64,000 bases of DNA from Rikenellaceae bacterium (lineage in GTDB: Bacteria > Bacteroidota > Bacteroidia > Bacteroidales > Rikenellaceae), in the NCBI GenBank assembly GCA_015059715.1, contig SUZV01000005.1, positions 53,980-117,979 of the forward strand, read 5' to 3'. How positions within the stretch are numbered: the first letter of the stretch is position 1; the number at the start of each line of letters is the position of its first letter. The notes under the pieces were generated by a model. That model made no database searches. It was given only the letters and a program-made list of their open reading frames with translations, and was not told the origin of the DNA. The position numbers and the translations under genes were made by a program. Shown here piece by piece: positions 1 through 64,000 of the stretch.

Positions 1-1016
1 GAGTCGACGTTGGTGGCCTTAGAGTCGTTTATCCACTCTATGTCGCCCGACGAGCCTGCGGGCTCAAGGCGATGCTCTACGGGATTGAAGTCGTATATCG
101 AGCGTTTGATAACCTTTGAGTCGACACCTGCCGAGAGCGTAGCTAAGGCCGCCGCCATAGCGTTGTAGACGTTGTGCATACCCTCAATCTTCATCTTGCG
201 CGTGTCGATGGTCACGCTGCGCGACCCCACAGTAGCCGTAAAGCTATGACCCTCAAGTATGGCATCACCATCGCCACTCGCTATTGCCGTGTTTATGGCA
301 AAGGGGAGCTGGCGAGCCTTGAGTGTCGAGTCCATAGCGTCGAGCATCTGCTGCGTTGTGGCATCGTCGGCCGAGTATATGAAGGCATCTGCCGAGGTCT
401 GGTTCTGCGTGATGCGCATCTTCGAGCGTGCGTAGTTCTCAAGCTTGTAATCGTAGCGGTCGAGGTGGTCGGGGGTGATGTTTGTAAGAACACCGATGTC
501 GGCCTTAAACTTATAGCAGCCGTCGAGCTGGAACGAGCTAAGCTCTAAGACGTGCCAGAAGTACTTGTCGGTAGCTACCGAGTAGGCGAAACTCTCGCCT
601 ATGTTGCCGCCGAGCGACACCTTACGCCCTGCATCGACCATAATCTTGTAGATTAGCGACGTTGTTGTGGTCTTGCCATTCGAGCCTGTGATGCATATCG
701 TCTTTGCCACACCCTTATAGCGTGCGGCAAACTCTATCTCCGAGATTATGGGTATGCCGTGCTGGCGTATCTTGACTACGATGGGTGCTGTCTCGGGGAT
801 GCCTGGTGACTTGATGACCTCATCAGCGGCTAAGATGCGCTCCTCGGTATGCTGCCCCTCCTCGTACTCTACGCCCCACTCGTCAAGACGCTCCTTGAAC
901 TTTGGGGCTATCTTGCCCATATCTGTTAGGAAGGTGTCAAACCCCTTCTTCTTGGCCAATATCGCCGAGCCGTAACCCGAGATACCACCTCCCAATACTA
1001 CTATCTTACGTTTCAT
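1..1016 (-). CDS. murD: UDP-N-acetylmuramoylalanine--D-glutamate ligase MurD (5' part, runs off left edge)
   Basis: Cytoplasmic ligase that adds D-glutamate to UDP-MurNAc-L-alanine using ATP. The ATG is at 1016 and about 338 of the usual ~445 residues lie in the window; the C-terminal part is beyond base 1. The start reads MKRKIVVLGGGISGYGSA, the Rossmann-like domain 1, and the Mur-ligase ATP loop GSNGKTTTTS is near residue 111. It lies 35 bases behind the mraY stop on the same strand, as the downstream member of the division/cell wall cluster. The reading frame is open across the whole visible part. Identification is firm from the motif pair and the gene order. Confidence 0.93.
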   Translation of the reverse strand, partial: MKRKIVVLGGGISGYGSAILAKKKGFDTFLTDMGKIAPKFKERLDEWGVEYEEGQHTEERILAADEVIKSPGIPETAPIVVKIRQHGIPIISEIEFAARYKGVAKTICITGSNGKTTTTSLIYKIMVDAGRKVSLGGNIGESFAYSVATDKYFWHVLELSSFQLDGCYKFKADIGVLTNITPDHLDRYDYKLENYARSKMRITQNQTSADAFIYSADDATTQQMLDAMDSTLKARQLPFAINTAIASGDGDAILEGHSFTATVGSRSVTIDTRKMKIEGMHNVYNAMAAALATLSAGVDSKVIKRSIYDFNPVEHRLEPAGSSGDIEWINDSKATNVD

Positions 1017-1051
1017 ATAGTGAATCTTTTTTGTTGCTTAGTTTAAACCTC

Positions 1052-2299
1052 CTACTGCATCTTGAGAGTTACGAGTGTCAATGCTGCCAGTAGCAGCGAG
1101 ATGATAAAGAAGCGCATCATAATCTTGGTCTCGAACAACCCCTTCTTCTGGTAGTGGTGGTGTAGGGGCGACATTAGCAGTATGCGACGACCCTCGCCAT
1201 ACTTGCGCTTTGTGTATTTGAAGTAACCGACTTGTAGCATCACCGATAGTGCCTCCACTAAGAAGATGCCGCAGAGCAGCGGTAGCAGCAACTCCTTGCG
1301 TATGCAGAGCGCGAAGACGGCGATGACACCTCCGATGGTCAGCGAGCCAGTATCGCCCATGAATATCTGTGCAGGGAAGGAGTTGTACCACAAGAAGCCT
1401 ATCAGCGCACCTGCAAAGGCTGCGGCAAAGATGATAAGCTCGCCACTATCTGGAATGTACATAATATTCAGGTAGTCCGAGTATATTATGTGTCCCGACA
1501 GGTATGCCAAAATACCGAGTACCAAGACTATCGGCACCGATACGCCCGTAAGTAGACCATCGATACCATCCGTTAGGTTAGCACCATTCGAGACCGCTGT
1601 GATCACGAAGATTGCAACGACCATATAGAGTATCCACGCCAAGGTGTCATTGCCTCCAGTGAGTCGCTTGTAGTCGAGCATAGTATCCTTAAAGAAGGGT
1701 ATGGAGGTCTTGGTGCTCTTCTCCGATATAGTACTAATAACCTGTCGCTCCTTGTAGCTGCTCACCACCTCGCCAGTCTCCACGTCGGTGATATTGTAGT
1801 GCTTGGTCTCGAAGTTCTTCTCGTGGATGACAATATCCTCCGAGAGCCACATCGTAGCACCCACGATGATGCCTAAGCCCACCTGTCCGACAATCTTGAA
1901 GCGTCCATTTAGTCCCTCTTTGTTATGGCGGAATACCTTGATGTAGTCGTCAAGGCCTCCGATAAAGCCGAGCCACAGCGTCGAGATGAGCATGAGGCGC
2001 ACATATACATTCTCTAAGTCGCCAAAGAGAAGTACGGGGATGACCACAGCGAGGATGATGATAATGCCACCCATCGTTGGTGTGCCCTTCTTCTGAAGCT
2101 GACCCTCAAGGCCTAAGTCGCGGATATCCTCGCCTATCTGGCGACGCTTTAGGAAGCGGATGATATACTTACCAAAGACTATGGCTATGAGCAGCGATAG
2201 GATGATGGCCGCTGCCGAGCGAAACGACAGATACTCACCGATACGCATACCTGGCAGGTCGGTGTTCTCGTTCAAATATTCAAATAATCGGTATAGCAT
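1052..2299 (-). CDS. mraY: phospho-N-acetylmuramoyl-pentapeptide-transferase MraY
   Basis: Inner-membrane enzyme that moves phospho-MurNAc-pentapeptide to undecaprenyl phosphate, making lipid I. 415 residues with about ten hydrophobic segments. Family motifs are visible in order: GLDDYIK with the Asp pair at 117-118, NLTDGIDGL at 241-249, FMGDTGS at 313-319 and the triple histidine at 380-382. It is longer than the ~360-residue proteobacterial enzyme because of a polar insert at roughly residues 160-215; I believe such inserts are usual in Bacteroidota. It sits between murE (30 bases upstream) and murD (35 bases downstream), so it is surely co-transcribed. Confidence 0.97.
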
Positions 2300-2329
2300 T
2301 GCTAATTATAATTTCTCTGTATTGGGGTA

Positions 2330-3790
2330 TTACATTGTATGTGTCGTGGCAAAGGCTGCACGCACCTCTTCGCGATCATCAAAGTGGTGTTTCGTGGTGC
2401 CTATAATCTGGTAATCCTCGTGACCCTTGCCTGCTACGACGATTATATCGCCCGCATGTGCCAACATCGCAGCTGTGCGGATGGCCTCGCGGCGGTCTGT
2501 GATGCGCAGGTAGTTGCTCTTGTCGGCTACGCCTGCAACCATATCGTCTAAGATGGCCTCGGCAGACTCTGTGCGCGGATTATCCGAGGTGAATATTGCC
2601 GTCGTAGCGTAGCGCAGAGCTATGGCTGCCATCTCTGGACGCTTACTCTTGTCGCGGTCACCACCACAGCCACATACCACAACTACGCGCTGCTCGTCGC
2701 GGCGCAGCTCCTCGATAGTCTGAAGCACATTCTCCAAAGCATCGGGTGTATGGGCATAGTCGACAATGGCCATCGTGCGGTCCTCGGCGATGATGGTCTC
2801 GAAGCGTCCCGCTACGGGGCTAAGTCTTGATAGCGTGGTGAGGACATCTATCTTATCGATACCTAAGAGCGTAGCTGCAGCGTATACCGTAGTGAGGTTG
2901 TAGGCGTTAAAACGCCCTGTAAACTTCACCCACACCTCCTGATTATCGATAACTAAGAGCATCCCATCGGGGTGTAGCTCAACAATCTTGGTGCGATAGT
3001 CGGCCATCGAGCGTAGCGATAGGCGATAACCCTTTGCCGAGCAGTTCTGGAGCATAACCTCGCCGTTGCGGTCATCGATGTTTACTACCGCCCAGCTATC
3101 CTTGTCGAGGTTGTCGAAGAAGGACTTCTTGGCGCGTATATACTCCTTGTATGTGCCGTGATAGTCCAAGTGGTCGTGCGTGAGGTTGGTAAAGAGGCCT
3201 CCAGCGAAACGAAGTGCGTAGGTGCGATGCTGCACCAACGAGTGTGACGACACCTCCATAAAGCAGTACTCGCATCCGCAGTCGACCATCTGGCGCATCA
3301 TGCAGTTAAGGCGTATAGCATCGGGTGTGGTGTGTGTCGAGGCTATGCACTCCTCACCTATACGGTATACCACCGTAGAGATGAGTCCTGCCTTGTGACC
3401 CAAGGCCATAAACATATCGTAGAGGAGTGTTGCTGTCGTCGTCTTGCCATTTGTTCCCGTTACGCCCACAAGGCTTAGCTCGCGCGATGGGTGGTCGTAA
3501 TATGCTGCTGCCATAGCCGCCATAGCTATATTGCTATCCTCGACAACGGCGTAGCTTACGCCCTTAGCCCTCTCCTCGGGCATGCTCTCACACACGATAG
3601 CCACAGCACCGCTCGCCACAGCCGAAGCTATGTAGGTGTGGCCATCGCTCTGTGTGCCTCGCACAGCAAAGAAACAACTCCCTTGCTCCACAGCGCGCGA
3701 GTCGTAGACAAGCGAGCCGATAACAGGGTTGCTACCATTCTCTATCTCTAACACTCGAACACCGTCGAGTAACTCATCAAATCGTTTCAT
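2330..3790 (-). CDS. murE: UDP-MurNAc-L-Ala-D-Glu:meso-diaminopimelate ligase MurE
   Basis: Cytoplasmic Mur ligase adding the third residue of the peptidoglycan stem peptide. 486 residues, close to the usual length. The ATP loop GTNGKTTT is at 112-119, and DNPR at 403-406 is the motif that selects meso-diaminopimelate rather than lysine, so the wall of this organism is predicted to be the DAP type. The start is the ATG at 3788-3790, 35 bases after the ftsI stop. It is an internal gene of the minus-strand cluster, with no promoter pattern seen in the gaps on either side. Confidence 0.97.
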   Translation of the reverse strand: MKRFDELLDGVRVLEIENGSNPVIGSLVYDSRAVEQGSCFFAVRGTQSDGHTYIASAVASGAVAIVCESMPEERAKGVSYAVVEDSNIAMAAMAAAYYDHPSRELSLVGVTGTNGKTTTATLLYDMFMALGHKAGLISTVVYRIGEECIASTHTTPDAIRLNCMMRQMVDCGCEYCFMEVSSHSLVQHRTYALRFAGGLFTNLTHDHLDYHGTYKEYIRAKKSFFDNLDKDSWAVVNIDDRNGEVMLQNCSAKGYRLSLRSMADYRTKIVELHPDGMLLVIDNQEVWVKFTGRFNAYNLTTVYAAATLLGIDKIDVLTTLSRLSPVAGRFETIIAEDRTMAIVDYAHTPDALENVLQTIEELRRDEQRVVVVCGCGGDRDKSKRPEMAAIALRYATTAIFTSDNPRTESAEAILDDMVAGVADKSNYLRITDRREAIRTAAMLAHAGDIIVVAGKGHEDYQIIGTTKHHFDDREEVRAAFATTHTM

Positions 3791-3825
3791 ACAATCTCTA
3801 ACTCAATCTCTATCTCAAATTTAAA

Positions 3826-6153
3826 CTACCTCTCCAAGGTTAGGTGTATAGATGCCGTAGTGCCTAACTTACGTCCAGGGGTGATACTTTGGCTCTTTAT
3901 GCGACCACTTCCCGAGTGTGTAACCTCAAGACCAAAGCTTTCGAGCAGGTAGAGGGCATCCGTAAGGCCCATGCCTCGCACGTCGGGGACAATGCCCTCC
4001 TCTATGGCGATATCCACAATCGAGGCATCGCCTGCCTCGTTGTAGGCTATGCGGCTCCACTCGGCGTTACCATCCCTCTTATCGCTGGCCCCAATCTTTT
4101 GGGCACTACGTGTCACATACTCACTCTTACCACTCTTTATCGATACGGGCGAGAACTTACTCTCGGGAGTCTCCACCTCGGCATGCAGCGTGTGGTCCGT
4201 AGCGTATAGATACTCCATCATGTCGGCAGCCACTGGCGCAGCAAGGTCGATACCGAAGTACGAGGGGTGTGAGCTCGTTGCCTGCTTACATATCGCCACC
4301 ATGATGGTATACTTGGGCTGCTCCTGAGGCATCGTGCATATTATCGAGCCGTAGTAGTAGTCATCCTCAGGGCCATTCAGACCATTTTTCATCTGCTCGT
4401 GGTCTATGCGGCTCTCGGTGACAAACGTAGACCATACCTGCGCAGTACCCGTCTTACAGCCAAACGGTATTGCCAGGTCCCTAAAGTAACGTCCTGTGCG
4501 CTCCGAGGCGGCAGCTAAGCAGGTGTCGAGGAGTGCTAAGGTTCTATCCGAGCACATCTTCTCGATGAGCGTGACCACAGGTTCGCGCTCTATGACCTCG
4601 CCATCGCGTTCAATGCGGTCTACGAAGCGTGGTGCTACCATACGGCCCTCGTTGGCAACGCCATTGTAGAAGGTGAGCATGTGTATCGGTGGCACATCGA
4701 GCTCGTAGCCATAGGCTAAGCGTGGTAGGCGTGTAGAGGTGCTTCCTCGCTTGTTCCACTCTGGCGAGTCGGCCATAGTGAGTCGTCCGCGCTCCTCGCC
4801 ATACTTCTCAAGGCCTATATAGTCGTTAAAGCGCAGCTTAGCCAAGAAGTTTGTATACTTTACAGGGTCATCCTTGAAGGTCTCGTAAACGGCCTTGGCA
4901 AAGTATACATTCGACGAGTGTGCAAAGCCATCCTTGAGTGTCACCATGCCATCACTATCCTTGCCCGCTGCGTCGTGCGAGTCCTCGACACGCGCATTGC
5001 CCACCTTTACGCCAAACTTAGGGCGCGAGTGCTCGGTGTTGACCTTGCTGTCGAGCGTATAGCCCCCAATCTCGAGAAGGGCCATTGCCGAGGCGAGCTT
5101 CATCGTCGAGCCAGGGCTCATAGCGGTCTTAAGGGCGTGGTTGTTGACCCTCTCGCTATATGTTGTGCCGCGCTCTCGGGCCGCACCGAGGCTCACCATC
5201 GCGAGGATGTTGCCCGTCTTGACCTCCATAACCATAGCCACACCAAACGAACCACACTGTCGACGCAAGAGGGTGTCTAACCTCTCGTGTGCTACGCGCT
5301 GAAGGCCTGCGTCGAGCGTGGTGATGACATTGGCACCGTTGACCACTGCGCGGTTATCCTCATCCTTGACCCTTGCCCAGAAGCCATGAGCTATCCACTG
5401 CTCCTTTGCTCGGCCATTAACACCTGCAAGGTAGTCGTTATAGAGTAGCTCAAGGCCTGTGCCTGGAACCTTCTTACCCTCGACAATGATGGTGTCGTAG
5501 CGACCTATGGTCTGTCGCGCGATATCGCCCGACGGGTATAGACGCTTATCATTCGGATGGGTGCTAAAGACATAGCCCATGTTGCCATTAAAGATGGGGT
5601 AGCGGTGACGCATAACGTCCCACTCCTCGATGGTTATACTACGTGGTAGAATCTTGACTGCGCGACGCTTCTTACCCTCGCGCGAACGCTCGGTAAGTAG
5701 CAGCTGGCGATATTTATCCGCTGTGATATGTTTGTAGCCGTGCTGCTTGGCATCCTCCTCGTTGAAGTGTGCTGCCAGCAGGCGAGAGAGTGAGTCTACG
5801 CTCTTGCGGTAAGCCTCATCGTTGGCCTCAATCATACCCTCGGACCCGAAGTCGAGAAGTATGTTGTACCTAAGGCTTGAGATAGCCAGAGGCTCGCCAT
5901 CGCGCGAGAATATGGTGCCTCGGTGAGCCTCGATGTCGGTGCTGCGATAGATACCCTTATCCATAACCTCGGCGTTGTGCTTAACCGAGGGGCTGATGGC
6001 TACAATCCACACTATGCGCACTATGACGCATATTCCGAGGATGATAAATAGGGCATAGAGCGACTTGACACGCGATATCACATCATAGTGTGGCGTGCGC
6101 TTCTGCTCTCTCTTCGTCTGTGACGAACTATTTTTATTACTCTGTTGCTCCAT
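3826..6153 (-). CDS. ftsI: septal penicillin-binding protein (FtsI/PBP2x class) with C-terminal PASTA domain
   Basis: Septal peptidoglycan transpeptidase anchored in the inner membrane. One transmembrane segment lies near residues 30-55 after a basic N-terminus. The transpeptidase motifs are STMK (Ser at 349), SSN at 413-415 and KTG from 567, and a PASTA-like domain occupies about residues 720-775. An in-frame TTG at 6165 would overlap ftsL, but the ATG at 6151-6153 lies one base past the ftsL stop and starts MEQQSNK, so I prefer it (775 residues). The position directly after ftsL supports the divisome role. The PASTA tail is unlike E. coli FtsI and more like PBP2x/SpoVD. Confidence 0.94.
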   Translation of the reverse strand: MEQQSNKNSSSQTKREQKRTPHYDVISRVKSLYALFIILGICVIVRIVWIVAISPSVKHNAEVMDKGIYRSTDIEAHRGTIFSRDGEPLAISSLRYNILLDFGSEGMIEANDEAYRKSVDSLSRLLAAHFNEEDAKQHGYKHITADKYRQLLLTERSREGKKRRAVKILPRSITIEEWDVMRHRYPIFNGNMGYVFSTHPNDKRLYPSGDIARQTIGRYDTIIVEGKKVPGTGLELLYNDYLAGVNGRAKEQWIAHGFWARVKDEDNRAVVNGANVITTLDAGLQRVAHERLDTLLRRQCGSFGVAMVMEVKTGNILAMVSLGAARERGTTYSERVNNHALKTAMSPGSTMKLASAMALLEIGGYTLDSKVNTEHSRPKFGVKVGNARVEDSHDAAGKDSDGMVTLKDGFAHSSNVYFAKAVYETFKDDPVKYTNFLAKLRFNDYIGLEKYGEERGRLTMADSPEWNKRGSTSTRLPRLAYGYELDVPPIHMLTFYNGVANEGRMVAPRFVDRIERDGEVIEREPVVTLIEKMCSDRTLALLDTCLAAASERTGRYFRDLAIPFGCKTGTAQVWSTFVTESRIDHEQMKNGLNGPEDDYYYGSIICTMPQEQPKYTIMVAICKQATSSHPSYFGIDLAAPVAADMMEYLYATDHTLHAEVETPESKFSPVSIKSGKSEYVTRSAQKIGASDKRDGNAEWSRIAYNEAGDASIVDIAIEEGIVPDVRGMGLTDALYLLESFGLEVTHSGSGRIKSQSITPGRKLGTTASIHLTLER

Positions 6154-6154
6154 A

Positions 6155-6661
6155 CTACTTCTCAATCAATCTACTCTCCTTCGAGAGGTCTACGAGCTTT
6201 ATGCCGTGACTCTCTAAGCGCGAGGTCACTGCACTCTTTGACGATAGGCCATATCGCTCCTCCTCCTTAAGCACTGAACGCTCGTGAAGCACCGATGCAT
6301 ACTTCTCTCTCTGGCGATATTCGCGAGTGGCATTTAGCGATACGAAGGTGAGGAAGATGCTAAAAAAACACATTATCGCTATCGCTATGAAGTAACGATA
6401 GTAGGGTAGCGTGCCGTCGGTGAGTATGCGGCCTGTGGTTATGAGCATCCAGGGGTTCTCAATCTCCTGCTCTACATGCTCCTTGGCGTGGATATCGGCA
6501 AATGGCTCTTCGTACTCTGTGTCGTAGATATCCTCTCGCTCTGTAGCCTCCTCGTGCCAACACTGCTCCTCTCTATCCTCGTCGCCGACGATGACTACTT
6601 CGCGCTTTATGCGCTCCTCGTCGTCGTATGCGTCGTCGTATGTATACTCTCTCTTTGACAT
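6155..6661 (-). CDS. FtsL-like divisome protein
   Basis: Small bitopic protein of 168 residues between rsmH and ftsI, where FtsL is normally encoded. The first ~70 residues are strongly acidic. One transmembrane helix spans about residues 89-110, followed by a charged, probably coiled-coil periplasmic part with the end SHGIKLVDLSKESRLIEK. FtsL proteins diverge too much for sequence identity to help, so the call rests on topology, size and position. The acidic cytoplasmic tail is much longer than in E. coli FtsL (about 35 residues) and could bind a partner. It is 16 bases from rsmH and one base from ftsI. Confidence 0.8.
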   Translation of the reverse strand: MSKREYTYDDAYDDEERIKREVVIVGDEDREEQCWHEEATEREDIYDTEYEEPFADIHAKEHVEQEIENPWMLITTGRILTDGTLPYYRYFIAIAIMCFFSIFLTFVSLNATREYRQREKYASVLHERSVLKEEERYGLSSKSAVTSRLESHGIKLVDLSKESRLIEK

Positions 6662-6677
6662 TGCTTTTCGATTGTTG

Positions 6678-7598
6678 TTATGCCTCGTCGGCTACTCGCT
6701 CAGCTATGCGGAGGCGTGCGCTTCGCGAGCGTGGGTTAATCTCTATCTCCCTATCCGAGGGTACTATCGCCTTGCGCGTGATGAGCTTAAAGGGTGTCGC
6801 GGCACGGCCGAAGAAGTCTTTCTCTATCTTGCCCTCGCAGTTACCGCTACGCATAAAGTTCTTAACAAGCCTATCTTCGAGCGAGTGGTACGACATTACG
6901 ACCAAGCGACCCTCGGGGTTTAGTAGCTTGAGGCTCTGCTCTAAGGCCATTTTAAGGGCCTCAATCTCGCCATTAAGCTCTATGCGCAGTGCCTGGAAGA
7001 GCTTGGTGAGAAACTTAGCCTCCTCCTTTGCAGGTGTGCAGGGCTTGACCGCCTCGACAAGCTCGGCTGTGGTGGTTATAGGTTGCTGCTCTCTGGCACG
7101 AACTATGCAGTTGGCAATCTTCCACGTGGTGTCTAACTCGCCATACTGGCTGAATATCTCGGCTAAGGCATCATTTGTGTATGTATTCACAATGTCGGCT
7201 GCGGTGCGTCCTGCACGTGAGTTCATGCGCATATCGAGGAGTGCCTCGCCACGAAACGAGAAGCCTCGGTGCTTGGCATCGAAGTGGTGTGACGACACGC
7301 CCAGGTCGGCAAGGATACCATCCACGTGCTCTACGCCGCGCAGGCGCAGTGCTCCACGCACGAAGCGGAAGTTCGAGGCTATGAAGGTGTGGCGAGCATC
7401 ATCGGGGGCGTTTGCCTCGGCATCGGGGTCCTGGTCAAGCGAGTAGAGATGTCCCTCTGGTCCGAGGTGCTTAAGTATCTCGCGAGTATGACCTGCACCA
7501 CCCATCGTGAGGTCAACATATAGGCCATTAGGCTTTATGTTGAGTGCTTCGATGCAGTCGTCTAACATTACGGGAATATGGTATGTTTCGATGCCCAT
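6678..7598 (-). CDS. rsmH: 16S rRNA (cytosine-1402-N4)-methyltransferase RsmH
   Basis: SAM-dependent methyltransferase acting on C1402 of 16S rRNA (old name MraW). 306 residues, normal length. The SAM-binding segment YVDLTMGGAGHT is at 27-38, and RLVVMSYHSLEDRLVK, the conserved C-terminal family segment, is near 233-248. The ATG is at 7596-7598. This is the first gene of the minus-strand division cluster in the window: the gene normally found upstream, mraZ, is not present, and the neighbour on that side is transcribed the other way. Confidence 0.97.
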   Translation of the reverse strand: MGIETYHIPVMLDDCIEALNIKPNGLYVDLTMGGAGHTREILKHLGPEGHLYSLDQDPDAEANAPDDARHTFIASNFRFVRGALRLRGVEHVDGILADLGVSSHHFDAKHRGFSFRGEALLDMRMNSRAGRTAADIVNTYTNDALAEIFSQYGELDTTWKIANCIVRAREQQPITTTAELVEAVKPCTPAKEEAKFLTKLFQALRIELNGEIEALKMALEQSLKLLNPEGRLVVMSYHSLEDRLVKNFMRSGNCEGKIEKDFFGRAATPFKLITRKAIVPSDREIEINPRSRSARLRIAERVADEA

Positions 7599-7614
7599 TT
7601 TACAGTGGTTTTTA

Positions 7615-7622
7615 CAAAAGTA
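7615..7622 (-). promoter_or_regulatory. possible -7 box for rsmH and the division cluster
   Basis: TACTTTTG fits the Bacteroidota -7 consensus TAnnTTTG on the minus strand, 16 bases before the rsmH ATG. I see no good -33 TTG at the expected distance, so this is weak. Confidence 0.3.
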
Positions 7623-7677
7623 AAAAATAACGCCGCTAAGGTACTAAAAATTCAACAATTCTAACAAGTTTATTGCG

Positions 7678-8598
7678 ATGAAATATCTACAAAAAGTTGG
7701 GATGCGTGGTGGGTGTAGTGACTATATGGCAGCTGAGCTACGAAAAGCTACTCTCGTATGCCGTCCTCGGGGGTGTGAGAGTGAGGTGTATAGCTTTGAT
7801 GGCAGGGAGTGTCAGGCGTTGATGTCGGAGGTGTGGCGACTGCGCGACAGGGCCTTTGGGGGCGTGGGCGTAAAGCTCGATGATGCCAAGGCGGGCGAGC
7901 GAGGCGATGTCGATGGAACTTATCGTCAGCTTATCGTCTGGGATGCAGCTCGGCGGTGTATAGTTGGCGGTTATCGCTATGCGATAGGTCGTAGTGTCGC
8001 GGCTGGCCGTCTCTCGCTATCTCGCTACTTTAGTCTCTCGGAGCGTTTTGTCGAGGAGTATCTGCCTCGGGGTGTGGAGTTAGGGCGCACGTTTGTTGCT
8101 GCCGAGCACCAGGCGGGTGCGATGCGCAGTGCTATCTACGCGCTTAGTGACCTCTGGCAGGGGTTGAGTTGCATCGTTAGGCGTTGTAGGGTAAGGTATC
8201 TCTTCGGGCGTGTCACGCTCTATCCCGAGTTGGGGGTTAGGGCGCGTAACCTGCTCCTCGGCTTTATGCGCTATGGCTACCCCTCGCGTGAACCCCTAAT
8301 GATGGCTCTAAAGCCGCTAAATTGGGGTATCAGTAGGCGCAGTTTCAGACGACTATTTGTGGGTGCTACGGCTGCTGAAAACTACAAAATATTGATTGGT
8401 AGAATGAGGAGTATGGGGCGTAATATTCCGCCCGTAATATCCTCCTATATGCGGCTGTCGCCCTCGATGCAGAGCTTTGGTAGCTACATAAACGAGGATT
8501 TGGGAGGTGTTGCCGAGGTGGCTATAATGCTCGATAGCGAGGAGTTTTACGATGATGTAAAAAGACGATATAGTATATGTCAGTATAGTAACATTTAG
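7678..8598 (+). CDS. GlsB/OlsB-like GNAT N-acyltransferase
   Basis: 306-residue protein of the acyltransferase family annotated in Bacteroides as hemolysin or GNAT protein, to which glycine N-acyltransferase GlsB and ornithine N-acyltransferase OlsB belong. Landmarks I recognise are YRQLIVWD, GGYRYAIG, VELGRTFV, LFGRVTLYP and the tail segment PPVISSYMRLSPSMQSFG. These enzymes use acyl-ACP to make N-acyl amino acids, precursors of glycine or ornithine lipids in the membrane. No OlsA/GlsA O-acyltransferase lies next to it, so the lipid product cannot be read from context. It diverges from rsmH with an 80-base gap and ends before a strong symmetric terminator. Confidence 0.72.
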   Translation: MKYLQKVGMRGGCSDYMAAELRKATLVCRPRGCESEVYSFDGRECQALMSEVWRLRDRAFGGVGVKLDDAKAGERGDVDGTYRQLIVWDAARRCIVGGYRYAIGRSVAAGRLSLSRYFSLSERFVEEYLPRGVELGRTFVAAEHQAGAMRSAIYALSDLWQGLSCIVRRCRVRYLFGRVTLYPELGVRARNLLLGFMRYGYPSREPLMMALKPLNWGISRRSFRRLFVGATAAENYKILIGRMRSMGRNIPPVISSYMRLSPSMQSFGSYINEDLGGVAEVAIMLDSEEFYDDVKRRYSICQYSNI

Positions 8599-8640
8599 CT
8601 AAGCCAAGAGCTTGTGTGTTTTACTATTGATGGTTAATAA

Positions 8641-8675
8641 CAATAGGCTGATTAATCCTGTTAATCAGCCTATTG
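8641..8675. terminator. symmetric hairpin terminator between convergent genes
   Basis: A perfect 15-base inverted repeat (CAATAGGCTGATTAA and its complement) around the 5-base loop TCCTG. It lies between the convergent acyltransferase and ROK genes and can serve both, although neither side has a long T run. Confidence 0.75.
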
Positions 8676-8704
8676 TATGAATATGTTATTTTTACCTCCT
8701 TATA

Positions 8705-9733
8705 TTAGTAGTTCTCGATAACGGCCTCAAGGTGTTGCTTCCAGATAAGTGCTGCGCCGCCCAAAATAGCGACATTCTTATCCTGTATACCGCTCATCAG
8801 CAGCTTAACCTTGCCCTTGAATACCGAGAGTTGGTTCTCCTCCATATACTTATGCGTTGGGCGCATGATGTAGTCGCCGGCATTAGCCAAGCCACCAAAG
8901 AGTATGATAGCCTCTGGTGAGGTGGTTGCAGTAAGGTCTGCAAGGGCCAGACCTAGAATCTCGCCTGTGCGCTCGAAGGCCTCCAAGGCGATAGGGTCGT
9001 TCTTTGCGGCAGCGTCCGAGAGCATCTTGGCCTCAAACTTATCGTATGGTATCGAGCGCAGCTCGCTGTCGCAGGTCATCGTAGCCATAAGCTCGAAGGC
9101 TGTGCGCTTGATGCCTGTAGCCGATACGTATGCCTCAAGGCAACCCTTGCGGCCACAACCACACTGGCGGCCCGTCTTGCGTGAAGCTGCGGCGATGTGG
9201 CCATACTCGCCAGCAAAGCCATCGTTACCATACACCATCTCGCCGTTGCATACGATGCCCGAGCCAAGGCCTGTGCCGAGGGTAATCATCGCGAAGTCCT
9301 TCATGCCACGAGCATTACCAAAGACCATCTCGCCAATAGCTGCTGCATTGGCATCGTTGGTAATCATAACCTTAATGCCGCCGAAGAACTTGCCAAGGTC
9401 CTCGACAAAGTTAAATATACGTATCGAGTTGGGACGTGGGTCCGCAGGGTCCTCAAATTTCCAGAGGTTTGCAGGGGTCTCGATACGGCCAGTATGTATA
9501 TTTGCATTTGGAGCACCTACGCCAATACCTATAAGGTCGCACTCGGGCTGTGAATCTACAAGCTCCTTCATCGCCGTAGCCAGCGTCTCGATATATGGTT
9601 TGTAGTCGTCGTAGTACTTGAACTTTTCGGTAGATATTTTGCCTTCTGCAACAACATTACCATCCTCATCTACAAGGCCAAATGCCGTATTGGTACCGCC
9701 TATGTCGATACCCATTGCAAGTTTTTTCATCAT
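8705..9733 (-). CDS. ROK-family sugar kinase (probable glucokinase)
   Basis: Cytoplasmic ATP-dependent hexose kinase. 342 residues. The phosphate-1 loop GIDIGGTNTAFGLVD is at 8-22, GAGLGSG-type phosphate-2 is GTGLGSG near 153-159, the sugar-binding EYGHI is at 176-180, and the ROK zinc motif has Cys191, Cys193 and Cys198 (CGCGRKGC). Glucokinase is the commonest function for a stand-alone ROK protein of this size with no DNA-binding N-terminus, but other hexoses or N-acetylmannosamine are possible. Two adjacent ATGs (9733 and 9730) are both plausible starts. Confidence 0.85.
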   Translation of the reverse strand: MMKKLAMGIDIGGTNTAFGLVDEDGNVVAEGKISTEKFKYYDDYKPYIETLATAMKELVDSQPECDLIGIGVGAPNANIHTGRIETPANLWKFEDPADPRPNSIRIFNFVEDLGKFFGGIKVMITNDANAAAIGEMVFGNARGMKDFAMITLGTGLGSGIVCNGEMVYGNDGFAGEYGHIAAASRKTGRQCGCGRKGCLEAYVSATGIKRTAFELMATMTCDSELRSIPYDKFEAKMLSDAAAKNDPIALEAFERTGEILGLALADLTATTSPEAIILFGGLANAGDYIMRPTHKYMEENQLSVFKGKVKLLMSGIQDKNVAILGGAALIWKQHLEAVIENY

Positions 9734-9765
9734 AGCAGTGTAAAGTTTTTGTAAAATTTATTGGT

Positions 9766-9798
9766 CAAAGTTACCAAAATAATTTTAAAATATGCAAA
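9766..9798 (-). promoter_or_regulatory. promoter of the ROK kinase
   Basis: On the minus strand TTTG (9798-9795), 21 bases, then TAACTTTG (9773-9766), about 33 bases before the ATG. Both boxes match the Bacteroidota consensus. Confidence 0.6.
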
Positions 9799-9806
9799 AA
9801 AATCAT

Positions 9807-9814
9807 TATTTTTG
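9807..9814 (+). promoter_or_regulatory. possible -7 box for the polyprenyl synthase operon
   Basis: TATTTTTG matches TAnnTTTG and lies 27 bases before the ATG at 9842. No -33 TTG stands at the right distance, so confidence is modest. It does argue against an earlier translation start at 9761. Confidence 0.35.
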
Positions 9815-9841
9815 GACCATAATTTTAAGAATATAGAATTT

Positions 9842-10816
9842 ATGGCTCATACAAACAAAGATATATTGGAACTCTTCGAGGCTGCCTTGGCGCAGATGCA
9901 ACTGCCCGAAGAGCCTAAAAAACTATACGACCCAATCATATACTCCATGTCAGGCGGAGGAAAACGCCTGCGTCCTGTGCTGCTGCTTACCGTTAACGAG
10001 GCCTTCGGAGGCGATTTGAACGAGGCTATGCACGCAGCCTTGGCCGTAGAGATATTTCACAACTTTACGCTCCTGCACGACGACATCATGGATAATGCCG
10101 ATGTGCGTCGCGGTAAGCCCTCGGTATATGCTAAGTGGGGCGAAAATATCGCTATCCTCTCGGGCGATGCTATGCTTATCACAGCCTACAAGCACCTCGC
10201 CCAAGTAAGCCCAGCATCACTGCCACGTGTGATGCAGATATTCGACGATATGGCACTTGAGGTGTGTGAGGGACAGCAGTACGATATGGACTTCGAGGGC
10301 GAGAAGAAGGTCTCGGTGGTAGACTATATGCTTATGATTGAGCGAAAAACCTCGGCACTACTCTCTGGCTCGGCGATGATAGGTGCTACGATGGCTCAAG
10401 CTCAGGAGGAGGATATTAAGAAGATTTACCGCTTTGCCACAGAGCTCGGTCTTGCGTTCCAGCTTCAGGATGATGTCCTCGACAGCTATGGCGATGAGGC
10501 TCTGGGCAAGAAGATTGGTGGCGATATCCTTGAGGGCAAGCAGACATTCCTCATGGTGCAGGCGATGAGTCGCGCTACGGAGCAGCAGCGCGAGGTGCTG
10601 CGTACAACGCATCTAAGTAGTGTGCTTAGCGACGAGCAGAAGATTGCTACCATCAAGGCTCTCTACGACGAACTTGAGGTTAAGCACGCCTCTGAGCAGC
10701 AGATAGAACTGCGTTTCGAGCGTGCCCTGTCGGTGCTCGATACCCTCTCTATCTCAGACGAGAAGATACAGCCACTCAGAGAGTTTGCTCGTAACCTTAT
10801 GGGACGTAAAAAATAG
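9842..10816 (+). CDS. trans-polyprenyl diphosphate synthase
   Basis: Condenses isopentenyl diphosphate onto an allylic primer to give the polyprenyl chain of menaquinone or an earlier isoprenoid. The two aspartate-rich motifs are both intact: DDIMD at 80-84 and DDVLD at 209-213. GGGKRLRP near residue 40 is the family's substrate-binding segment. I start at the ATG at 9842 (MAHTNKDI, 324 residues); an open frame from 9761 would run through promoter sequence. Chain length cannot be read from the sequence alone. A U32 peptidase follows after 14 bases, so the two are probably co-transcribed. Confidence 0.9.
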   Translation: MAHTNKDILELFEAALAQMQLPEEPKKLYDPIIYSMSGGGKRLRPVLLLTVNEAFGGDLNEAMHAALAVEIFHNFTLLHDDIMDNADVRRGKPSVYAKWGENIAILSGDAMLITAYKHLAQVSPASLPRVMQIFDDMALEVCEGQQYDMDFEGEKKVSVVDYMLMIERKTSALLSGSAMIGATMAQAQEEDIKKIYRFATELGLAFQLQDDVLDSYGDEALGKKIGGDILEGKQTFLMVQAMSRATEQQREVLRTTHLSSVLSDEQKIATIKALYDELEVKHASEQQIELRFERALSVLDTLSISDEKIQPLREFARNLMGRKK

Positions 10817-10830
10817 AGTTTCTTAGAGAT

Positions 10831-12069
10831 ATGAAGAGACGGGATATTGAGATAATGGCCCCTGTGGGGTCTTACGAGTCGCTAAATGCCGCCATAGCAG
10901 CAGGTGCCGACTCGGTATACTTCGGTGTTGAGCAGCTCAATATGCGCGCTGCCTCATCCGTAAACTTTACTCTCGACGACCTTGCCGAAATTGTGCGCAC
11001 GGCACATGCCGCAGGTGTCAAGACATACCTCACTGTAAACATCGTCATCTACGACGACGAGATGGAGGTTATGCGCCGCATAATTGACCGCGCTAAGGCC
11101 GAGGGTATAGATGCCATCATCGCTACCGATCTTGCGGCAATACTCTATGCTCGTCAGGTGGGTATCGAGGTACATATATCGACGCAGAGCAATATTTCTA
11201 ACATCACAGCCGTTAAGTTTTTCTCGCAGTGGGCCGATGTTGTGGTCTTGGCGCGTGAGCTCTCGCTTGAGCAGATTGCCGCGATAAGCCGACAGATTGC
11301 CGACGAGCATATATGTGGCCCTGCGGGCGAGCTTGTTAAGATTGAGATGTTTGCACATGGTGCTATGTGTATGTCGATGTCGGGCAAGTGTTACCTCTCG
11401 GAGCACGAGTCCCACAACTCGGCAAACAGAGGTGCTTGTCGCCAGATATGTCGTCGTAAGTACACCATTACCGACAAGGACTCGGGACAGCAGCTCGACA
11501 TAGATGGTCAGTATGTCCTCTCGCCTAAGGACCTCTGCACTATCGACTTCCTCGACACCTTCATAAATGCAGGTGTCAGGGTGCTCAAGATTGAGGGACG
11601 TGCGCGTGGTGGCGAGTATGTCAAGCGTGTTGTCGAGGCCTACAACGAGGCACTTATGCTCTTGGAGCGTGGCGAGTTCTCTCCCGAGAGTGTCGCGCCA
11701 CTTAAGGAGCGTCTGCGTACCGTCTTTAACCGCGACTTCTGGGGTGGCTACTATGCTGCTAAGACGATGGTCGAGCATAGTCAGCACTACGGCTCTTCAG
11801 CGACCCTCAAGAAGGTATACATGGGCAAGGTGACCAACTACTTCAAGCGCATAGGCGTTGCCGAGGTATTGGTTGAGGCCTGCGAGCTCAACGAGGGTGA
11901 TGCGCTCCTCTTCATGGGCGAGAAGAGTGGCGTTGTAGAGCAGTCTGCCGAGGGTATTATGGTGTGCGAGAAGCCTGCAACAGTGGCTAAGCAGGGTGAA
12001 TATGTATCCCTTAAGACTGTGCAGGAGGTGCGGCGAGGGGATAAGGTATATAAGGAAGTCCCCCGATGA
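10831..12069 (+). CDS. U32-family protein, TrhP/YegQ-like tRNA hydroxylation factor
   Basis: 412-residue member of peptidase family U32. The family signature reads EMFAHGAMCMSMSGKCYLS from residue 172, followed by GACRQICRRK, whose cysteines with the signature ones are likely iron-sulfur ligands. The start IEIMAPVGSYESLNAAI with GADSVYFG is the TIM-barrel N-terminus. Characterised relatives TrhP (YegQ) and RlhA hydroxylate tRNA uridine-34 or 23S rRNA, and older work called some of them collagenases; I favour an RNA-modifying role. The stop codon is at 12067-12069 and a 125-base palindromic repeat begins at the very next base. Confidence 0.82.
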   Translation: MKRRDIEIMAPVGSYESLNAAIAAGADSVYFGVEQLNMRAASSVNFTLDDLAEIVRTAHAAGVKTYLTVNIVIYDDEMEVMRRIIDRAKAEGIDAIIATDLAAILYARQVGIEVHISTQSNISNITAVKFFSQWADVVVLARELSLEQIAAISRQIADEHICGPAGELVKIEMFAHGAMCMSMSGKCYLSEHESHNSANRGACRQICRRKYTITDKDSGQQLDIDGQYVLSPKDLCTIDFLDTFINAGVRVLKIEGRARGGEYVKRVVEAYNEALMLLERGEFSPESVAPLKERLRTVFNRDFWGGYYAAKTMVEHSQHYGSSATLKKVYMGKVTNYFKRIGVAEVLVEACELNEGDALLFMGEKSGVVEQSAEGIMVCEKPATVAKQGEYVSLKTVQEVRRGDKVYKEVPR

Positions 12070-12194
12070 TTTGTTGTGATAAGGCATCATCTACTGCCGC
12101 TAACGAATTATCTTGGCAATGGGCAGTACGCTTTAGTACAGCCCATCGCCTCGAAATTCGCCGAGCGTTGTATCTAATGCCTTCTAACAACAAA
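12070..12194. repeat. 125-base palindromic intergenic repeat, copy 1
   Basis: Runs from TTTGTTGT to ACAACAAA. The two halves pair over most of their length (TTTGTTGT, AAGGCAT, CGCT, CGAATT, GGCnATGGGC and GTAC blocks) around a 6-base loop GCTTTA, with small internal mismatches. The same 125-base unit recurs at 15506 and 15633. This copy starts immediately after the U32 gene stop. No protein is encoded in it. Confidence 0.9.
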
Positions 12195-12299
12195 TTAACT
12201 ATTATAGAGAGGAGAAAACTTAGTACCCTTAAAGAGTTTACCGATGACGGTATTAGAGCACTAAACTCATTAAAGTTCACTAAGCACTCCGAAAAACCG

Positions 12300-12323
12300 A
12301 GAGAGTTCTCCTTGGAGCTCTCT
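12300..12323 (+). terminator. weak hairpin before the M24 aminopeptidase
   Basis: AGAGAG and CTCC pair with GGAG and CTCTCT around a TT loop, followed by an A-rich stretch rather than T. In the 178 bases between the palindromic repeat and the next gene this is the only structure I see. Confidence 0.3.
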
Positions 12324-12372
12324 AAAAACAAAAAAGATAGACTATAATTAACAACTTAAAACTTCAATAACT

Positions 12373-13767
12373 ATGTTTGCAAAAGAGACTTATATCAGTC
12401 GTCGCAATGAACTTGCAAGACGTGTGGGTAGGGGCTTAATACTTCTGCCCGGTAACCCCGAGGTGCCAAACAACTACCCTAACAATACATACTACTTCCG
12501 TCAAGACTCTACGTTCCGCTACTACTTCGGTCTCGACATCCCATCGATGATGGGTGTCATCGATGCTGAGTCTGGCGAGGCGATGCTCTTTGGTGACGAC
12601 TTCACCGTTGAGGATATCATCTGGACAGGCCCTATGCCTACAATAGCAGAGCAGGGTGCCGAGGTGGGTGTAGAGAGAACATTCCCTTTAGCCGAGGTGC
12701 GCACACTACTTCGCAAGGCTATAGAGCAGAACCGCCCTGTACACTATCTGCCTCCATACCGCGCCGAGCTTAAGATTTCGCTTGCCGAGCTTCTCGGTAT
12801 TCGTCTTGATATGCTCCACGAGCGCAAGTCTCTCGACCTGATGTTTGCCGTAGCAGAGATGCGCGAGAAGAAGTCGGCAGAGGAGGTTGAGGCCTTGGAG
12901 CGTGCCTTCAAGATTGGATACCAGATGCACATCACGGCGATGCGTATGTGCCGCCCAGGTGTCGTAGAGCGCGAGATTGCTGGTCGCCTCGAGGGTATAG
13001 CTAAGTCCTATGGTCAGGGTGTGTCGTTCCCAACAATCGTGACACAGCATGGCGAGATTCTCCACAACCACAATCACGATGGTGTGCTTGAGGCTGGCCG
13101 TCTGCTCTTAGTCGATGGCGGTGGCGAGTCGGTCGAGGGTTACTGCTCAGACCATACACGTACATATCCTGTAAGCGGTAAGTTTACCGACCTACAGCGC
13201 GACATATATAATATAGTACTACGTGCGCACGGCGAGGTGAAGGACCTTATCAAGCCTGGTATGATGTACAACGACATACACCGTGCTGCATATCTATCGT
13301 TGGCCGATGGTCTTAAGGGTATGGGACTTATCAAATCTACACCCGAGGATGCTGTAGCAGCAGGTGCTCTCTATCTCTTTATGCCTCACGGACTTGGTCA
13401 TGGTATGGGTATGGATGTTCACGACTTGGAGAATATCGGTGAGCGTTCATTCGACTTTACGACAGTTGCTGAGCGCGCAGCGGCCTCTGCGACATGCATA
13501 CATCGCTCGACATGGCGCGTAGAGCCTGGTACGGTGATGTCCGACGAGCCAGGTATATACTTTATCCCTGCGCTTATCGACAAGTGTCGTGCCGAGGGTA
13601 AGTTTGCTGGTATCGTAGACTACGACGCTCTCGATGCTTACCGCACATTCGGAGGCATACGTATCGAGGATGATGTGCTTGTAACCGAGACTGGTAGCCG
13701 CTTTATTGGTGACAAGCTATTGCCACTTAGTGTCGAGGAGCTTGAGGCTGTAGTAGGCAAGGAGTAG
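12373..13767 (+). CDS. M24-family aminopeptidase P (Xaa-Pro aminopeptidase)
   Basis: 464-residue metallopeptidase that releases an N-terminal residue preceding proline. The N-terminal creatinase-like domain covers about residues 1-165 and the pita-bread domain the rest. Metal ligands are visible in LLLVDGGGES and GYCSDHTRTY (two Asp), HGLGHGMGMDVHD (His), MSDEPGIYF (Glu) and IRIEDDVLVT (Glu), so the enzyme should be active. No signal peptide, so cytoplasmic. The ATG is at 12373. It is followed after 65 bases by formate-tetrahydrofolate ligase on the same strand. Confidence 0.93.
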   Translation: MFAKETYISRRNELARRVGRGLILLPGNPEVPNNYPNNTYYFRQDSTFRYYFGLDIPSMMGVIDAESGEAMLFGDDFTVEDIIWTGPMPTIAEQGAEVGVERTFPLAEVRTLLRKAIEQNRPVHYLPPYRAELKISLAELLGIRLDMLHERKSLDLMFAVAEMREKKSAEEVEALERAFKIGYQMHITAMRMCRPGVVEREIAGRLEGIAKSYGQGVSFPTIVTQHGEILHNHNHDGVLEAGRLLLVDGGGESVEGYCSDHTRTYPVSGKFTDLQRDIYNIVLRAHGEVKDLIKPGMMYNDIHRAAYLSLADGLKGMGLIKSTPEDAVAAGALYLFMPHGLGHGMGMDVHDLENIGERSFDFTTVAERAAASATCIHRSTWRVEPGTVMSDEPGIYFIPALIDKCRAEGKFAGIVDYDALDAYRTFGGIRIEDDVLVTETGSRFIGDKLLPLSVEELEAVVGKE

Positions 13768-13832
13768 TAGAAAAATAGTTTACAACAATATATATATAAA
13801 TACCAATTTAATAACCATTTAAGATAGAAAAG

Positions 13833-15503
13833 ATGAAAACAGATATTGAGATTGCTCGCGAGACGAAGCTTAAGAATATTCGCGAGGTTGCAGCAAAGGT
13901 AGGATTTCCTGATGACGAGGTATTTAACTACGGTAAGTATATCGCCAAGGTCCCATACAAACTGATTGACGAGAAGAAGGTTGCCAAGAGCCACCTAATC
14001 TTGGTTACGGCAATTACGGCGACTAAGGCAGGTGTAGGTAAGACGACGGTGAGCATAGGCCTCGGTATGGGTCTTAACCATATTGGTAAGAATGCCATCA
14101 TCGCACTGCGTGAGCCTTCGCTCGGTCCATGCTTCGGTATGAAGGGTGGTGCTACGGGTGGTGGTTATGCTCAGGTGTTGCCATCGGAGGATATCAACCT
14201 GCACTTTACGGGTGACTTCCACGCCATCACCTCGGCAAACAACCTTATCGCTGCGTTGCTCGACAACTACCTATACCACAATCGCTCTAAGCAGGTGGGC
14301 CTGAAGAAGGTTATGTGGCGACGTGTACTCGATATGAATGACCGCTCGCTACGTAATATCGTATCGGGCTTGGGAGGCTCGGCAAACGGCATACCCACAG
14401 AGACAGGCTTCGATATTACACCAGCCTCTGAGATTATGGCTATCTTGTGCTTGGCGCGTAACGTCGATGACCTCTACGCACGTATTGGACGCATTGTCCT
14501 CGGTGTGCGCTACGACGATACCCCATTTACGGTTAACGACCTTGGCGTTACGGGTGCGGTGGTCGCTCTGCTTAAGGATGCCATCAACCCTAACTTGGTG
14601 CAGACAACCGAGCACAACCCAGTGATTATTCATGGTGGTCCATTTGCAAATATCGCGCATGGCTGTAACTCGGTGATTGCTACACGTATGGCGATGACAT
14701 ATGCGGACTATACCGTTACCGAGGCAGGTTTTGGTGCCGACCTTGGTGCCGAGAAGTTCCTCGATATTAAGTGTCGTCAGGCAGGTCTTAAGCCCGACCT
14801 TACGGTGTTGGTAGCCTCGACTCTCGCGCTCAAGATGCACGGTGGTGTGCCTGAGGCGGAGATTAAGTTGCCAAATGCCGAGGGTCTAAAGCAGGGCTTT
14901 GCTAACCTCGACCGCCACGTGGCCAACCTTAAGAAGTTTGGACAGACCGTATTGGTATGTTTCAACCGCTTTGCCAGCGATACCGACGACGAGATTGCTC
15001 TGGTTATGGAGCACTGCGAGCAGCTTGGTGTGCGCTGTGTTATCAATAGTGCATACGCCGAGGGTGGTGCTGGTGCTGCTGAGTTGGCGCGTGCTGCTGT
15101 TGAGCTTATCGAGAATGAGCCTTCGCAGCCTATCAACTACGCCTACAACCTTGAGGATAGCATCAAGGAGAAGATTACCAAGGTGGCAAAGAATATCTAT
15201 GGTGCTGGCTCGGTAGTCTTTGGCCCACGTGCTCAGAAGGAGATTGCTCTCTTGGAGAAGTGGGGTATGGGCAACTTGCCAGTATGTATCGCAAAGACGC
15301 AGTTCTCGTTCTCGGCAGATGCTAAGCGTTATGGCAGTGTCGAGGGCTTCGAGATTAACATCAAGGATATCGAGCTTAATGCTGGTAGTGGCTTTGTGGT
15401 TGCCTTGGCTGGTGACATTATGCGTATGCCAGGTCTTAGCAAGACCCCTCAGGCAGGTAATATTCATCTTGCCGAGGATGGTAATGTTGAGGGTATAGTA
15501 TAG
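13833..15503 (+). CDS. fhs: formate--tetrahydrofolate ligase
   Basis: ATP-dependent synthesis of 10-formyl-tetrahydrofolate from formate, feeding purine and formyl-methionine synthesis. 556 residues, normal for the family. The phosphate loop [11 protein letters not shown] is at 62-72, and segments such as [20 protein letters not shown] are nearly invariant in Fhs. The ATG is at 13833. The gene sits just upstream of two tandem palindromic repeats, the first beginning two bases after its stop. Other one-carbon genes are not adjacent. Confidence 0.97.
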
Positions 15504-15505
15504 TC

Positions 15506-15630
15506 TTTGTTGTGATAAAGCATCATCTACTGCCGCTAACGAATTATCTTGGCAATGGGCAGTACAACCAAGTACAGCCCATCGCCTCGAAATTCGCCGA
15601 GCGTTGTATCTAATGCCTTCTAACAACAAA
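15506..15630. repeat. 125-base palindromic intergenic repeat, copy 2
   Basis: Same 125-base unit as at 12070, starting two bases after the fhs stop. The terminal bases TTTGTTGT and ACAACAAA are kept; the apical loop here is AACCAA between two GTAC arms. One G of the AAGGCAT block is changed to A. Confidence 0.9.
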
Positions 15631-15632
15631 TC

Positions 15633-15757
15633 TTCGCTGTGATAAGGCATCATCTACTGCCGCTAACGAATTATCTTGGCAATGGGCAGTACATCCAAGT
15701 ACAGCCTATCGCCTCGAAATTCGCCGAGCGTTGTATCTAATGCCTTCTAACAACAAA
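15633..15757. repeat. 125-base palindromic intergenic repeat, copy 3
   Basis: Third copy, in tandem with copy 2 after two bases and in the same orientation. The left end has drifted (TTCGCTGT for TTTGTTGT) while the right end is intact. The apical loop is ATCCAA; one C-to-T change in the stem keeps pairing as G-U. Confidence 0.88.
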
Positions 15758-15782
15758 TCCCAGCTGGGGTTGTACATTAGAA

Positions 15783-15875
15783 AGGTTAAGGAGTTTTAGG
15801 GAGTTTAAGGAATTTATGGAGTGTAAGGTGGTGCGCCACATGCGTCCCTAAGTTCTCTAAACTCCCTAATCTCAT
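15783..15875. repeat. hairpin built of degenerate 9-10 base tandem units
   Basis: The left arm is a run of degenerate units like TTAAGGAG, TTTAGGGAG and TTTAAGGAA. The right arm carries their complements; TTAGGGAGTTTA at 15796-15807 pairs perfectly with TAAACTCCCTAA at 15858-15869. It could end fhs transcription, but there is no T run. Confidence 0.6.
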
Positions 15876-15923
15876 TAATATCATTCGTTTTCTTCCATTG
15901 CTCAATACTCATTACTCACTGTT

Positions 15924-16451
15924 ATGAATATTTATCTATTTCCCACAGAGGCCGAGGCTGAGGTGTTTTGTCGCCTCTCGCCCGACAGCAAAGTGGTTAT
16001 TTCGGGTGTCGGTATGGCTGCTACGGCGGCCACTGTTCTACGCCTTATGGGTGAGGGCGTTGTTCGTAGCGACGACCGCATAATCTTGGCTGGAGTAGCT
16101 GGCACGTATGGCGATATTGCGCTTTGCGAGGTTGTAGAGGTTGTTGAGGAGCGATGCTCGGAGCTGCCCGAGAGATTTCAGCGGAGCTATCGCGTAGCAC
16201 CAAGCACGACGCTACGTGCTGTGGTGGCGAATACGGTACACGGTGCCAATGCCCCCATCTTTGAGGCCTCGATAGAGAGTATGGAGGGTGCTGCGCTCTT
16301 TGCTATGGCCGAGGTGGCCAACATCGGAGTAACACAGATACGTGCCATCTCGAACCGCGTAGGCGAGCCATTCGAGAGGTGGCGTTTCAGAGAGGCTGTC
16401 GAGGCATTAGCCGAGGCGTTAGTAGATTTAAAATTTGTAGATTATGAGTAA
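15924..16451 (+). CDS. mqnB: futalosine hydrolase MqnB (short form)
   Basis: Nucleosidase-phosphorylase-fold enzyme that splits futalosine to dehypoxanthinyl futalosine in the alternative menaquinone pathway. 175 residues, short against the ~200-230 usual for MqnB. Fold landmarks are ISGVGMAATA near 26-35, LAGVAGTYGD near 53-62 and the active-site-type SIESMEGAALFAMAEV near 112-127. The specific function is inferred mainly from its 8-base overlap with mqnD, since nucleosidases of this fold are hard to tell apart. An aminodeoxyfutalosine nucleosidase is the main alternative. Confidence 0.8.
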   Translation: MNIYLFPTEAEAEVFCRLSPDSKVVISGVGMAATAATVLRLMGEGVVRSDDRIILAGVAGTYGDIALCEVVEVVEERCSELPERFQRSYRVAPSTTLRAVVANTVHGANAPIFEASIESMEGAALFAMAEVANIGVTQIRAISNRVGEPFERWRFREAVEALAEALVDLKFVDYE

Positions 16452-17226
16452 AACTATACGTTTGGCCATATCGCCATGTCCGAACGATACCTTTATGTTC
16501 GATGCTATGCTTAATGGCCGCATCGACACCGAGGGCCTTAGTTTTGAGGTCGATTATCTCGATATAGAACAGCTTAACGGGGCGGCACTCGACGCAAAGT
16601 ACGATGTGTCGAAGTGTAGCACGGCCTTGCTTCCTGCCATCATCGCTAAGTATACGTTACTTGATAGTGGCTCGGCACTTGGGCGCGGCAATGGCCCTCT
16701 ACTGGTGTGTCGCAAGGATTTCGGTGCTCCGCTTCGTCGAATCGCTGTGCCTGGCGAGCATACTACGGCAAATAGGCTTATTATTAGGCTCTTCGATGAG
16801 ATTGAGGAGCGTCATCCACTGCTCTTCTCTACGATTGCCGAGGCGGTGGAGCGTGGTGACTACGACGGTGGTGTGCTTATCCATGAGGGTAGGTTTGTCT
16901 ACCATAAGCGCAACCTGAGGCTCGTTGCTGACTTGGGTCTTGAGTGGGAGAGGGTGACAGGGTTGCCTCTGCCTCTCGGCTCTATCGTAGCATCGCGCAC
17001 CCTTGAGGGCGATGTTGTTGCGACAGTGGAGAGGGTGTTAAGGCGTAGTATAGAGTATGCCTTTGCGCACCCTATGGCCTCGCGCGACTATGTCAAGAAC
17101 CACGCGCAGGAGCTTGATGACGCAGTCATCGAGAGCCATATCAAGCTCTTTGTTAACGACTACTCGCTCGCACTCGGCACTGAGGGCCGCAGAGCCATCG
17201 CCGAGCTTACGGGCCTAATGCTTTAG
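16444..17226 (+). CDS. mqnD: 1,4-dihydroxy-6-naphthoate synthase MqnD
   Basis: Converts cyclic dehypoxanthinyl futalosine to 1,4-dihydroxy-6-naphthoate, the ring precursor of menaquinone. 260 residues with a periplasmic-binding-protein-like fold. The start SPCPNDTFMFDAMLNG and the segment DVSKCSTALLPAI are typical of MqnD, and GRGNGPLLVC and GGVLIHEGRF follow. The ATG overlaps the mqnB stop, evidence for translational coupling. The other pathway genes (mqnA, mqnC, mqnE) are not in this window. The presence of two futalosine genes implies menaquinone is made without the classical Men route. Confidence 0.94.
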   Translation: MSKTIRLAISPCPNDTFMFDAMLNGRIDTEGLSFEVDYLDIEQLNGAALDAKYDVSKCSTALLPAIIAKYTLLDSGSALGRGNGPLLVCRKDFGAPLRRIAVPGEHTTANRLIIRLFDEIEERHPLLFSTIAEAVERGDYDGGVLIHEGRFVYHKRNLRLVADLGLEWERVTGLPLPLGSIVASRTLEGDVVATVERVLRRSIEYAFAHPMASRDYVKNHAQELDDAVIESHIKLFVNDYSLALGTEGRRAIAELTGLML

Positions 17227-17404
17227 GACTACTCGGCAGTGTAATAATATCACCACAGGCATCGCAGCTCTTGAGATGAACCTCTTTACCTTGGTTGAAA
17301 ATTGAGTTTATGCGATATAATCTCAATTCTTTGCATCATAATGATGCTCCTACTACAGCTAAGAAGTATACATTGCACCGCCTCAAGTGAGATAATAGCG
17401 TTTC

Positions 17405-17438
17405 TTTGTTATAATCTCATTTCTTTTTAGTACCTTTG
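17405..17438 (+). promoter_or_regulatory. promoter of the antiporter operon
   Basis: TTTG at 17405-17408, 22 bases, then TACCTTTG at 17431-17438, 37 bases before the ATG at 17475. The rest of the 248-base gap holds a 15-base perfect palindrome GCATCATAATGATGC at 17333-17347 and two ATAATCTCA-type segments; their meaning is unknown. Confidence 0.55.
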
Positions 17439-17474
17439 TGCGGTTTTGTTTTAAGTAGTATAACAAAAGTAATT

Positions 17475-18413
17475 ATGGACTTTTTGATACTTATAGGTGC
17501 TCTTGCGATGATTATCGTGGCGGCCTCGCTGCTTACCGATGGTGCGGTGGCCTTGGCAGAAAGACTACATATCCCCGAATTTATCGTAGGTCTTACGGTT
17601 GTGGCGGTGGGAACATCGATGCCCGAGTTAGTCGTAAGTATGCTGGCGGCCATTGGTGGTCACGGCGATATGGCGATAGGTAACGTCGTAGGCTCGAACA
17701 TCTTTAACGTATTCGCTATATTGGGCGTATGTGCAATATTCTCACCTATAGTATTTACCAAGAAGAATATCCGTCGCGATATCCCGATGTGTATAGCCGC
17801 AACGTTGGCCCTTATGGTGTTTACGCTCTTCGGGGGCGATATATCACGCATCGAGGGTATTATTCTGCTCGTAGCCTACGTGGTGATGATATGGTGGACT
17901 ATACGTGCCGATAAGGCGGAGATGGTCACCGAGGGTGACGCGCAGCCTAAGGCCGAGAAGCCTCGTATGGCTACGTGGAAGATACCCGTATGGATACTCC
18001 TCGGCCTGGCAGGTCTTATTTACGGAGGTAACCTCTTCGTGTCGAGCGCAACAGCGATAGCCAAGGCCTTCGGCATATCGGAGGCGGTGATAGCCATAAC
18101 ACTGCTCGCTGGGGGTACCTCACTTCCAGAGCTCGCCTCAAGCCTTGTATCGATATTCAAGGGCAGCCCCTCGCTTGCCCTCGGTAATGTCCTCGGCTCC
18201 AGCATTGCCAACATACTCCTTATTCTGGGTGCTTGCTCTACGATTACGCCCCTGACGATGGGTGGAGTGACGATGTTTGATATATATGTGGCGGTGGCAG
18301 CTGCTGCGGTGATTATGCTATCGGCATTGGTTATAGGCCGCGACAAGATTACACGTATCGAGGGTCTGCTCTTTGTCATCTGCTACGTAGCATATATCTA
18401 CGTATTGTTGTAA
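17475..18413 (+). CDS. CaCA-family calcium/sodium antiporter (YrbG-like)
   Basis: Inner-membrane exchanger of cations, 312 residues, about ten transmembrane helices in two halves. Each half carries an alpha repeat: VGTSMPELVVS with GNVVGSNIFN in the first, and GGTSLPELASS with GNVLGSSIANI in the second. These are the ion-coordinating segments of the family. The ATG at 17475 (MDFLILIG) is preferred to an upstream ATG at 17436, which would lie inside the -7 box. A zinc peptidase follows after 20 bases in what looks like a five-gene operon. Confidence 0.92.
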   Translation: MDFLILIGALAMIIVAASLLTDGAVALAERLHIPEFIVGLTVVAVGTSMPELVVSMLAAIGGHGDMAIGNVVGSNIFNVFAILGVCAIFSPIVFTKKNIRRDIPMCIAATLALMVFTLFGGDISRIEGIILLVAYVVMIWWTIRADKAEMVTEGDAQPKAEKPRMATWKIPVWILLGLAGLIYGGNLFVSSATAIAKAFGISEAVIAITLLAGGTSLPELASSLVSIFKGSPSLALGNVLGSSIANILLILGACSTITPLTMGGVTMFDIYVAVAAAAVIMLSALVIGRDKITRIEGLLFVICYVAYIYVLL

Positions 18414-18433
18414 TAACTATAATCTTTATTGAT

Positions 18434-19174
18434 ATGTTCCACATTTTGCAAGTATATCCAGCTACCGATGGACTCCTCTACGGAGGCTCGTACAATACGG
18501 CCATAATACTTATGGTCATCATTGCCATAGCTGGAGCTATAGTGCAGATGCGCCTTAAGGCCGTAACACGACGCTACTCGGAGTGCCCCTCACCCAATGG
18601 CATGACAGGGCGCGAGATTGCCGAGAAGATGCTTCGCGATAATGGTATATATAACGTGAGGGTGACACACGTAAGTGGCCACCTTACGGACCACTTCAAC
18701 CCACAGACGATGACCGTAAACCTTAGCGACGATGTCTATAGTGCTCGCACGATAACGGCGGCGGCAGTGGCAGCGCACGAGTGTGGCCACGCTGTGCAGC
18801 ACGCTACGGGATATGGCCCTATAAAGCTACGCTCGCAGCTCGTCCCCATAGTCAACTTCTCGTCGAGGATAGCCAGCTGGGTGATACTCCTCGGCATAGC
18901 ACTGATGGCCTTTACACAGAGTGCCACGCTCTGCTGGGTGGGCATAGCACTGATGGCTATGTCGGTACTCTTTGCCCTTGTCACGCTACCTGTCGAGTAT
19001 AACGCCTCGCAGCGTGCTGTGGCATGGTTAGAGGGTAGCGGTATGTTGGCCGATAAGGAGCTTGATGGTGCTCATGAGGCGTTGCGCTGGGCGGCACGCA
19101 CATACCTTGTAGCGGCGATAAGCTCGATAGTGACGCTGCTATACTATGTCGCCCTAATTAATAGAAGACGATAG
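18434..19174 (+). CDS. membrane zinc metallopeptidase (YugP-like, Zn_peptidase_2)
   Basis: 246-residue integral membrane protein with the zinc motif AAHECGHAVQHA (HExxH) near residues 115-126. A first transmembrane helix is near residue 20 and further helices follow the catalytic motif (about 140-185 and at the C-terminus). This matches the family of Bacillus YugP, whose substrate is not known. It lies between the antiporter and the SGNH protein, with 9 bases to the latter. No signs of damage. Confidence 0.85.
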   Translation: MFHILQVYPATDGLLYGGSYNTAIILMVIIAIAGAIVQMRLKAVTRRYSECPSPNGMTGREIAEKMLRDNGIYNVRVTHVSGHLTDHFNPQTMTVNLSDDVYSARTITAAAVAAHECGHAVQHATGYGPIKLRSQLVPIVNFSSRIASWVILLGIALMAFTQSATLCWVGIALMAMSVLFALVTLPVEYNASQRAVAWLEGSGMLADKELDGAHEALRWAARTYLVAAISSIVTLLYYVALINRRR

Positions 19175-19183
19175 CTAACGAGT

Positions 19184-20803
19184 ATGAAGAGAGGTGATTC
19201 TACACCACGTGTTGTCGGGCTGACTCTTGCAGTGATTGTGGGTGTTGTAGCCTTAGGCTTCGTACCACAGTTCGAGCTCTTTGGTATGCAGATAAAGCGT
19301 GTCGACATACTCGCTGATTTGCGCGATAATAGGGTTGACGAGGCTGTGGAGTATGAGGCAAACATCGAGCGTCTGGAAGAGCAGCTGGCCGCAATAGTGG
19401 CGCGTGATACCATTGTCGAGGTAGACACACTCCCCGAGCTACCACCTGTGCGCTATGAGTGGATAGCGGGCCAGGCGAGACGCGAGGTGCGAGAGAGCCT
19501 TCGCAGTGATGACCTGAGGGGTGTCGCCGAGAGCATGAGTGTAGCTGTCGAGGACTTTGACACACTTGAGGTTACGCGCTTCGATAACTTTATCGATAAG
19601 TTGGTCTCGGGAGATGGTGTGCGCATAGCCTTTATGGGTGACTCGTTCATCGAGGGCGATATCCTCACCTCGGACCTTCGTGCCGAGCTTCAGCACCTCT
19701 TCGGAGGGCGCGGTGTAGGCTTTGTGGCCTGCGATATACCCTTTACTACGGTGCGTAAGACTGTAAAACGTAGCTCGTCGGGCTGGTCGGCATATAGCGT
19801 GATGAAGCCTAAGAGTATACCACAAAATATTAAAGATAAGTTCTTTATCTCGGGATATGTAGCCATAGGGGAGAGTGGTGCGACGACGACGTGGCGCACA
19901 ACAGATGCCTTTGCTACAATCGACTCCTGCACTCGGGCTCGTGTGCTACTCTATAGCCGCGATACGGCAACTGTCGAGCTATGCCTAAACGATACCATAC
20001 CCCACGATATCAAGATTGTTGGTGATAGTCGTCTAAGGGAGCTCTATGTCGAGGCTGAGAGCATAAACTCGCTGGGTATCAAGGTTGTTGATGGCAAGGT
20101 ATTGTGTTATGGTGTCTCGCTTGAGGGTAACGACGGTGTCACTGTCGACAACTTCTCGGTGCGTAGTAATAATGGACACGCTATCTTCGGTACGGGGGCG
20201 GCGATAAATCGCGAGGCCCACGATATGCTCGGCTACGACCTTGTGGTGTTGCAGTATGGTCTGAACATTATGCAGAAGGGGCAGCGCGGATACTCAAACT
20301 ACCGCAAGCAGTTATGCAATATGATAACATACGCCGAGCGATGCTTCCCTGGTGCAGCCATCTTGGTGTTGGGCGTAAGTGACCGCTGGGTAAAGAGTGA
20401 GGAGACGGCAAAATATGAGCCTATAGGCTCTGTCGATGCTCTAACAGCGTACCAGAGAGCTGCGGCAGATAGTACCAATGTATGCTTCTGGAATACGTAT
20501 GAGGCGATGACCGCACTTGGAGGTATGCCTACATTTGTCGCTAAGGGCTGGGCTGCTGGGGACTATACGCACATCAACTTTGCAGGTGGCAGGCGCATAG
20601 CAAACTCTTTAGTTGCGGCCATTGTCGAGCCTGTATACCAGAGGCTCAAGATACGTGAACAGGAGGCCCAGCGCATCGAAGATGAGGTTCGTCGCAGGAT
20701 GATAAAGGCCGAGCATAGCATGCAACTACAGATTGGGGAGGTGAAGTTGCGCGCAGAGGGTAGCGGTGCAGAGGTTGATACGCCACAATTAGATGTTGAG
20801 TAG
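19184..20803 (+). CDS. SGNH/GDSL-fold hydrolase paired with an MBOAT
   Basis: 539-residue protein with an N-terminal membrane anchor (residues ~10-32), a short charged helix (about 45-75), and then an SGNH hydrolase fold. Block I is FMGDSFIEGD near residue 150, block III is LQYGLNI near 360, and block V is DYTHINFAGG near 465. Proteins of this type next to an MBOAT are thought to help O-acetylate or de-acetylate extracytoplasmic glycans, by analogy with AlgX/AlgJ and PatB. The MBOAT begins 2 bases after its stop. A target glycan cannot be named: no polymer biosynthesis genes are nearby. Confidence 0.8.
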   Translation: MKRGDSTPRVVGLTLAVIVGVVALGFVPQFELFGMQIKRVDILADLRDNRVDEAVEYEANIERLEEQLAAIVARDTIVEVDTLPELPPVRYEWIAGQARREVRESLRSDDLRGVAESMSVAVEDFDTLEVTRFDNFIDKLVSGDGVRIAFMGDSFIEGDILTSDLRAELQHLFGGRGVGFVACDIPFTTVRKTVKRSSSGWSAYSVMKPKSIPQNIKDKFFISGYVAIGESGATTTWRTTDAFATIDSCTRARVLLYSRDTATVELCLNDTIPHDIKIVGDSRLRELYVEAESINSLGIKVVDGKVLCYGVSLEGNDGVTVDNFSVRSNNGHAIFGTGAAINREAHDMLGYDLVVLQYGLNIMQKGQRGYSNYRKQLCNMITYAERCFPGAAILVLGVSDRWVKSEETAKYEPIGSVDALTAYQRAAADSTNVCFWNTYEAMTALGGMPTFVAKGWAAGDYTHINFAGGRRIANSLVAAIVEPVYQRLKIREQEAQRIEDEVRRRMIKAEHSMQLQIGEVKLRAEGSGAEVDTPQLDVE

Positions 20804-20805
20804 CG

Positions 20806-22335
20806 ATGGAGGCGTTGTTTAAGTTCGACGATACGTTGTGGCAGCGCGTGGTGTCGCTCTTAGAGTATGACCCTACGTCACCCCTTACGCTAACTACGGG
20901 ATTCTTTCTCTTCGCCTTCCTGGTGTTTGGCATAGGATATCTCGTGGTGCGTGGCTGTACCTATCTTAGAGTGCTGTATGTCGTACTCTTCTCGCTATAC
21001 TTCTACTACAAGCTCTCGGGTATCTATGTGTTGCTGCTTCTCGGTGTTGCTCTGAGCGACTATGTTATTGGCTGGCTTGTGTATCTACGCAGAAGAGGTG
21101 GTGGCCGCGGCCGAGGGTGGGTGGCACTGAGTGTGGTGATAAATGTCTCGATACTCCTCTATTTCAAGGCTACCGACCTCTTTGTAGATGTTGTAAATAA
21201 TATCTATGGCTCGGGTACGCTCGACTGGGAGAGTGTCGTAGTGCCTGCGGGTGTGTCATTCTTCGTATTTCAATCTATCGCATACGTTGTCGATATATCG
21301 CGTGGCGAGATAAAACCCTTGAAGCGTCTTACAAGCTACCTCTTTTTGTTGTCGTTTTTCCCGAAGATGTTCCTCGGACCTCTGGTCAAGGCGCGAGAGT
21401 TTATCCCTCAGATTGAGGCCTCGAAGGTGAGCGTTAAGCGCGAGGACTTAGGACGTGCCGTATCGCTTGTGGCTGGGGGTATGATTAAGTATGCTGTGAT
21501 ATCCAAAGCGTTGGGCGTTCTGTTCGTAGCACCTGCCTTTGCAGGCGAGCTGGGCGATGGAGGTTTTGTCGCGCTTATGGCCATATATGGATTTACGTTG
21601 CAGATATATTGCGACTTTTCGGGATACTCCGATATCGCTCAGGGTGTGGCTCTTATGCTCGGCTTTCGCCTGCCAGATAACTTTGATGCTCCCTACCAGT
21701 CGGCCACAATCACCGAGTTCTGGCGACGATGGCATATATCGCTATCAACGTGGCTTAAGGAGTACCTCTATATCTCGCTTGGCGGTAACCGCAAGGGTAG
21801 CTTTAGGACATATCTAAACCTCTTCCTTACGATGCTGCTCGGAGGCTTGTGGCATGGCGTGGGTGTAACCTTTGTCGCTTGGGGCGCACTGCATGGCGTG
21901 GCCCTCGCGCTACATAAGATATGGATGCGCATAGTGCCTGGTGCTAAGGCTATGGGTAGGGATATGTCGCTGCTACGTAGAGGGTTGGCAACGGTGTTGA
22001 CCTTTAACCTTGTAGCCTTTGGCTGGTTACTCTTTACGGCCGAGGATATGAACGTCGTAGAGGATATGCTGCTAAGCATAGTAAACAACTTCTCGACGGA
22101 GGATGTGTGGGCGATTGTCGAGGCTAATAGCGTAGCCTTTGGGCTTATGCTCTTTGGTTACCTGCTTCACGCGCTGCCCCGCTCGGCCGATGACGCGCTA
22201 CGACGTGCGGTTACACGCATAGGCTTTGTCGGTCAGTGGGTGGTTCTGGTTGTAACAATATGGTTGGTGATGGAGTGCGGAGCGTTGCTCTCAGATGGCA
22301 GTGGGGCTGGACTTCCGATGTATGCCGCCTTTTAA
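20806..22335 (+). CDS. MBOAT-family O-acyltransferase (AlgI/DltB-like)
   Basis: 509-residue membrane protein with about eleven hydrophobic segments. The family core is visible: FDAPYQSATITEFWRRWHIS near 295, SLGGNRKG near 325 and LLGGLWHGVGVTFVAWG near 345, including the catalytic histidine in LWHG. MBOATs of the AlgI type pass an acyl group, usually acetyl, across the membrane to a glycan. The SGNH protein just upstream and the PAP2 phosphatase 9 bases downstream are probably its partners in one operon. Confidence 0.92.
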   Translation: MEALFKFDDTLWQRVVSLLEYDPTSPLTLTTGFFLFAFLVFGIGYLVVRGCTYLRVLYVVLFSLYFYYKLSGIYVLLLLGVALSDYVIGWLVYLRRRGGGRGRGWVALSVVINVSILLYFKATDLFVDVVNNIYGSGTLDWESVVVPAGVSFFVFQSIAYVVDISRGEIKPLKRLTSYLFLLSFFPKMFLGPLVKAREFIPQIEASKVSVKREDLGRAVSLVAGGMIKYAVISKALGVLFVAPAFAGELGDGGFVALMAIYGFTLQIYCDFSGYSDIAQGVALMLGFRLPDNFDAPYQSATITEFWRRWHISLSTWLKEYLYISLGGNRKGSFRTYLNLFLTMLLGGLWHGVGVTFVAWGALHGVALALHKIWMRIVPGAKAMGRDMSLLRRGLATVLTFNLVAFGWLLFTAEDMNVVEDMLLSIVNNFSTEDVWAIVEANSVAFGLMLFGYLLHALPRSADDALRRAVTRIGFVGQWVVLVVTIWLVMECGALLSDGSGAGLPMYAAF

Positions 22336-22344
22336 TGATATATT

Positions 22345-22941
22345 ATGGATATGAGTAACATAACGTGGGATTGGCCGATATTCGATGTGCTCAACTTCGA
22401 GGGCCCAGAGTGGTTAGATTGCTTTATGGTGGCAGTCTCGGGTGTGATGATGTGGATACCACTATATATACTTATTATATATATGGTTTGGCGCAGCTAT
22501 CGTTGGCGCGGTGTTGTTGCGCTGCTCATTGCGGTAGGCTTGGCTATGGGCATGGCCGATATTATCGCAGGTATCTTTAAACATTCAGGTCCGCTCAAGG
22601 GGCTATGGCCCGACTTCCCGGTGCGTCCGCGTCCGATGTTTACCGACACCCTTGGCGATGTACACGTTGTGTCGACAAATCATGGTACCTATGGCACGGT
22701 GTCGGCGCACGCTGCGACGATTGTATCGTTATCCCTGTTGTCGAGCTACGTAGTGCGTCGCCGTTGGTTTACGATACTTGTAGTGCTCTGTGCGCTGCTT
22801 ATATGCTATTCGCGTATATATCTTGCCTGCCACTTTCCGCAGGATATACTTATCGGCACGCTGCTCGGTATTGTGTCGGGATATGCAGGCCTTTGGCTAT
22901 TTCGGTACGTCGTGCGACTGCTTGGCAAGAGCGAAAAATAG
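22345..22941 (+). CDS. PAP2-family membrane phosphatase
   Basis: 198-residue membrane protein of the lipid phosphatase family. The three phosphatase motifs are recognisable in degenerate form: VRPRP near 92, GTVSAHAATIV near 117 in place of PSGH, and YSRIYLACHFPQDI near 154 with the catalytic histidine. Likely substrates are undecaprenyl diphosphate or another lipid phosphate at the outer face of the inner membrane. It is the last gene of the antiporter-SGNH-MBOAT group. Recycling of a lipid carrier for the acylated glycan is possible but is my inference. Confidence 0.86.
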   Translation: MDMSNITWDWPIFDVLNFEGPEWLDCFMVAVSGVMMWIPLYILIIYMVWRSYRWRGVVALLIAVGLAMGMADIIAGIFKHSGPLKGLWPDFPVRPRPMFTDTLGDVHVVSTNHGTYGTVSAHAATIVSLSLLSSYVVRRRWFTILVVLCALLICYSRIYLACHFPQDILIGTLLGIVSGYAGLWLFRYVVRLLGKSEK

Positions 22942-23056
22942 TAAAGAGGCGTTGCAGATAGCTGTAGTACCGATTTTTTTCTTTTGTGAATAAAGTGTCG
23001 AAAAGTTGAGGGTGACGGCTTGGTTTATCCGATAAAAAATCACGAATTTTGTATGC

Positions 23057-23076
23057 CTGAATAAGCCCCTATTCAG
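23057..23076 (+). promoter_or_regulatory. perfect hairpin upstream of nrdJ
   Basis: CTGAATA and TATTCAG flank AGCCCC, 61 bases before the ATG. It could be an operator or leader hairpin. I searched the 196-base gap for a B12 riboswitch core or an NrdR box and recognised neither. Confidence 0.3.
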
Positions 23077-23137
23077 ATATATTGGGCAGGAGAAGGTTGC
23101 TTCGATGGTAGAAATAATTAAATAAAAAAATATACAT

Positions 23138-25690
23138 ATGATTAAAAAGCCTAATAACGAACAACTTAAGGCGGTGAAGTATGAAGATGCTGTCGCTGCC
23201 TCAAAGGAGTACTTCCAGGGTGATGAGCTTGCAGCACAGGTGTGGGTGAGCAAGTATGCCCTCAAGGACTCGTTTGGTAATATTTATGAGACTTCGCCCG
23301 AGGATATGCACCATCGTATAGCCAATGAGTTGGCTCGTATCGAGAGTAACTATCCTAACCCACTTAGTAAAAACGAGATATTTGATCTGCTCGATCACTT
23401 CCGCTATGTGATACCTCAGGGTGGCCCTATGACAGGTATCGGTAACAATATGCAGGTGGCTTCGCTGTCGAACTGCTTCGTTATTGGCCATAAGAATCCT
23501 GCCGACTCATACGGTGGTATCTTCCGTATGGACGAGGAGCAGGTGCAGCTTATGAAGCGTCGCGGTGGCGTAGGTCACGATTTGTCGCACATACGCCCTA
23601 CGGGTAGCCCAGTGCTTAACTCGGCACTCACCTCTACGGGTATTGTCCCATTCATGGAGCGTTACTCAAACTCTACGCGCGAGGTGGCTCAGGATGGCCG
23701 TCGCGGTGCGCTGATGCTCTCGTTGCTTATCAAGCATCCCGATGCCGAGAGCTTTATCGACGCTAAGGTCGACACAGGCAAGGTTACAGGTGCCAACGTA
23801 TCTATCAAGATTGACGATGAGTTTATGCGAGCAGCACTTTCGGGTCAGAGCTACCGTCAGGAGTTCCCTATAGGCTCGAAGAGACCTATCCTCACGCGCG
23901 ACATCGATGCTCGCAAACTCTGGGATAAGATTATCCATAACGCTTGGAAGTCGGCAGAGCCTGGTGTGCTCTTCTGGGATACTATACTTCGTGAGAGTGT
24001 GCCCGACTGCTATGCCGAGGATGGCTTCCGCACAGTGTCGACAAACCCTTGTGGCGAGATTCCGTTGTGTCCATACGACAGCTGCCGTCTATTGGCTCTC
24101 AACCTCCTTGGCTATGTCGAGAATCCATTTACGCCAGAGGCTAAGTTTAACTTCGAGCTCTTCAAGAGTCATGTGGCTAAGGCTATGCACCTTATGGACG
24201 ACATTATCGACCTTGAGCTTGAGAAGGTAGAGCTTATAATCAACAAGATAGCGAGTGACCCCGAGGATGACGATGTACGTCGCGTTGAGCTTGAGCTATG
24301 GCACAAGATTAAGAGTATGGCACTCAAGGGTCGCCGCACAGGCCTTGGCATCACTGCCGAGGGTGATATGTTGGCTGCGTTGGGCCTTCGCTATGGTTCC
24401 GAGGAGGCTATCGACTTTGCTGTGAAGGTACACAAGACCCTCGCAGTAGAGGCATACCGCGAGTCGGTAAATATGGCCAAGGAGCGTGGTGCTTTTGGTG
24501 TGTTCGACTTCGAGAAGGAGAGGGGCAACCCAATGATTACACGTATCTTGGAGGCTGCGCCCGAGCTTGAGGAGGAGATGAAGAAGTATGGCCGTAGAAA
24601 TATCGCTATGCTCACCATAGCACCTACGGGCACTACATCGCTTATGTCGCAGACGACATCGGGTATCGAGCCAGTATTCCGCCCCGTATATAAGCGTCGC
24701 CGCAAGATTAACCCCTCGGATAAGGAGCAGACAGCCTCGTTTGTAGACGAGACAGGCGAGAAGTTTATCGAGTACTACGTCTTCCACCACCAGTTTGTTA
24801 AGTGGCTTGAGATTAATGGCTACGACACCTCGCGCCTACAGAGTATCGACGAGCAGGAGTTGGAGAAGTGGCTTGCAGCATCGCCCTACTACAAGGCTAC
24901 CGCAAACGACATCGATTGGGTTGCTAAGGTTAAGATGCAGGGTGCTATTCAGAAGTGGGTGGACCACTCTATATCTGTAACTGTAAACCTGCCTAACGAG
25001 GTGACCGAGGAGCTCGTTGCCCAAGTATATCGCACAGCGTGGGAGTCGGGCTGTAAGGGTATTACCGTATATCGTGATGGCTGCCGCGATGGTGTGCTCC
25101 TCGATGTTAAGGATAAGGGTGCTGCTAAGGGTAACTGCTCAAGTGGCGAAAGCATACGTCGTCCAGAGTCTATTGCTGCCGACATCGTGCGCTTTAAGAA
25201 TGGCTCGGAGGATTGGATTGCCTTTGTAGGTAAGCAGGATGACCGTCCTTATGAGATTTTCACTGGTAAGATCGAGGAGGATGCTATGTATATCCCCAAG
25301 ACCATCACCAAGGGCCACATCCTTAAGGTTACAGAGGCTGATGGCACTAAGCGTTACGACTTCCAGTATCAGGACCGCTACGGATATATCAACACTATTG
25401 GTGGTATCTCGCGTCTCTTCGACGAGGAGTTCTGGAACTATGCTAAGCTTATCTCGGGAGTGTTGCGCTATGGTATGCCTATCGATAAGGTTGTGCAGCT
25501 TGTCGACGGCCTACACCTCGACTCTGAGACTATTAACACCTGGAAGAATGGTGTTGAGCGCGCCTTGAAGCGTTATATTAAGGATGGTACACGTGGTAAG
25601 GGTCGCTGTCCTCAGTGTGGACAGGAGAATATGGCCTATCAGAATGGCTGTTTGACTTGTATGGCGTGTGGGTACTCCAAGTGCAACTAA
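23138..25690 (+). CDS. nrdJ: adenosylcobalamin-dependent (class II) ribonucleotide reductase
   Basis: 850-residue single-chain enzyme that makes deoxynucleotides with a B12 cofactor and does not need oxygen. Segments typical of class II enzymes are SLSNCFVIG near 110 (first active-site Cys), MKRRGGVGHDLSHIRP near 144, NPCGEIPLCPYDSCR near 304 and APTGTTSLMSQTTSGIEPVF near 492. The C-terminus ends in two CxxC-type pairs (CPQCGQ, CMACGYSKC), the zinc-finger-like tail of this subgroup, which carries re-reducing cysteines. It stands alone, with no NrdR and no small subunit, as expected. The cell must take up or make cobalamin. Confidence 0.95.
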   Translation: MIKKPNNEQLKAVKYEDAVAASKEYFQGDELAAQVWVSKYALKDSFGNIYETSPEDMHHRIANELARIESNYPNPLSKNEIFDLLDHFRYVIPQGGPMTGIGNNMQVASLSNCFVIGHKNPADSYGGIFRMDEEQVQLMKRRGGVGHDLSHIRPTGSPVLNSALTSTGIVPFMERYSNSTREVAQDGRRGALMLSLLIKHPDAESFIDAKVDTGKVTGANVSIKIDDEFMRAALSGQSYRQEFPIGSKRPILTRDIDARKLWDKIIHNAWKSAEPGVLFWDTILRESVPDCYAEDGFRTVSTNPCGEIPLCPYDSCRLLALNLLGYVENPFTPEAKFNFELFKSHVAKAMHLMDDIIDLELEKVELIINKIASDPEDDDVRRVELELWHKIKSMALKGRRTGLGITAEGDMLAALGLRYGSEEAIDFAVKVHKTLAVEAYRESVNMAKERGAFGVFDFEKERGNPMITRILEAAPELEEEMKKYGRRNIAMLTIAPTGTTSLMSQTTSGIEPVFRPVYKRRRKINPSDKEQTASFVDETGEKFIEYYVFHHQFVKWLEINGYDTSRLQSIDEQELEKWLAASPYYKATANDIDWVAKVKMQGAIQKWVDHSISVTVNLPNEVTEELVAQVYRTAWESGCKGITVYRDGCRDGVLLDVKDKGAAKGNCSSGESIRRPESIAADIVRFKNGSEDWIAFVGKQDDRPYEIFTGKIEEDAMYIPKTITKGHILKVTEADGTKRYDFQYQDRYGYINTIGGISRLFDEEFWNYAKLISGVLRYGMPIDKVVQLVDGLHLDSETINTWKNGVERALKRYIKDGTRGKGRCPQCGQENMAYQNGCLTCMACGYSKCN

Positions 25691-25734
25691 ATTTTCGATT
25701 ATAAGGCCGCATCTGCGGCACATCCCTACAAGTA

Positions 25735-25780
25735 AGACCCATCGGGCTGTACTACGTGTACTATCCCGATGGGCCTTCTT
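25735..25780 (+). terminator. terminator of nrdJ
   Basis: CCCATCGGG (25738-25746) pairs with CCCGATGGG (25765-25773), extended by AAG/CTT, and is followed by TTCTTTTG. The loop holds a second GTAC/GTAC pairing. Confidence 0.8.
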
Positions 25781-25801
25781 TTGTGATGCACCACAAGGGT
25801 A

Positions 25802-25871
25802 TTCGTTGTTGCGGAGTGTTGTGATACTCGACCTCTTAATGTCTTATGGTCTTAACGTCTTAATGTCTTAA
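25802..25871. repeat. 8-base tandem repeat with a dispersed flank
   Basis: Five consecutive 8-base units of the type TCTTAATG, TCTTATGG, TCTTAACG. The preceding segment GTTGTGATACTCGACC is found again in inverted orientation at about 63847-63862, next to another set of the same 8-base units. It lies in the 289-base gap between nrdJ and the BACON gene; nothing else is visible there. Confidence 0.75.
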
Positions 25872-25979
25872 AAATGACTAGTACGGTCGCAGAGAAGGCG
25901 TGCGCCTATAATTATGGGGATACCGCTGTGTTCTGGGTAGTCCACGCAGTATCCCCAATCAACGCTTAGCTTAGCTTAT

Positions 25980-27923
25980 CTACTTACGTTTTGCCGTGAT
26001 AGAGAGGCTCTGCGCAGTAGGCTCCTCCTCGAGACCAAGCTTTGAGATAAGCTCCTCAAGGGGTCGCTTAGTGTCGCTATTGAACTCATACATAAATGGC
26101 TCCGATACCCACATTGGTGAGTAGTTGCCCTTATAGTCCATAATCACAGCGCACATAACGTAGAGCACTCCGTTCTCGCCTGTAAGTATCTTAGCCTCTG
26201 CTGAGGCGTAGCTAACAAGGTCATTAAAGATGGCCTCTTGTCCATCGAAGGTATATCTGTCGGCACGATAGATGGTGTAGAACATATCCTGCGTAGGCTT
26301 CTCGGTCTCTATCTCTGACCACATTGCGTACCAGCCCATACTCTCGAACATACCATAGTTATAGTACTTATCGGGGAAGCGTGCCTCAAGCTCTGCAAGA
26401 CTATATGGTCCCTCCCATCGAACATCGACGATGCCATTCTCGCACTCACCCTCGGCTTCAGTCGAGAAGTCTAAGCGGAAGAGCTCCGTTGTCACAGTGT
26501 CGCCATAGTATCCAAAGGCCAATACCGAGTACTCCGTTTCAGGCTTAAGGCTATTCACGTGGCTAAATATAGAGTTGCGATACAACGTCATATTGAAGTT
26601 GTTTAGTAGCCAGCTGATAATCTCAGCGTCGGATGTTGTGGGGACCTCCTCTTTGGCGACAAGGGCTACGGTATATGGCTCGTCGGTGGTAGGCGTAACC
26701 GATACATCGGCAACACGCACGTAGTTGTTCTCTACCTTGATGTCGAGAACCATATCTGACATAGCTACAGCCTCGGTGCTAAAGTTAACAAGCTGGGGCT
26801 TAGAGGCTACCTGTGGAAGTCCATCAACCATCTCTATGGCGTAAAGAATCATTGCATAGTCGGTTGCACCCTTGCGTATTTCGCTATAGGTCTCCTCGCC
26901 CTGGAGGCACATAAGCTCAAGGAGCTGCTCTGGAGTATATCCCGATGCCATATATGTCGAAATCATACTCATCCAGGTGTTAGAGACCGTGCGAGCATAC
27001 GCCTCGTCAAGCGTGCTACCCGGTCCACGATACATCCACTCATCCTCGGCGTAGATATCCAAGTAGTACTTACCATCCCACTCTATAGGTTTGATGTTGT
27101 ATGTCGCCTCAGGGCCATTTATATCGATGGTAACATCGAATTTAATATCGGCAAGGGTGTTCGATGAGAGCGAGAACATTGTATAAGCAATGGGCGAGGC
27201 CAAGGTGTAGTCGTTGTTCTCGGCATTTACCTCGATGGCATAGGCATAGAGTATATACTCCTTATCGGGAGTCATATTTGTCCAGGTAATCTCGCTATCA
27301 CCCTCGAAGGCTATCTGGTTCAATAGCAAAAACTCCTTGAGCATAGCCACGTCGTACTGCTCGGCCATACTCATAAAGTAGTTGTAGTCATCCATGAAGA
27401 GCTCTTCGGCAGTGGTTATGCCCATATTGTAGAAGTAGTCGAGCTCGGCCATGTAGACTATATATGGTATAGAGGGGTCTGAGGGGTAGATTATAGATTT
27501 ACATGTAGTGGTTGTTTTGCTGGTTATCTCCATTTGGAATGTAACACCCTCATATCCAGCCTGTGTAACCGTAATAGATATATCTTGAACCGTAGGATAT
27601 TTAACAGTAATGTAGGCTGTGCGTTCACTATTTTCCGAATTCTTTTCGATATCGAACTTAAGAGCACCATCTTGGGCTGCGATGTTATTAATCCACTCAG
27701 CATCCGTAGTGGCTACGATATCTATGCCATTAATGCCATTGGTTATAGTGTAGTTTATTGCACAACTACCACCCTCTGAGGTCGCCGTTAATGTGGTTTC
27801 GGCAAACTCAACAGTCGTGGTCTTTGGCTCCTCATCGACTGGGGCATTGTTCTCCGTACAACCAACTGCAAGTGCGCAACAGGCCATTGCAGCAATAAGT
27901 GTAAAAAGTTTTAATTTTCTCAT
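25980..27923 (-). CDS. BACON-domain surface lipoprotein
   Basis: 647-residue lipoprotein. The signal peptide MRKLKLFTLIAAMACCALA ends at a lipobox with the modified cysteine in VGC. A BACON domain follows (about residues 38-128; ATDAEWI and ITVTQAGYEG are its typical strands), then three fibronectin-like segments each containing a phrase such as TPDKEYILYAYA or KPETEYSVLAFG. BACON domains are common in Bacteroidota surface lipoproteins and are thought to bind glycans or mucin; no enzyme is visible. The ATG at 27923 is better than a GTG at 27929. It diverges from a paralogue at 28131. Confidence 0.85.
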   Translation of the reverse strand: MRKLKLFTLIAAMACCALAVGCTENNAPVDEEPKTTTVEFAETTLTATSEGGSCAINYTITNGINGIDIVATTDAEWINNIAAQDGALKFDIEKNSENSERTAYITVKYPTVQDISITVTQAGYEGVTFQMEITSKTTTTCKSIIYPSDPSIPYIVYMAELDYFYNMGITTAEELFMDDYNYFMSMAEQYDVAMLKEFLLLNQIAFEGDSEITWTNMTPDKEYILYAYAIEVNAENNDYTLASPIAYTMFSLSSNTLADIKFDVTIDINGPEATYNIKPIEWDGKYYLDIYAEDEWMYRGPGSTLDEAYARTVSNTWMSMISTYMASGYTPEQLLELMCLQGEETYSEIRKGATDYAMILYAIEMVDGLPQVASKPQLVNFSTEAVAMSDMVLDIKVENNYVRVADVSVTPTTDEPYTVALVAKEEVPTTSDAEIISWLLNNFNMTLYRNSIFSHVNSLKPETEYSVLAFGYYGDTVTTELFRLDFSTEAEGECENGIVDVRWEGPYSLAELEARFPDKYYNYGMFESMGWYAMWSEIETEKPTQDMFYTIYRADRYTFDGQEAIFNDLVSYASAEAKILTGENGVLYVMCAVIMDYKGNYSPMWVSEPFMYEFNSDTKRPLEELISKLGLEEEPTAQSLSITAKRK

Positions 27924-27952
27924 AGACACGTTTTAAAGTTTAATTTCTTGAG

Positions 27953-27984
27953 CAAAGATATGATTTTTATTGTTACTTTGCAAA
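27953..27984 (-). promoter_or_regulatory. promoter of the minus-strand BACON lipoprotein
   Basis: On the minus strand TTTG (27984-27981), 20 bases, then TATCTTTG (27960-27953), 30 bases before the ATG: a full match to the Bacteroidota consensus. Confidence 0.75.
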
Positions 27985-28044
27985 CATAGCTAATCTTTCT
28001 TGAAAAAAATAGTGGCCGATATGATATGTTTTACAATTTATTAT

Positions 28045-28052
28045 TATATTTG
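28045..28052 (+). promoter_or_regulatory. -7 box of the plus-strand BACON lipoprotein
   Basis: TATATTTG matches TAnnTTTG, 78 bases before the ATG. The AT-rich leader that follows is longer than at most genes here. No clear -33 box. Confidence 0.5.
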
Positions 28053-28130
28053 TCCCTTGAAAAGATGTTTTTTAGTTAAAAATTTTAAAAACTTTAATTT
28101 ATATTACCTATTTAAACTTAAATTTAATCT

Positions 28131-30209
28131 ATGAGAAGGTTAGTTGATTTCGTAAAGTTTGGCGTATTGCCAATCCTTTGTGTTGCTCTTACAGTAGGTT
28201 GTGAGAAGGGCCCAAAGGATGAGCCACAAGGTGGTCCTGATTTTACTAAGGATTCAAAGGTGGTTCTTAGCAAGACTACTGTCAGCGTAGGCGTTGGTGG
28301 TGGTTCTCAGCTACTTGAGTACACTATTGAGAATCCTCACCAGGGCGAGAAGATTACTGCTGAGGCAGCCTCAGAGTGGGTAAATGGCTTTAACTATGGT
28401 ATTACAGGAGCTTTGCAGTTTAACGTAGATGCTAACGAGGGTTCTGAGCCTCGTGAGTGCTTGGTGACTGTTAAGTATCGTTTCGCTGAGGATGTTGTAT
28501 TTACAGTAAAGCAGGGCGCACGTACCAACGCAGGCTTCAAGCTCGAGAACGTATCATCAGACCTCTTCTCTTACACAGTAGATGTTATTCCTGATGATAA
28601 GACTGCTCCATACATCGTTATGTCTGCAGATGCTACTTACATTGTACAGTCTGGTTTTGAGACTGATGAGGATTACTACGAGGATGACTTCTTCTACTTC
28701 GGTTGGTTGGGTCAGTTCTACGGTAAGGACGCTGTCACCGTTATGCAGGAGCGTTCAAAGATTGGTGATCAGCGTGGCATCACAATAGGTGATGCAGTAT
28801 CTGGCATACCTCACACATTCTACTGCTACTACTTCGACTGGACAACTGGCGCACTTATCTCTGAAATTGCTAAGTTCGAGATTGTAACTAAAGAGCCAGA
28901 GAAGTCACCAGTAGAGTTTACTATTAACTACACTGTTGAGGGTCCACTTGTAAAGGCTGATGTCGTTCCAGTAGGTTACGAGGGTGCTTACTACTTCGAT
29001 ATGCTTAATGGCCTTGTTGCTGACTCATACCTCGAGTCATTCGATTACCTTAACAACGATCCTGCAGAGGCAGTAGAGTACTACTGGTCTAACGCCGTAG
29101 GTACTATGTCGCAAAGTATGTCTTACGACGAGATTGTCGCATTCTACAACTGCCAGGGTAACTACGAGGATGGTACACCACGTAGCCACTACGATTTCGA
29201 GCTCTTGGCTAACCACGACTACTACCTCTTCGCATTCGCAATGGAGGAGCACGGTCTTCCCTGTTCTAAGCCTCAAATCGTAAAGATTACCACTGGTGAT
29301 GTTGAGCCTTCTGACAACGTGATTACAGCATCGGTAACTAACATTGCTGCTCAGAGTGCTACTATCAACTTCACAACAACAAACGATGACTACTACATCG
29401 CAGGTTGGGAGAAGGCTTCAGATTGGGCTACATTCGGTAACAACGACGCTGAGCGTCAGGAGTACTTGCTTACAAACCGCTCTTACGAGCTTATCAAGGG
29501 CAACTACTCACAGGGTATTATCGGTCTTGAGCCAGAGACTGACTATGTCCTCTATGCATTCGGTTCACGCGGTGGTATTGCTACTACTGACTACATCGCA
29601 ACAGCTCCATTCAAGACACGTTCATCATCGGGCGGTGCTGCATCTATCGAGTTCGTAGACAATGGCTACTACTCAGCTGCTGATCTTGCTGATCTTCCAG
29701 GTTGGGAGTTCTTCGGTAACGAGAGCTATAGCGGCAAGATGATTCTTCCTGTAGAGTTCAAAATCACTGGTGATTATACAGCATTCTTCGACACTATTTG
29801 GGATTGGACAGACCGTTCAGATTACTACGACGACCAGCAGTATCTCGATAACCTCGTATGGAGCATCAACGAGTATGGTACAATGTCTCCTGATAAGACC
29901 TATACTATCCTTAACAACGATAGCCACTACGTACTCGTAGCTATGGTTATTGATATGGATGGTAACTATAGCAACCTTGCTAAGCACGAGATACGCACTT
30001 CATACGCTGGTGCTAAGACTGACCCTGCGGAGTTCGAGGCATGGTGGAATGAAGGCAAGGATGGTGGTGCTGAGCTCCAGAGCCTTGTTATCGAGAGCGA
30101 GCCTAAGCAGCTCTTTAAGACTAAGGTTACTGGTAAGAAGGCATCTGAGATGACTCTCGAGCGTGAGCGTAAGGTTGTCGAGATGGACGAGGTTAGCGCG
30201 AGCCGTTAA
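28131..30209 (+). CDS. BACON-domain surface lipoprotein, paralogue
   Basis: 692-residue lipoprotein with signal peptide and lipobox (ALTVGC, Cys about 25), an N-terminal BACON domain (about 40-135, ending VVFTVKQGAR), then fibronectin-like segments. It shares layout and phrases with the divergent protein at 25980: PYIV after the BACON domain, a DYYEDDFFYF-like acidic stretch, PETDYVLYAFG, and a final GNYSNLAKHEIR. Codon use differs from most neighbours, with many T- and A-ending codons such as TCT, GCT and CCA, which I read as adaptation to high expression. Function is unknown; surface glycan or protein binding is the family-level guess. Confidence 0.85.
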   Translation: MRRLVDFVKFGVLPILCVALTVGCEKGPKDEPQGGPDFTKDSKVVLSKTTVSVGVGGGSQLLEYTIENPHQGEKITAEAASEWVNGFNYGITGALQFNVDANEGSEPRECLVTVKYRFAEDVVFTVKQGARTNAGFKLENVSSDLFSYTVDVIPDDKTAPYIVMSADATYIVQSGFETDEDYYEDDFFYFGWLGQFYGKDAVTVMQERSKIGDQRGITIGDAVSGIPHTFYCYYFDWTTGALISEIAKFEIVTKEPEKSPVEFTINYTVEGPLVKADVVPVGYEGAYYFDMLNGLVADSYLESFDYLNNDPAEAVEYYWSNAVGTMSQSMSYDEIVAFYNCQGNYEDGTPRSHYDFELLANHDYYLFAFAMEEHGLPCSKPQIVKITTGDVEPSDNVITASVTNIAAQSATINFTTTNDDYYIAGWEKASDWATFGNNDAERQEYLLTNRSYELIKGNYSQGIIGLEPETDYVLYAFGSRGGIATTDYIATAPFKTRSSSGGAASIEFVDNGYYSAADLADLPGWEFFGNESYSGKMILPVEFKITGDYTAFFDTIWDWTDRSDYYDDQQYLDNLVWSINEYGTMSPDKTYTILNNDSHYVLVAMVIDMDGNYSNLAKHEIRTSYAGAKTDPAEFEAWWNEGKDGGAELQSLVIESEPKQLFKTKVTGKKASEMTLERERKVVEMDEVSASR

Positions 30210-30250
30210 TCTATGACCTTGGGCGCAGACATCTTAGTCGCGCAACAAAC

Positions 30251-30287
30251 GAGGGGGTGACTATTTACTTTAGTCACCCCCTCTTGT
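30251..30287 (+). terminator. terminator of the plus-strand BACON gene
   Basis: A perfect 13-base stem, GAGGGGGTGACTA with its complement, around a 7-base loop and followed by TTGTGTT. Confidence 0.85.
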
Positions 30288-30452
30288 GTTATGTAGCATG
30301 TTTATTATTGCCTTATGTAGTACGAAGATAGTAAAAATAGTTATTACTAAGATAATATAAGGTGATGAAAACATCGGCTGTTTAATATCAAATAATTTCG
30401 GAGTCGTTAATATGGCAATGGTGAGAGTCATAGCACCGCCATTACTTTAAGG

Positions 30453-30496
30453 GAAAAAAAAGAACCTGTCTAACAAAAACTTGTCAGACAGGCTCT
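30453..30496 (-). terminator. terminator of the AraC regulator
   Basis: Read on the minus strand the stem GCCTGTCTGACAA / TTGTTAGACAGG is followed by TTCTTTTTTTT. It is closely related in sequence to the hairpin at 31745 that ends the divergent small gene. Confidence 0.85.
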
Positions 30497-30498
30497 TA

Positions 30499-31365
30499 CT
30501 ATTTGTACCTCTCACGATATTTGGCCGGGCTGATACCCTTGATGCGGGCAAAGTACTTGCCGAAAAACGAGGGTGAGGGGAATTTGAGCGTGTAGGCTAT
30601 CTCCTTGACCGTAAGGTCGGTAGAGGTGAGGAGCGTAACGGCATCAAGCATCGCATAGCGTTCAATCCATTCAGTTGCGCTCAGACCACTTGCCCGCTTG
30701 ATGGTTGTAGATATATATTTGGGCGTGAGACCCATTCGCTCGGCATAGAACTTAAGCTCGCGATGCTCGCGATAGTTCTCCTCGACAAGGCGCAAGAAGT
30801 CATCGGTAAGGCGTGTGCCTCTGTCGTCACTCTCGCTCTTGACGCTATGCAGAAAGTAGCCCATACCGAGGAAAAAGGCGTGGGTCAGGAGACTCAAAAT
30901 CTCCAGGCGGTGAGGGTTTTGCTCCGTGGCAATGGTGTTGCAACACATTGAGATATAATCCTCTAATGCTCGCCGTGCTTCAGCCGATAGTTGAGCGTAT
31001 GGGCTTTCGGTAACGACATTGCGAAGATTAAAGCTGTTACCAATCGTAAGCGATGATGTAAACTCCTCGGACATAAGGATATAGGTTGCCTCGAAGTCGG
31101 AACTAATATTTACCATCTCTGTTATCTGCCCAGGCAATACAATAAAGAAGCCTCCAGCCACAAGGTCGAAGGTCTTGGCATTGATGCGCCCTGTGCCACT
31201 ACCACCACGGCAATATACCGCAACGATAAGTGGCGAGCGGTAGGGGTGATTGGGCAATATGGCGAAAGATGGGTTGTCGATAATTGAGAATTCGTCGCCC
31301 ATAGAGTGGGTAGTGCCTCGGTCTCCACCTTGGATATAGCTTTCGATAGTTTGCGATAATGTCAT
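30499..31365 (-). CDS. AraC-family transcriptional regulator
   Basis: 289-residue regulator. The N-terminal ~170 residues look like a cupin-type sensor domain (VAGGFFIVLPGQITEM). The C-terminal ~100 residues are an AraC double helix-turn-helix: FYAERMGLTPKYISTTIKR and DLTVKEIAYTLKFPSPSFFG, ending GISPAKYRERYK. An open frame from 31416 would run through the TATCTTTG box at 31392-31385, so I take the ATG at 31365. The effector is unknown. It diverges from the 11-residue-repeat protein at 31528, which is its most likely target. Confidence 0.9.
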   Translation of the reverse strand: MTLSQTIESYIQGGDRGTTHSMGDEFSIIDNPSFAILPNHPYRSPLIVAVYCRGGSGTGRINAKTFDLVAGGFFIVLPGQITEMVNISSDFEATYILMSEEFTSSLTIGNSFNLRNVVTESPYAQLSAEARRALEDYISMCCNTIATEQNPHRLEILSLLTHAFFLGMGYFLHSVKSESDDRGTRLTDDFLRLVEENYREHRELKFYAERMGLTPKYISTTIKRASGLSATEWIERYAMLDAVTLLTSTDLTVKEIAYTLKFPSPSFFGKYFARIKGISPAKYRERYK

Positions 31366-31384
31366 AAATACGCCTTTTACTCCA

Positions 31385-31392
31385 CAAAGATA
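31385..31392 (-). promoter_or_regulatory. -7 box of the AraC regulator
   Basis: TATCTTTG on the minus strand, 19 bases before the ATG at 31365; it fixes the start of the protein. Confidence 0.65.
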
Positions 31393-31480
31393 CGATTTTT
31401 GCACGATATGTTGCAATCATATCGGAATAATAGTCCATTAAATCGGAATTTTGGCACTTTATTCGTGTTGCTCGATGTTC

Positions 31481-31488
31481 TACCTTTG
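31481..31488 (+). promoter_or_regulatory. -7 box of the small repeat protein
   Basis: TACCTTTG, 39 bases before the ATG at 31528. Between this box and the divergent one are 88 bases where the AraC regulator may bind; GATATGTTGCAATCATATC at 31405-31423 there is an imperfect palindrome and a possible operator. Confidence 0.6.
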
Positions 31489-31527
31489 CACCATCGAAAC
31501 AAAGTTAAACTAAAAACATCAAGGCTT

Positions 31528-31743
31528 ATGACAAAGAAGAGTGTTAAGGAGGTTGCAGTAAAGACCTATGTAACGATTGAGAATGCGGTAGTTGGTGGCT
31601 ACAAGGCGATAGAGAGTGCGGTGGTAGATGGCTACAAGGCTGTGGAGAATGCCACGGTGGACTCCTATAAGTCGGTCGAGGAGACTGCGGTGAACATTGG
31701 CAAGAGCCTGATGGAGGAGTATAACAAGCACAATAAGCAATAA
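31528..31743 (+). CDS. 71-residue protein of four 11-residue repeats
   Basis: Small soluble protein MTKKSVKEVAVKTYVT followed by four exact 11-residue units: IENAVVGGYKA, IESAVVDGYKA, VENATVDSYKS and VEETAVNIGKS, then a charged tail. The spacing suits an amphipathic helix, as in LEA-like or apolipoprotein repeats. I recall similar small proteins in other gut bacteria beside AraC regulators, with no known function. No signal peptide or membrane helix. The ATG at 31528 follows the -7 box by 39 bases; an open frame from 31399 would start upstream of it. It ends at a strong terminator. Confidence 0.8.
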   Translation: MTKKSVKEVAVKTYVTIENAVVGGYKAIESAVVDGYKAVENATVDSYKSVEETAVNIGKSLMEEYNKHNKQ

Positions 31744-31744
31744 A

Positions 31745-31785
31745 GAGGCTGCCTAACAAAAAACTTGTTAGACAGGTTCTTGCAT
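31745..31785 (+). terminator. terminator of the small repeat protein
   Basis: GGCTGCCTAACAA pairs with TTGTTAGACAGG, followed by TTCTTGC. Near-copy of the hairpin at 30453. Confidence 0.7.
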
Positions 31786-31938
31786 AAAATTAAGGGTCGA
31801 GAAGAACTACTTGTTCATATAGCCCTTTACCTATTGAAGAGTCAAGTCCCCCTTTGTCAGCGTTGCGATTAAGGTGAGAGCAGAACAAGTTTACTTGTTA
31901 TGCCGAGCCGAAGCAACGAAAAGGAGCGAAGCGAACTT

Positions 31939-32089
31939 AAAGGGGGATTTAGGGGGATTGTATATATGGAAGGTGGTGATACACCACCGCTATATTAAGG
32001 GGTAAAAAGAAAGCCCTCCCAAGTGGGAAGGCTTTGCATATAGGATAAGTTTCGGCAACCCGATTACTTTGCCATATACCCCTTAATAT
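31939..32089. repeat. tandem duplication, copy A (decayed copy of a gene end and its terminator)
   Basis: About 151 bases that match 32134-32286 nearly base for base: GGGGGATTTAGGGGGATT, GGTGGTGATACACCACC, the terminator stem and the codons for the last residues (KGYMAK, stop) of the neighbouring CoA-transferase. Copy A is detached from any gene. The bases between 31786 and 31938 hold only short related fragments. Confidence 0.85.
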
Positions 32090-32133
32090 TGTAGAGTTAC
32101 GATAGCGACAACGCAACCAAGTCCCCCTTTGGC

Positions 32134-32286
32134 AAAGGGGGATTTAGGGGGATTGTAAATATGAAAAGGTGGTGATACACCACCGCTATATTAAGGGGTA
32201 AAAAGAAAAGCCCTCCCAAGTGGGAAGGCTTTGCATATAGGATAAGTTTCGGTAACCCGATTACTTTGCCATATACCCCTTAATAT
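32134..32286. repeat. tandem duplication, copy B (includes the CoA-transferase 3' end)
   Basis: The functional copy: it covers the last ~8 codons and the terminator of the CoA-transferase gene. 44 bases separate it from copy A. Confidence 0.85.
32203..32232 (-). terminator. terminator of the CoA-transferase gene
   Basis: Minus strand: AAAGCCTTCCCA pairs with TGGGAGGGCTTT (one mismatch) and is followed by TCTTTTT. The same structure is repeated at about 32007-32035 in copy A. Confidence 0.75.
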
Positions 32287-33577
32287 AGTGGTGGTGCGAG
32301 CCGTAGCGGTTGAACGCAGCCTCGTCCAATGCCTCCTGTGCCGATGGGTGGGCAACAGAGATAATCAAGCGAGCACGCTCCTGAAGGCTCTTACCATAGA
32401 GGTCTACAGCACCATTCTCAGTTACGAACCAGTGGATATGGTTACGTGTGGTAACGACACCTGCACCCTCGGTCAATACGTCCGAAATCTTCGATACACC
32501 CTTATTGGTGATTGATGGCATAGCGATGATGGCCTTACCACCCTTAGAGAGCGATGCACCATAGATGAAGTCAATCTGACCACCTACGCCCGAGTAGAAC
32601 TTACGACCCAAAGAGTCGGCACATACCTGACCTGTGATATCTACCTGAAGGGCTGAGTTGATAGCCGTTACCTTGTCGTTCTTCGCGATAACGAATGGGT
32701 CGTTAGTATAGCCTACATCCATCATCAATACGCCAGGGTTGTCGTCGATAAAGTCGTAGACCTTCTGAGAACCCATAAGGAAGGTAGATACCATCTTACC
32801 CTTATCGATATTCTTAGCAGCACCATTGATAACGCCCTTCTCAACGAGTGGAAGTACGCCATCGGCAAACATCTCGGTGTGAACACCAAGGTTCTTGTGG
32901 CCACCAAGCTGTGCAAGTACAGCATTTGGAATAGCTCCGATACCCATCTGAAGTGTAGCACCATCCTCGATAAGACCTGCGCAGAGGTTACCAATCTTAG
33001 TCTCCACCTCGTTAGGTGTAGTGAAGTGTGCCTCCTCGAGTGGCTGGTCATCCTCGACGAAGAAGTTAATCTTCGAAGTGTGAATCATAGCATCACCAAA
33101 TGAACGAGGTACATACTTGTTTACTACGGCGATAACATGGTCAGCGCACTCTACAGCTGCCAATGTAGCATCTACAGAAGTACCGAGTGATACGTAGCCG
33201 TGCTTGTCGGGACGCGACACCTGAATCATTGCCACGTTACATGGTACTGCTCCCGAGCGATAGAGCTTCTGTGTCTCGCTGAGGAAGACTGGAATATAGT
33301 CAGCAAAGCCGCTCTGTGTAACCTTGCGCACGTTGCCACCTACGAAGAATGAGTCGAGCTGGAAGATACCCTCGAACTCTGGGTCTGCATAGGGTGCAGG
33401 ACCCTCGGTGTGGAGGTGGTGGATGTGTACATCCTTAAACTCGCCATTGCGGCCACGCTCGCACATAGCCTTGATGAGGCACTGGGGAGCTGATGCTACA
33501 GAACTTAGGTGAACGTGGTCACCTGACTTGATGCACTTAACTGCCTCGGCAGCAGTTGTAAACTTAATGTTGCTCAT
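32261..33577 (-). CDS. acetyl-CoA hydrolase/transferase family CoA-transferase
   Basis: 438-residue enzyme of the family that includes 4-hydroxybutyrate, butyryl and succinyl CoA:acetate CoA-transferases. The catalytic glutamate sits in LGVHTEMFADG near residue 240, and GGQIDFIYGASLSKGGKAI near 335 and RARLIISVAHPSAQEALDEA near 405 are typical. It probably swaps CoA between acetate and a C4 acid during fermentation; the exact acid cannot be told. It is a single-gene unit with its own terminator. The last codons lie inside a tandem duplication described separately. Confidence 0.88.
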   Translation of the reverse strand: MSNIKFTTAAEAVKCIKSGDHVHLSSVASAPQCLIKAMCERGRNGEFKDVHIHHLHTEGPAPYADPEFEGIFQLDSFFVGGNVRKVTQSGFADYIPVFLSETQKLYRSGAVPCNVAMIQVSRPDKHGYVSLGTSVDATLAAVECADHVIAVVNKYVPRSFGDAMIHTSKINFFVEDDQPLEEAHFTTPNEVETKIGNLCAGLIEDGATLQMGIGAIPNAVLAQLGGHKNLGVHTEMFADGVLPLVEKGVINGAAKNIDKGKMVSTFLMGSQKVYDFIDDNPGVLMMDVGYTNDPFVIAKNDKVTAINSALQVDITGQVCADSLGRKFYSGVGGQIDFIYGASLSKGGKAIIAMPSITNKGVSKISDVLTEGAGVVTTRNHIHWFVTENGAVDLYGKSLQERARLIISVAHPSAQEALDEAAFNRYGSHHHYIKGYMAK

Positions 33578-33633
33578 GTCTTTAAGTTTTATTTTAGGTT
33601 AAATCTGTTTGTGTTGTTCTATCATTAGCGTTG

Positions 33634-33663
33634 ATAGGAAGGGTAGCATATGCACCCCTCCTA
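33634..33663 (-). terminator. terminator of the rimP-nusA-infB operon
   Basis: GTAGGAGGGGT pairs imperfectly with ACCCTTCCTAT around GCATATGCT, just behind the infB stop. No T run follows. Confidence 0.5.
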
Positions 33664-33671
33664 CAGCAAAA

Positions 33672-36398
33672 CTACTTGCGCTTCACCTCAACCTGCTCGT
33701 ATCCCTCGATGATATCACCAATCTTGATATCGTTGAACGACTCGATATTTAGACCGCAATCCTGTCCTACGGTAACCTCCTTGACATCGTCCTTGAAGCG
33801 ACGCAACGAGCCGAGCTTACCAGTGTAGATAACAATACCATCGCGGATGACACGTATAGGCGTGTTGCGCTGCATCTTACCCTCGCGCACAATACATCCT
33901 GCTACGGTGCCCACCTTCGAAATCTTGAAGGTCTCCATAACCTCCGTAGAGCATACTATCTCCTCCTTCATCACAGGCTCAAGCATACCTTCGATAGCAT
34001 CCTTAATCTCGTTGATGGCATCGTAGATGATTGAGTATAGACGGATGTCGATTTGCTCCTTCTCGGCAGCCTTACGTGCTGCGGCAGATGGACGCACCTG
34101 GAAACCTACGATAATGGCGTTAGAGGCCGCTGCAAGCAGTACATCCGACTCTGAAATCTGACCTACGGCCGAGTGGATGACATTCACCTGCACACTCTCC
34201 TTCGAGAGCTTGATAAGTGAGCCTGTCATAGCCTCTACCGAGCCATCTACATCACCCTTGACGATGATGTTAAGTTCCTTGAATGAGCCGATAGCGATAC
34301 GGCGACCAATCTCGTCGAGTGTAACGTGCTTCTGTGTCATAATACCCTGCATACGCTGTAGCTGCTCGCGCTTGTTGGCAATCTCGCGAGCCGAGCGGTC
34401 GTCCTCCATGACGTTGAAGGTATCGCCCGCCTGTGGTGCTCCATTAAGACCAAGCACCTGCACAGGTGTCGAAGGTCCCGCCTCGTTAACCTTGCGGCCA
34501 TTCTCGTCGAACATAGCCTTCACACGGCCTGTGTATGTTCCCGAGAGGAGAACATCGCCCACGCGCAGAGTACCATTCTGAACCATAATAGTAGCTACGT
34601 AACCACGACCCTTGTCGAGCATCGACTCGATGACAGCACCCGAAGCCTTGCGGTTAGGGTTGGCCTTAAGCTCAAGCATCTCGGCCTCAAGAAGCACCTT
34701 CTCAAGGAGCTTGTCAAGGTTCATACCCTTCTTTGCCGACACCTCCTGGCACTGATACTTACCACCCCAGTCCTCAACGAGGTAGTTCATCTGCGAGAGC
34801 TGCTCGCGGATATGGTCGGCATTAGCCTGTGGCTTATCCATCTTGTTGATGGCAAACACCATAGGTACGCCAGCTGCCGAGGCGTGGTTGATAGCCTCGA
34901 CGGTCTGTGGCATCACGCTATCGTCGGCAGCGACGATGATGATGGCTACGTCGGTCATCTTAGCACCTCGCGCACGCATCGCTGTAAAGGCCTCGTGACC
35001 TGGCGTGTCAAGGAACGTAATCTTCTGACCGTTAAGCTCTACTGAGTAGGCACCGATGTGCTGTGTGATACCACCAGCCTCGCCTGCCGTAACATTTGTC
35101 TTACGTATATTATCCAAAAGCGATGTCTTACCATGGTCTACGTGACCCATAACCGTAACGATAGGTGGACGTGGCATAAGGTCCTCGTCGCTATCTACAT
35201 CGCTCTCTATGGCCTCCTGAATCTCTACCGAGACAAACTCGACGCTAAAGCCGAACTCCTCGGCAACAACAACCAAGGCCTCGGCATCGAGACGCTGGTT
35301 GATAGATACCATAAGTCCGAGGTTCATACACGCCGAGATAACCTCCATAGGCGATACGTTCATCATCGTAGCTAACTCACTTACGGTTACGAACTCCGTA
35401 ACCTTAAGCACGCTACGCTCCATCTCTTCGCGTTCGATCTCCTCGTTCATGCGCTCACGTACCTCGTCGCGCTTCTCCTTACGATACTTCGCGCCCTTAG
35501 ACTTCGTGCCCTTAGCCGTGAGACGTGCCAACGTATCCTTAATCTGCTTCGATACCTCCTCGTCCGAAACCTCGGGACGCACTACAGGCTTAGGCTGTGG
35601 CTTCTGCTTCTTCTGCTTCTTTGTCTGTGGCTGCTGGCCGCCGCCCTGCTGCTGCGAGTGCTGCTGACCACCCTTGTTACCACCCTTATTGCCACCCTCG
35701 CCCTTAGGAGTGTTCTTACCCTCCTTGGCGACGTTAACCTTCTCCTTATCAAGACGCTTGCGCTTATGCTTGCCTCCAGGTGTCATATTCGAAACGTCCA
35801 TAGTGCCCAAAATCTTAGGACCATCGAGCTGTGTCACCTCGGGACGAAATACCGAGTCGCGCTTTGGCTCCGAAGGCTCTGCCGGCTCTACCACAGGTGC
35901 TGGCTTAGGCTCGGGCATAGGTTCAGGCCTTGGCTCGGGCTTTGGCTCTGGTTTGGGCTCAGGCTTTGTCTGTGGCTGTGGTGCTGGCTTAGGCTCCTCG
36001 GCCTTTGGGGTCTCAACCTTGGGCTCCTCCTTAGCGGGCTTAGCGTCAAGGTCTATTTTGCCGAGAATCTTAGGACCACGAACCTCTTCCTTGGCGCGTA
36101 TCATGCTGCTGCGCACTACAACCTCTTCCTCCTCCTCTTTAGACTTCTGGCCCTGAGAGGTTATGCTTACCGAGCCCTTCTGCTGTATTCTCTCGCGCAC
36201 AGCATTACGCTCGTTGCCCGACTGGCGATTATGTCCGAACTCCTTCTCCAAGGCTGCGTATACCTCGGGGGTTACGGGTGACGATGGCGAGCAGTCGCTC
36301 TGCAAGCCCTTGCGCTGGAGATACTCGGCGAGAGTGTTAAATCCCACCTTAAACTCCTTGGCGACCTGTATAAGCCTTATTTTTTTGCTGTTATCCAT
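33672..36398 (-). CDS. infB: translation initiation factor IF-2
   Basis: 908-residue GTPase that delivers initiator tRNA to the 30S subunit. The first ~60 residues are the small N-terminal helical domain ([20 protein letters not shown]). A long low-complexity linker (about 90-290) holds [12 protein letters not shown] repeats and a Gly/Gln/Lys-rich run. The G domain has G1 [10 protein letters not shown]3 DTPGHEAF and G4 NKMDKPQA, near residues 415-530, then domains II, III and the fMet-tRNA-binding C-terminus. Normal for Bacteroidota. It is the last gene of rimP-nusA-infB, 31 bases behind nusA. Confidence 0.98.
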
Positions 36399-36429
36399 TC
36401 AATATCTCCTTTCATTAATCGTTATCAAC

Positions 36430-37659
36430 CTACTCGAACTCTGCCTTAAGGATGGCCATTACCTGCTCTGCCTGCTCAATTTCGAGGTCTGCACGCTGTG
36501 CTACCTCCTCAACTGAGAGCTCCAGAACGCTCTTTGCCGTGTCGCAGCCAGCACCCTTAAGTGCTTCGATAATCCAGCCGTCTATCTCGTCTGCAAACTC
36601 CGTAAGTGCTACATCCTCCTCCTCAATCTCGCGGTATACGTCGATGTCGTAGCCTGTGAGCATCTTTGAAAGACGAATGTTAAGACCTCCCTTACCGATA
36701 GCGAGCGACACCTCCTCGGGCTTGAGATATACCGATGCTGTCTTACGCTCCTCGTCGATGGTGATGGAAGAAATCTTTGCTGGGTTGAGTGAACGCTGAA
36801 TCATAAGCGAGGTGTTGGCCGTGTAGTTAACCACGTCGATATTCTCGTTACGGAGCTCCTTGACGATGGTGTAGATACGCGAGCCCTTCATTCCCACGCA
36901 TGCTCCTACAGGGTCGATGCGGTCGTCATAAGACTCTACGGCAACCTTAGCACGCTCACCAGGGATGCGAGCAATCTTCTTGATGGTGATAAGACCATCG
37001 AAAATCTCGGGTACCTCCTGCTCAAAGAGACGCTCAAGGAACTGGTTGTCGGTACGCGAGAGGATGATGCGAGGCTGGTTGTTGTTCATCTCTACAGATT
37101 TAACTATAGCCTTGATAGCGTCGCCCTTACGGTAGAAGTCGTTAGGTATCTGCTCGCTCTTGGGTAGTACAAGGTCGTTATCGTCGTCATCGCGCACGAG
37201 GACCTCCTTCTTCCATACCTGGTATACCTCACCAGTGATAATCTCGCCTACGCGCTCCGAGTACTTCTCGAAGAGGGCTGCCTTCTCCAGGTCGAGGATA
37301 CGCGATGCGAGGTTCTGGCGTAGTGATAGCACTGCGCGACGACCAAACTTAGTCATATCAATCTGGTCTACATACTCGTCACCCACCTCATAGGTAGCGT
37401 CGATAGCCTTAACCTCCGATACAGAAATCTCGGTATTCTCGTTCTCTACAGCGTCATCCTCGACAACTGTACGGTTGCGCCAAATCTCCAGATCGCCCTT
37501 CTCGGGGTTAATGATAACGTCGAAATTCTCATCGCTCTCGAACTGCTTCTGGAGGGCATGGCGAAAGACATCCTCCAAAACACCGATAAGTGTGGCATTG
37601 TCGATGCTCTTAAGCTCTTTAAACTCAGCAAAGTTGCTGATAAGATTAATGTACTTCAT
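36430..37659 (-). CDS. nusA: transcription elongation/termination factor NusA
   Basis: 409-residue RNA polymerase partner acting in pausing, termination and antitermination. N-terminal polymerase-binding domain, an S1 domain near 130-200, and two KH domains: GACVGMKGSRIYTIVKEL near 252 and LAIGKGGLNIRLSKMLTG near 320. A C-terminal helix-hairpin-helix segment covers about 355-405. It lacks the two acidic repeats that make E. coli NusA 495 residues. rimP is 156 bases upstream, a longer gap than elsewhere in the operon, but I see no promoter in it. Confidence 0.97.
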   Translation of the reverse strand: MKYINLISNFAEFKELKSIDNATLIGVLEDVFRHALQKQFESDENFDVIINPEKGDLEIWRNRTVVEDDAVENENTEISVSEVKAIDATYEVGDEYVDQIDMTKFGRRAVLSLRQNLASRILDLEKAALFEKYSERVGEIITGEVYQVWKKEVLVRDDDDNDLVLPKSEQIPNDFYRKGDAIKAIVKSVEMNNNQPRIILSRTDNQFLERLFEQEVPEIFDGLITIKKIARIPGERAKVAVESYDDRIDPVGACVGMKGSRIYTIVKELRNENIDVVNYTANTSLMIQRSLNPAKISSITIDEERKTASVYLKPEEVSLAIGKGGLNIRLSKMLTGYDIDVYREIEEEDVALTEFADEIDGWIIEALKGAGCDTAKSVLELSVEEVAQRADLEIEQAEQVMAILKAEFE

Positions 37660-37815
37660 CTGTTGTATATATTTTGTTTGTTTTGTTTCTTTTATCGTCG
37701 CGTGGTCTTTCTTATCGTAGTATCGGGCAATACCCCCTTCGATATATAGCCTCTGGGCAATACCCTTAATCTACGCTAAAGGGCCATATGCGCAAGCCTT
37801 ATTGCTTGGTGTCGA

Positions 37816-38283
37816 CTATTTAAAGTCGAGGTACTCTTTGACATACTTAATCTCCTCCCAGCGGTAGCTCTTGGTGACCTCTACGCTCTGCTTACGCTTC
37901 TTGCCCTCTACCGTCTGCTTCTCCTCATACGACAGGGTTATACCCTCGTCGCCCACATCGTCGAGCTTAGCCAAAATCTTGATGCCATCCTTGAGCAACA
38001 CCTCTACCGAGCCTCCCAATATCTTGCGATACTGGCGTAGGAGTTTAAGCTCGGAGCCTATACCTGCCGAGGCTACTAAAAGTGAGTAGTCCTCTACCTC
38101 GCGGTCAAGCTCCTCCTCGATAGCGCGGTTTATCCTTGCGCAGTCATCCAATTTTACTGCTGTATCGCTATCAACGAGTAGCTCGATATCGCCCGATGGC
38201 GATATTTTGCACTCTACAACGAACATGTCGCTGCCCTCAAGAATTCTCTCTGCAATCTCTATAACCTTCTGTGCTTCAATCAT
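37816..38283 (-). CDS. rimP: ribosome maturation factor RimP
   Basis: 155-residue protein needed for 30S assembly. The N-terminal alpha-beta domain (IEIAERILEGSDMFVVECKI) and the Sm-like C-terminal domain (LRQYRKILGGSVEVLLKDGI) are both recognisable, and DREVEDYSLLVASAGIG is the family's linker motif. It heads the conserved order rimP-nusA-infB, which supports the call strongly. A full promoter and a leader hairpin lie upstream. Confidence 0.94.
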   Translation of the reverse strand: MIEAQKVIEIAERILEGSDMFVVECKISPSGDIELLVDSDTAVKLDDCARINRAIEEELDREVEDYSLLVASAGIGSELKLLRQYRKILGGSVEVLLKDGIKILAKLDDVGDEGITLSYEEKQTVEGKKRKQSVEVTKSYRWEEIKYVKEYLDFK

Positions 38284-38339
38284 CTCTGTAAATCGTATAT
38301 CTCTATGTGTCTAATATCGTTACGTTATATCCACGAAAT

Positions 38340-38360
38340 AAGGGGACCATTAGTCCCCTT
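38340..38360 (-). promoter_or_regulatory. leader hairpin upstream of rimP
   Basis: AAGGGGAC and GTCCCCTT form a perfect 8-base stem with a 5-base loop. It lies between the promoter (-7 box at 38381) and the rimP ATG (38283), so it should be in the transcript. It could be an attenuator for this operon, which encodes NusA. There is only a short ATTT after it. Confidence 0.45.
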
Positions 38361-38380
38361 ACTCTCGTCCTTTTGCCCTG

Positions 38381-38411
38381 CAAAGATATGTATAATTTTT
38401 ATGTTTTCCAA
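38381..38411 (-). promoter_or_regulatory. promoter of rimP-nusA-infB
   Basis: Minus strand TTG (38411-38409), 20 bases, TATCTTTG (38388-38381): full Bacteroidota consensus. Confidence 0.75.
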
Positions 38412-38480
38412 TAAATTAGCCCATTTTTCGCATATTTATCATTATTGTGATATGCGGCTTGTCGCGAGGGCATCCGACAG

Positions 38481-40934
38481 CTACTTCTTGAGGCTAACAA
38501 CGCCTAAGCCGCCAGCGTAGTAGCTGTGAATATTTACCTTGCCTGCGGTATCGAGGATGACCATAACGATAATATCGCCGCCATACGTCGCGCTATACTT
38601 AAGAAGTGCCTCGTACTTAGGATTAAACGAGTTCTCAAGGTCGTCGATATACTTATATGGCGTACCCTCGGTGACAACCTTTACCGAACCCTTAACCTTG
38701 CCTGTCTCGGTGTACTCCACAAGGTTTGCCTTCACGCGCTCCTCAATCTCTTCGGTTTTGCAGCTGGCTAAGCGCATAAACCACACCTTGTCAACGTTAT
38801 CGCTAAACTCTGTAGCGGTGAGAGTCACGTTTACGCGCTCATCTACCTCGCTCTCATCCGAGGCGGTAAGTGTTGCTGTGGCCGTACCTAAGTAGCTGAG
38901 TGCGCCCTCTTCGATAACCTCTTCGAGAGTGGTGTAGTAGTCGGTGTCGAGGCCTGCCAAGCGTGCTACGCAGACAATCTCGCCTGCGCGGCCCGATGTA
39001 TCAACTGCCGAGGCGTAGATATAGTAGTTGTCGCCTGGGTGGTAGATGTCTATAACGGCGGTAGCCACGCCATCGACTATATCATACTCCTCGCGGTAGT
39101 TCTGGTAGCTATCCGCATCCAAGACATACTCTAAGTTGTCGGCATAGGCCGCGTGGTCTGCCGTAGGTGCTGCATAGAGACGTACCTTCGTAGCGTTGCT
39201 ATCTGTCGTGACCTTAACGGTGAGACTTTCGTGCGATGTCTGAGTCTCGATGGTGGCAGCGGTAATCTTAGCTACGCCTGTAAGCGATGGACGCTTAGTG
39301 GTAAATGTAGTGTAGGCGACCTGTCCAATCTTACCCTCCTTGATAGCCACAGCGTAGGCGTAGTACTCGTGTCCTATCTCGAGGCGGTCGTCAAGCAGGC
39401 GCGTGATGGGCTCGGTATAAATCGTAGGTATAGCCTGTGCCGAGCTGGCCAGGAATATCTTAATCTCCTCCTCTGTCGCACCCTCGAATGTGAATGGATT
39501 GTCTGTGTCGGCATCTGCAATAGCTGGATCTACATAGCCGATAATGACCTTGCAGGGCTCCTCGGCTGTGACCTTTGCGTATGCCTCAGTCTCGGTAATA
39601 TCGCCCATCTCGATAGCGATGTCTACGTCGCCGTTAACCTCTACGTCGGGGATGACGACCTCTGTGGTTGTCACGTTGTAGTTGCCGCTGTTGTCCTCGC
39701 CATATACAGCAATGGTATACGACGTGCCAGGCGTAAGTATTATACCAGCACTCTCGTTGCTGTCGGTGCGCGAGTTACGCACAAGGTCCTGCTCGGTGAA
39801 GGTGCGGCTCTCGGTGGCCGAGTTAAAGACTGCAAAGGGGTAGCTCGGATCGGGGTTGAGCGACGACTGTGCCTGCTCGATAAAGATATTACGGTCATAG
39901 GCCGAGGTGTGTACAGCACCTGCAACGTAGCGCACACAGTGCTCCTGTTTTGTTACCACAGCGTCGAGCGTATAGGCCGTAAGGTTCTCGATAGCTATCT
40001 CGGCTACGGGGCTGATGACGCTAAAGGTGGCACTCTTCTCCTCGCCAAGGTTAAGCTCATTCTCGGCGCGGAATATAAACTGATACTCCTTATCGTAGTC
40101 TACCTTGTAGCTTACGGTGCGTGCTGTAGCATCCTCGAAACTGTCGATTTTGGATATTGTAGTATCTCGCTTAGTGCCCCAATACCAGTGGTGAGTATCC
40201 TCCGAGGGTGTAACCTCGAATGATACCTCCATCTTAGCCTCGTCGAACATAGGCTTAGATATTGAAATTGTAGGCTCGGCCAACTCGAAGAAGCACTCTG
40301 CGGTAACATCCTCGCCACGTATGTTGCCACACTCGGCATAAGCACGTAGCTCGACTCTCTTACCCCAGATGTAGGGGAAGCTTATCACCCTCTCGGCATT
40401 ACCCTCCTCGCTATTCCATGCTAACGAGGTGTGCTCCTCGTCGGTAGCGTAGCTCTGCCAGTACCACCTCTCAGTAGCCTTAGATGGGTAGATGGTAGCC
40501 TCGGCCATATTTGTCTCTGCATTTAGCGTAATCTGGCCGATGGTGAGTGTCACCTCGCCCTCGGGCATTGCGCAGAAGCTCTTCTTTGCGGTGTCGCTCT
40601 TACCCGCCTTATTCTCGGCGTATGCCTCGATGGTGTACTCTATGCCATAGGTAACCTCGAACTTAAGCTCCTTGGCTGCGGCACCCTCCTCCCTGTTAAA
40701 GCTCTCCTCGTCAGTGGTGATGCTGCCACCCTTAACTCTCCAGTACCACGCTGTGGCATCTGTAGATGGGGCAATCATCACCTTAACACTCATAGTTGCG
40801 GCATCGAACTCTGGTTCGAGGATGCCGATGGTAGGCCTATTTACGGGAGTATCTGCTGGCTCTTTGTCGCAACTCCACGATACGAGGGCTACGATGGCTA
40901 CCATTGCGGTAGCGATTAATTCTCTTATTCTCAT
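38481..40934 (-). CDS. large lipoprotein with fibronectin-like repeats (last gene of the SusCD operon)
   Basis: 817-residue lipoprotein: signal peptide, then the lipobox cysteine in SWSC near residue 22. The N-terminal 320 residues are three repeats of about 100, each with WYW or WYWQ (AWYWRVKGG, RWYWQSYAT, HWYWGTKRD) and a strand like YGIEYTIEAYAENKAG. The C-terminal part has further fibronectin-like strands (EIGHEYYAYAVAIK, PGDNYYIYASAVD). No catalytic motif is seen. Its place at the end of the SusCD-protease operon suggests a surface-binding role. The three WYW repeats within one protein are its most distinctive trait. Confidence 0.75.
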   Translation of the reverse strand: MRIRELIATAMVAIVALVSWSCDKEPADTPVNRPTIGILEPEFDAATMSVKVMIAPSTDATAWYWRVKGGSITTDEESFNREEGAAAKELKFEVTYGIEYTIEAYAENKAGKSDTAKKSFCAMPEGEVTLTIGQITLNAETNMAEATIYPSKATERWYWQSYATDEEHTSLAWNSEEGNAERVISFPYIWGKRVELRAYAECGNIRGEDVTAECFFELAEPTISISKPMFDEAKMEVSFEVTPSEDTHHWYWGTKRDTTISKIDSFEDATARTVSYKVDYDKEYQFIFRAENELNLGEEKSATFSVISPVAEIAIENLTAYTLDAVVTKQEHCVRYVAGAVHTSAYDRNIFIEQAQSSLNPDPSYPFAVFNSATESRTFTEQDLVRNSRTDSNESAGIILTPGTSYTIAVYGEDNSGNYNVTTTEVVIPDVEVNGDVDIAIEMGDITETEAYAKVTAEEPCKVIIGYVDPAIADADTDNPFTFEGATEEEIKIFLASSAQAIPTIYTEPITRLLDDRLEIGHEYYAYAVAIKEGKIGQVAYTTFTTKRPSLTGVAKITAATIETQTSHESLTVKVTTDSNATKVRLYAAPTADHAAYADNLEYVLDADSYQNYREEYDIVDGVATAVIDIYHPGDNYYIYASAVDTSGRAGEIVCVARLAGLDTDYYTTLEEVIEEGALSYLGTATATLTASDESEVDERVNVTLTATEFSDNVDKVWFMRLASCKTEEIEERVKANLVEYTETGKVKGSVKVVTEGTPYKYIDDLENSFNPKYEALLKYSATYGGDIIVMVILDTAGKVNIHSYYAGGLGVVSLKK

Positions 40935-40948
40935 AATGCTATCTATTA

Positions 40949-41401
40949 TTAGTTAAATTCAGGTATCGACTCTATACGCGCAAAGTCCATGCACTCGCCC
41001 GTTGTGCGTGACCGCCATAGCATCCTATCGCGTGTGGGCATCTCGACGCGGTACTCGTCGTTCCAGTCGCCTACGCCATTGTCGTAGCAGCCTCGCAGCG
41101 TGTAGGTGCCATCCTCCTCGGCGAGGATGCTGTATTGCCCCGTACTACGACGAGGATACATTGAGCCTATGTTTGTCCACATCTCGAAGCTGCGCTTGTC
41201 GCGGTCAAAAGAGATATATAGTAGGGTTGCATCGAGGAGCTCGCTGCCATCAAGATGGGTCAGTTGCCAGCTGCCATCTATCGTGTTGTAGGTGACCTCG
41301 ATTTTGGGTTGTGTAGCGTCATCAATGGGTGCCTGCTTGCCACACGATGCAAGTGTTAGGAGTGTGGCAACAGCCATAATTGTTACTTGTAGAAATCTCA
41401 T
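40949..41401 (-). CDS. small lipocalin-like lipoprotein
   Basis: 150 residues with a signal peptide and lipobox (LTLASC, Cys about 20). The mature part has the pattern of small lipocalin-like Bacteroidota lipoproteins: GSWQLTHLDG at the start of the barrel, then alternating strands with FEMWTNIGSM and TYTLRGCYDN. Function unknown. It lies 2 bases after the DUF1573 gene and 14 bases before the next lipoprotein, inside the operon. Confidence 0.7.
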   Translation of the reverse strand: MRFLQVTIMAVATLLTLASCGKQAPIDDATQPKIEVTYNTIDGSWQLTHLDGSELLDATLLYISFDRDKRSFEMWTNIGSMYPRRSTGQYSILAEEDGTYTLRGCYDNGVGDWNDEYRVEMPTRDRMLWRSRTTGECMDFARIESIPEFN

Positions 41402-41403
41402 AT

Positions 41404-42192
41404 CTATCGCTTTATTGTTACCTTAATCATACGCTCGATAGGCGGTGCCTCGATGCCCTCAATAAGTAGCATTGTAGTGATATCGCGCTCTAAGGCTCTA
41501 TCAGGCCTATAGCTAATCACTATGTCGCCCTCGCCCTTGGGTGCAATAACCTCGGGCTCGCTACGTAGGTTCAAACTCTCGATTGTCGAGCGTGATGTTA
41601 TCCTTATGGGCCTTTCCGAGGTGTTTACTACGGCTATGCGCTCCGTGCTGCTATCAGACTCTCCTATAGTAACCTCCTTGCGGCTTAGTCGCAGTGCCCC
41701 TATGCGGTGGCTTAGATGGCTCAGTGTGTCGTTGGCCTCAATATCGCCCTCGATGCTTAGCTTGAGCGTTGGGCGCAGGCTGTCAAGGTCGGTGTAGACG
41801 AGGATTCTTAATAAAAAGTCTCCACTACGTCCCACAGGGTCAAAGCTACCCACGATACTCATCCTACCTTGAGGCTCTATGCGCTCGCTATCGGCCGAGA
41901 CCCTAAGACAGCTACACGTTGAGCGTAAATCGGTAATATTTACACCTCGGTCGCCGGTGTTGCGTAGCTTAAACTCTACAGTGACACTCTCGCTATCGGA
42001 TATCTTACCGAGGTTGATAGCCTCGCACTCGGCAGTGATGCAGCCCGCTACAGATGTCGATAGTGGGGGATTGACCAACGAGTCGAGCGCGCTACGCGAT
42101 AGGAGGTGTCGCTCCTGTGCCGTAGCTACGATGGTCGTGAGCATGGCGGTAGTGGCCACACATATATATAATATCTTACGTCGCAGCCTCAT
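41404..42192 (-). CDS. DUF1573-domain exported protein
   Basis: 262-residue exported protein with a cleavable signal peptide (MRLRRKILYICVATTAMLTT, then VATAQ). The central domain matches DUF1573: NLGKISDSESVTVEFKLRNT, then a CSCLRVSAD cysteine pair, GRSGDFLLRILVYTD, and a second beta domain in which VVNTSERPIRI recurs. The fold is Ig-like (ASH/MSP type); function is unknown. A GTG at 42213 overlaps the peptidase gene by 10 bases; the ATG at 42192 is a better start because the signal peptide then begins at the initiator Met. Confidence 0.78.
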   Translation of the reverse strand: MRLRRKILYICVATTAMLTTIVATAQERHLLSRSALDSLVNPPLSTSVAGCITAECEAINLGKISDSESVTVEFKLRNTGDRGVNITDLRSTCSCLRVSADSERIEPQGRMSIVGSFDPVGRSGDFLLRILVYTDLDSLRPTLKLSIEGDIEANDTLSHLSHRIGALRLSRKEVTIGESDSSTERIAVVNTSERPIRITSRSTIESLNLRSEPEVIAPKGEGDIVISYRPDRALERDITTMLLIEGIEAPPIERMIKVTIKR

Positions 42193-42203
42193 ATCCCTGC
42201 TAT

Positions 42204-44252
42204 TTATAACCACCCGTTATCCTCGGCACCAACCCTTACGGTGAGGGTGGTACGATGCTCCGTACCATCGCTACACCTTATGCTAAGCGATGTCTGACCC
42301 TTGGAGTGCCCTACGACATAGAGTAGGCCACCCTCTATGCGAGCCTCAGCAATGGAGCTATTCGCGGTGGTGGCTGTGGTCGCCGAGACGATGTTATACT
42401 CCTCCAATACCAACCTAAGCTCCTCGTCGGGGGCCAAGTATAGGTTGGGAAGCCGCATATCTCGGCCCGAACCATCGATAGCCTTAAGCAGGGCTGTGGC
42501 ATCGACCAAACGACCCATCTTGCCTCGGTACTCTGTTAAGTTCATCTTGAGCGGTGTGGCACCAGCCGAGTTATGGCGCATATAGAAGAGCTTTTCGCCC
42601 ACGAAGTAGTCGTCTATATCCTCTGCCGATGCGTACATCAACTCGCGGAACTCGGCCGATGTAAAGTGGCGGTGCTGCTGCTTGGCGTATGCTAAGCCGA
42701 GTGCCGCAACGCCCGAAACGTGGGGACAGGCCATCGACGTACCCTCATAATAGCCGTAGCCAGCAACACCATTGACCACCAGCGTAGAGAATATCGCACC
42801 CTGCTCCTTGAGCACCCCATTTTCGTCGTATAGCTCATCCTCCTGGCCTGGAGTGCCGTAGTACTCAAGGTCGCCACCAGGGGCCGAGAGGAGTACCTCG
42901 CTACCATAGTTTGAGTATGATGCAGGGGTAAAATCGGCAGCTATCGAGGCTACAGATATGCACCCCGAGTAGGCTGCAGGAAATGACGATTGTGCAGCAT
43001 ACTCATTACCCGAGGCGAAGATGGCAAGACCGCCATCGATGACACCATTGGGCGAGCCTGCGCAGTTGATAAAGTAGTCCAAAGCCTCCTTCTCAAGGGG
43101 GTAGGTGGCGGCCCACTCCTCTTCGGTTGCAGGTCCTGGCGTGTAGCCCATTATGAGGTTGGCCTTGGCAGAGTTATAGCCCCACGAGCACTGTAGTATA
43201 ACAGCACCGTTATCTGCGGCATACTTTATGGCACGGGCCTCCATAGCCAGCGATGCCGAGTTCATGCCGTCGAAGAGCTGAAGGCTCATAATCTTAACTC
43301 CTTTATGGCCCTTGCCACCTCCTGCGATGCCTGCACACCCTATGCCGTTGTCATTTACCGCAGCTATAGTGCCTGCTACGTGTGTGCCGTGTCCAGTGCT
43401 GCCATTCGAGGTCCACGATGTCACTGCGCTATTGCGCACAAAGTTGTAGCCATACTTATCATCTTCGTAGCCATTACCATCGGCATCCTGGCCTGCGTGT
43501 AGCTCCTCGCCCTCGTTAATCCATATATTGTCGGCAAGGTCGGGGTGGCTCCACATCACAGCCTCGTCCATTACGGCAACGATGATATCCTCATCGCCTG
43601 TACACACCTCCCATGCACCTGCGCACCCTGCATCGGCCCCAGAAACAACACCTGCCCACTCCTGAGCAATAGGTGCTGTGCCATCGTTGATGTAGCACCA
43701 TTGACGATATATCTCAGGGTCGTTAAATGGCCACGCTACGCTGCGTGTGGTGTGGCTCTCGGACTCAGCACAGCTTATAAAGCGTGGGTTGGGGTCAGGG
43801 TTGTAGGCGCGATAAATATTACGATTACACTGAAGCCTATCCACCTCGCCAAGCTGCGAAAGGTGTTCGATGGCCGTAGCTATATCCTCGCTCTCGTCAA
43901 ACCTGACTATATACCATAGGTGAAGACCTGCCTGACGTGTACGCTCCTCGTGGCGAATATCTACGGGGAAGAGACGTTCAAAACTATAGGCTCCGAGGAT
44001 GTCGAGAACCTCATCCGTAGATGGTATTCCCGAGCGTGTAGCCTCGCCACCTGAGCGAGTCATCGTCTCGTCAAGTATCGCCTCCATTGCCGAGTCAAAC
44101 TTGATGATTACCTCGCCTTGTATGGCATCCTCAGTGATGATAGACACATGGTGGCCACCATCATTGGGCGATAGCGACTCGGCACCCTCTCTTACGCAGG
44201 CACCAAGTGTTACAAGAGCTAAAAATGCTACTACAAAAGCTATTCTCTTCAT
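42204..44252 (-). CDS. lipoprotein subtilisin-like serine protease (S8)
   Basis: 682-residue protease, predicted at the cell surface or in the periplasm by its lipobox (LGAC, Cys19). Residues ~40-150 look like a pro-domain. The catalytic triad is Asp229 in VAVMDEAVMW, His288 in GHGTHVAG and Ser506 in GTSMACPHVSG, with oxyanion Asn416 in ASGNE. The Asp motif reads DEA where D-T/S-G is usual, which may alter but need not abolish activity. A C-terminal Ig-like domain (about 600-680) follows. It is the only hydrolase in the ten-gene operon, so it probably cuts the protein that the SusCD pair imports. Confidence 0.9.
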   Translation of the reverse strand: MKRIAFVVAFLALVTLGACVREGAESLSPNDGGHHVSIITEDAIQGEVIIKFDSAMEAILDETMTRSGGEATRSGIPSTDEVLDILGAYSFERLFPVDIRHEERTRQAGLHLWYIVRFDESEDIATAIEHLSQLGEVDRLQCNRNIYRAYNPDPNPRFISCAESESHTTRSVAWPFNDPEIYRQWCYINDGTAPIAQEWAGVVSGADAGCAGAWEVCTGDEDIIVAVMDEAVMWSHPDLADNIWINEGEELHAGQDADGNGYEDDKYGYNFVRNSAVTSWTSNGSTGHGTHVAGTIAAVNDNGIGCAGIAGGGKGHKGVKIMSLQLFDGMNSASLAMEARAIKYAADNGAVILQCSWGYNSAKANLIMGYTPGPATEEEWAATYPLEKEALDYFINCAGSPNGVIDGGLAIFASGNEYAAQSSFPAAYSGCISVASIAADFTPASYSNYGSEVLLSAPGGDLEYYGTPGQEDELYDENGVLKEQGAIFSTLVVNGVAGYGYYEGTSMACPHVSGVAALGLAYAKQQHRHFTSAEFRELMYASAEDIDDYFVGEKLFYMRHNSAGATPLKMNLTEYRGKMGRLVDATALLKAIDGSGRDMRLPNLYLAPDEELRLVLEEYNIVSATTATTANSSIAEARIEGGLLYVVGHSKGQTSLSIRCSDGTEHRTTLTVRVGAEDNGWL

Positions 44253-44255
44253 ATT

Positions 44256-45947
44256 CTACTCCATTTCATCGTTAAACTCGTAGCGTCCGCGATACAACGG
44301 ATACCTCTCGAAGTAGTACTCCGTAGATTTGGGGACGTTGCTAAAACCCGCAGCCTTGCCATCGGAGTCTGTCGCCGACTCCTGCTGTGGGAATACCAAT
44401 ATCTCGGGCCCCCACTCTAAAAGGCGTGGGTGGTATAGTAGCCAGTCGGGAAGCTCGCCACTCATAAAGTTGAGGTTTATCCTCAGGGCTCTCATATTGG
44501 GGAGTATGCGTGGCAGCTGAGCCTCGACAGCCCAATCTACCGTGTCGCCATAGCGCGCCACATCCTCCTCGGTGTAGGCTCTAACACCCTCTTTACCAGC
44601 CTCGAAGTCGGGAAGCTTACCCTCGATATAGTTGTACGATAGCGACAGCTCCTCAAGCTCCTCCCATAGTAGTAATCTCTTCACTGCGTCGCTATCATCT
44701 AAGTCGCTGTGTAGGCCTATGCCACGCTCATCGGCCGATGACCTTGTGCGCAGGTCGGCTATCGAGGCGCGGCGGTTGCTCGATAGGTTTAGCGAGCGCA
44801 GCTTAGGGAAGTTCTCGCGCGTGATAACCTCGGGAATAGAGTTGAAGTTGTTGGAGTTAAGGTCCAGCGTCTCAAGCGTAGCACCGAGCTTGGCAAAGCC
44901 CTCGGGCAGCGATACAAGGCCAAAGGCTGCAATGCGCAGGGCCTTAAGGTGCTCAAGCTGGCATATCTCCTCGCCGAGGTCGATGCTCTTAAGCATAGTG
45001 TTAACATTGCCAAAGAGCGACAATGTTTCGAGATATCTCAGATGCTTAATCTCGACAGGAACACCATCCTCGGTGTTAAAGTAGCTTAGGTCGAGGTCGC
45101 GTACACGGCCTACAGCCTCGGGCGAAGGTAGCGAGCTGTCGGTAGCCTCCCATAGGCGCACCGACTCCCAGCGGCTCATCGCCTCGGTAGTAGATATAGC
45201 ATTCTCGCTCCAGCACTCAAGCTTGGAGTGTATCGTTACTACTGCGAGGGAGTCGCCCTGGCGATTATCCTTGATGACTGGGGCACTGTTCTGGCGCACG
45301 ACAAGCCTATTGCTCGTAGCCAATGGTGTGCCATCCTTGGCCGTAAAGTAGAGCGTGGCAACGCGCTCCTTAGGCTCGGTATTCATCTTCCACTCCATGT
45401 GCAGGCGTGTACTACGTGGGCGTGCTCCTCTGTCGAGCACAATATTAAAGTCGTCAATAGAGAGCCACTCTTCGTCGCTATCATACTCGGCGACAACGTC
45501 AAACTCTACGTTACTCTCTACATCGAACTCAAACCAGCGGTCTATGCGTGGTGCTGAGGCTGCCAACCTGTACTCGCTAAGCTCTGGCGTTACCTGACGG
45601 GCATAGCCGTGCTGTGTGATGGCTATATTTTTGAGCACCTTACCGCCCGACGAGAAGCGTATCTCGGTGTTGCGCATATCGTTGATAAGCGTAGAGTCTA
45701 CCCTTATGCTGCACCTTACCTCGCCACGACCATTGGCTGGCGACACCATAACCCAGGGGACATCGGCCACGGCGGTCCACTCCTGCGATGAACGTATCGA
45801 AATATCGTAGCTACCGCCCGAGGCCTCGGCCTCGATGGTGGTGATATCGGCCTCGAAGCCTGGTAGTGTCGTGGTGTCGTTGCTACAGCTCTGTAGTGCG
45901 ATAATTGCACAGAGTGCTGCGATTATATGTATATTTACAATTCTCAT
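44256..45947 (-). CDS. BACON plus leucine-rich-repeat lipoprotein
   Basis: 563-residue lipoprotein (lipobox LQSC, Cys21). A BACON domain covers about residues 30-115 (SSQEWTAVADVPWVMVSPAN, ITQHGY); a second Ig-like domain runs to ~225. From about 275 to 520 are leucine-rich repeats: LRYLETLSLFGN, LEHLKALRIAAFG, LETLDLNSNNFNSIPE, LRSLNLSSNR and LEELSLSYNYIEG. LRR proteins of this type bind proteins or peptides. It sits 3 bases upstream of the protease gene and 12 bases from a second LRR gene. Confidence 0.85.
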   Translation of the reverse strand: MRIVNIHIIAALCAIIALQSCSNDTTTLPGFEADITTIEAEASGGSYDISIRSSQEWTAVADVPWVMVSPANGRGEVRCSIRVDSTLINDMRNTEIRFSSGGKVLKNIAITQHGYARQVTPELSEYRLAASAPRIDRWFEFDVESNVEFDVVAEYDSDEEWLSIDDFNIVLDRGARPRSTRLHMEWKMNTEPKERVATLYFTAKDGTPLATSNRLVVRQNSAPVIKDNRQGDSLAVVTIHSKLECWSENAISTTEAMSRWESVRLWEATDSSLPSPEAVGRVRDLDLSYFNTEDGVPVEIKHLRYLETLSLFGNVNTMLKSIDLGEEICQLEHLKALRIAAFGLVSLPEGFAKLGATLETLDLNSNNFNSIPEVITRENFPKLRSLNLSSNRRASIADLRTRSSADERGIGLHSDLDDSDAVKRLLLWEELEELSLSYNYIEGKLPDFEAGKEGVRAYTEEDVARYGDTVDWAVEAQLPRILPNMRALRINLNFMSGELPDWLLYHPRLLEWGPEILVFPQQESATDSDGKAAGFSNVPKSTEYYFERYPLYRGRYEFNDEME

Positions 45948-45959
45948 AGTCGTAGCCTG

Positions 45960-48581
45960 TTATTCAAGTTTTAGGGCATCGCAACCACGTATATCCTGTG
46001 TTGCATCGTATATTAGCTCGTAGTAGCCCATCTCGATATATGGACATACGTTTGATAGGTCTATTGAGATATTGGGGTTATCCTTTATCTCGAAGAGCAG
46101 GATATATGGCGATATCGTATCCTCAATCTTACGCAGGTCGTTCGAGCCGATGTAAAAGGCCGAGAGTTCAGGGTGGTTATATAACCCCGTTGGCCACTCG
46201 CGCAGGGTGCGGTTACCCTCATCGTCGCGCTGCTGGCGTATGCTCATAACCGTAAGGTGGTCGATAGAGAGTGGTGCGTATGGGAACTCACTAAAGGCGT
46301 TGCTCGACAGGTCTATACCGTAGAGGAACGGCAGATTAGAGATGCTAAAGTCGTTGTATGGTAGCTCCTTTAGACGGTTAAAGCTTAGGTCGATGGTCGT
46401 CAACGACTCGCTATTAGCACCCACGAGTGCCCCCTCCTGAATCTTACGTATGCCGTTGGCACTGAGCATAAGCGTCTGAATGATAGAGCCCGAGCCTATG
46501 ATTCTCGGTGGTAGCTCGTCGAAACAGTTGTTGGCAAGGTTGAGAGTCGAGGCATTGATGCCGCGCCAGGCATCGCCATTTTCGAGTCTCGATATCTTGT
46601 TTGACGAGAAGTCGGCTGTGATCATAACGTATACCGAGCGAGCGGTAAAGATATCGGGCAGCTCGGTAAGTAGATTGTTCGAGCATGAGAACTCCTCCAG
46701 CTGGCTCATACCGCAGAAGTAGCCATCCTCGTCGGCCTCAATCTCGGTAATGCAGTTATTATCAAGGAGTATTGTTGCTGGGTTAACCTCCTTGCCGAAG
46801 GGGTATACCCTCTCAAGGCGGTTGTTGCAACAGTCGAGAAGGCCGAGTCTATACATTCGCTTTAAGTAGTCGTGCGAGGGTGTCTCGCGTAGGTTGTTGT
46901 AGCCTAAATATAGAATCTGTATGTCGCCGCCCGACTCGCCATCGATGATAGCCTCCCAGTCGGACTTAAGCTGCTCGTGAGAGATGCGCTGGTTGACAGC
47001 GATATTGAGCGACTGGATGTTCGGCAGCTCGGTAACCAAATCGCGAGGAAGTCGCTCTAAGCGTGAGCAGTTGTATATCTCGATGTCGGTGAGGTTCTCG
47101 AAGGCTCCCCAGGACCACTCGTCGCGCTCGTCGTAATATTGCGATTCGGGGTCAATCTCCACAAAGAAGCTATCGGACTCGATAGGCGAGTTGGCAATGA
47201 AGAGTTGTTCGAGCTTCGTAAGGCGCATAATAGCGCGTGAGATGCCCGTAATGCCATTTGTGAGGTTGCCAAAGGCTACATCCTTACGCTCGATGCGGCT
47301 GTTGGGTATGGCCCTCTGCTGCGGGTCACGATTTATCGCCTGCTTAAGTTCGTAGCTAAGCTGCTCGCGAGCATCGTGCTTGAGTGTGCGGTTATAGTAG
47401 TCGAGAGCCGAGATGCGGCCACCATCGTAGCCACCGATGAGCTCATTATGGTTACCCAAATATAGAACCTTAAGCTCCGTAAGCTGACCTATAGCCTCAG
47501 AAACGATACCCTTAGCCCCGAAGCCCGAGATATTGAGCGTCTCGACCCTACCATCGGCATTGAGCGTAACGCCTGGCTGTATGCCCCACATATCGATATC
47601 CTTGTTGAAGTCCCAGTTGCTCCCCGAGGGGTACTCCTCGCCATGGAACGACCAGTTTGGACCATCGAGCGAAAGCCATATCTCCTTGAGTGCCTGATAA
47701 TCCTTGATATGCTCGGCCGTAGCAGAGAGGACTATGGGGACAACGACACCTACAGATACCTCGTTGTCGCCAACAGAAAATGTAGAGCCTAACTCCTCGA
47801 TTTTGCAACTCTCAAGGCGACTCTTAGCCTTAGTGTCGGAGTAGGTCGTATACTCTGTAACAACATAGTTGCCAGCCTTAAGCCAGTGCTCGCCCTGGCA
47901 CACCATAAACGATGTAAGTCCATTGCGCTCGTATAGCTCCTTGTCCATAGAGCCCTCGACGAAGGCTTCGTAGTAGGCTGTGGTTAACCCTTTGAAGGTG
48001 AAGCTCTCCTGCGTAAACCTATTCTTTACGCTTACATCTACCGCCTTAATCTGTGTAAAGGGGTAGAGGCCATCGGCATCGAGGCGCGTACTAAAGGCTT
48101 TGCCCAGCACGAAGAACACCTTGCCCTTCTCGACACACTCTACGCCTATATCCTTAACCGTCAATCCTCCCCTCTCGACGGTGAATGTGCCCGCGCTATC
48201 GCCCACAAATAGCTCATTGTCGAGCTTGTCGTACAGATAGTAGCCAATGACGTTATATTGCCCCGTAAGCAGGCGTAGCTTCTCGCTCGAAACGCCCCAC
48301 TCGGCACTCTCCTTGTCGTAGTACGACAGAAGTAGTGTCTGGGTTATGGTCGAGCCATCGCGCTGCATAACGACACTTATCTTGTGGGCATCGGCAAGCC
48401 AGTCGAGCATATCGGTGGCTCGCGTGTCAACCCCCGACTCTAACGACGCACGCTTAAGTAGCTTAAATTGCACATATCCATAGTCGGCCTGTGTCGCCGT
48501 TGTATCTCCCTTTGTACAGCCACTCAGCACCAGCGTACTCGCCGCGATGATTAGACATAGACGTAGGAATATCTTCTTCAT
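45960..48581 (-). CDS. leucine-rich-repeat lipoprotein with DUF4458-like N-terminus
   Basis: 873-residue lipoprotein (lipobox LSGC, Cys22). The first ~270 residues are a beta-rich region similar to the domain I know as DUF4458. From ~285 the sequence LKEIWLSLDGPNWSFHG is the usual cap of bacterial LRR proteins, then follow about 18 repeats such as LTELKVLYLGNHN, IQSLNIAVNQRIS, LDCCNNRLERVYP, LEEFSCSNNLLTELP, LTTIDLSFNRLKELP and LYGIDLSSNAFSEFP. It is likely a surface binding protein. The operon thus has two LRR proteins, one with BACON and one with DUF4458. Confidence 0.83.
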   Translation of the reverse strand: MKKIFLRLCLIIAASTLVLSGCTKGDTTATQADYGYVQFKLLKRASLESGVDTRATDMLDWLADAHKISVVMQRDGSTITQTLLLSYYDKESAEWGVSSEKLRLLTGQYNVIGYYLYDKLDNELFVGDSAGTFTVERGGLTVKDIGVECVEKGKVFFVLGKAFSTRLDADGLYPFTQIKAVDVSVKNRFTQESFTFKGLTTAYYEAFVEGSMDKELYERNGLTSFMVCQGEHWLKAGNYVVTEYTTYSDTKAKSRLESCKIEELGSTFSVGDNEVSVGVVVPIVLSATAEHIKDYQALKEIWLSLDGPNWSFHGEEYPSGSNWDFNKDIDMWGIQPGVTLNADGRVETLNISGFGAKGIVSEAIGQLTELKVLYLGNHNELIGGYDGGRISALDYYNRTLKHDAREQLSYELKQAINRDPQQRAIPNSRIERKDVAFGNLTNGITGISRAIMRLTKLEQLFIANSPIESDSFFVEIDPESQYYDERDEWSWGAFENLTDIEIYNCSRLERLPRDLVTELPNIQSLNIAVNQRISHEQLKSDWEAIIDGESGGDIQILYLGYNNLRETPSHDYLKRMYRLGLLDCCNNRLERVYPFGKEVNPATILLDNNCITEIEADEDGYFCGMSQLEEFSCSNNLLTELPDIFTARSVYVMITADFSSNKISRLENGDAWRGINASTLNLANNCFDELPPRIIGSGSIIQTLMLSANGIRKIQEGALVGANSESLTTIDLSFNRLKELPYNDFSISNLPFLYGIDLSSNAFSEFPYAPLSIDHLTVMSIRQQRDDEGNRTLREWPTGLYNHPELSAFYIGSNDLRKIEDTISPYILLFEIKDNPNISIDLSNVCPYIEMGYYELIYDATQDIRGCDALKLE

Positions 48582-48628
48582 AACACTAATATAAGGGTTT
48601 ATGCTCCAAAGTTATATCTACGCTACAA

Positions 48629-50206
48629 CTATTGGGCTGGTGGGGTGACAACTAAGAGCTTACGCGCCTGACTATCGACCTTAAATACTACATATACACT
48701 CTCGTTAAACGAGTCGTTGGGCCCCCATAGGTGGAGAGCCATTCGCTCGTCCTTATTCTCGCCTAAGTAGTACTCATTCTCGGTAATTTTAAGCTGCCTG
48801 TCTTTGTACCACACCTCGGCTGTAGCATTGCCGCTCTCATGAGCGGTTGTTGTCCAGCTCTCTATGCGTGGGTCTATGATGATACCTGGACGCTTACCAT
48901 CGACGCTATTGACAAAGGGGCAGGTGTAGGCCTCCGTAACGCCATACTTTGCCATAACTGCGCTGTCGTTATACGCACTACACAGAATCTCACACGTGGT
49001 CAATGAGTGGTAGACATACATGCCATGCTCGGAGCCCTTATCCTCGAAATCGTGCTGCGTAAACTCCAAGAGCAGATACTTCAAATAGTCGTACTTAAGC
49101 GTCTCGATGCCTATGCCCGAGGTGTAGTCGAGCTCGAAGAGGTAATCCTTCATCTCGGCACGTATGGTGTTATATACGCTTGGTGGGAAGACCATAACCA
49201 TGCCGTAGCGCGTGTTGTCCGTAGCCTCGACACTGAGCGTCTGGCTATCATTGTCGAACTTTATCCAGTTGGCACCCTCTTTATAGGTGGGGATGCCGCG
49301 CTCGATAACCTTCTCGAAGCCAATAACGTAGTACTCGTCGTTGAGTGAGGTGATATCGAACTGAAGCGTATCATTAAACGTGGTGGTAGTGTTCGTTGCC
49401 TCGTCCGTCTGGCGGAAGGTCTTGCCATCGAGCGACACCTCCCATCCGAAGTTACTCTCCGTAGGGCCTGAGAAGCTGATGTCGCTGCCACCCATGCCTG
49501 CGTAGGTGACAGGGAAGGTGAAGATATTATCTCCAGCCTCGTCAGAGAAGGTCACCGTGTATCCATCATCAACAGTTATAGGAAAACGCTCGCGGTCACC
49601 ATCGCAGACAATGCGTGCGTAGGCCTCTGTCTGCTCTCCTGGGACTCCCGTAATTGTGGTAGTCGTTACTATGCCCTCTTCGGCATCTATGCCAAACTCC
49701 ATCCACTCGGGCTTTGCGGTGGCTGCAAAGCGGAAGTTGGCCTCGACGCGGAAGGGAATCCATGCGTTATAGCCCAACTCAATAGAGTTGATAGGGGTGT
49801 CGGTAACGTCATAAAGACGCATATACAGAGTATTAGCTCCGCGCTCGACGTGTGCTATGATGGTCATCTTACCTCCAGCCTTGATGGTGATATTGGCGTA
49901 GGTAGGCTCGTTCTTAATGTTCTCGTCAGTAATCTTCAGGGTGATGATGTTGGTGCCAGCACTGCCCGACGTATCGAGAACCTCGCCTTCGTGGGTGATA
50001 AACTTACACCAGGGTGCATCGGACGATAGCTGCCAGCTCGCCTCGATGGTAAACACGAATGTCGGACGGTCGCCAGCATTACAGCGTATCTCCAACATGT
50101 CGGGGAGTTTATCTATGCTCTCCTCCTTCTCGCATGAGGTGACAAGGGTCGCTGCCATAAGAAACATAACAGCAGGTAAATAGAGTCTTTTAAGTAGCTT
50201 GTTCAT
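48629..50206 (-). CDS. operon lipoprotein with BACON-like N-terminus (DUF5003-like)
   Basis: 525-residue lipoprotein (lipobox VTSC, Cys25). Residues ~35-120 are BACON-like (IEASWQLSSDAPWCKFITHE, NITIKAGGKMTI), followed by a second Ig-like region. The C-terminal 250 residues form a domain I match from memory to DUF5003; that label is tentative. No enzymatic motif. In the B. thetaiotaomicron SusCD operon BT2261-BT2264, which has the same start order, the protein at this position is a surface lipoprotein seen in complex with SusCD. Confidence 0.65.
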   Translation of the reverse strand: MNKLLKRLYLPAVMFLMAATLVTSCEKEESIDKLPDMLEIRCNAGDRPTFVFTIEASWQLSSDAPWCKFITHEGEVLDTSGSAGTNIITLKITDENIKNEPTYANITIKAGGKMTIIAHVERGANTLYMRLYDVTDTPINSIELGYNAWIPFRVEANFRFAATAKPEWMEFGIDAEEGIVTTTTITGVPGEQTEAYARIVCDGDRERFPITVDDGYTVTFSDEAGDNIFTFPVTYAGMGGSDISFSGPTESNFGWEVSLDGKTFRQTDEATNTTTTFNDTLQFDITSLNDEYYVIGFEKVIERGIPTYKEGANWIKFDNDSQTLSVEATDNTRYGMVMVFPPSVYNTIRAEMKDYLFELDYTSGIGIETLKYDYLKYLLLEFTQHDFEDKGSEHGMYVYHSLTTCEILCSAYNDSAVMAKYGVTEAYTCPFVNSVDGKRPGIIIDPRIESWTTTAHESGNATAEVWYKDRQLKITENEYYLGENKDERMALHLWGPNDSFNESVYVVFKVDSQARKLLVVTPPAQ

Positions 50207-50253
50207 ATATCTAACGTTTTCTAATTATACGAATGTAGGTGTAGTGTGGCCGA

Positions 50254-51150
50254 TTAAAAGCCTTCGCGCATGATGCGCTCCGCCTCGTCGTCGGTTATCC
50301 ACTCGAAGATGTTTACATAGGTGCCTACGGTGCCTACATCGGCAACGTACATCGTAACGTACAGAAGTAGGTAGTTCTCGCACGAGCTGTAGTATGAGCT
50401 ATAGCCTGTCGGTGTCGCCATCATAAGCTTACCATTGCCATAGATAGTGCCAAAGGCCTCGCCCGTAGTCCCTATTACGTGTTCATCTAACTCGATAGTG
50501 GGGTTTAGCCTGTCGTCGGTACGGAACCTAAGGCGTACATCGTAGCCATCGTAAAACATATCCTTAACTACGATAACATCCCCCTCTGTTGCATCACGCT
50601 CGGTGCGCACAAGGCGAGCGTCGGAGTTCATATACTGCATCGTCCAGGTTGAGGTAAGCTTGGCGTACCCCGTGAAGTTGTCAAGCTCTACGGGACAACA
50701 CTTACGAAGATGCACCTGGCTCTCTATGCCGTATGCATCCCACACATTCTCTGGCTCAATGACTAAGCGCAGTGCTATGCCCAAAGAGTCGGCCACGCTG
50801 ATATTATCGGCTATGCCCCTTATGCGTAGCGAGGTGGTAAGCTCGCCCGAGGGTATGGTTAGCGTATTCGACTCGATGACATAGTGGCGACGCTCGATAG
50901 CGTTGCTACGCTCGGAAATAACCTCTACACCGATGTTGCGGTCGTAGTCGCAGCTACGTGTTGCCGTTATAGGTATCTCAAACCACTCGTCATTCGAGAT
51001 TACGCCTATGTCGTAGCTCTTCTCGGAGAATAGGATGTAGTCGGGGCCTTGATATGTTACAGGCTCTGACGTACACGACACTGGTGCGATGCAAAACGAT
51101 AATATCGCTGCGAATATCGATATTTTTGCTCCTATATGGTTCATATTCAT
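50254..51150 (-). CDS. operon lipoprotein after SusD (DUF4984-like)
   Basis: 298-residue lipoprotein (signal peptide, then PVSC, Cys27). Residues ~35-150 have the pattern of a calx-beta-like domain (ILFSEKSYDIG, LTIPSGELTTSLRIRGIAD) and the rest a second beta domain. I recall DUF4984 for such proteins; tentative. It is encoded immediately after SusD in the operon, 11 bases from its stop, and by position corresponds to the accessory lipoprotein BT2262. Confidence 0.65.
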   Translation of the reverse strand: MNMNHIGAKISIFAAILSFCIAPVSCTSEPVTYQGPDYILFSEKSYDIGVISNDEWFEIPITATRSCDYDRNIGVEVISERSNAIERRHYVIESNTLTIPSGELTTSLRIRGIADNISVADSLGIALRLVIEPENVWDAYGIESQVHLRKCCPVELDNFTGYAKLTSTWTMQYMNSDARLVRTERDATEGDVIVVKDMFYDGYDVRLRFRTDDRLNPTIELDEHVIGTTGEAFGTIYGNGKLMMATPTGYSSYYSSCENYLLLYVTMYVADVGTVGTYVNIFEWITDDEAERIMREGF

Positions 51151-51161
51151 AGTACTATCTG

Positions 51162-52685
51162 CTATTTATTGCTCTCGTTAGGCTCTATGTTGCTACCAGG
51201 CGACTCCAACTCGTGCTGGGGTATGGGCCATACGAAGAGTGGATTATCTGCCTCGACGCGCAGTGACGAGCCATTAGCTATCGACTCGCTCTGTGGAGTG
51301 CGCTCAAAACCCTTGTGCCAACGCTTTAGGTCCATAAGGCGGAAACCCTCCATATACAACTCCTTTACGCGCTCCTGTTCGATAATCGTCATGGCGTTGC
51401 CTGCATTTAGCGATACGCCGCCACCAAACGATTGGTAGCGAGCCCTTTGCAGCGTGGCTATATCCTCGCCTGCAAGGGTGTAGTTGCCCCTGCCCTCTAC
51501 CAATGCCTCGGCACGTATTAGATACTGCTCGGCAAGGCGCAGAGGCTTAGGCATCGAGGTGTGGAGTATCTGGCTATTGAAGAAGTTCATATTGCCGAAA
51601 TACTTGACCAAGAGTGGCCACGACAGCGCGTGGCTATGCCCCGTAGTGTAGGTGTAGAAGTAGGTGCCGTAGCGTAGGTCTTGTGCATCGTAGAGACCTA
51701 AGACCCACTCGCTCGGTACGTAGTCGGGCTTCATAGTGCGGTAGTCGTAGTTGAAGAATACCTGACCTAAGGCCCCTCCGTATGAGTTTATGGTAAAGCC
51801 AACCTTCCAGATAATCTCCGTAGCATCGTCGTATGCCCACATATAGGCGAAGTGGCTCATATCCGAGGTTATGGCCGTCGAGGCAGACGAGAGGAGGTAG
51901 TAGCCACTATCGATGACCCTCGATGAGTACTCTATCGCGCTCTCCCAATCTCGCATATAGAGGGCCACGCGGGCGCGAAGTGCGTAGACCGTATACTCGT
52001 TAAAGTAGGTGGCGTTATAGATGTTGCCCGCAAGAGTCTGCTCATCTATATCCATTAGCTCGGCAGCCCTATCTAAGTCGTCGATGACCTGTGCGTATGA
52101 CTGGGCAAGCGTCGAGCGTTGCATAGGCTCATCGGTGTTATATTTCGTAACTATCACCACGCCGAGCTCTTCGCGGGCCTGCGCCGAACTCTCGTAGCTC
52201 TTGCAGTAGAGGCGTATAAGCTCCGAGTAGGCCAAGGCACGTGCAAAGTAGGCCTCGCCACATATCTGCTCATAGGTGCTAAACTGCTCGTCGGTGGCGA
52301 GAGTAGGCTCTACCCTTGGGGCATACTCCAAGAGGAAGTTGGCGCGTGCTATGACCTCGTATAGTGCTGCATATACCGAAGTTATCTCGCTATTTGTCGA
52401 GAGTATATCCCATCGCCAGATGTTACCATAGGTGTTGGTATAGCCGTTTATGGCGTGGGCCAAGTCACACTGTATGTCGGGGAGTAGCGTCAGGTAGCCG
52501 CTATACAAGGCTCCGCTCTTGAAGGCATCATATACACCGATAGCTGCCTGGTCAAGCTCTTCGAGGGTGTTGATGGCCTTGTCGGCAATGATGGCGTTAT
52601 CGGGGTACTTGTCAAGGCACGATGTAGTGGTGACAAGAGCCGCAAATATAGCGGTGATAAGGAGATATCTATGCGTAGTATTCAT
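51162..52685 (-). CDS. SusD/RagB-family nutrient-binding lipoprotein
   Basis: 507-residue lid protein of a SusCD outer-membrane importer. Lipobox TTSC (Cys23). The N-terminal helical TPR-like part (LDQAAIGVYDAFKSG) and the conserved C-terminal family segments RLAEQYLIRAEALVEGRG, IEQERVKELYMEGFRLMDLK and RVEADNPLFVWPIPQHELES are present. SusD-type proteins bind the ligand and close the SusC barrel. It lies 14 bases downstream of susC. Confidence 0.93.
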   Translation of the reverse strand: MNTTHRYLLITAIFAALVTTTSCLDKYPDNAIIADKAINTLEELDQAAIGVYDAFKSGALYSGYLTLLPDIQCDLAHAINGYTNTYGNIWRWDILSTNSEITSVYAALYEVIARANFLLEYAPRVEPTLATDEQFSTYEQICGEAYFARALAYSELIRLYCKSYESSAQAREELGVVIVTKYNTDEPMQRSTLAQSYAQVIDDLDRAAELMDIDEQTLAGNIYNATYFNEYTVYALRARVALYMRDWESAIEYSSRVIDSGYYLLSSASTAITSDMSHFAYMWAYDDATEIIWKVGFTINSYGGALGQVFFNYDYRTMKPDYVPSEWVLGLYDAQDLRYGTYFYTYTTGHSHALSWPLLVKYFGNMNFFNSQILHTSMPKPLRLAEQYLIRAEALVEGRGNYTLAGEDIATLQRARYQSFGGGVSLNAGNAMTIIEQERVKELYMEGFRLMDLKRWHKGFERTPQSESIANGSSLRVEADNPLFVWPIPQHELESPGSNIEPNESNK

Positions 52686-52699
52686 ATCAATAGTCGGTA

Positions 52700-55639
52700 T
52701 TAAAAGCTAAGGTCTATACCTACGGAGTACTGTCTTGCCATCGGATACTGGGCCTTATATACGTTGCTCGACGACTCGGGGTCTATGCCCGAGAATGGTG
52801 TTAGCGTAAAGAGGTTCTGGGCCTGAAGATATATGCGTGCCGAGCTAAAAAACTTACTTCTCTTAAGCAGGGCCGTAGGGAGCGAGTAGCTAAGCATAAG
52901 GTTCTTAAGACGCATAAACGAGGCATCCTCTAAGAAGCGTGAGTCCATCTGTGGCGTGATACCATAGCGTGGTATATCGGTGATGTCGCCAGGCACCTTC
53001 CAGCGGTCATAGAGTAGGCGGCGCGACTGGTTGTATGTCGAGTAGAGTCCGTTGCTCTCCTCAAAGAAGCGGTCGTTGTTGAACATCCACCTGTCGGCTA
53101 CCCACGCAAACTGAGCCGAGAGCGAGAGCCCCTTCCACGCAAGGGTTGTGCCGAAGCCTCCCTGCCAGGGGGCGATGTAACTCTTGCCAATCATCACCTT
53201 GTCACCCTCGTTGTACTCGGTGGTGATGTTGCCACTCTTGTCGAGCCACAGAGCGTCGCCATTGGCTGGATTAACACCTGCGTAGCGGTTGATATAGAAC
53301 TCACCTATGGGGTGACCTACGACAAGCTTGGTGCTTGTCGACGACAGCTCATACTCATCAAGGCCATTATATAGCTCGGTAATCTTGTTTCTATTGTACG
53401 AGATGTTGGCACTGATGTTCCATACGAAGCTCTTGGTGCGGATAATGTCAGCATTGAGCTGAAGCTCTACACCTCGGTTAACCATAGCTCCGATGTTGTC
53501 CCAGCGGAAACCTTCGCCCTTGTCGGCGTATGACACTGGCACGGACATAAGCATATCGGTCGTAAGCTTGTTATAGAACTCGATGTCGAAGTTTAGCCTA
53601 TGCCAGAAGCCGAGGTGAAGGGCTACGTTTGTCGTCCACAGCTTCTCCCAGCCGAGCTCATCGTTGCCGCTCTGCGAGGGGTAGATACCCATGTTGTCGT
53701 TGTAGTTAGCTCCGCCGCTTACCAATGCAAGGTGTTCATAGTTGGGTATCGACGAGTTGCCCGACGTACCTGTGCTGAGGGCTATCTGCGCATTTGTTAG
53801 CCAATCTACCGATTCGAGCATCGCCTCGCGCTTAGCGTTCCACATAACTCCCACAGACCAGAAGGCTGCCCAGCGTCCCGAGCGACCAAAGCGCGACGAG
53901 GCATCTGTGCGCACCGAGAAGTCGGCATAGTAGCGGTCATCGTAGCTATACTCTGCGCGTCCGAAGAAGGAGAGGTAGCTGTAGGCATCTGTAACATCTC
54001 CCCACGATACGACCCTTGAACCAGAGGATAGCGTGGTGAGGAAGTCGTTATTCTGCCCCTGTGTTATAGCCTGAAAACCCTCGTAGTGGTACTCTATACC
54101 CTCGTGACCGACCATAAAGTTGAGCGCGTGAAGGTCGCTAATCGTCATTCGGTAGTTGATGGTATTGGTGATTGTGAGGTTTAGGGTGTTGTATGCAGCG
54201 CGTCCTGCCGCACCGATGCCGTTGTTGGGGGCGTAGCTCGGCATTGACTGCATAAACGCCGTAGAGTTGGTAAAGTCGGCACCAAACTGCGAGCGTATAG
54301 TGAGGTTCTCGATAGGTGTAACCTCGGCAAAAACGGTGGTAAGCACCTTGTATTTCTTGTTTTGCTGCCTGTTGTTCTCCATCCACTCCAAGGGGTTCTG
54401 TCCCGTGCCCTTCCACGAGCCATCGCTCTCGGAGGCTATAGAGCCATCCTCGCGATAGGGGTCCCAGTAGGGGAGCATAAAGCGGCTGGCGGAGATGGGG
54501 GTGTAGAGGGCATATTCGCCATCTTCGGCCTGCTCGACCTGCTCAAATACGGCCATCGTATTGGTGCCTATGCGCAACCATCGCGAAGCGCGTACATCGG
54601 CATTGGCACGTATGCTGTAGCGACGAAATGTAGACCCTTGAGCTATGCCATCCTGGTCGAAGAATGAGCCTGAGACGTAGTAGTTCATCTTCGCTGTAGC
54701 GCGACTTACCGCAAGGTCGTAGCTCTGTAGAAGAGCCTGGTCGTTAAATACCACGTCGAGCCAGTTGACATTCGTCTTACTGAGGATGTCGTAGTTCTTG
54801 CCAGCATCGAGGCCTATCTCCTTCTCGAAGGCTATGCGCTCGGGGGTATCCATAAGAGCCCAGTTGCCATGTGCTAATTGCGACAGGCCCACCTGTGTGC
54901 GGAGGCTTACCTTGGCACTATCCATCGTAGTGGCTCGCTTGGTGGTGATGACGACAACGCCATTGGCGGCACGTGCTCCGTATATTGACGCAGATGAGGC
55001 ATCCTTAAGTACCGATACCGACTCGATGTCCGAAGGCGATATGGCATTAAAGTCGGAGCTTGAGATAGGCACACCGTCGAGGATAAAGAGTGGCGATGTT
55101 CCCGAGTTTATAGAGTTAGTACCTCGAATCTGGAATGTCGCAGCCTTTGAGGGCTCTCCCGAGGTCGAGAGCACCATAAGTCCTGGGCTCTGGCCCTGCA
55201 ATGCCTGGTCGAAGCCTGCCGTAGGTACGCTTTCGAGCTTCTCACTCTTTACGGTAGATACCGAGCCTGCGATGGTGCCCTTCTTACGAACACCATAGGC
55301 CACTACGACAACTTCGTCTACACGTTGCGAGTCGCTCGTAAGTACTACATCGTGTGTGATAGTCTCAACGCCCTGAGGTACGCTCCATTCGTAGTCGGCA
55401 AAGCCGATGTATTGAAACCGTAGGAGGGTGCCTGGCGCAACGCTTATTGTGTATGTTCCATCTATGGCTGTTGTTACGCCCGAGTTGGGGCCTGAGATTA
55501 CGCTAACACCGATAAGTGGCATAGAGTCCTCGTCCGAGGTTACTGTGCCACTAACCGTGACTACCTTCTGTGCCGATAGTGTTGCGGTAGAGAGTAGCAT
55601 CAAGAGTGTGGTTAGCAGTGTAGAGAGTGTGCGTATCAT
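52700..55639 (-). CDS. SusC/RagA-family TonB-dependent transporter
   Basis: 979-residue outer-membrane barrel. Signal peptide with cleavage after LSAQ (Gln24), a carboxypeptidase-D-like regulatory domain (about 30-105, SGTVTSDEDSMPLIGVSVIS), a TonB-box-like DEVVVVAYG near 112, the plug (QIRGTNSINSGTSPLFILDG, SVLKDASSASIYGARAANGV) near 170-230, and a beta barrel ending YSVGIDLSF. Its length is closer to RagA (about 1017) than to many polysaccharide SusC proteins. It heads a ten-gene operon with a protease and LRR proteins and no glycoside hydrolase. No sigma/anti-sigma pair or hybrid two-component regulator is next to it. Confidence 0.94.
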   Translation of the reverse strand: MIRTLSTLLTTLLMLLSTATLSAQKVVTVSGTVTSDEDSMPLIGVSVISGPNSGVTTAIDGTYTISVAPGTLLRFQYIGFADYEWSVPQGVETITHDVVLTSDSQRVDEVVVVAYGVRKKGTIAGSVSTVKSEKLESVPTAGFDQALQGQSPGLMVLSTSGEPSKAATFQIRGTNSINSGTSPLFILDGVPISSSDFNAISPSDIESVSVLKDASSASIYGARAANGVVVITTKRATTMDSAKVSLRTQVGLSQLAHGNWALMDTPERIAFEKEIGLDAGKNYDILSKTNVNWLDVVFNDQALLQSYDLAVSRATAKMNYYVSGSFFDQDGIAQGSTFRRYSIRANADVRASRWLRIGTNTMAVFEQVEQAEDGEYALYTPISASRFMLPYWDPYREDGSIASESDGSWKGTGQNPLEWMENNRQQNKKYKVLTTVFAEVTPIENLTIRSQFGADFTNSTAFMQSMPSYAPNNGIGAAGRAAYNTLNLTITNTINYRMTISDLHALNFMVGHEGIEYHYEGFQAITQGQNNDFLTTLSSGSRVVSWGDVTDAYSYLSFFGRAEYSYDDRYYADFSVRTDASSRFGRSGRWAAFWSVGVMWNAKREAMLESVDWLTNAQIALSTGTSGNSSIPNYEHLALVSGGANYNDNMGIYPSQSGNDELGWEKLWTTNVALHLGFWHRLNFDIEFYNKLTTDMLMSVPVSYADKGEGFRWDNIGAMVNRGVELQLNADIIRTKSFVWNISANISYNRNKITELYNGLDEYELSSTSTKLVVGHPIGEFYINRYAGVNPANGDALWLDKSGNITTEYNEGDKVMIGKSYIAPWQGGFGTTLAWKGLSLSAQFAWVADRWMFNNDRFFEESNGLYSTYNQSRRLLYDRWKVPGDITDIPRYGITPQMDSRFLEDASFMRLKNLMLSYSLPTALLKRSKFFSSARIYLQAQNLFTLTPFSGIDPESSSNVYKAQYPMARQYSVGIDLSF

Positions 55640-55667
55640 TAAAACTATCCCTTTAATATTCTGAGTG

Positions 55668-55698
55668 CAAATATATGCAAATTTATTATGAATAACAA
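55668..55698 (-). promoter_or_regulatory. promoter of the SusCD operon
   Basis: Minus strand TTG (55698-55696), 20 bases, TATATTTG (55675-55668), 28 bases before the susC ATG. Confidence 0.65.
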
Positions 55699-55843
55699 CC
55701 GCTCGGAGTAGATATTTATTCTACTACTCACAATTTTAGCGATTTTTATGAGCTAAATGAGTATATAGATATCTCGTTTTATAGGGTTGTTCTATTTGGT
55801 GCATAAGTTGTCGTGGGATGCAATTTAGGTATTTATACTACCA

Positions 55844-55871
55844 TTGTCCAAGATGAAAAGATATACCTTTG
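55844..55871 (+). promoter_or_regulatory. promoter of the Hdr-like operon
   Basis: TTG at 55844-55846, 17 bases, TACCTTTG at 55864-55871, 25 bases before the ATG at 55897. Confidence 0.55.
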
Positions 55872-55896
55872 TCACGAAAAATTATCGCTTTTAGGT

Positions 55897-56592
55897 ATGG
55901 GAAAATACTTCGATATGCTCGCCGAAGATGTGCGTCTAAGGGAGGGGCTTAAGGCTTGTATGAATTGTGGTGTTTGCACGGCGGTATGCCCTGCGGCGGA
56001 GTTCTATAACTATGACCCACGACAGATTGTCGCTATAGTGCAGACACGTGATGATGACGAGATAGAGAGATTGCTAAAGAGTGATGTTATATGGTATTGC
56101 GGTGAGTGTATGTCGTGCCGTCCCCGTTGCCCACGTGGTAATACCCCAGGCTACGTCATACAGGCACTTAGAACCCTGTCGCAGCGTTTAGGCCTCTTTG
56201 TCGAGAGCGAGAAGGGTCGTCAGCAGCTGGCTCTTAAGCGTCTTATCGGGGATAATATACTCCGCACGGGTTACTGCCTAACACCAAAGAATATACGCCC
56301 CGAAATGCACCCCGAACAGGGTAGGGTCTGGGAGTGGATATACGAAAATGATGAGGATGTATATGCACTATTTTCTGATTGCTATGGCAAGGAGGGTGCT
56401 GGTGCGCTGCGCAGGATTGACCAAGAGTCGTTAGACGAGATACATCGCATATTTGAGGTGTCGGGAGGCAAGGCCTTCTACGATAATATCGAGCTTCACT
56501 CCGAGCGCAAGGCGCGGGAGATGGGCTACGAGGGTGCTACAGACGAGTATATGATGGAGACATATACCTACAATTCCGAAAATCACTATTAG
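55897..56592 (+). CDS. HdrC-like iron-sulfur protein
   Basis: 231-residue cytoplasmic electron carrier with two 4Fe-4S sites, CMNCGVCTAVCP and CGECMSCRPRCP, each of the CxxCxxCxxxCP form, spaced as in heterodisulfide reductase subunit C. The ATG at 55897 (MGKYFDML) lies after the TACCTTTG box; an open frame from 55813 starts upstream of it. The C-terminal ~100 residues have no known motif. First gene of a five-gene unit, with a 137-base gap to the next gene in which GCTTTT-AAATTC-AAAAGC is a small hairpin. Confidence 0.83.
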   Translation: MGKYFDMLAEDVRLREGLKACMNCGVCTAVCPAAEFYNYDPRQIVAIVQTRDDDEIERLLKSDVIWYCGECMSCRPRCPRGNTPGYVIQALRTLSQRLGLFVESEKGRQQLALKRLIGDNILRTGYCLTPKNIRPEMHPEQGRVWEWIYENDEDVYALFSDCYGKEGAGALRRIDQESLDEIHRIFEVSGGKAFYDNIELHSERKAREMGYEGATDEYMMETYTYNSENHY

Positions 56593-56729
56593 AGAGTTTA
56601 TAGATTAAGCGAGGTTTTATCGATTAGGTCGCGATAAACAAATTTCAATCAGCTTTTAAATTCAAAAGCGGCCGAAACAGAACCCCTTGACAACGAATAA
56701 TATATTTACTAATTTAGAGAATATCCCGT

Positions 56730-57815
56730 ATGAGAAGAGCATCGTGGCAAGAGTATCAGAAGGAGATAGCCGCCGATAAGTACTACTATGCGCGTAGTTG
56801 CATACGTCAGAACTTCTTCCCTGGCAGCGAAAAGGCCTTCCTCGATATACTTACGAATAATCTCGGCATAGATATATACGATGACCCACTACACACCTCG
56901 TGTACGGGTATCGGCTACCACTCCGATGTGGTGCCTTTGGAGACTATCATGACCGTCGTGGCGCGACAGTTTAGCCTTATGGCTGAGGCTGGCTATGAGA
57001 ACTTTATATCGTCGTGTATCACCTCGTTTGGCATCTACAATGAGGTGTTGGCCACGTGGGAGGAGTTTCCCGAGACCGAGGAGCGCACGCGCCGATATCT
57101 TAGGGAGGCCACAGGGCGCGAGCTTGTCAAGCCACGCTCGATAGCCCATACCTCCGATATCGTATTTTACCATCGTCATGCCATAGCAAATCAGGCTAAG
57201 CGTCGCTTGGTGAATGTACATACGGGCAAGCCGTTAAACGTCGTTGAACACATAGGTTGCCACTATGCCAAGATATTCCCTAAATCGGGAATCGGGGGCT
57301 CGGAGTTCCCATATGTGCTTGCTGGTATGATTGAGGCGTGGGGTGGCAATGTGGTAGACTACCCAGAGCGTCGTCACTGCTGTGGCTTTGGATTTAGAAA
57401 CTACTTGGTGCAGGCCAATCGTGGCTCGTCAATAGCAAATTCGCACAAGAAGCTTGAGAGTATGGCCCCCTATAAGCCCGATTTTATTGTAGCCAACTGC
57501 CCTGGTTGCGCTATGTTCCTCGACAAGTGGCAGTATGCCATTGCCGAGATGGATGGTACGACATACGGTGCCGATGGGCGAGGTATCCCAGTGCTTACCT
57601 ACGAAGAGATGGCCGGTTTAGTGTTAGGCTACGACCCTTGGCAGCTCGGACTACAGATGCATCAGGTAGATGTCGAGCCACTGTTAGATAAGCTCGGTGT
57701 GGAGTATTCGCCCGAGGCAAAATACTTAGGTGAGGAGGGTAAGTTTATAGGTCGCCCTCGTGCCGCTGCGGTAAACTGCGAGGAGCAGCGACGTATTTAC
57801 GAGATAAGAAGATAG
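56730..57815 (+). CDS. HdrB-like protein with CCG iron-sulfur site
   Basis: 361-residue homologue of heterodisulfide reductase subunit B. The C-terminal CCG motif is complete: Cys in HIGCHYAK, the pair in RRHCCGFG and CPGC in VANCPGC. The N-terminal CCG repeat is degenerate (SCTGIGYH and SSCITS only), as in HdrB proteins that carry one noncubane cluster. HdrB holds the disulfide-reducing site in methanogens; here the substrate is unknown, because no coenzyme B/M system is expected. It is 3 bases from the HdrA-like gene. Confidence 0.84.
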   Translation: MRRASWQEYQKEIAADKYYYARSCIRQNFFPGSEKAFLDILTNNLGIDIYDDPLHTSCTGIGYHSDVVPLETIMTVVARQFSLMAEAGYENFISSCITSFGIYNEVLATWEEFPETEERTRRYLREATGRELVKPRSIAHTSDIVFYHRHAIANQAKRRLVNVHTGKPLNVVEHIGCHYAKIFPKSGIGGSEFPYVLAGMIEAWGGNVVDYPERRHCCGFGFRNYLVQANRGSSIANSHKKLESMAPYKPDFIVANCPGCAMFLDKWQYAIAEMDGTTYGADGRGIPVLTYEEMAGLVLGYDPWQLGLQMHQVDVEPLLDKLGVEYSPEAKYLGEEGKFIGRPRAAAVNCEEQRRIYEIRR

Positions 57816-57818
57816 TGT

Positions 57819-58862
57819 ATGGCACATAGAGTAGTGATTGTTGGTGGTGGTGCTGCAGGTATGCAGACCGCATTAGAGCTCAAATCACGAGGCATAGAGC
57901 CTATGATTGTGGAGCGCGATATAGAGCTTGGCGGAAAGGCGCGTGCTTGGCATAAGCTCTTTCCGTCGTTTACGCCGGCGAGTGATATCATGCAGCCGTT
58001 GGCTCAGCGTGTTAAGAGCGAGCGCATACGCTGTTTTTATGGCCAAGAGGTTGTCGATATAGCCTCCGATGGGGTGATGCTACGCTCAGGGGAGCGTATC
58101 CCTGCCGATGCCGTTGTCGTGGCTACGGGGTTTACGCTGTTCGATGCTCATCGTAAGCAGGAGTATGGCTATGGGTTATACGATAACGTGTTGACATCGG
58201 TGGATTTAGAGCGTATGATGAATGGCGGCTGTGTCGCCTTGGCCGACGGCTCGAAGCCGAGGCGCATAGCTATTCTTCACTGCGTAGGCTCGCGCGACGA
58301 GAAGGTATGCCAGAAGCACTGCTCGAAGGTGTGCTGCATAACGGGCGTTAAGCAGGCTATAGAGCTTAAGCAGCTTATCCCCGAGGCCGATGTATTCAAC
58401 TTCTATATGGATATACGAATGTTTGGCCCAGGCTACGAGGAGCTATACCGCGAGGCGCAGGAGAGATATAACGTTCACTTTGTGCGTGGCCGTATATCGG
58501 AGGCTTCGGAGACTATAAATAAGCGTATACAGATTAAGGCCGAGGATACTCTTACGGGTCGTCCTCTGCGTATGACGGTCGATATGTTGGTGCTGTTGGT
58601 AGGTATGAGTGCCAACTATGAGAATGAGGTGCTCGCCAAGAGGGCAGGTCTTGAGCTTGCGCCAAATGGCTATTTCCGCACGGTAGACTCCTTTTTAGGT
58701 GCTGTGCGTAGCCAGCGCGAGGGTATCTTCTTTGCAGGTGCTGCCACAGCCCCCAAGAGCCTTGCCGACACCTTGGCCGAGGCATCGCTTACGGCATCGG
58801 CCGTAGATGATTACCTCAGACGCAGGTTTAACACCGCGTCTACGGAGAGGGCAGAGCTGTAG
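57819..58862 (+). CDS. HdrA-like flavoprotein, short form
   Basis: 347-residue NAD(P)/FAD-type flavoprotein. FAD loop VVIVGGGAAGMQTAL at 5-19, FAD-binding ELGGKARA near 44, VVVATGF near 102, and the HdrA-type cysteine set CVGSRDEKVCQKHCSKVCC at about 149-167. It ends near the second FAD segment (GIFFAGAATAPKSLADTLAEA). It lacks the C-terminal ferredoxin domains of full HdrA (over 600 residues), so those electrons are presumably handled by the 111-residue ferredoxin-like gene downstream. No bifurcation partner (Mvh or FlxABCD) is adjacent. Confidence 0.82.
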   Translation: MAHRVVIVGGGAAGMQTALELKSRGIEPMIVERDIELGGKARAWHKLFPSFTPASDIMQPLAQRVKSERIRCFYGQEVVDIASDGVMLRSGERIPADAVVVATGFTLFDAHRKQEYGYGLYDNVLTSVDLERMMNGGCVALADGSKPRRIAILHCVGSRDEKVCQKHCSKVCCITGVKQAIELKQLIPEADVFNFYMDIRMFGPGYEELYREAQERYNVHFVRGRISEASETINKRIQIKAEDTLTGRPLRMTVDMLVLLVGMSANYENEVLAKRAGLELAPNGYFRTVDSFLGAVRSQREGIFFAGAATAPKSLADTLAEASLTASAVDDYLRRRFNTASTERAEL

Positions 58863-58898
58863 TGACTGCATCGAAGGAATGATTATAGAATAAGAGGT

Positions 58899-59234
58899 AT
58901 GAGTACGCTCAATTTTGGATATGGCATAAATCGAGCACGTGCCATAGATTTGGATACCAATGACTTAGGAAAGAGTAATGCTATAATTGCCGAGATGCCC
59001 GAGTTGCAGACCTGCATAGGTTGTGGCTCGTGTACGGCATCGTGTAGCGCAGGTGCCATCACCAACTTTAACTTTCGTAAGCTCCATACCGCCGTGCGTC
59101 GTGGTGAGTATAAGGGTATTTACGAAGAGCTGAGTAAGTGTATGCTCTGTGGTAAGTGTCAATTGGTCTGCCCCCGAGGTATCAACACTAGAGCGTTGGT
59201 GATGCTTATCAAGCGTAAACTCGGTGATTTCTAA
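58899..59234 (+). CDS. two-cluster ferredoxin-like protein
   Basis: 111 residues with two 4Fe-4S sites: CIGCGSCTASCS near 38 and CMLCGKCQLVCP near 80. The second Cys-Pro is present; the first has Ser in the Pro position. Spacing between clusters resembles HdrC rather than a clostridial ferredoxin. It probably passes electrons between the HdrA-like flavoprotein and the membrane subunit. Confidence 0.8.
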   Translation: MSTLNFGYGINRARAIDLDTNDLGKSNAIIAEMPELQTCIGCGSCTASCSAGAITNFNFRKLHTAVRRGEYKGIYEELSKCMLCGKCQLVCPRGINTRALVMLIKRKLGDF

Positions 59235-59272
59235 TCTCTTGGCTATAAAAGTAGAATAATAATAGGTTGATT

Positions 59273-61066
59273 ATGACATTCTTCGCTCCGTTTACTATAC
59301 CATTTATCGCAGGTACGATATTCCTATTTGCGGTAGTTGCCATAAAGTGGATATTGTGGATTGTTAAGCTGCCAAAGGTCGACAAGCGTCTTATAGCGCA
59401 TAACCTCTTCTCGCTAAGTACGCTTGCAGCTATATGGGAGGTGGTGCGTGAGTCGCTTCTTCATGTCAGGATATTTAGGCGTAACATGCTGCTTGGCTTT
59501 ATGCATATGTCGTTGGCCTTTGGATGGTTTCTGCTTATTGTCGTGGGGTGGATAGAGACCATTGTCTACTTGGGTTTCGAGATGATACCCCTGCAAGGCC
59601 ACGTATTCTTCAAATACTTTATGCCCATAAATGGTATAGAGAGCCACATCCCACTCTTTGAGCAACTTATGGATGCTCTGCTTCTACTGGTGCTTACAGG
59701 CGTGGCATTAGCGTGGTTTAAACGTTTTGGCTCGAAGCGTATGGGTATGCGTCGCGCCACGAAGCATGTGTTGTTCGATAGGGTGGCACTCGGAGCACTA
59801 TGGTTTATATTTCCCCTGCGCCTTGTTGCCGAGAGCCTTACAGCAGCAATATATGGTGGTAATGGCTTTCTCACAGGCTCATTAGGTGGATGGATTGCTG
59901 AGCTGCTTCCTAACGCTGTTGTTGCGGCAATATACGAGCCAGCGTGGTGGTGTTACTCGTCGGCTCTCGCGTTATTCTTCGTCGCTATGCCCTTCTCGCG
60001 ATATATGCACATATTTACCGAGATACCCCTAATCTTCCTGCGTAAGTGGCGACTGCATCCTACTCTTGAGCGTAAGTCATACGACAACTTTGAGGTGGAG
60101 GCCTGCTCGCGATGTGGTATATGTATCGACCCTTGTCAGCTACAGGAGGACCTTGGTATGCACGACACGCAGTCGGTATACTTCCTGCGTGACAGACGCT
60201 ACAATATGTTGTCGCTCAAGGTGGCTAATAACTGTCTTATGTGTGGACGTTGCGAGTCTGTGTGTCCTGTGGGCATAAACCTTACGACGCTACGCATAAA
60301 CTCTCGCGCCAAGCGTCGTAATATACCCCACGAGGGTAGATATCGCTATTTGGTGGATGTAGACCGTAGCTCGGGCAATGGCAAGGTGGGCTACTTTGCT
60401 GGTTGTATGTCGTCGCTCACACCTGGCGTACAACGCTCTATGGAGCTAATATTTAAGTCCGTAGGCGAGGAGGTGTGGTATGCCGATAGGGATGGTGGAG
60501 TCTGTTGTGGTAGACCGCTTATGCTCTCGGGCGAGACAGATGCTGCACGTAAGATGGTGGCCTACAACACCGATCTCTTCCGTCGCCACGAGATAACTAC
60601 GTTAGTCACCTCGTGCCCTATATGCCTTAGGGCGTTTCGTGAAAACTACCACCTCGATGGTATCGAATTGCTCCACCATAGCCAGTATATAGATCGCCTT
60701 ATTGCCGAGGGTCGTCTGAGTGTGTCGGCTGGGGAAGCGAGCTTTAGCTATCATGACCCCTGTGAGCTTGGTCGCGGCTCGAATGTATACGAGGAGCCTC
60801 GCCGTGTTATCTCGGCTATAGGCGAGCTGCGTGAGCCACGTCATAGCCGTCGCGATGCCCTATGCTGTGGCTCGTCGTTGGCCAATACGGTCATCAACGA
60901 TGGCCAGCAGCTGCGTATTGCACAGCGTATGACACAGGAGCTTGTGACAACAGGGTGTGATACTATCGTTACCGCCTGCCCCCTATGTCATAAGGCCATA
61001 GCACGTGCTACGAACCACCCCGTAGCCGATATTGCCGAGGTTGTAGCAGGTAATATTGCTAATTAA
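59273..61066 (+). CDS. membrane fusion: cytochrome-b-like (HdrE/DsrM type) plus HdrD-like Fe-S subunit
   Basis: 597-residue protein. The first ~265 residues hold about six hydrophobic helices with histidines (FMHMSLAFGWFLLI, SRYMHIFTEIP) as expected for a haem-b, quinone-reactive NarI-type domain. Then come two 4Fe-4S sites, CSRCGICIDPC near 281 and CLMCGRCESVCP near 323, and two complete CCG motifs (GCMSS, VCCGRP, CPIC; PCELG, LCCGSS, CPLC). This unites HdrE/DsrM and HdrD/DsrK in one chain. It is predicted to carry electrons between menaquinone and a cytoplasmic disulfide or similar site. The ATG at 59273 is preferred to the TTG six bases earlier. Confidence 0.82.
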   Translation: MTFFAPFTIPFIAGTIFLFAVVAIKWILWIVKLPKVDKRLIAHNLFSLSTLAAIWEVVRESLLHVRIFRRNMLLGFMHMSLAFGWFLLIVVGWIETIVYLGFEMIPLQGHVFFKYFMPINGIESHIPLFEQLMDALLLLVLTGVALAWFKRFGSKRMGMRRATKHVLFDRVALGALWFIFPLRLVAESLTAAIYGGNGFLTGSLGGWIAELLPNAVVAAIYEPAWWCYSSALALFFVAMPFSRYMHIFTEIPLIFLRKWRLHPTLERKSYDNFEVEACSRCGICIDPCQLQEDLGMHDTQSVYFLRDRRYNMLSLKVANNCLMCGRCESVCPVGINLTTLRINSRAKRRNIPHEGRYRYLVDVDRSSGNGKVGYFAGCMSSLTPGVQRSMELIFKSVGEEVWYADRDGGVCCGRPLMLSGETDAARKMVAYNTDLFRRHEITTLVTSCPICLRAFRENYHLDGIELLHHSQYIDRLIAEGRLSVSAGEASFSYHDPCELGRGSNVYEEPRRVISAIGELREPRHSRRDALCCGSSLANTVINDGQQLRIAQRMTQELVTTGCDTIVTACPLCHKAIARATNHPVADIAEVVAGNIAN

Positions 61067-61145
61067 CAGAAAAATGTTAAACAATTGATTTATAAGACGA
61101 TGATATAGGTGTGTGGTGTGTGATGCTAAAATTTTTTAAAAAATA

Positions 61146-61177
61146 TTTGCACATAAATATTATTTGTATTATCTTTG
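61146..61177 (+). promoter_or_regulatory. promoter of the initiator tRNA
   Basis: TTTG (61146-61149), 20 bases, TATCTTTG (61170-61177): the best consensus match in the window, 45 bases before the tRNA. Confidence 0.8.
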
Positions 61178-61222
61178 CAGTCACAAATAAGGCAAATAGA
61201 CTGCGGTCATTTAACGATACAT

Positions 61223-61295
61223 CGCGGGGTAGAGCAGTTGGCAGCTCGTCGGGCTCATAACCCGGAGGTCGGAGGTTCGAGTCCTCCCCCCGCTA
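61223..61295 (+). tRNA. initiator tRNA-fMet (CAT anticodon)
   Basis: 73-base cloverleaf: acceptor CGCGGGG / CCCCGCT, D stem GAGC/GCTC, anticodon arm CGGG-CTCATAA-CCCG, T arm GGAGG-TTCGAGT-CCTCC. Position 1 is C and 72 is T, which do not pair, and the anticodon stem has three G-C pairs; both mark an initiator rather than an elongator. CCA is not encoded. The anticodon is at 61256-61258. Confidence 0.96.
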
Positions 61296-61300
61296 CCTTA

Positions 61301-61329
61301 ACGGACAACTTCGGTTGTCCGTTTTTTTT
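61301..61329 (+). terminator. terminator of the initiator tRNA
   Basis: Perfect 9-base stem ACGGACAAC / GTTGTCCGT with a TTCG tetraloop and eight T: a textbook intrinsic terminator. Confidence 0.95.
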
Positions 61330-61344
61330 GTTGCAAGCGCAGTC
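61314..61344. repeat. direct repeat B, copy 1 (overlaps the tRNA terminator)
   Basis: 31 bases beginning GTTGTCCGTTTTTTTT and ending GCGCAGTC, repeated with one change at 63632-63662. The second copy lacks the left arm of the terminator. Confidence 0.85.
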
Positions 61345-61442
61345 TACTACGTAGCCATCGTGGTATAGTGGTGTGTGGCATTGTGTGCAAGCCCACAACC
61401 TACACCACTACACCACGCCACAAATAGTGGTGCGCTTGCAAC
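61330..61442. repeat. 113-base palindromic element
   Basis: Ends in perfect 12-base inverted repeats GTTGCAAGCGCA and TGCGCTTGCAAC. Inside, CGTGGTATAGTGGTGT pairs with ACACCACTACACCACG. It is unlike the 125-base repeats in sequence. No coding capacity. Confidence 0.8.
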
Positions 61443-61460
61443 TATAAACTATCTGTGGCG

Positions 61461-61497
61461 TAGTGAGCACTGCTCACTAAATAGGTCGGAGGTTGAG
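61461..61497. other. palindrome and degenerate tRNA-fMet fragment
   Basis: TAGTGAGCA-C-TGCTCACTA is a perfect 19-base palindrome. Directly after it AGGTCGGAGGTTGAG (61483-61497) matches the tRNA-fMet T-arm region (61266-61281) with a one-base deletion. A second match, TTCGAGTCCTC, occurs at 61574-61584. Confidence 0.5.
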
Positions 61498-61578
61498 CCG
61501 ATAAGATAGTGATTTATTGCTCGACCTTCGGTCTGCGCTTTTTTTATTAGGTATCGGCTCTACGGCTTCGCCGTTCGA

Positions 61579-61717
61579 GTCCTCAACTATATTTACAATC
61601 CCTCCAAACCTCCCTTTGATAAGGGCTGCTTGTGGCAAGGCACTGCCTTGCATTGCTGCGCAATCGTATATACTCGACGTACTGAATTACACGCTCGAAA
61701 TCCTCAATAAACGAGTT
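61579..61717. repeat. direct repeat A, copy 1
   Basis: 139 bases from GTCCTCAACTATATTTAC to GAGTT, repeated with scattered changes at 63496-63634, same length and orientation. Contains CAAGGCACTGCCTTG. Confidence 0.85.
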
Positions 61718-61921
61718 CGAAATTTCGATGCTGTGTCCTATCATAGAGGAAATCCAAAAGGGGATAGGTCTTTTAATTTTTAACGGACTGATTTTTCAGT
61801 GTCAGTTTTTTACGAAAACAAGCGAAATCCTACATTGAAGACTACAAGGAGGTCGTAATTAAGCTAAAACCTACATGTGTGAAGGTTCATAAAGCTTTTA
61901 AAAGTAAAGTGCTGAAATTTG

Positions 61922-61938
61922 GCACCTTCCAAAGGTGC
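61922..61938. other. small perfect hairpin
   Basis: GCACCTT-CCA-AAGGTGC. The 230 bases from 61718 to 61947 otherwise show nothing I can name. Confidence 0.35.
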
Positions 61939-61947
61939 AATATGAAT

Positions 61948-62004
61948 AAACAAAAGTGGCGTATGAGCGAACTACAAGGTTCACTACATACGCCTCTTTT
62001 GTTT
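61948..62004. terminator. long bidirectional terminator hairpin
   Basis: AAACAAAAGTGGCGTATG pairs with CATACGCCTCTTTTGTTT (one mismatch) around a loop that itself holds GAAC/GTTC. It suits termination of the CsgG-like gene read on the minus strand. Confidence 0.75.
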
Positions 62005-62076
62005 TAGTTAGTTTACACCTAATTCAATATATAAGTTGCTGCGCTATAAGAGAGTAGATATTACACATAAGAATAA

Positions 62077-62949
62077 TTAAAAAGCAGCGACTGCTCGTGC
62101 ATCATAGTTGGCATCCTTACTGTCCCAGCCAACTCCACCAGTCCCTATATCATAACGACCTGCTGGATCAGATTCACCAAAATCGAACGAGGTCCAATGG
62201 CTAATGTAAAGTATTTTTTGACCATCTGCAAAAAATATTGCCTCGTTAACATCGTCAATTACCTCGTGCAATAATTTACACTCTTCTGCATTAGGCAAGC
62301 GCCATCCTTGACCATAAGAGTTTCCCCATTCCATTGCTTTATACCATGTCCCGTAAAAACCATCAAGACTAATAACTCTACCATGTTTTCCATCTGAAGA
62401 AACAACAAACACTACGCCTTTTTTACCATTGACACAGATAACATCACCCACCTTATAAGTTTTAGAAGTCGTATAAGAGGTTGATTGCGAAGTTGGGCTT
62501 ATTGCTATTTGATTAGCAAGACGAGAGGCTAATCCACTCATCATTGTTCGATATGAACTACTGGGGCTCCAAGTTGCTCCGTCTTTTGCTGAAATAGTTC
62601 CTGACTCAACATTGACAACTCGTACATCAACATTATATTGACCCATAACAACATTGACGTCACCAATAACAACATTTGATACATTCAATATTTCACCAAC
62701 ACGCACCATCTGCAATTGTGTCATCTTACCTCGTTGGAAATTCTGTTCATCTATCACACGATCAATACTTGTGCGCTCAACTAAGGTGTATCCTTTAGGA
62801 GAAAAATAGGTATTAAAAATTGCTGAGATACCGTCTACATCTGCCTGCGATACACCTGTGCCTGCATTAAAATCAAGCACCGCTATACGTTGTGCAGATA
62901 CTGATGTTCCCATCATTAAAACGATAAGAAATGATATTATTTTTTTCAT
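62077..62949 (-). CDS. exported CsgG-like protein with C-terminal FISUMP/DUF1566-like domain
   Basis: 290-residue exported protein (signal peptide MKKIISFLIVLMMGTSVSA, cut before QRIAVLD; not a lipoprotein). Residues ~22-150 match the CsgG/LpoB fold: RIAVLDFNAGTGVS, YTLVERTSIDRVIDEQNFQ and VSNVVIGDVNVV. After a Ser/Thr linker, residues ~180-290 resemble DUF1566 or FISUMP (GQGWRLPNAEECKLL, ending ARAVAAF). The fusion suggests a surface assembly or sensing role, but no partner is nearby. ATGs at 62967 and 62949 are both possible; the second starts at the signal peptide. The gene lies within the repeat-rich region, downstream of the candidate RNA. Confidence 0.78.
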   Translation of the reverse strand: MKKIISFLIVLMMGTSVSAQRIAVLDFNAGTGVSQADVDGISAIFNTYFSPKGYTLVERTSIDRVIDEQNFQRGKMTQLQMVRVGEILNVSNVVIGDVNVVMGQYNVDVRVVNVESGTISAKDGATWSPSSSYRTMMSGLASRLANQIAISPTSQSTSYTTSKTYKVGDVICVNGKKGVVFVVSSDGKHGRVISLDGFYGTWYKAMEWGNSYGQGWRLPNAEECKLLHEVIDDVNEAIFFADGQKILYISHWTSFDFGESDPAGRYDIGTGGVGWDSKDANYDARAVAAF

Positions 62950-63016
62950 GTTTTCATGTTTTTTCATTTTGTAACAATCATATAAATCAGTACCAAATAA
63001 CTTGTATAATACGCAC

Positions 63017-63250
63017 AAAAAAAGCGCGGTACTTTTAGTGTATCCGCATTTCGAGGTGTTTGGCGTAACCTACCGACAGAATAACCAAAAGCCCGCGCCG
63101 TTAAGCACGAGCATTTTTGCAGTATTCTTGTCGGTATTCATTAGTCGCCAAACTTTCGAAATGACAGAATAAAGCTAAAACGCTTTTTCAATATGTCTAA
63201 AATGTGCGTATTAAATCATACGCAATGTTTCATAGGCAAAATGTTTAATG
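63017..63250 (-). ncRNA. candidate structured non-coding RNA, about 235 nt, rod-like (possibly 6S-like)
   Basis: Minus-strand transcript expected to start near 63250, seven bases past the box TAACTTTG. Its core folds as one long rod: ATTTCG/CGAAAT, GTTTGGCG/CGCCAAAC, TACCGACA/TGTCGGTA, GAATA/TATTC and an apical 8-base stem GCTCGTGC/GCGCGGGC (two G-U pairs) with loop TTAACG, all nested in order (63048-63162). A 5' hairpin GCGTAT-GATTTA-AATACGC-like lies at 63206-63223. The 3' end is an intrinsic terminator: GCGG-A-TAC / GTACCGC followed by GC and seven T (63017-63047). I know no Rfam family with certainty; a 6S-like RNA is the leading idea, since long rods with internal loops are typical. Confidence 0.68.
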
Positions 63251-63256
63251 TTTCTA

Positions 63257-63286
63257 CAAAGTTAAGTATTTTTTTGAAAAGTTCAA
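63257..63286 (-). promoter_or_regulatory. promoter of the candidate RNA
   Basis: Minus strand TTG (63286-63284), 19 bases, TAACTTTG (63264-63257). Confidence 0.65.
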
Positions 63287-63495
63287 CTAATTGGTGTTAA
63301 TTTAGACTACATAGAAGACTACACGCAAAGAGAAAAATTGAAGTTCAAGAGGTTTTTCATAGAAAAGCCGTTTCATAATCTAATACCCAATACATTGTAA
63401 ATAAACAAATTCGGCGGTGAAATTTAATTCACCGCCGAAAAGGATAGCCCAAATCGGATTTCCTCTTTTTTTATGGTCGCAGGGGGAGGACTGGT

Positions 63496-63634
63496 GTCCT
63501 CAACTATATTTACAATCCCTCCAAACCTCCCTTTGATAAGGGAGGCTTGTGGCAAGGCACTGCCTTGCATTGCTGCGCAATCGTATATACTCGGCGCACT
63601 GAATTACAGGCTTGTAATCTTCAATAAATGAGTT
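63496..63634. repeat. direct repeat A, copy 2
   Basis: 139-base partner of 61579-61717. It runs directly into direct repeat B copy 2. Confidence 0.85.
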
Positions 63635-63662
63635 GTCCGTTTTTTTTGTTGCAAGAGCAGTC
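63632..63662. repeat. direct repeat B, copy 2 (truncated tRNA terminator)
   Basis: GTTGTCCGTTTTTTTT and 15 further bases, one mismatch to 61314-61344. With copy 1 it brackets about 2.3 kb. Confidence 0.85.
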
Positions 63663-63770
63663 GGCTTATTGGTCAAAATAACAAACAAAGCTTGCTAAAG
63701 GGTAGTTTAAGAGTAGTTCGCAGCTAACGCTGCTAAAGGGTAGTAAAAAGAAAAAAGTGCTTGTCCGCAA

Positions 63771-63865
63771 CCATCTTATCGTCCTATCGTCTTATTGTCT
63801 TTATTTTTTTAGGACATTAGGACGCTAAGACGCTAAGACATTAAGAGGTCGAGTATCACAACAAC
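63771..63865. repeat. hairpin of 8-base tandem units
   Basis: Left arm units TCTTATCG, TCCTATCG, TCTTATTG; right arm units AGGACATT, AGGACGCT, AAGACGCT, AAGACATT, their near complements. The loop is T-rich. The outer right flank GGTCGAGTATCACAAC is the inverted form of the flank at 25818. Confidence 0.75.
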
Positions 63866-63876
63866 GAAAACCCGGC

Positions 63877-63948
63877 TTATTGGTCAAAATAGTACATAAA
63901 ATCGGGGCGGTTTTTGATTATTGGTCAAAAATAGTACATAAAATCGGG
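63877..63948. repeat. 30-31 base direct repeats (TTATTGGTCAAAA unit)
   Basis: Two nearly identical copies, 63877-63906 and 63918-63948, running from TTATTGGTCAAAA to ATAAAATCGGG with an 11-base spacer. A partial copy TTATTGGTCAAAATA is at 63666-63680. Only two full units and a short spacer, so not a CRISPR. Confidence 0.75.
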
Positions 63949-63963
63949 TGTTTGCCGCATTTT

Positions 63964-64000
63964 CTACTTGTATTTGAGCTTGAAATACTCGTCTATAAAG
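63964..64000 (-). CDS. C-terminal end of a minus-strand protein (runs off right edge)
   Basis: The last bases read FIDEYFKLKYK and a TAG stop at 63966-63964. Only 11 codons are visible. A small basic tail like this would fit many proteins; no family can be given. Confidence 0.35.
   Translation of the reverse strand, partial: FIDEYFKLKYK

Follow-up and report, generated by a model that had tools for sequence, protein, structure and literature searches.

The question raised by this locus is whether an intergenic stretch on the minus strand of a Rikenellaceae contig encodes an RNA of its own or belongs to the messenger of the gene that follows it. A preliminary description of the window (the whole stretch of 64,000 nucleotides of contig SUZV01000005.1 that was analysed), made from its letters, had read a promoter, a long rod and an intrinsic terminator as an independent RNA gene recalling 6S RNA, and had set aside the alternative of a structured leader.

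The promoter-like boxes were present as described: TTG (63286-63284) is separated by 19 bases from TAACTTTG (63264-63257). These boxes (63257..63286, minus strand) are of the Bacteroidota promoter type. TAnnTTTG is common in the family defined below, where it occurs 20-60 nt upstream in 85 of the 125 elements with 90 nt of upstream sequence, about 0.03 being expected per 40-nt stretch. Minus strand 63260-63008 folded into a long rod of -83.1 kcal/mol, compared with -54.5 ± 4.5 in shuffled sequences (z -6.4; none of 200 shuffles as low), which bore out the fold that had been proposed; the nested inverted blocks named with it were likewise found (63048-63162). The longer minus-strand stretch 63250-62940, which reaches the start of the gene, gave a fold z of -8.3.

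Read along the minus strand, the element begins with a minimal upstream open reading frame (uORF), ATG AAA CAT TGC GTA TGA (MKHCV*; 63216..63233), preceded by GCCT. A hairpin termed P0 (63206..63223), formed by GCGTAT (63223-63218) and ATACGC (63211-63206), has a strand in common with the closing stem P1, whose 5' strand is TACGCACA (63203..63210) and in which 7 of 8 pairs are changed on both sides among relatives. Then follows the 5' strand of P2, AAAAAGCG (63181..63188), whose partner, assigned from the family alignment, is CGC plus the U-run. The rod itself (63049..63161), delimited by fold and covariation, comprises P3 (TTTCGAAAGTTTGGCG/CGCCAAACACCTCGAAA), P4 (TACCGACA, 63136-63129, with TGTCGGTA, 63078-63071) and a terminal hairpin (GCTCGTGC, 63112-63105, with GCGCGGGC, 63098-63091). 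Beyond it lie T2 (GTACC, 63028..63032), the 3' strand of P2, which is CGC with seven T and had been described as the terminator tail (63017..63026), the 3' strand of P1, TGTGCGTA (63010..63017), and T3 (GGTAC, 62990..62994), the partner of T2 across the U-run. The gene behind (62077..62967, minus strand; start ATG 62967 or 62949) encodes an exported-looking CsgG-like protein with a signal-like start and a Lcl_C-like C-terminus (CsgG 23.2 bits, above the cut-off of 20.8; Lcl_C 25.0, below the cut-off of 34.9), and its ATG stands 56 nt (62967) or 74 nt (62949) past the start of the U-run.

By comparison of genomes, the element is a member, about 230 bases long, of a large RNA family without a match in Rfam. 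DNA searches gave matches in 18 of 61 genomes, the window's included, and an alignment of 13 full-length members (A4) was the source of a covariance model, R1. At E 0.01, R1 matched 154 of the 180 genomes of the genus, and 66 of 70 among the good-quality ones. Within the order, matches at 1e-5 were obtained in 102 of 393 genomes, spanning 65 of 207 genera, and a phylum sample yielded matches in 13 of 296 genomes, 11 of them outside the order. Because few candidates were scored per genome, copy numbers from these searches are lower bounds, and the R1 E values are approximate; when 150 candidates were scored in each of eight chosen genomes, 2 to 11 matches were found per genome at E 0.01. In the window's own genome there were four R1 matches: the window copy, which is strong, a match antisense to that copy, the locus L232 and one more; the antisense match and the last one are weaker than L232. 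L232 (G000 contig C1, 1501-1742) is a divergent, weaker member in which a long T2:T3 pairing, CAGUACC:GGUACUG, was seen by eye; the gene behind it is without an exported look. An exact core pattern was found in at least 119 stretches of named genomes, and the matches listed came mostly from ruminant and other gut MAGs of several Bacteroidales families. This pattern had no match in viral contigs, nor did the window copy have a blastn match among plasmid or phage records, and carriage by phage, plasmid or virus was rejected on these grounds.

RNAalifold applied to A4 (plain MAFFT, 13 members) gave 58 pairs, 16 of them with compensatory change. An R1 search of 100 chosen loci produced 101 matches, aligned as A6 (100 distinct rows, one antisense). 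This alignment was fitted to the R1 structure and hence leans toward it; 94.3% of its cells pair, and 55 of the 58 pairs are changed on both sides. Doubly changed cells numbered 706, against 160 ± 16 in shuffles (0 of 500), and sliding the partners by 1-3 columns brought the paired cells down to 37-55%. In helices 5, 6 and 11 all pairs carried changes on both sides. Later counts on A6 drop the antisense match, the remaining 100 including one identical pair. Whole stems were replaced in divergent members, P3 being GUUUGGCG/CGCCAAAC in gut Bacteroidales and ACUGGUA/UACCAGU or CUUCGAC/GUCGAAG elsewhere. Compensatory change among relatives, proposed in the preliminary description as a check on the stems, was thus abundant in the 100 aligned matches. 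These comparisons support a real structured RNA at the locus, under selection and with promoter-like boxes of its own.

The family starts with GCCUAUG at its 5' end; such a start was present in 128 of 135 elements, and the frame was exactly 3 or 5 codons long in 114 of them. Among the 100 members of the A6 set, 88 carried the AUG, and a stop came within 5 codons in 86 of these 88 (AUG-stop in 7, 2 codons in 11, 3 codons in 33, 4 codons in 2 and 5 codons in 33). After reduction to an 85% non-redundant set, 73 of 75 frames stopped within 5 codons, compared with 35.6 in column shuffles (maximum 46 in 1000), whereas the two other frames were without clear excess (10 vs 12.4, and 31 vs 24.1 with a maximum of 34); among control upstream ATGs, 71 of 328 had a stop within 5 codons. 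This frame-specific excess over column shuffles indicates that the short upstream reading frame is selected. Its stop codon and stop position vary, and the 75 non-redundant members encode 32 different peptides, ranging from M* to MKKAKTMT*, with MKH at the beginning in 41 of the 75. The AUG lies 22-23 nt ahead of P1 in 55 of 75 members, and the stop codon 4-6 nt ahead of it in 28 of 29 five-codon forms and 9-13 nt in 26 of 26 three-codon forms. For P0, a 5-nt match was found in 52 of 82 members (shuffled mean 35.6, maximum 46), and a 6-nt match in 10, without clear excess (mean 6.9, maximum 11).

At positions -12 to -14, A was found in 75-89% of cases before the uORF AUG and in 62-76% before the main start codons. 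According to the portion available of PMC9976891, A-3, A-6, A-12 and A-13 are initiation determinants in Bacteroidia; of these, A-3 and A-6 were missing before the uORF AUG (C in 100% at -3, U in 77% at -6). Members outside the order lack the minimal frame at the 5' end, and GCCTATG-like short frames were seen by eye further downstream in them. It was also considered, by eye, whether CCUAU at the uORF start pairs with a GUAGG tail before the gene; the variants GCCAAUG and GCCGAUG break this pairing, and it was dropped.

For 125 elements, 300 nt of downstream sequence were available, and in 121 of them an ORF of at least 40 amino acids started within 220 nt on the same strand. The distance from the start of the U-run to the ATG was 42-119 nt in 112 of these 121 members, and 90-105 nt in 63. 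Together with the pairing past the U-run and the several copies per genome before different genes, this position makes the structured leader of the CsgG-like gene that had been set aside the better reading. A signal-like, exported-looking start was predicted for 108 of the 121 downstream genes and 200 of 669 control frames, by a home-made simple hydrophobicity rule and with controls (any ATG frames of at least 150 amino acids in the same loci) that are longer than many of the tested genes and partly spurious. The 113 complete downstream proteins fell into 68 clusters, 57 of them signal-like, and at E 0.01 a total of 31 Pfam families was found among 58 of the 68 representatives. The 25 families among the matches listed, including DUF6567, PEGA, CsgG, Lipocalin_4, a trypsin-like family and a type IX sorting tail, had one member each. 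An exported-like gene was also present at 22 of 27 divergent Bacteroidales loci from other families of the order and, outside the order, at 7 of the 10 loci having an ORF (13 loci in all). Small genes without a signal stand behind the element at L188 and L192.

The genes beside several divergent members were labelled by eye. L184 precedes a sigma-factor-like gene without a signal. Four members outside the order (L183, L185, L187 and L189) lie about 220 nt before an exported SusC-type-receptor-like gene, and upstream of the first three an HTH-like gene seemingly points away.

A specific tie of the leader to the CsgG-like gene was rejected. Relatives of this gene at E 1e-20 occurred in 9 of the 180 genomes of the genus, and the leader is not tied to it because an R1 leader stood on the gene's side in four of 10 CsgG-like loci, the window's included and one of them weak (32 bits). 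The strongest statement that the data bear is that the element is predicted to act in cis, as the leader RNA of genes that mostly encode exported proteins.

How such a leader would act can be read in more than one way. A tentative possibility, which we rate well below an even chance, is a riboswitch-like leader, the rod with its GGU-stem-ACC flanks acting as sensor of a metabolite, ion or protein and the minimal frame as an accessory. Invariant internal segments beside covarying stems in both A4 and A6 would fit a sensor, and several copies per genome have the look of a regulon. However, the diversity of Pfam families given above means that the downstream genes have export in common and no visible pathway, and a sensor leaves the minimal frame and its spacing unexplained.

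The U-run bears on a second way of acting. The terminator hairpin claimed in the preliminary description, GCGG-A-TAC/GTACCGC, can indeed form in the window but is without conservation in the family, and a terminator scan of the window did not list it. Its arms showed no covariation (3 of 95 exact, shuffled mean 1.8; 21 vs 15.1 with G-U allowed), and the stability of the 32 nt preceding the U-run did not, on average, exceed that of shuffled sequences (mean z -0.22, n=84), a local hairpin at -6 kcal/mol or lower being found in 23 of 84 members. In L181 and L182, outside the order, the U-run is absent (CGCTTTCTG), with P2 and GUNCC:GGNAC kept. An intrinsic terminator was rejected as a family feature on account of these three results.

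The 3' arm of that hairpin, GUNCC (T2), covaries with GGNAC (T3) beyond the U-run. The two were exact partners in 64 of 95 members (shuffled mean 16.7, maximum 26 in 1000) and in 51 of 81 of the non-redundant set (12.5, maximum 23). In a first count, 102 of 130 elements were scored, the other 28 having been left out as misfits to the T2 pattern; T3 was an exact partner in 71, against 19-29 in ten shuffles, and a partner with G-U allowed in 89, against 46-58; 13 of the 102 had none. T3 started 14-46 nt past the U-run in 88 of the 89. Since P1 (UACGCACA:UGUGCGUA) and P2 (AAAAAGCG:CGCUUUUU) close the rod between the two, T2:T3 is a predicted pseudoknot. The pairing seemed, by eye, to have shifted to GAGUU:AACUC in a further group from outside the order. 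A 3' hairpin, P6, was present in 40 of 86 members, and the conserved RNA extends beyond the U-run.

These results make a transcription attenuator improbable. In such a device, the hairpin GCGGAUAC/GUACCGC with U7 would terminate transcription, and A5GCG:CGCU5 or T2:T3 would prevent it. In the window the hairpin can form and the seven T are present, T2 is common to both pairings, and the minority of members with a stable local hairpin would be in keeping with it. Against this stand the lack of covariation between the local arms, the ordinary average stability of the region before the U-run, the loss of the U-run in L181 and L182, and the fact that T3 emerges only after the U-run.

The reading that we favour, and hold with moderate confidence, is that the element is a cis-acting 5' leader of the mRNA of an exported-protein gene, with predicted control of translation through a ribosome on the minimal frame. 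By comparison of members it is based on the rod, P1 and P2, T2:T3, the frame of 1-5 codons with its spacing, the position before genes and the export bias. Transcription would proceed from the TTG-19-TAnnTTTG promoter; a ribosome would load at the conserved AUG and terminate just before P1. While terminating it would hold P0 open and thereby determine whether P1, P2 and the T2:T3 pseudoknot form, and the state of the fold would in turn govern how readily ribosomes reach the gene's AUG beyond the U-run. The signal sensed may be the rate of initiation, termination, or a factor or ligand that the rod binds. From this geometry we infer that a ribosome on the minimal frame may set the state of P0/P1 and of the pseudoknot.

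Known leaders resemble this arrangement in part. The tetQ and erm leaders are leader-peptide attenuators, in which a short ORF precedes a structured leader. The likeness to bacterial attenuators and uORFs of this kind lies in a short ORF ahead of a structured leader and a gene, but the ORF here has 1-5 codons and 32 different peptides in 75 non-redundant members (41 with MKH at the beginning), one leader type stands before dozens of unrelated genes, and a 230-nt rod carries a pseudoknot. An AUG-stop minimal uORF of Arabidopsis, said to have been described by Tanaka in 2016, is reportedly boron-dependent; it resembles the element in its minimal ORF, AUG-stop being the form of 7 of 88 members here, and differs in being a plant system with boron dependence, the element having no known ligand. 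In Escherichia coli, a regulatory uORF belongs to topAI-yjhQ, as given in the available portion of PMC12121999. In the available text of PMC2241666, the shunt leaders of plant pararetroviruses (CaMV, RTBV) have a short ORF whose stop lies six nt before a stem, and about 480 nt are bypassed. The element is like them in geometry, the stop of its short ORF being placed a few nt ahead of the base of a long closed stem; the shunt so described is eukaryotic, scanning-dependent and bypasses about 480 nt, whereas the rod of the element measures about 200 nt.

By analogy with these viral leaders, a bacterial ribosome shunt can be envisaged, and we think it doubtful. Ribosomes would start at the minimal frame without Shine-Dalgarno pairing and end its translation at the base of the closed rod; the T2:T3 pseudoknot would bring the landing region near, and ribosomes would cross the rod to the start codon of an exchangeable gene.

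As for the RNA being a gene of its own, 6S RNA is rod-shaped, about 200 nt long and transcribed from a promoter of its own, and the element is like 6S and 6S-Flavo (RF00013, RF01685) in its long rod and promoter-like boxes. The covariance search that had been suggested to check this identity went against it: with all 4227 Rfam families, T-box included, the element stayed below every gathering score in the window, where a tRNA (61223-61295) was the sole match above cut-off. A search of 62900-63400 up to E 10 gave three matches, none to a 6S model, the best E over the element being 1.3, and up to E 0.1 no match was found in 20 divergent loci. RF00013 was not found in the window's genome; this model matched 5 of 14 control genomes. 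RF01685 matched no control genome, so its genome search carries no weight. With no match in the model searches that worked, 6S and the other Rfam families were rejected. The element differs from 6S RNA in this lack of a match, in being multicopy, in standing before exported-protein genes and in pairing past the U-run.

An independent small RNA, 6S-like or base-pairing, is therefore very unlikely: the promoter-like boxes, the U-run and the rod shape would suit it, but the element lies before start codons, its covarying pairing continues past the U-run, several copies per genome stand ahead of different genes, and 6S is not matched. The independent gene proposed in the preliminary description was not supported, for these reasons.

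In the open literature, supplements and most subscription papers lying outside this scope, the element was not found described, nor was a minimal ORF at a near-fixed distance from a rod with a pseudoknot; the element may be listed somewhere under a number. The available portions of PMC8632094 and PMC5972666 contained no description of it. Candidate structured RNAs have been found by computation in human microbiomes, some near genes (PMC8040213, in the portion available), and 64 structured 5' transcript regions are given for Flavobacterium psychrophilum in the portion available of PMC9723704. These are like the element in being Bacteroidota RNAs from computation or transcript mapping, some near or before genes. 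In those portions none is presented as the leader of genes for exported proteins; the comparison is by description, the sequences being in supplements, and overlap is possible.

Comparison of loci further suggested that the leader is kept when the gene is exchanged. Among 115 elements, 32 pairs had promoter flanks at least 80% identical (these pairs have elements in common and are thus not independent), and in 25 of the 32 the downstream proteins were unrelated. The window's copy and L057 are identical over 60 nt of promoter flank and 97% identical over 230 nt of leader, with a different gene. In L051 and L055, homology extends through 2.7 kb upstream and on through the leader, stops 18 and 39 nt past the picked ATGs, and is back 1.85-2.0 kb after them. 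Homology stops within 20 nt of the start codon in L020/L039, L107/L133 and L078/L082, and near the 3' end of the leader in other pairs, the window's included. Homologous recombination between leader copies would be the likely route of exchange. In L051 and L055, which are Paludibacteraceae MAG loci, the exchange site lies, by eye, between phosphoglucomutase-like and dnaN (DNA clamp)-like genes.

In the window, 139-bp direct repeats (61579..61717 and, at 94%, 63496..63634, both plus strand) flank the leader and the CsgG-like gene on both sides. Shorter pieces of this repeat match 10 other sites of the genome, and five of these sites form a cluster on contig C8.

A mobile DNA repeat of the MITE or attC kind, whose inverted structure would act in DNA and not RNA, was rejected as the main reading and is retained as the least credible rival, since the resemblance of TACGCACA/TGTGCGTA to short terminal inverted repeats, a promoter and leader common to loci with different genes, and the flanking direct repeats are opposed by the strand-specific position before start codons, the G-U pairs, the T2:T3 covariation, the selected minimal frame and the searches of plasmid, phage and viral sequences reported above.

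Bacteroidota are a main phylum of animal guts and make little use of Shine-Dalgarno initiation. The RNA family described here is missing from Rfam and marks dispersed exported-protein genes, mostly of unknown function, in this phylum. If the leader acts in cis, it would offer one handle on the control of secreted proteins in Bacteroidota. A leader kept before different genes suggests that repertoires of secreted proteins are exchanged behind a common regulatory head and, were the shunt true, the leader would be a standard translation socket for swapped secreted-protein genes.
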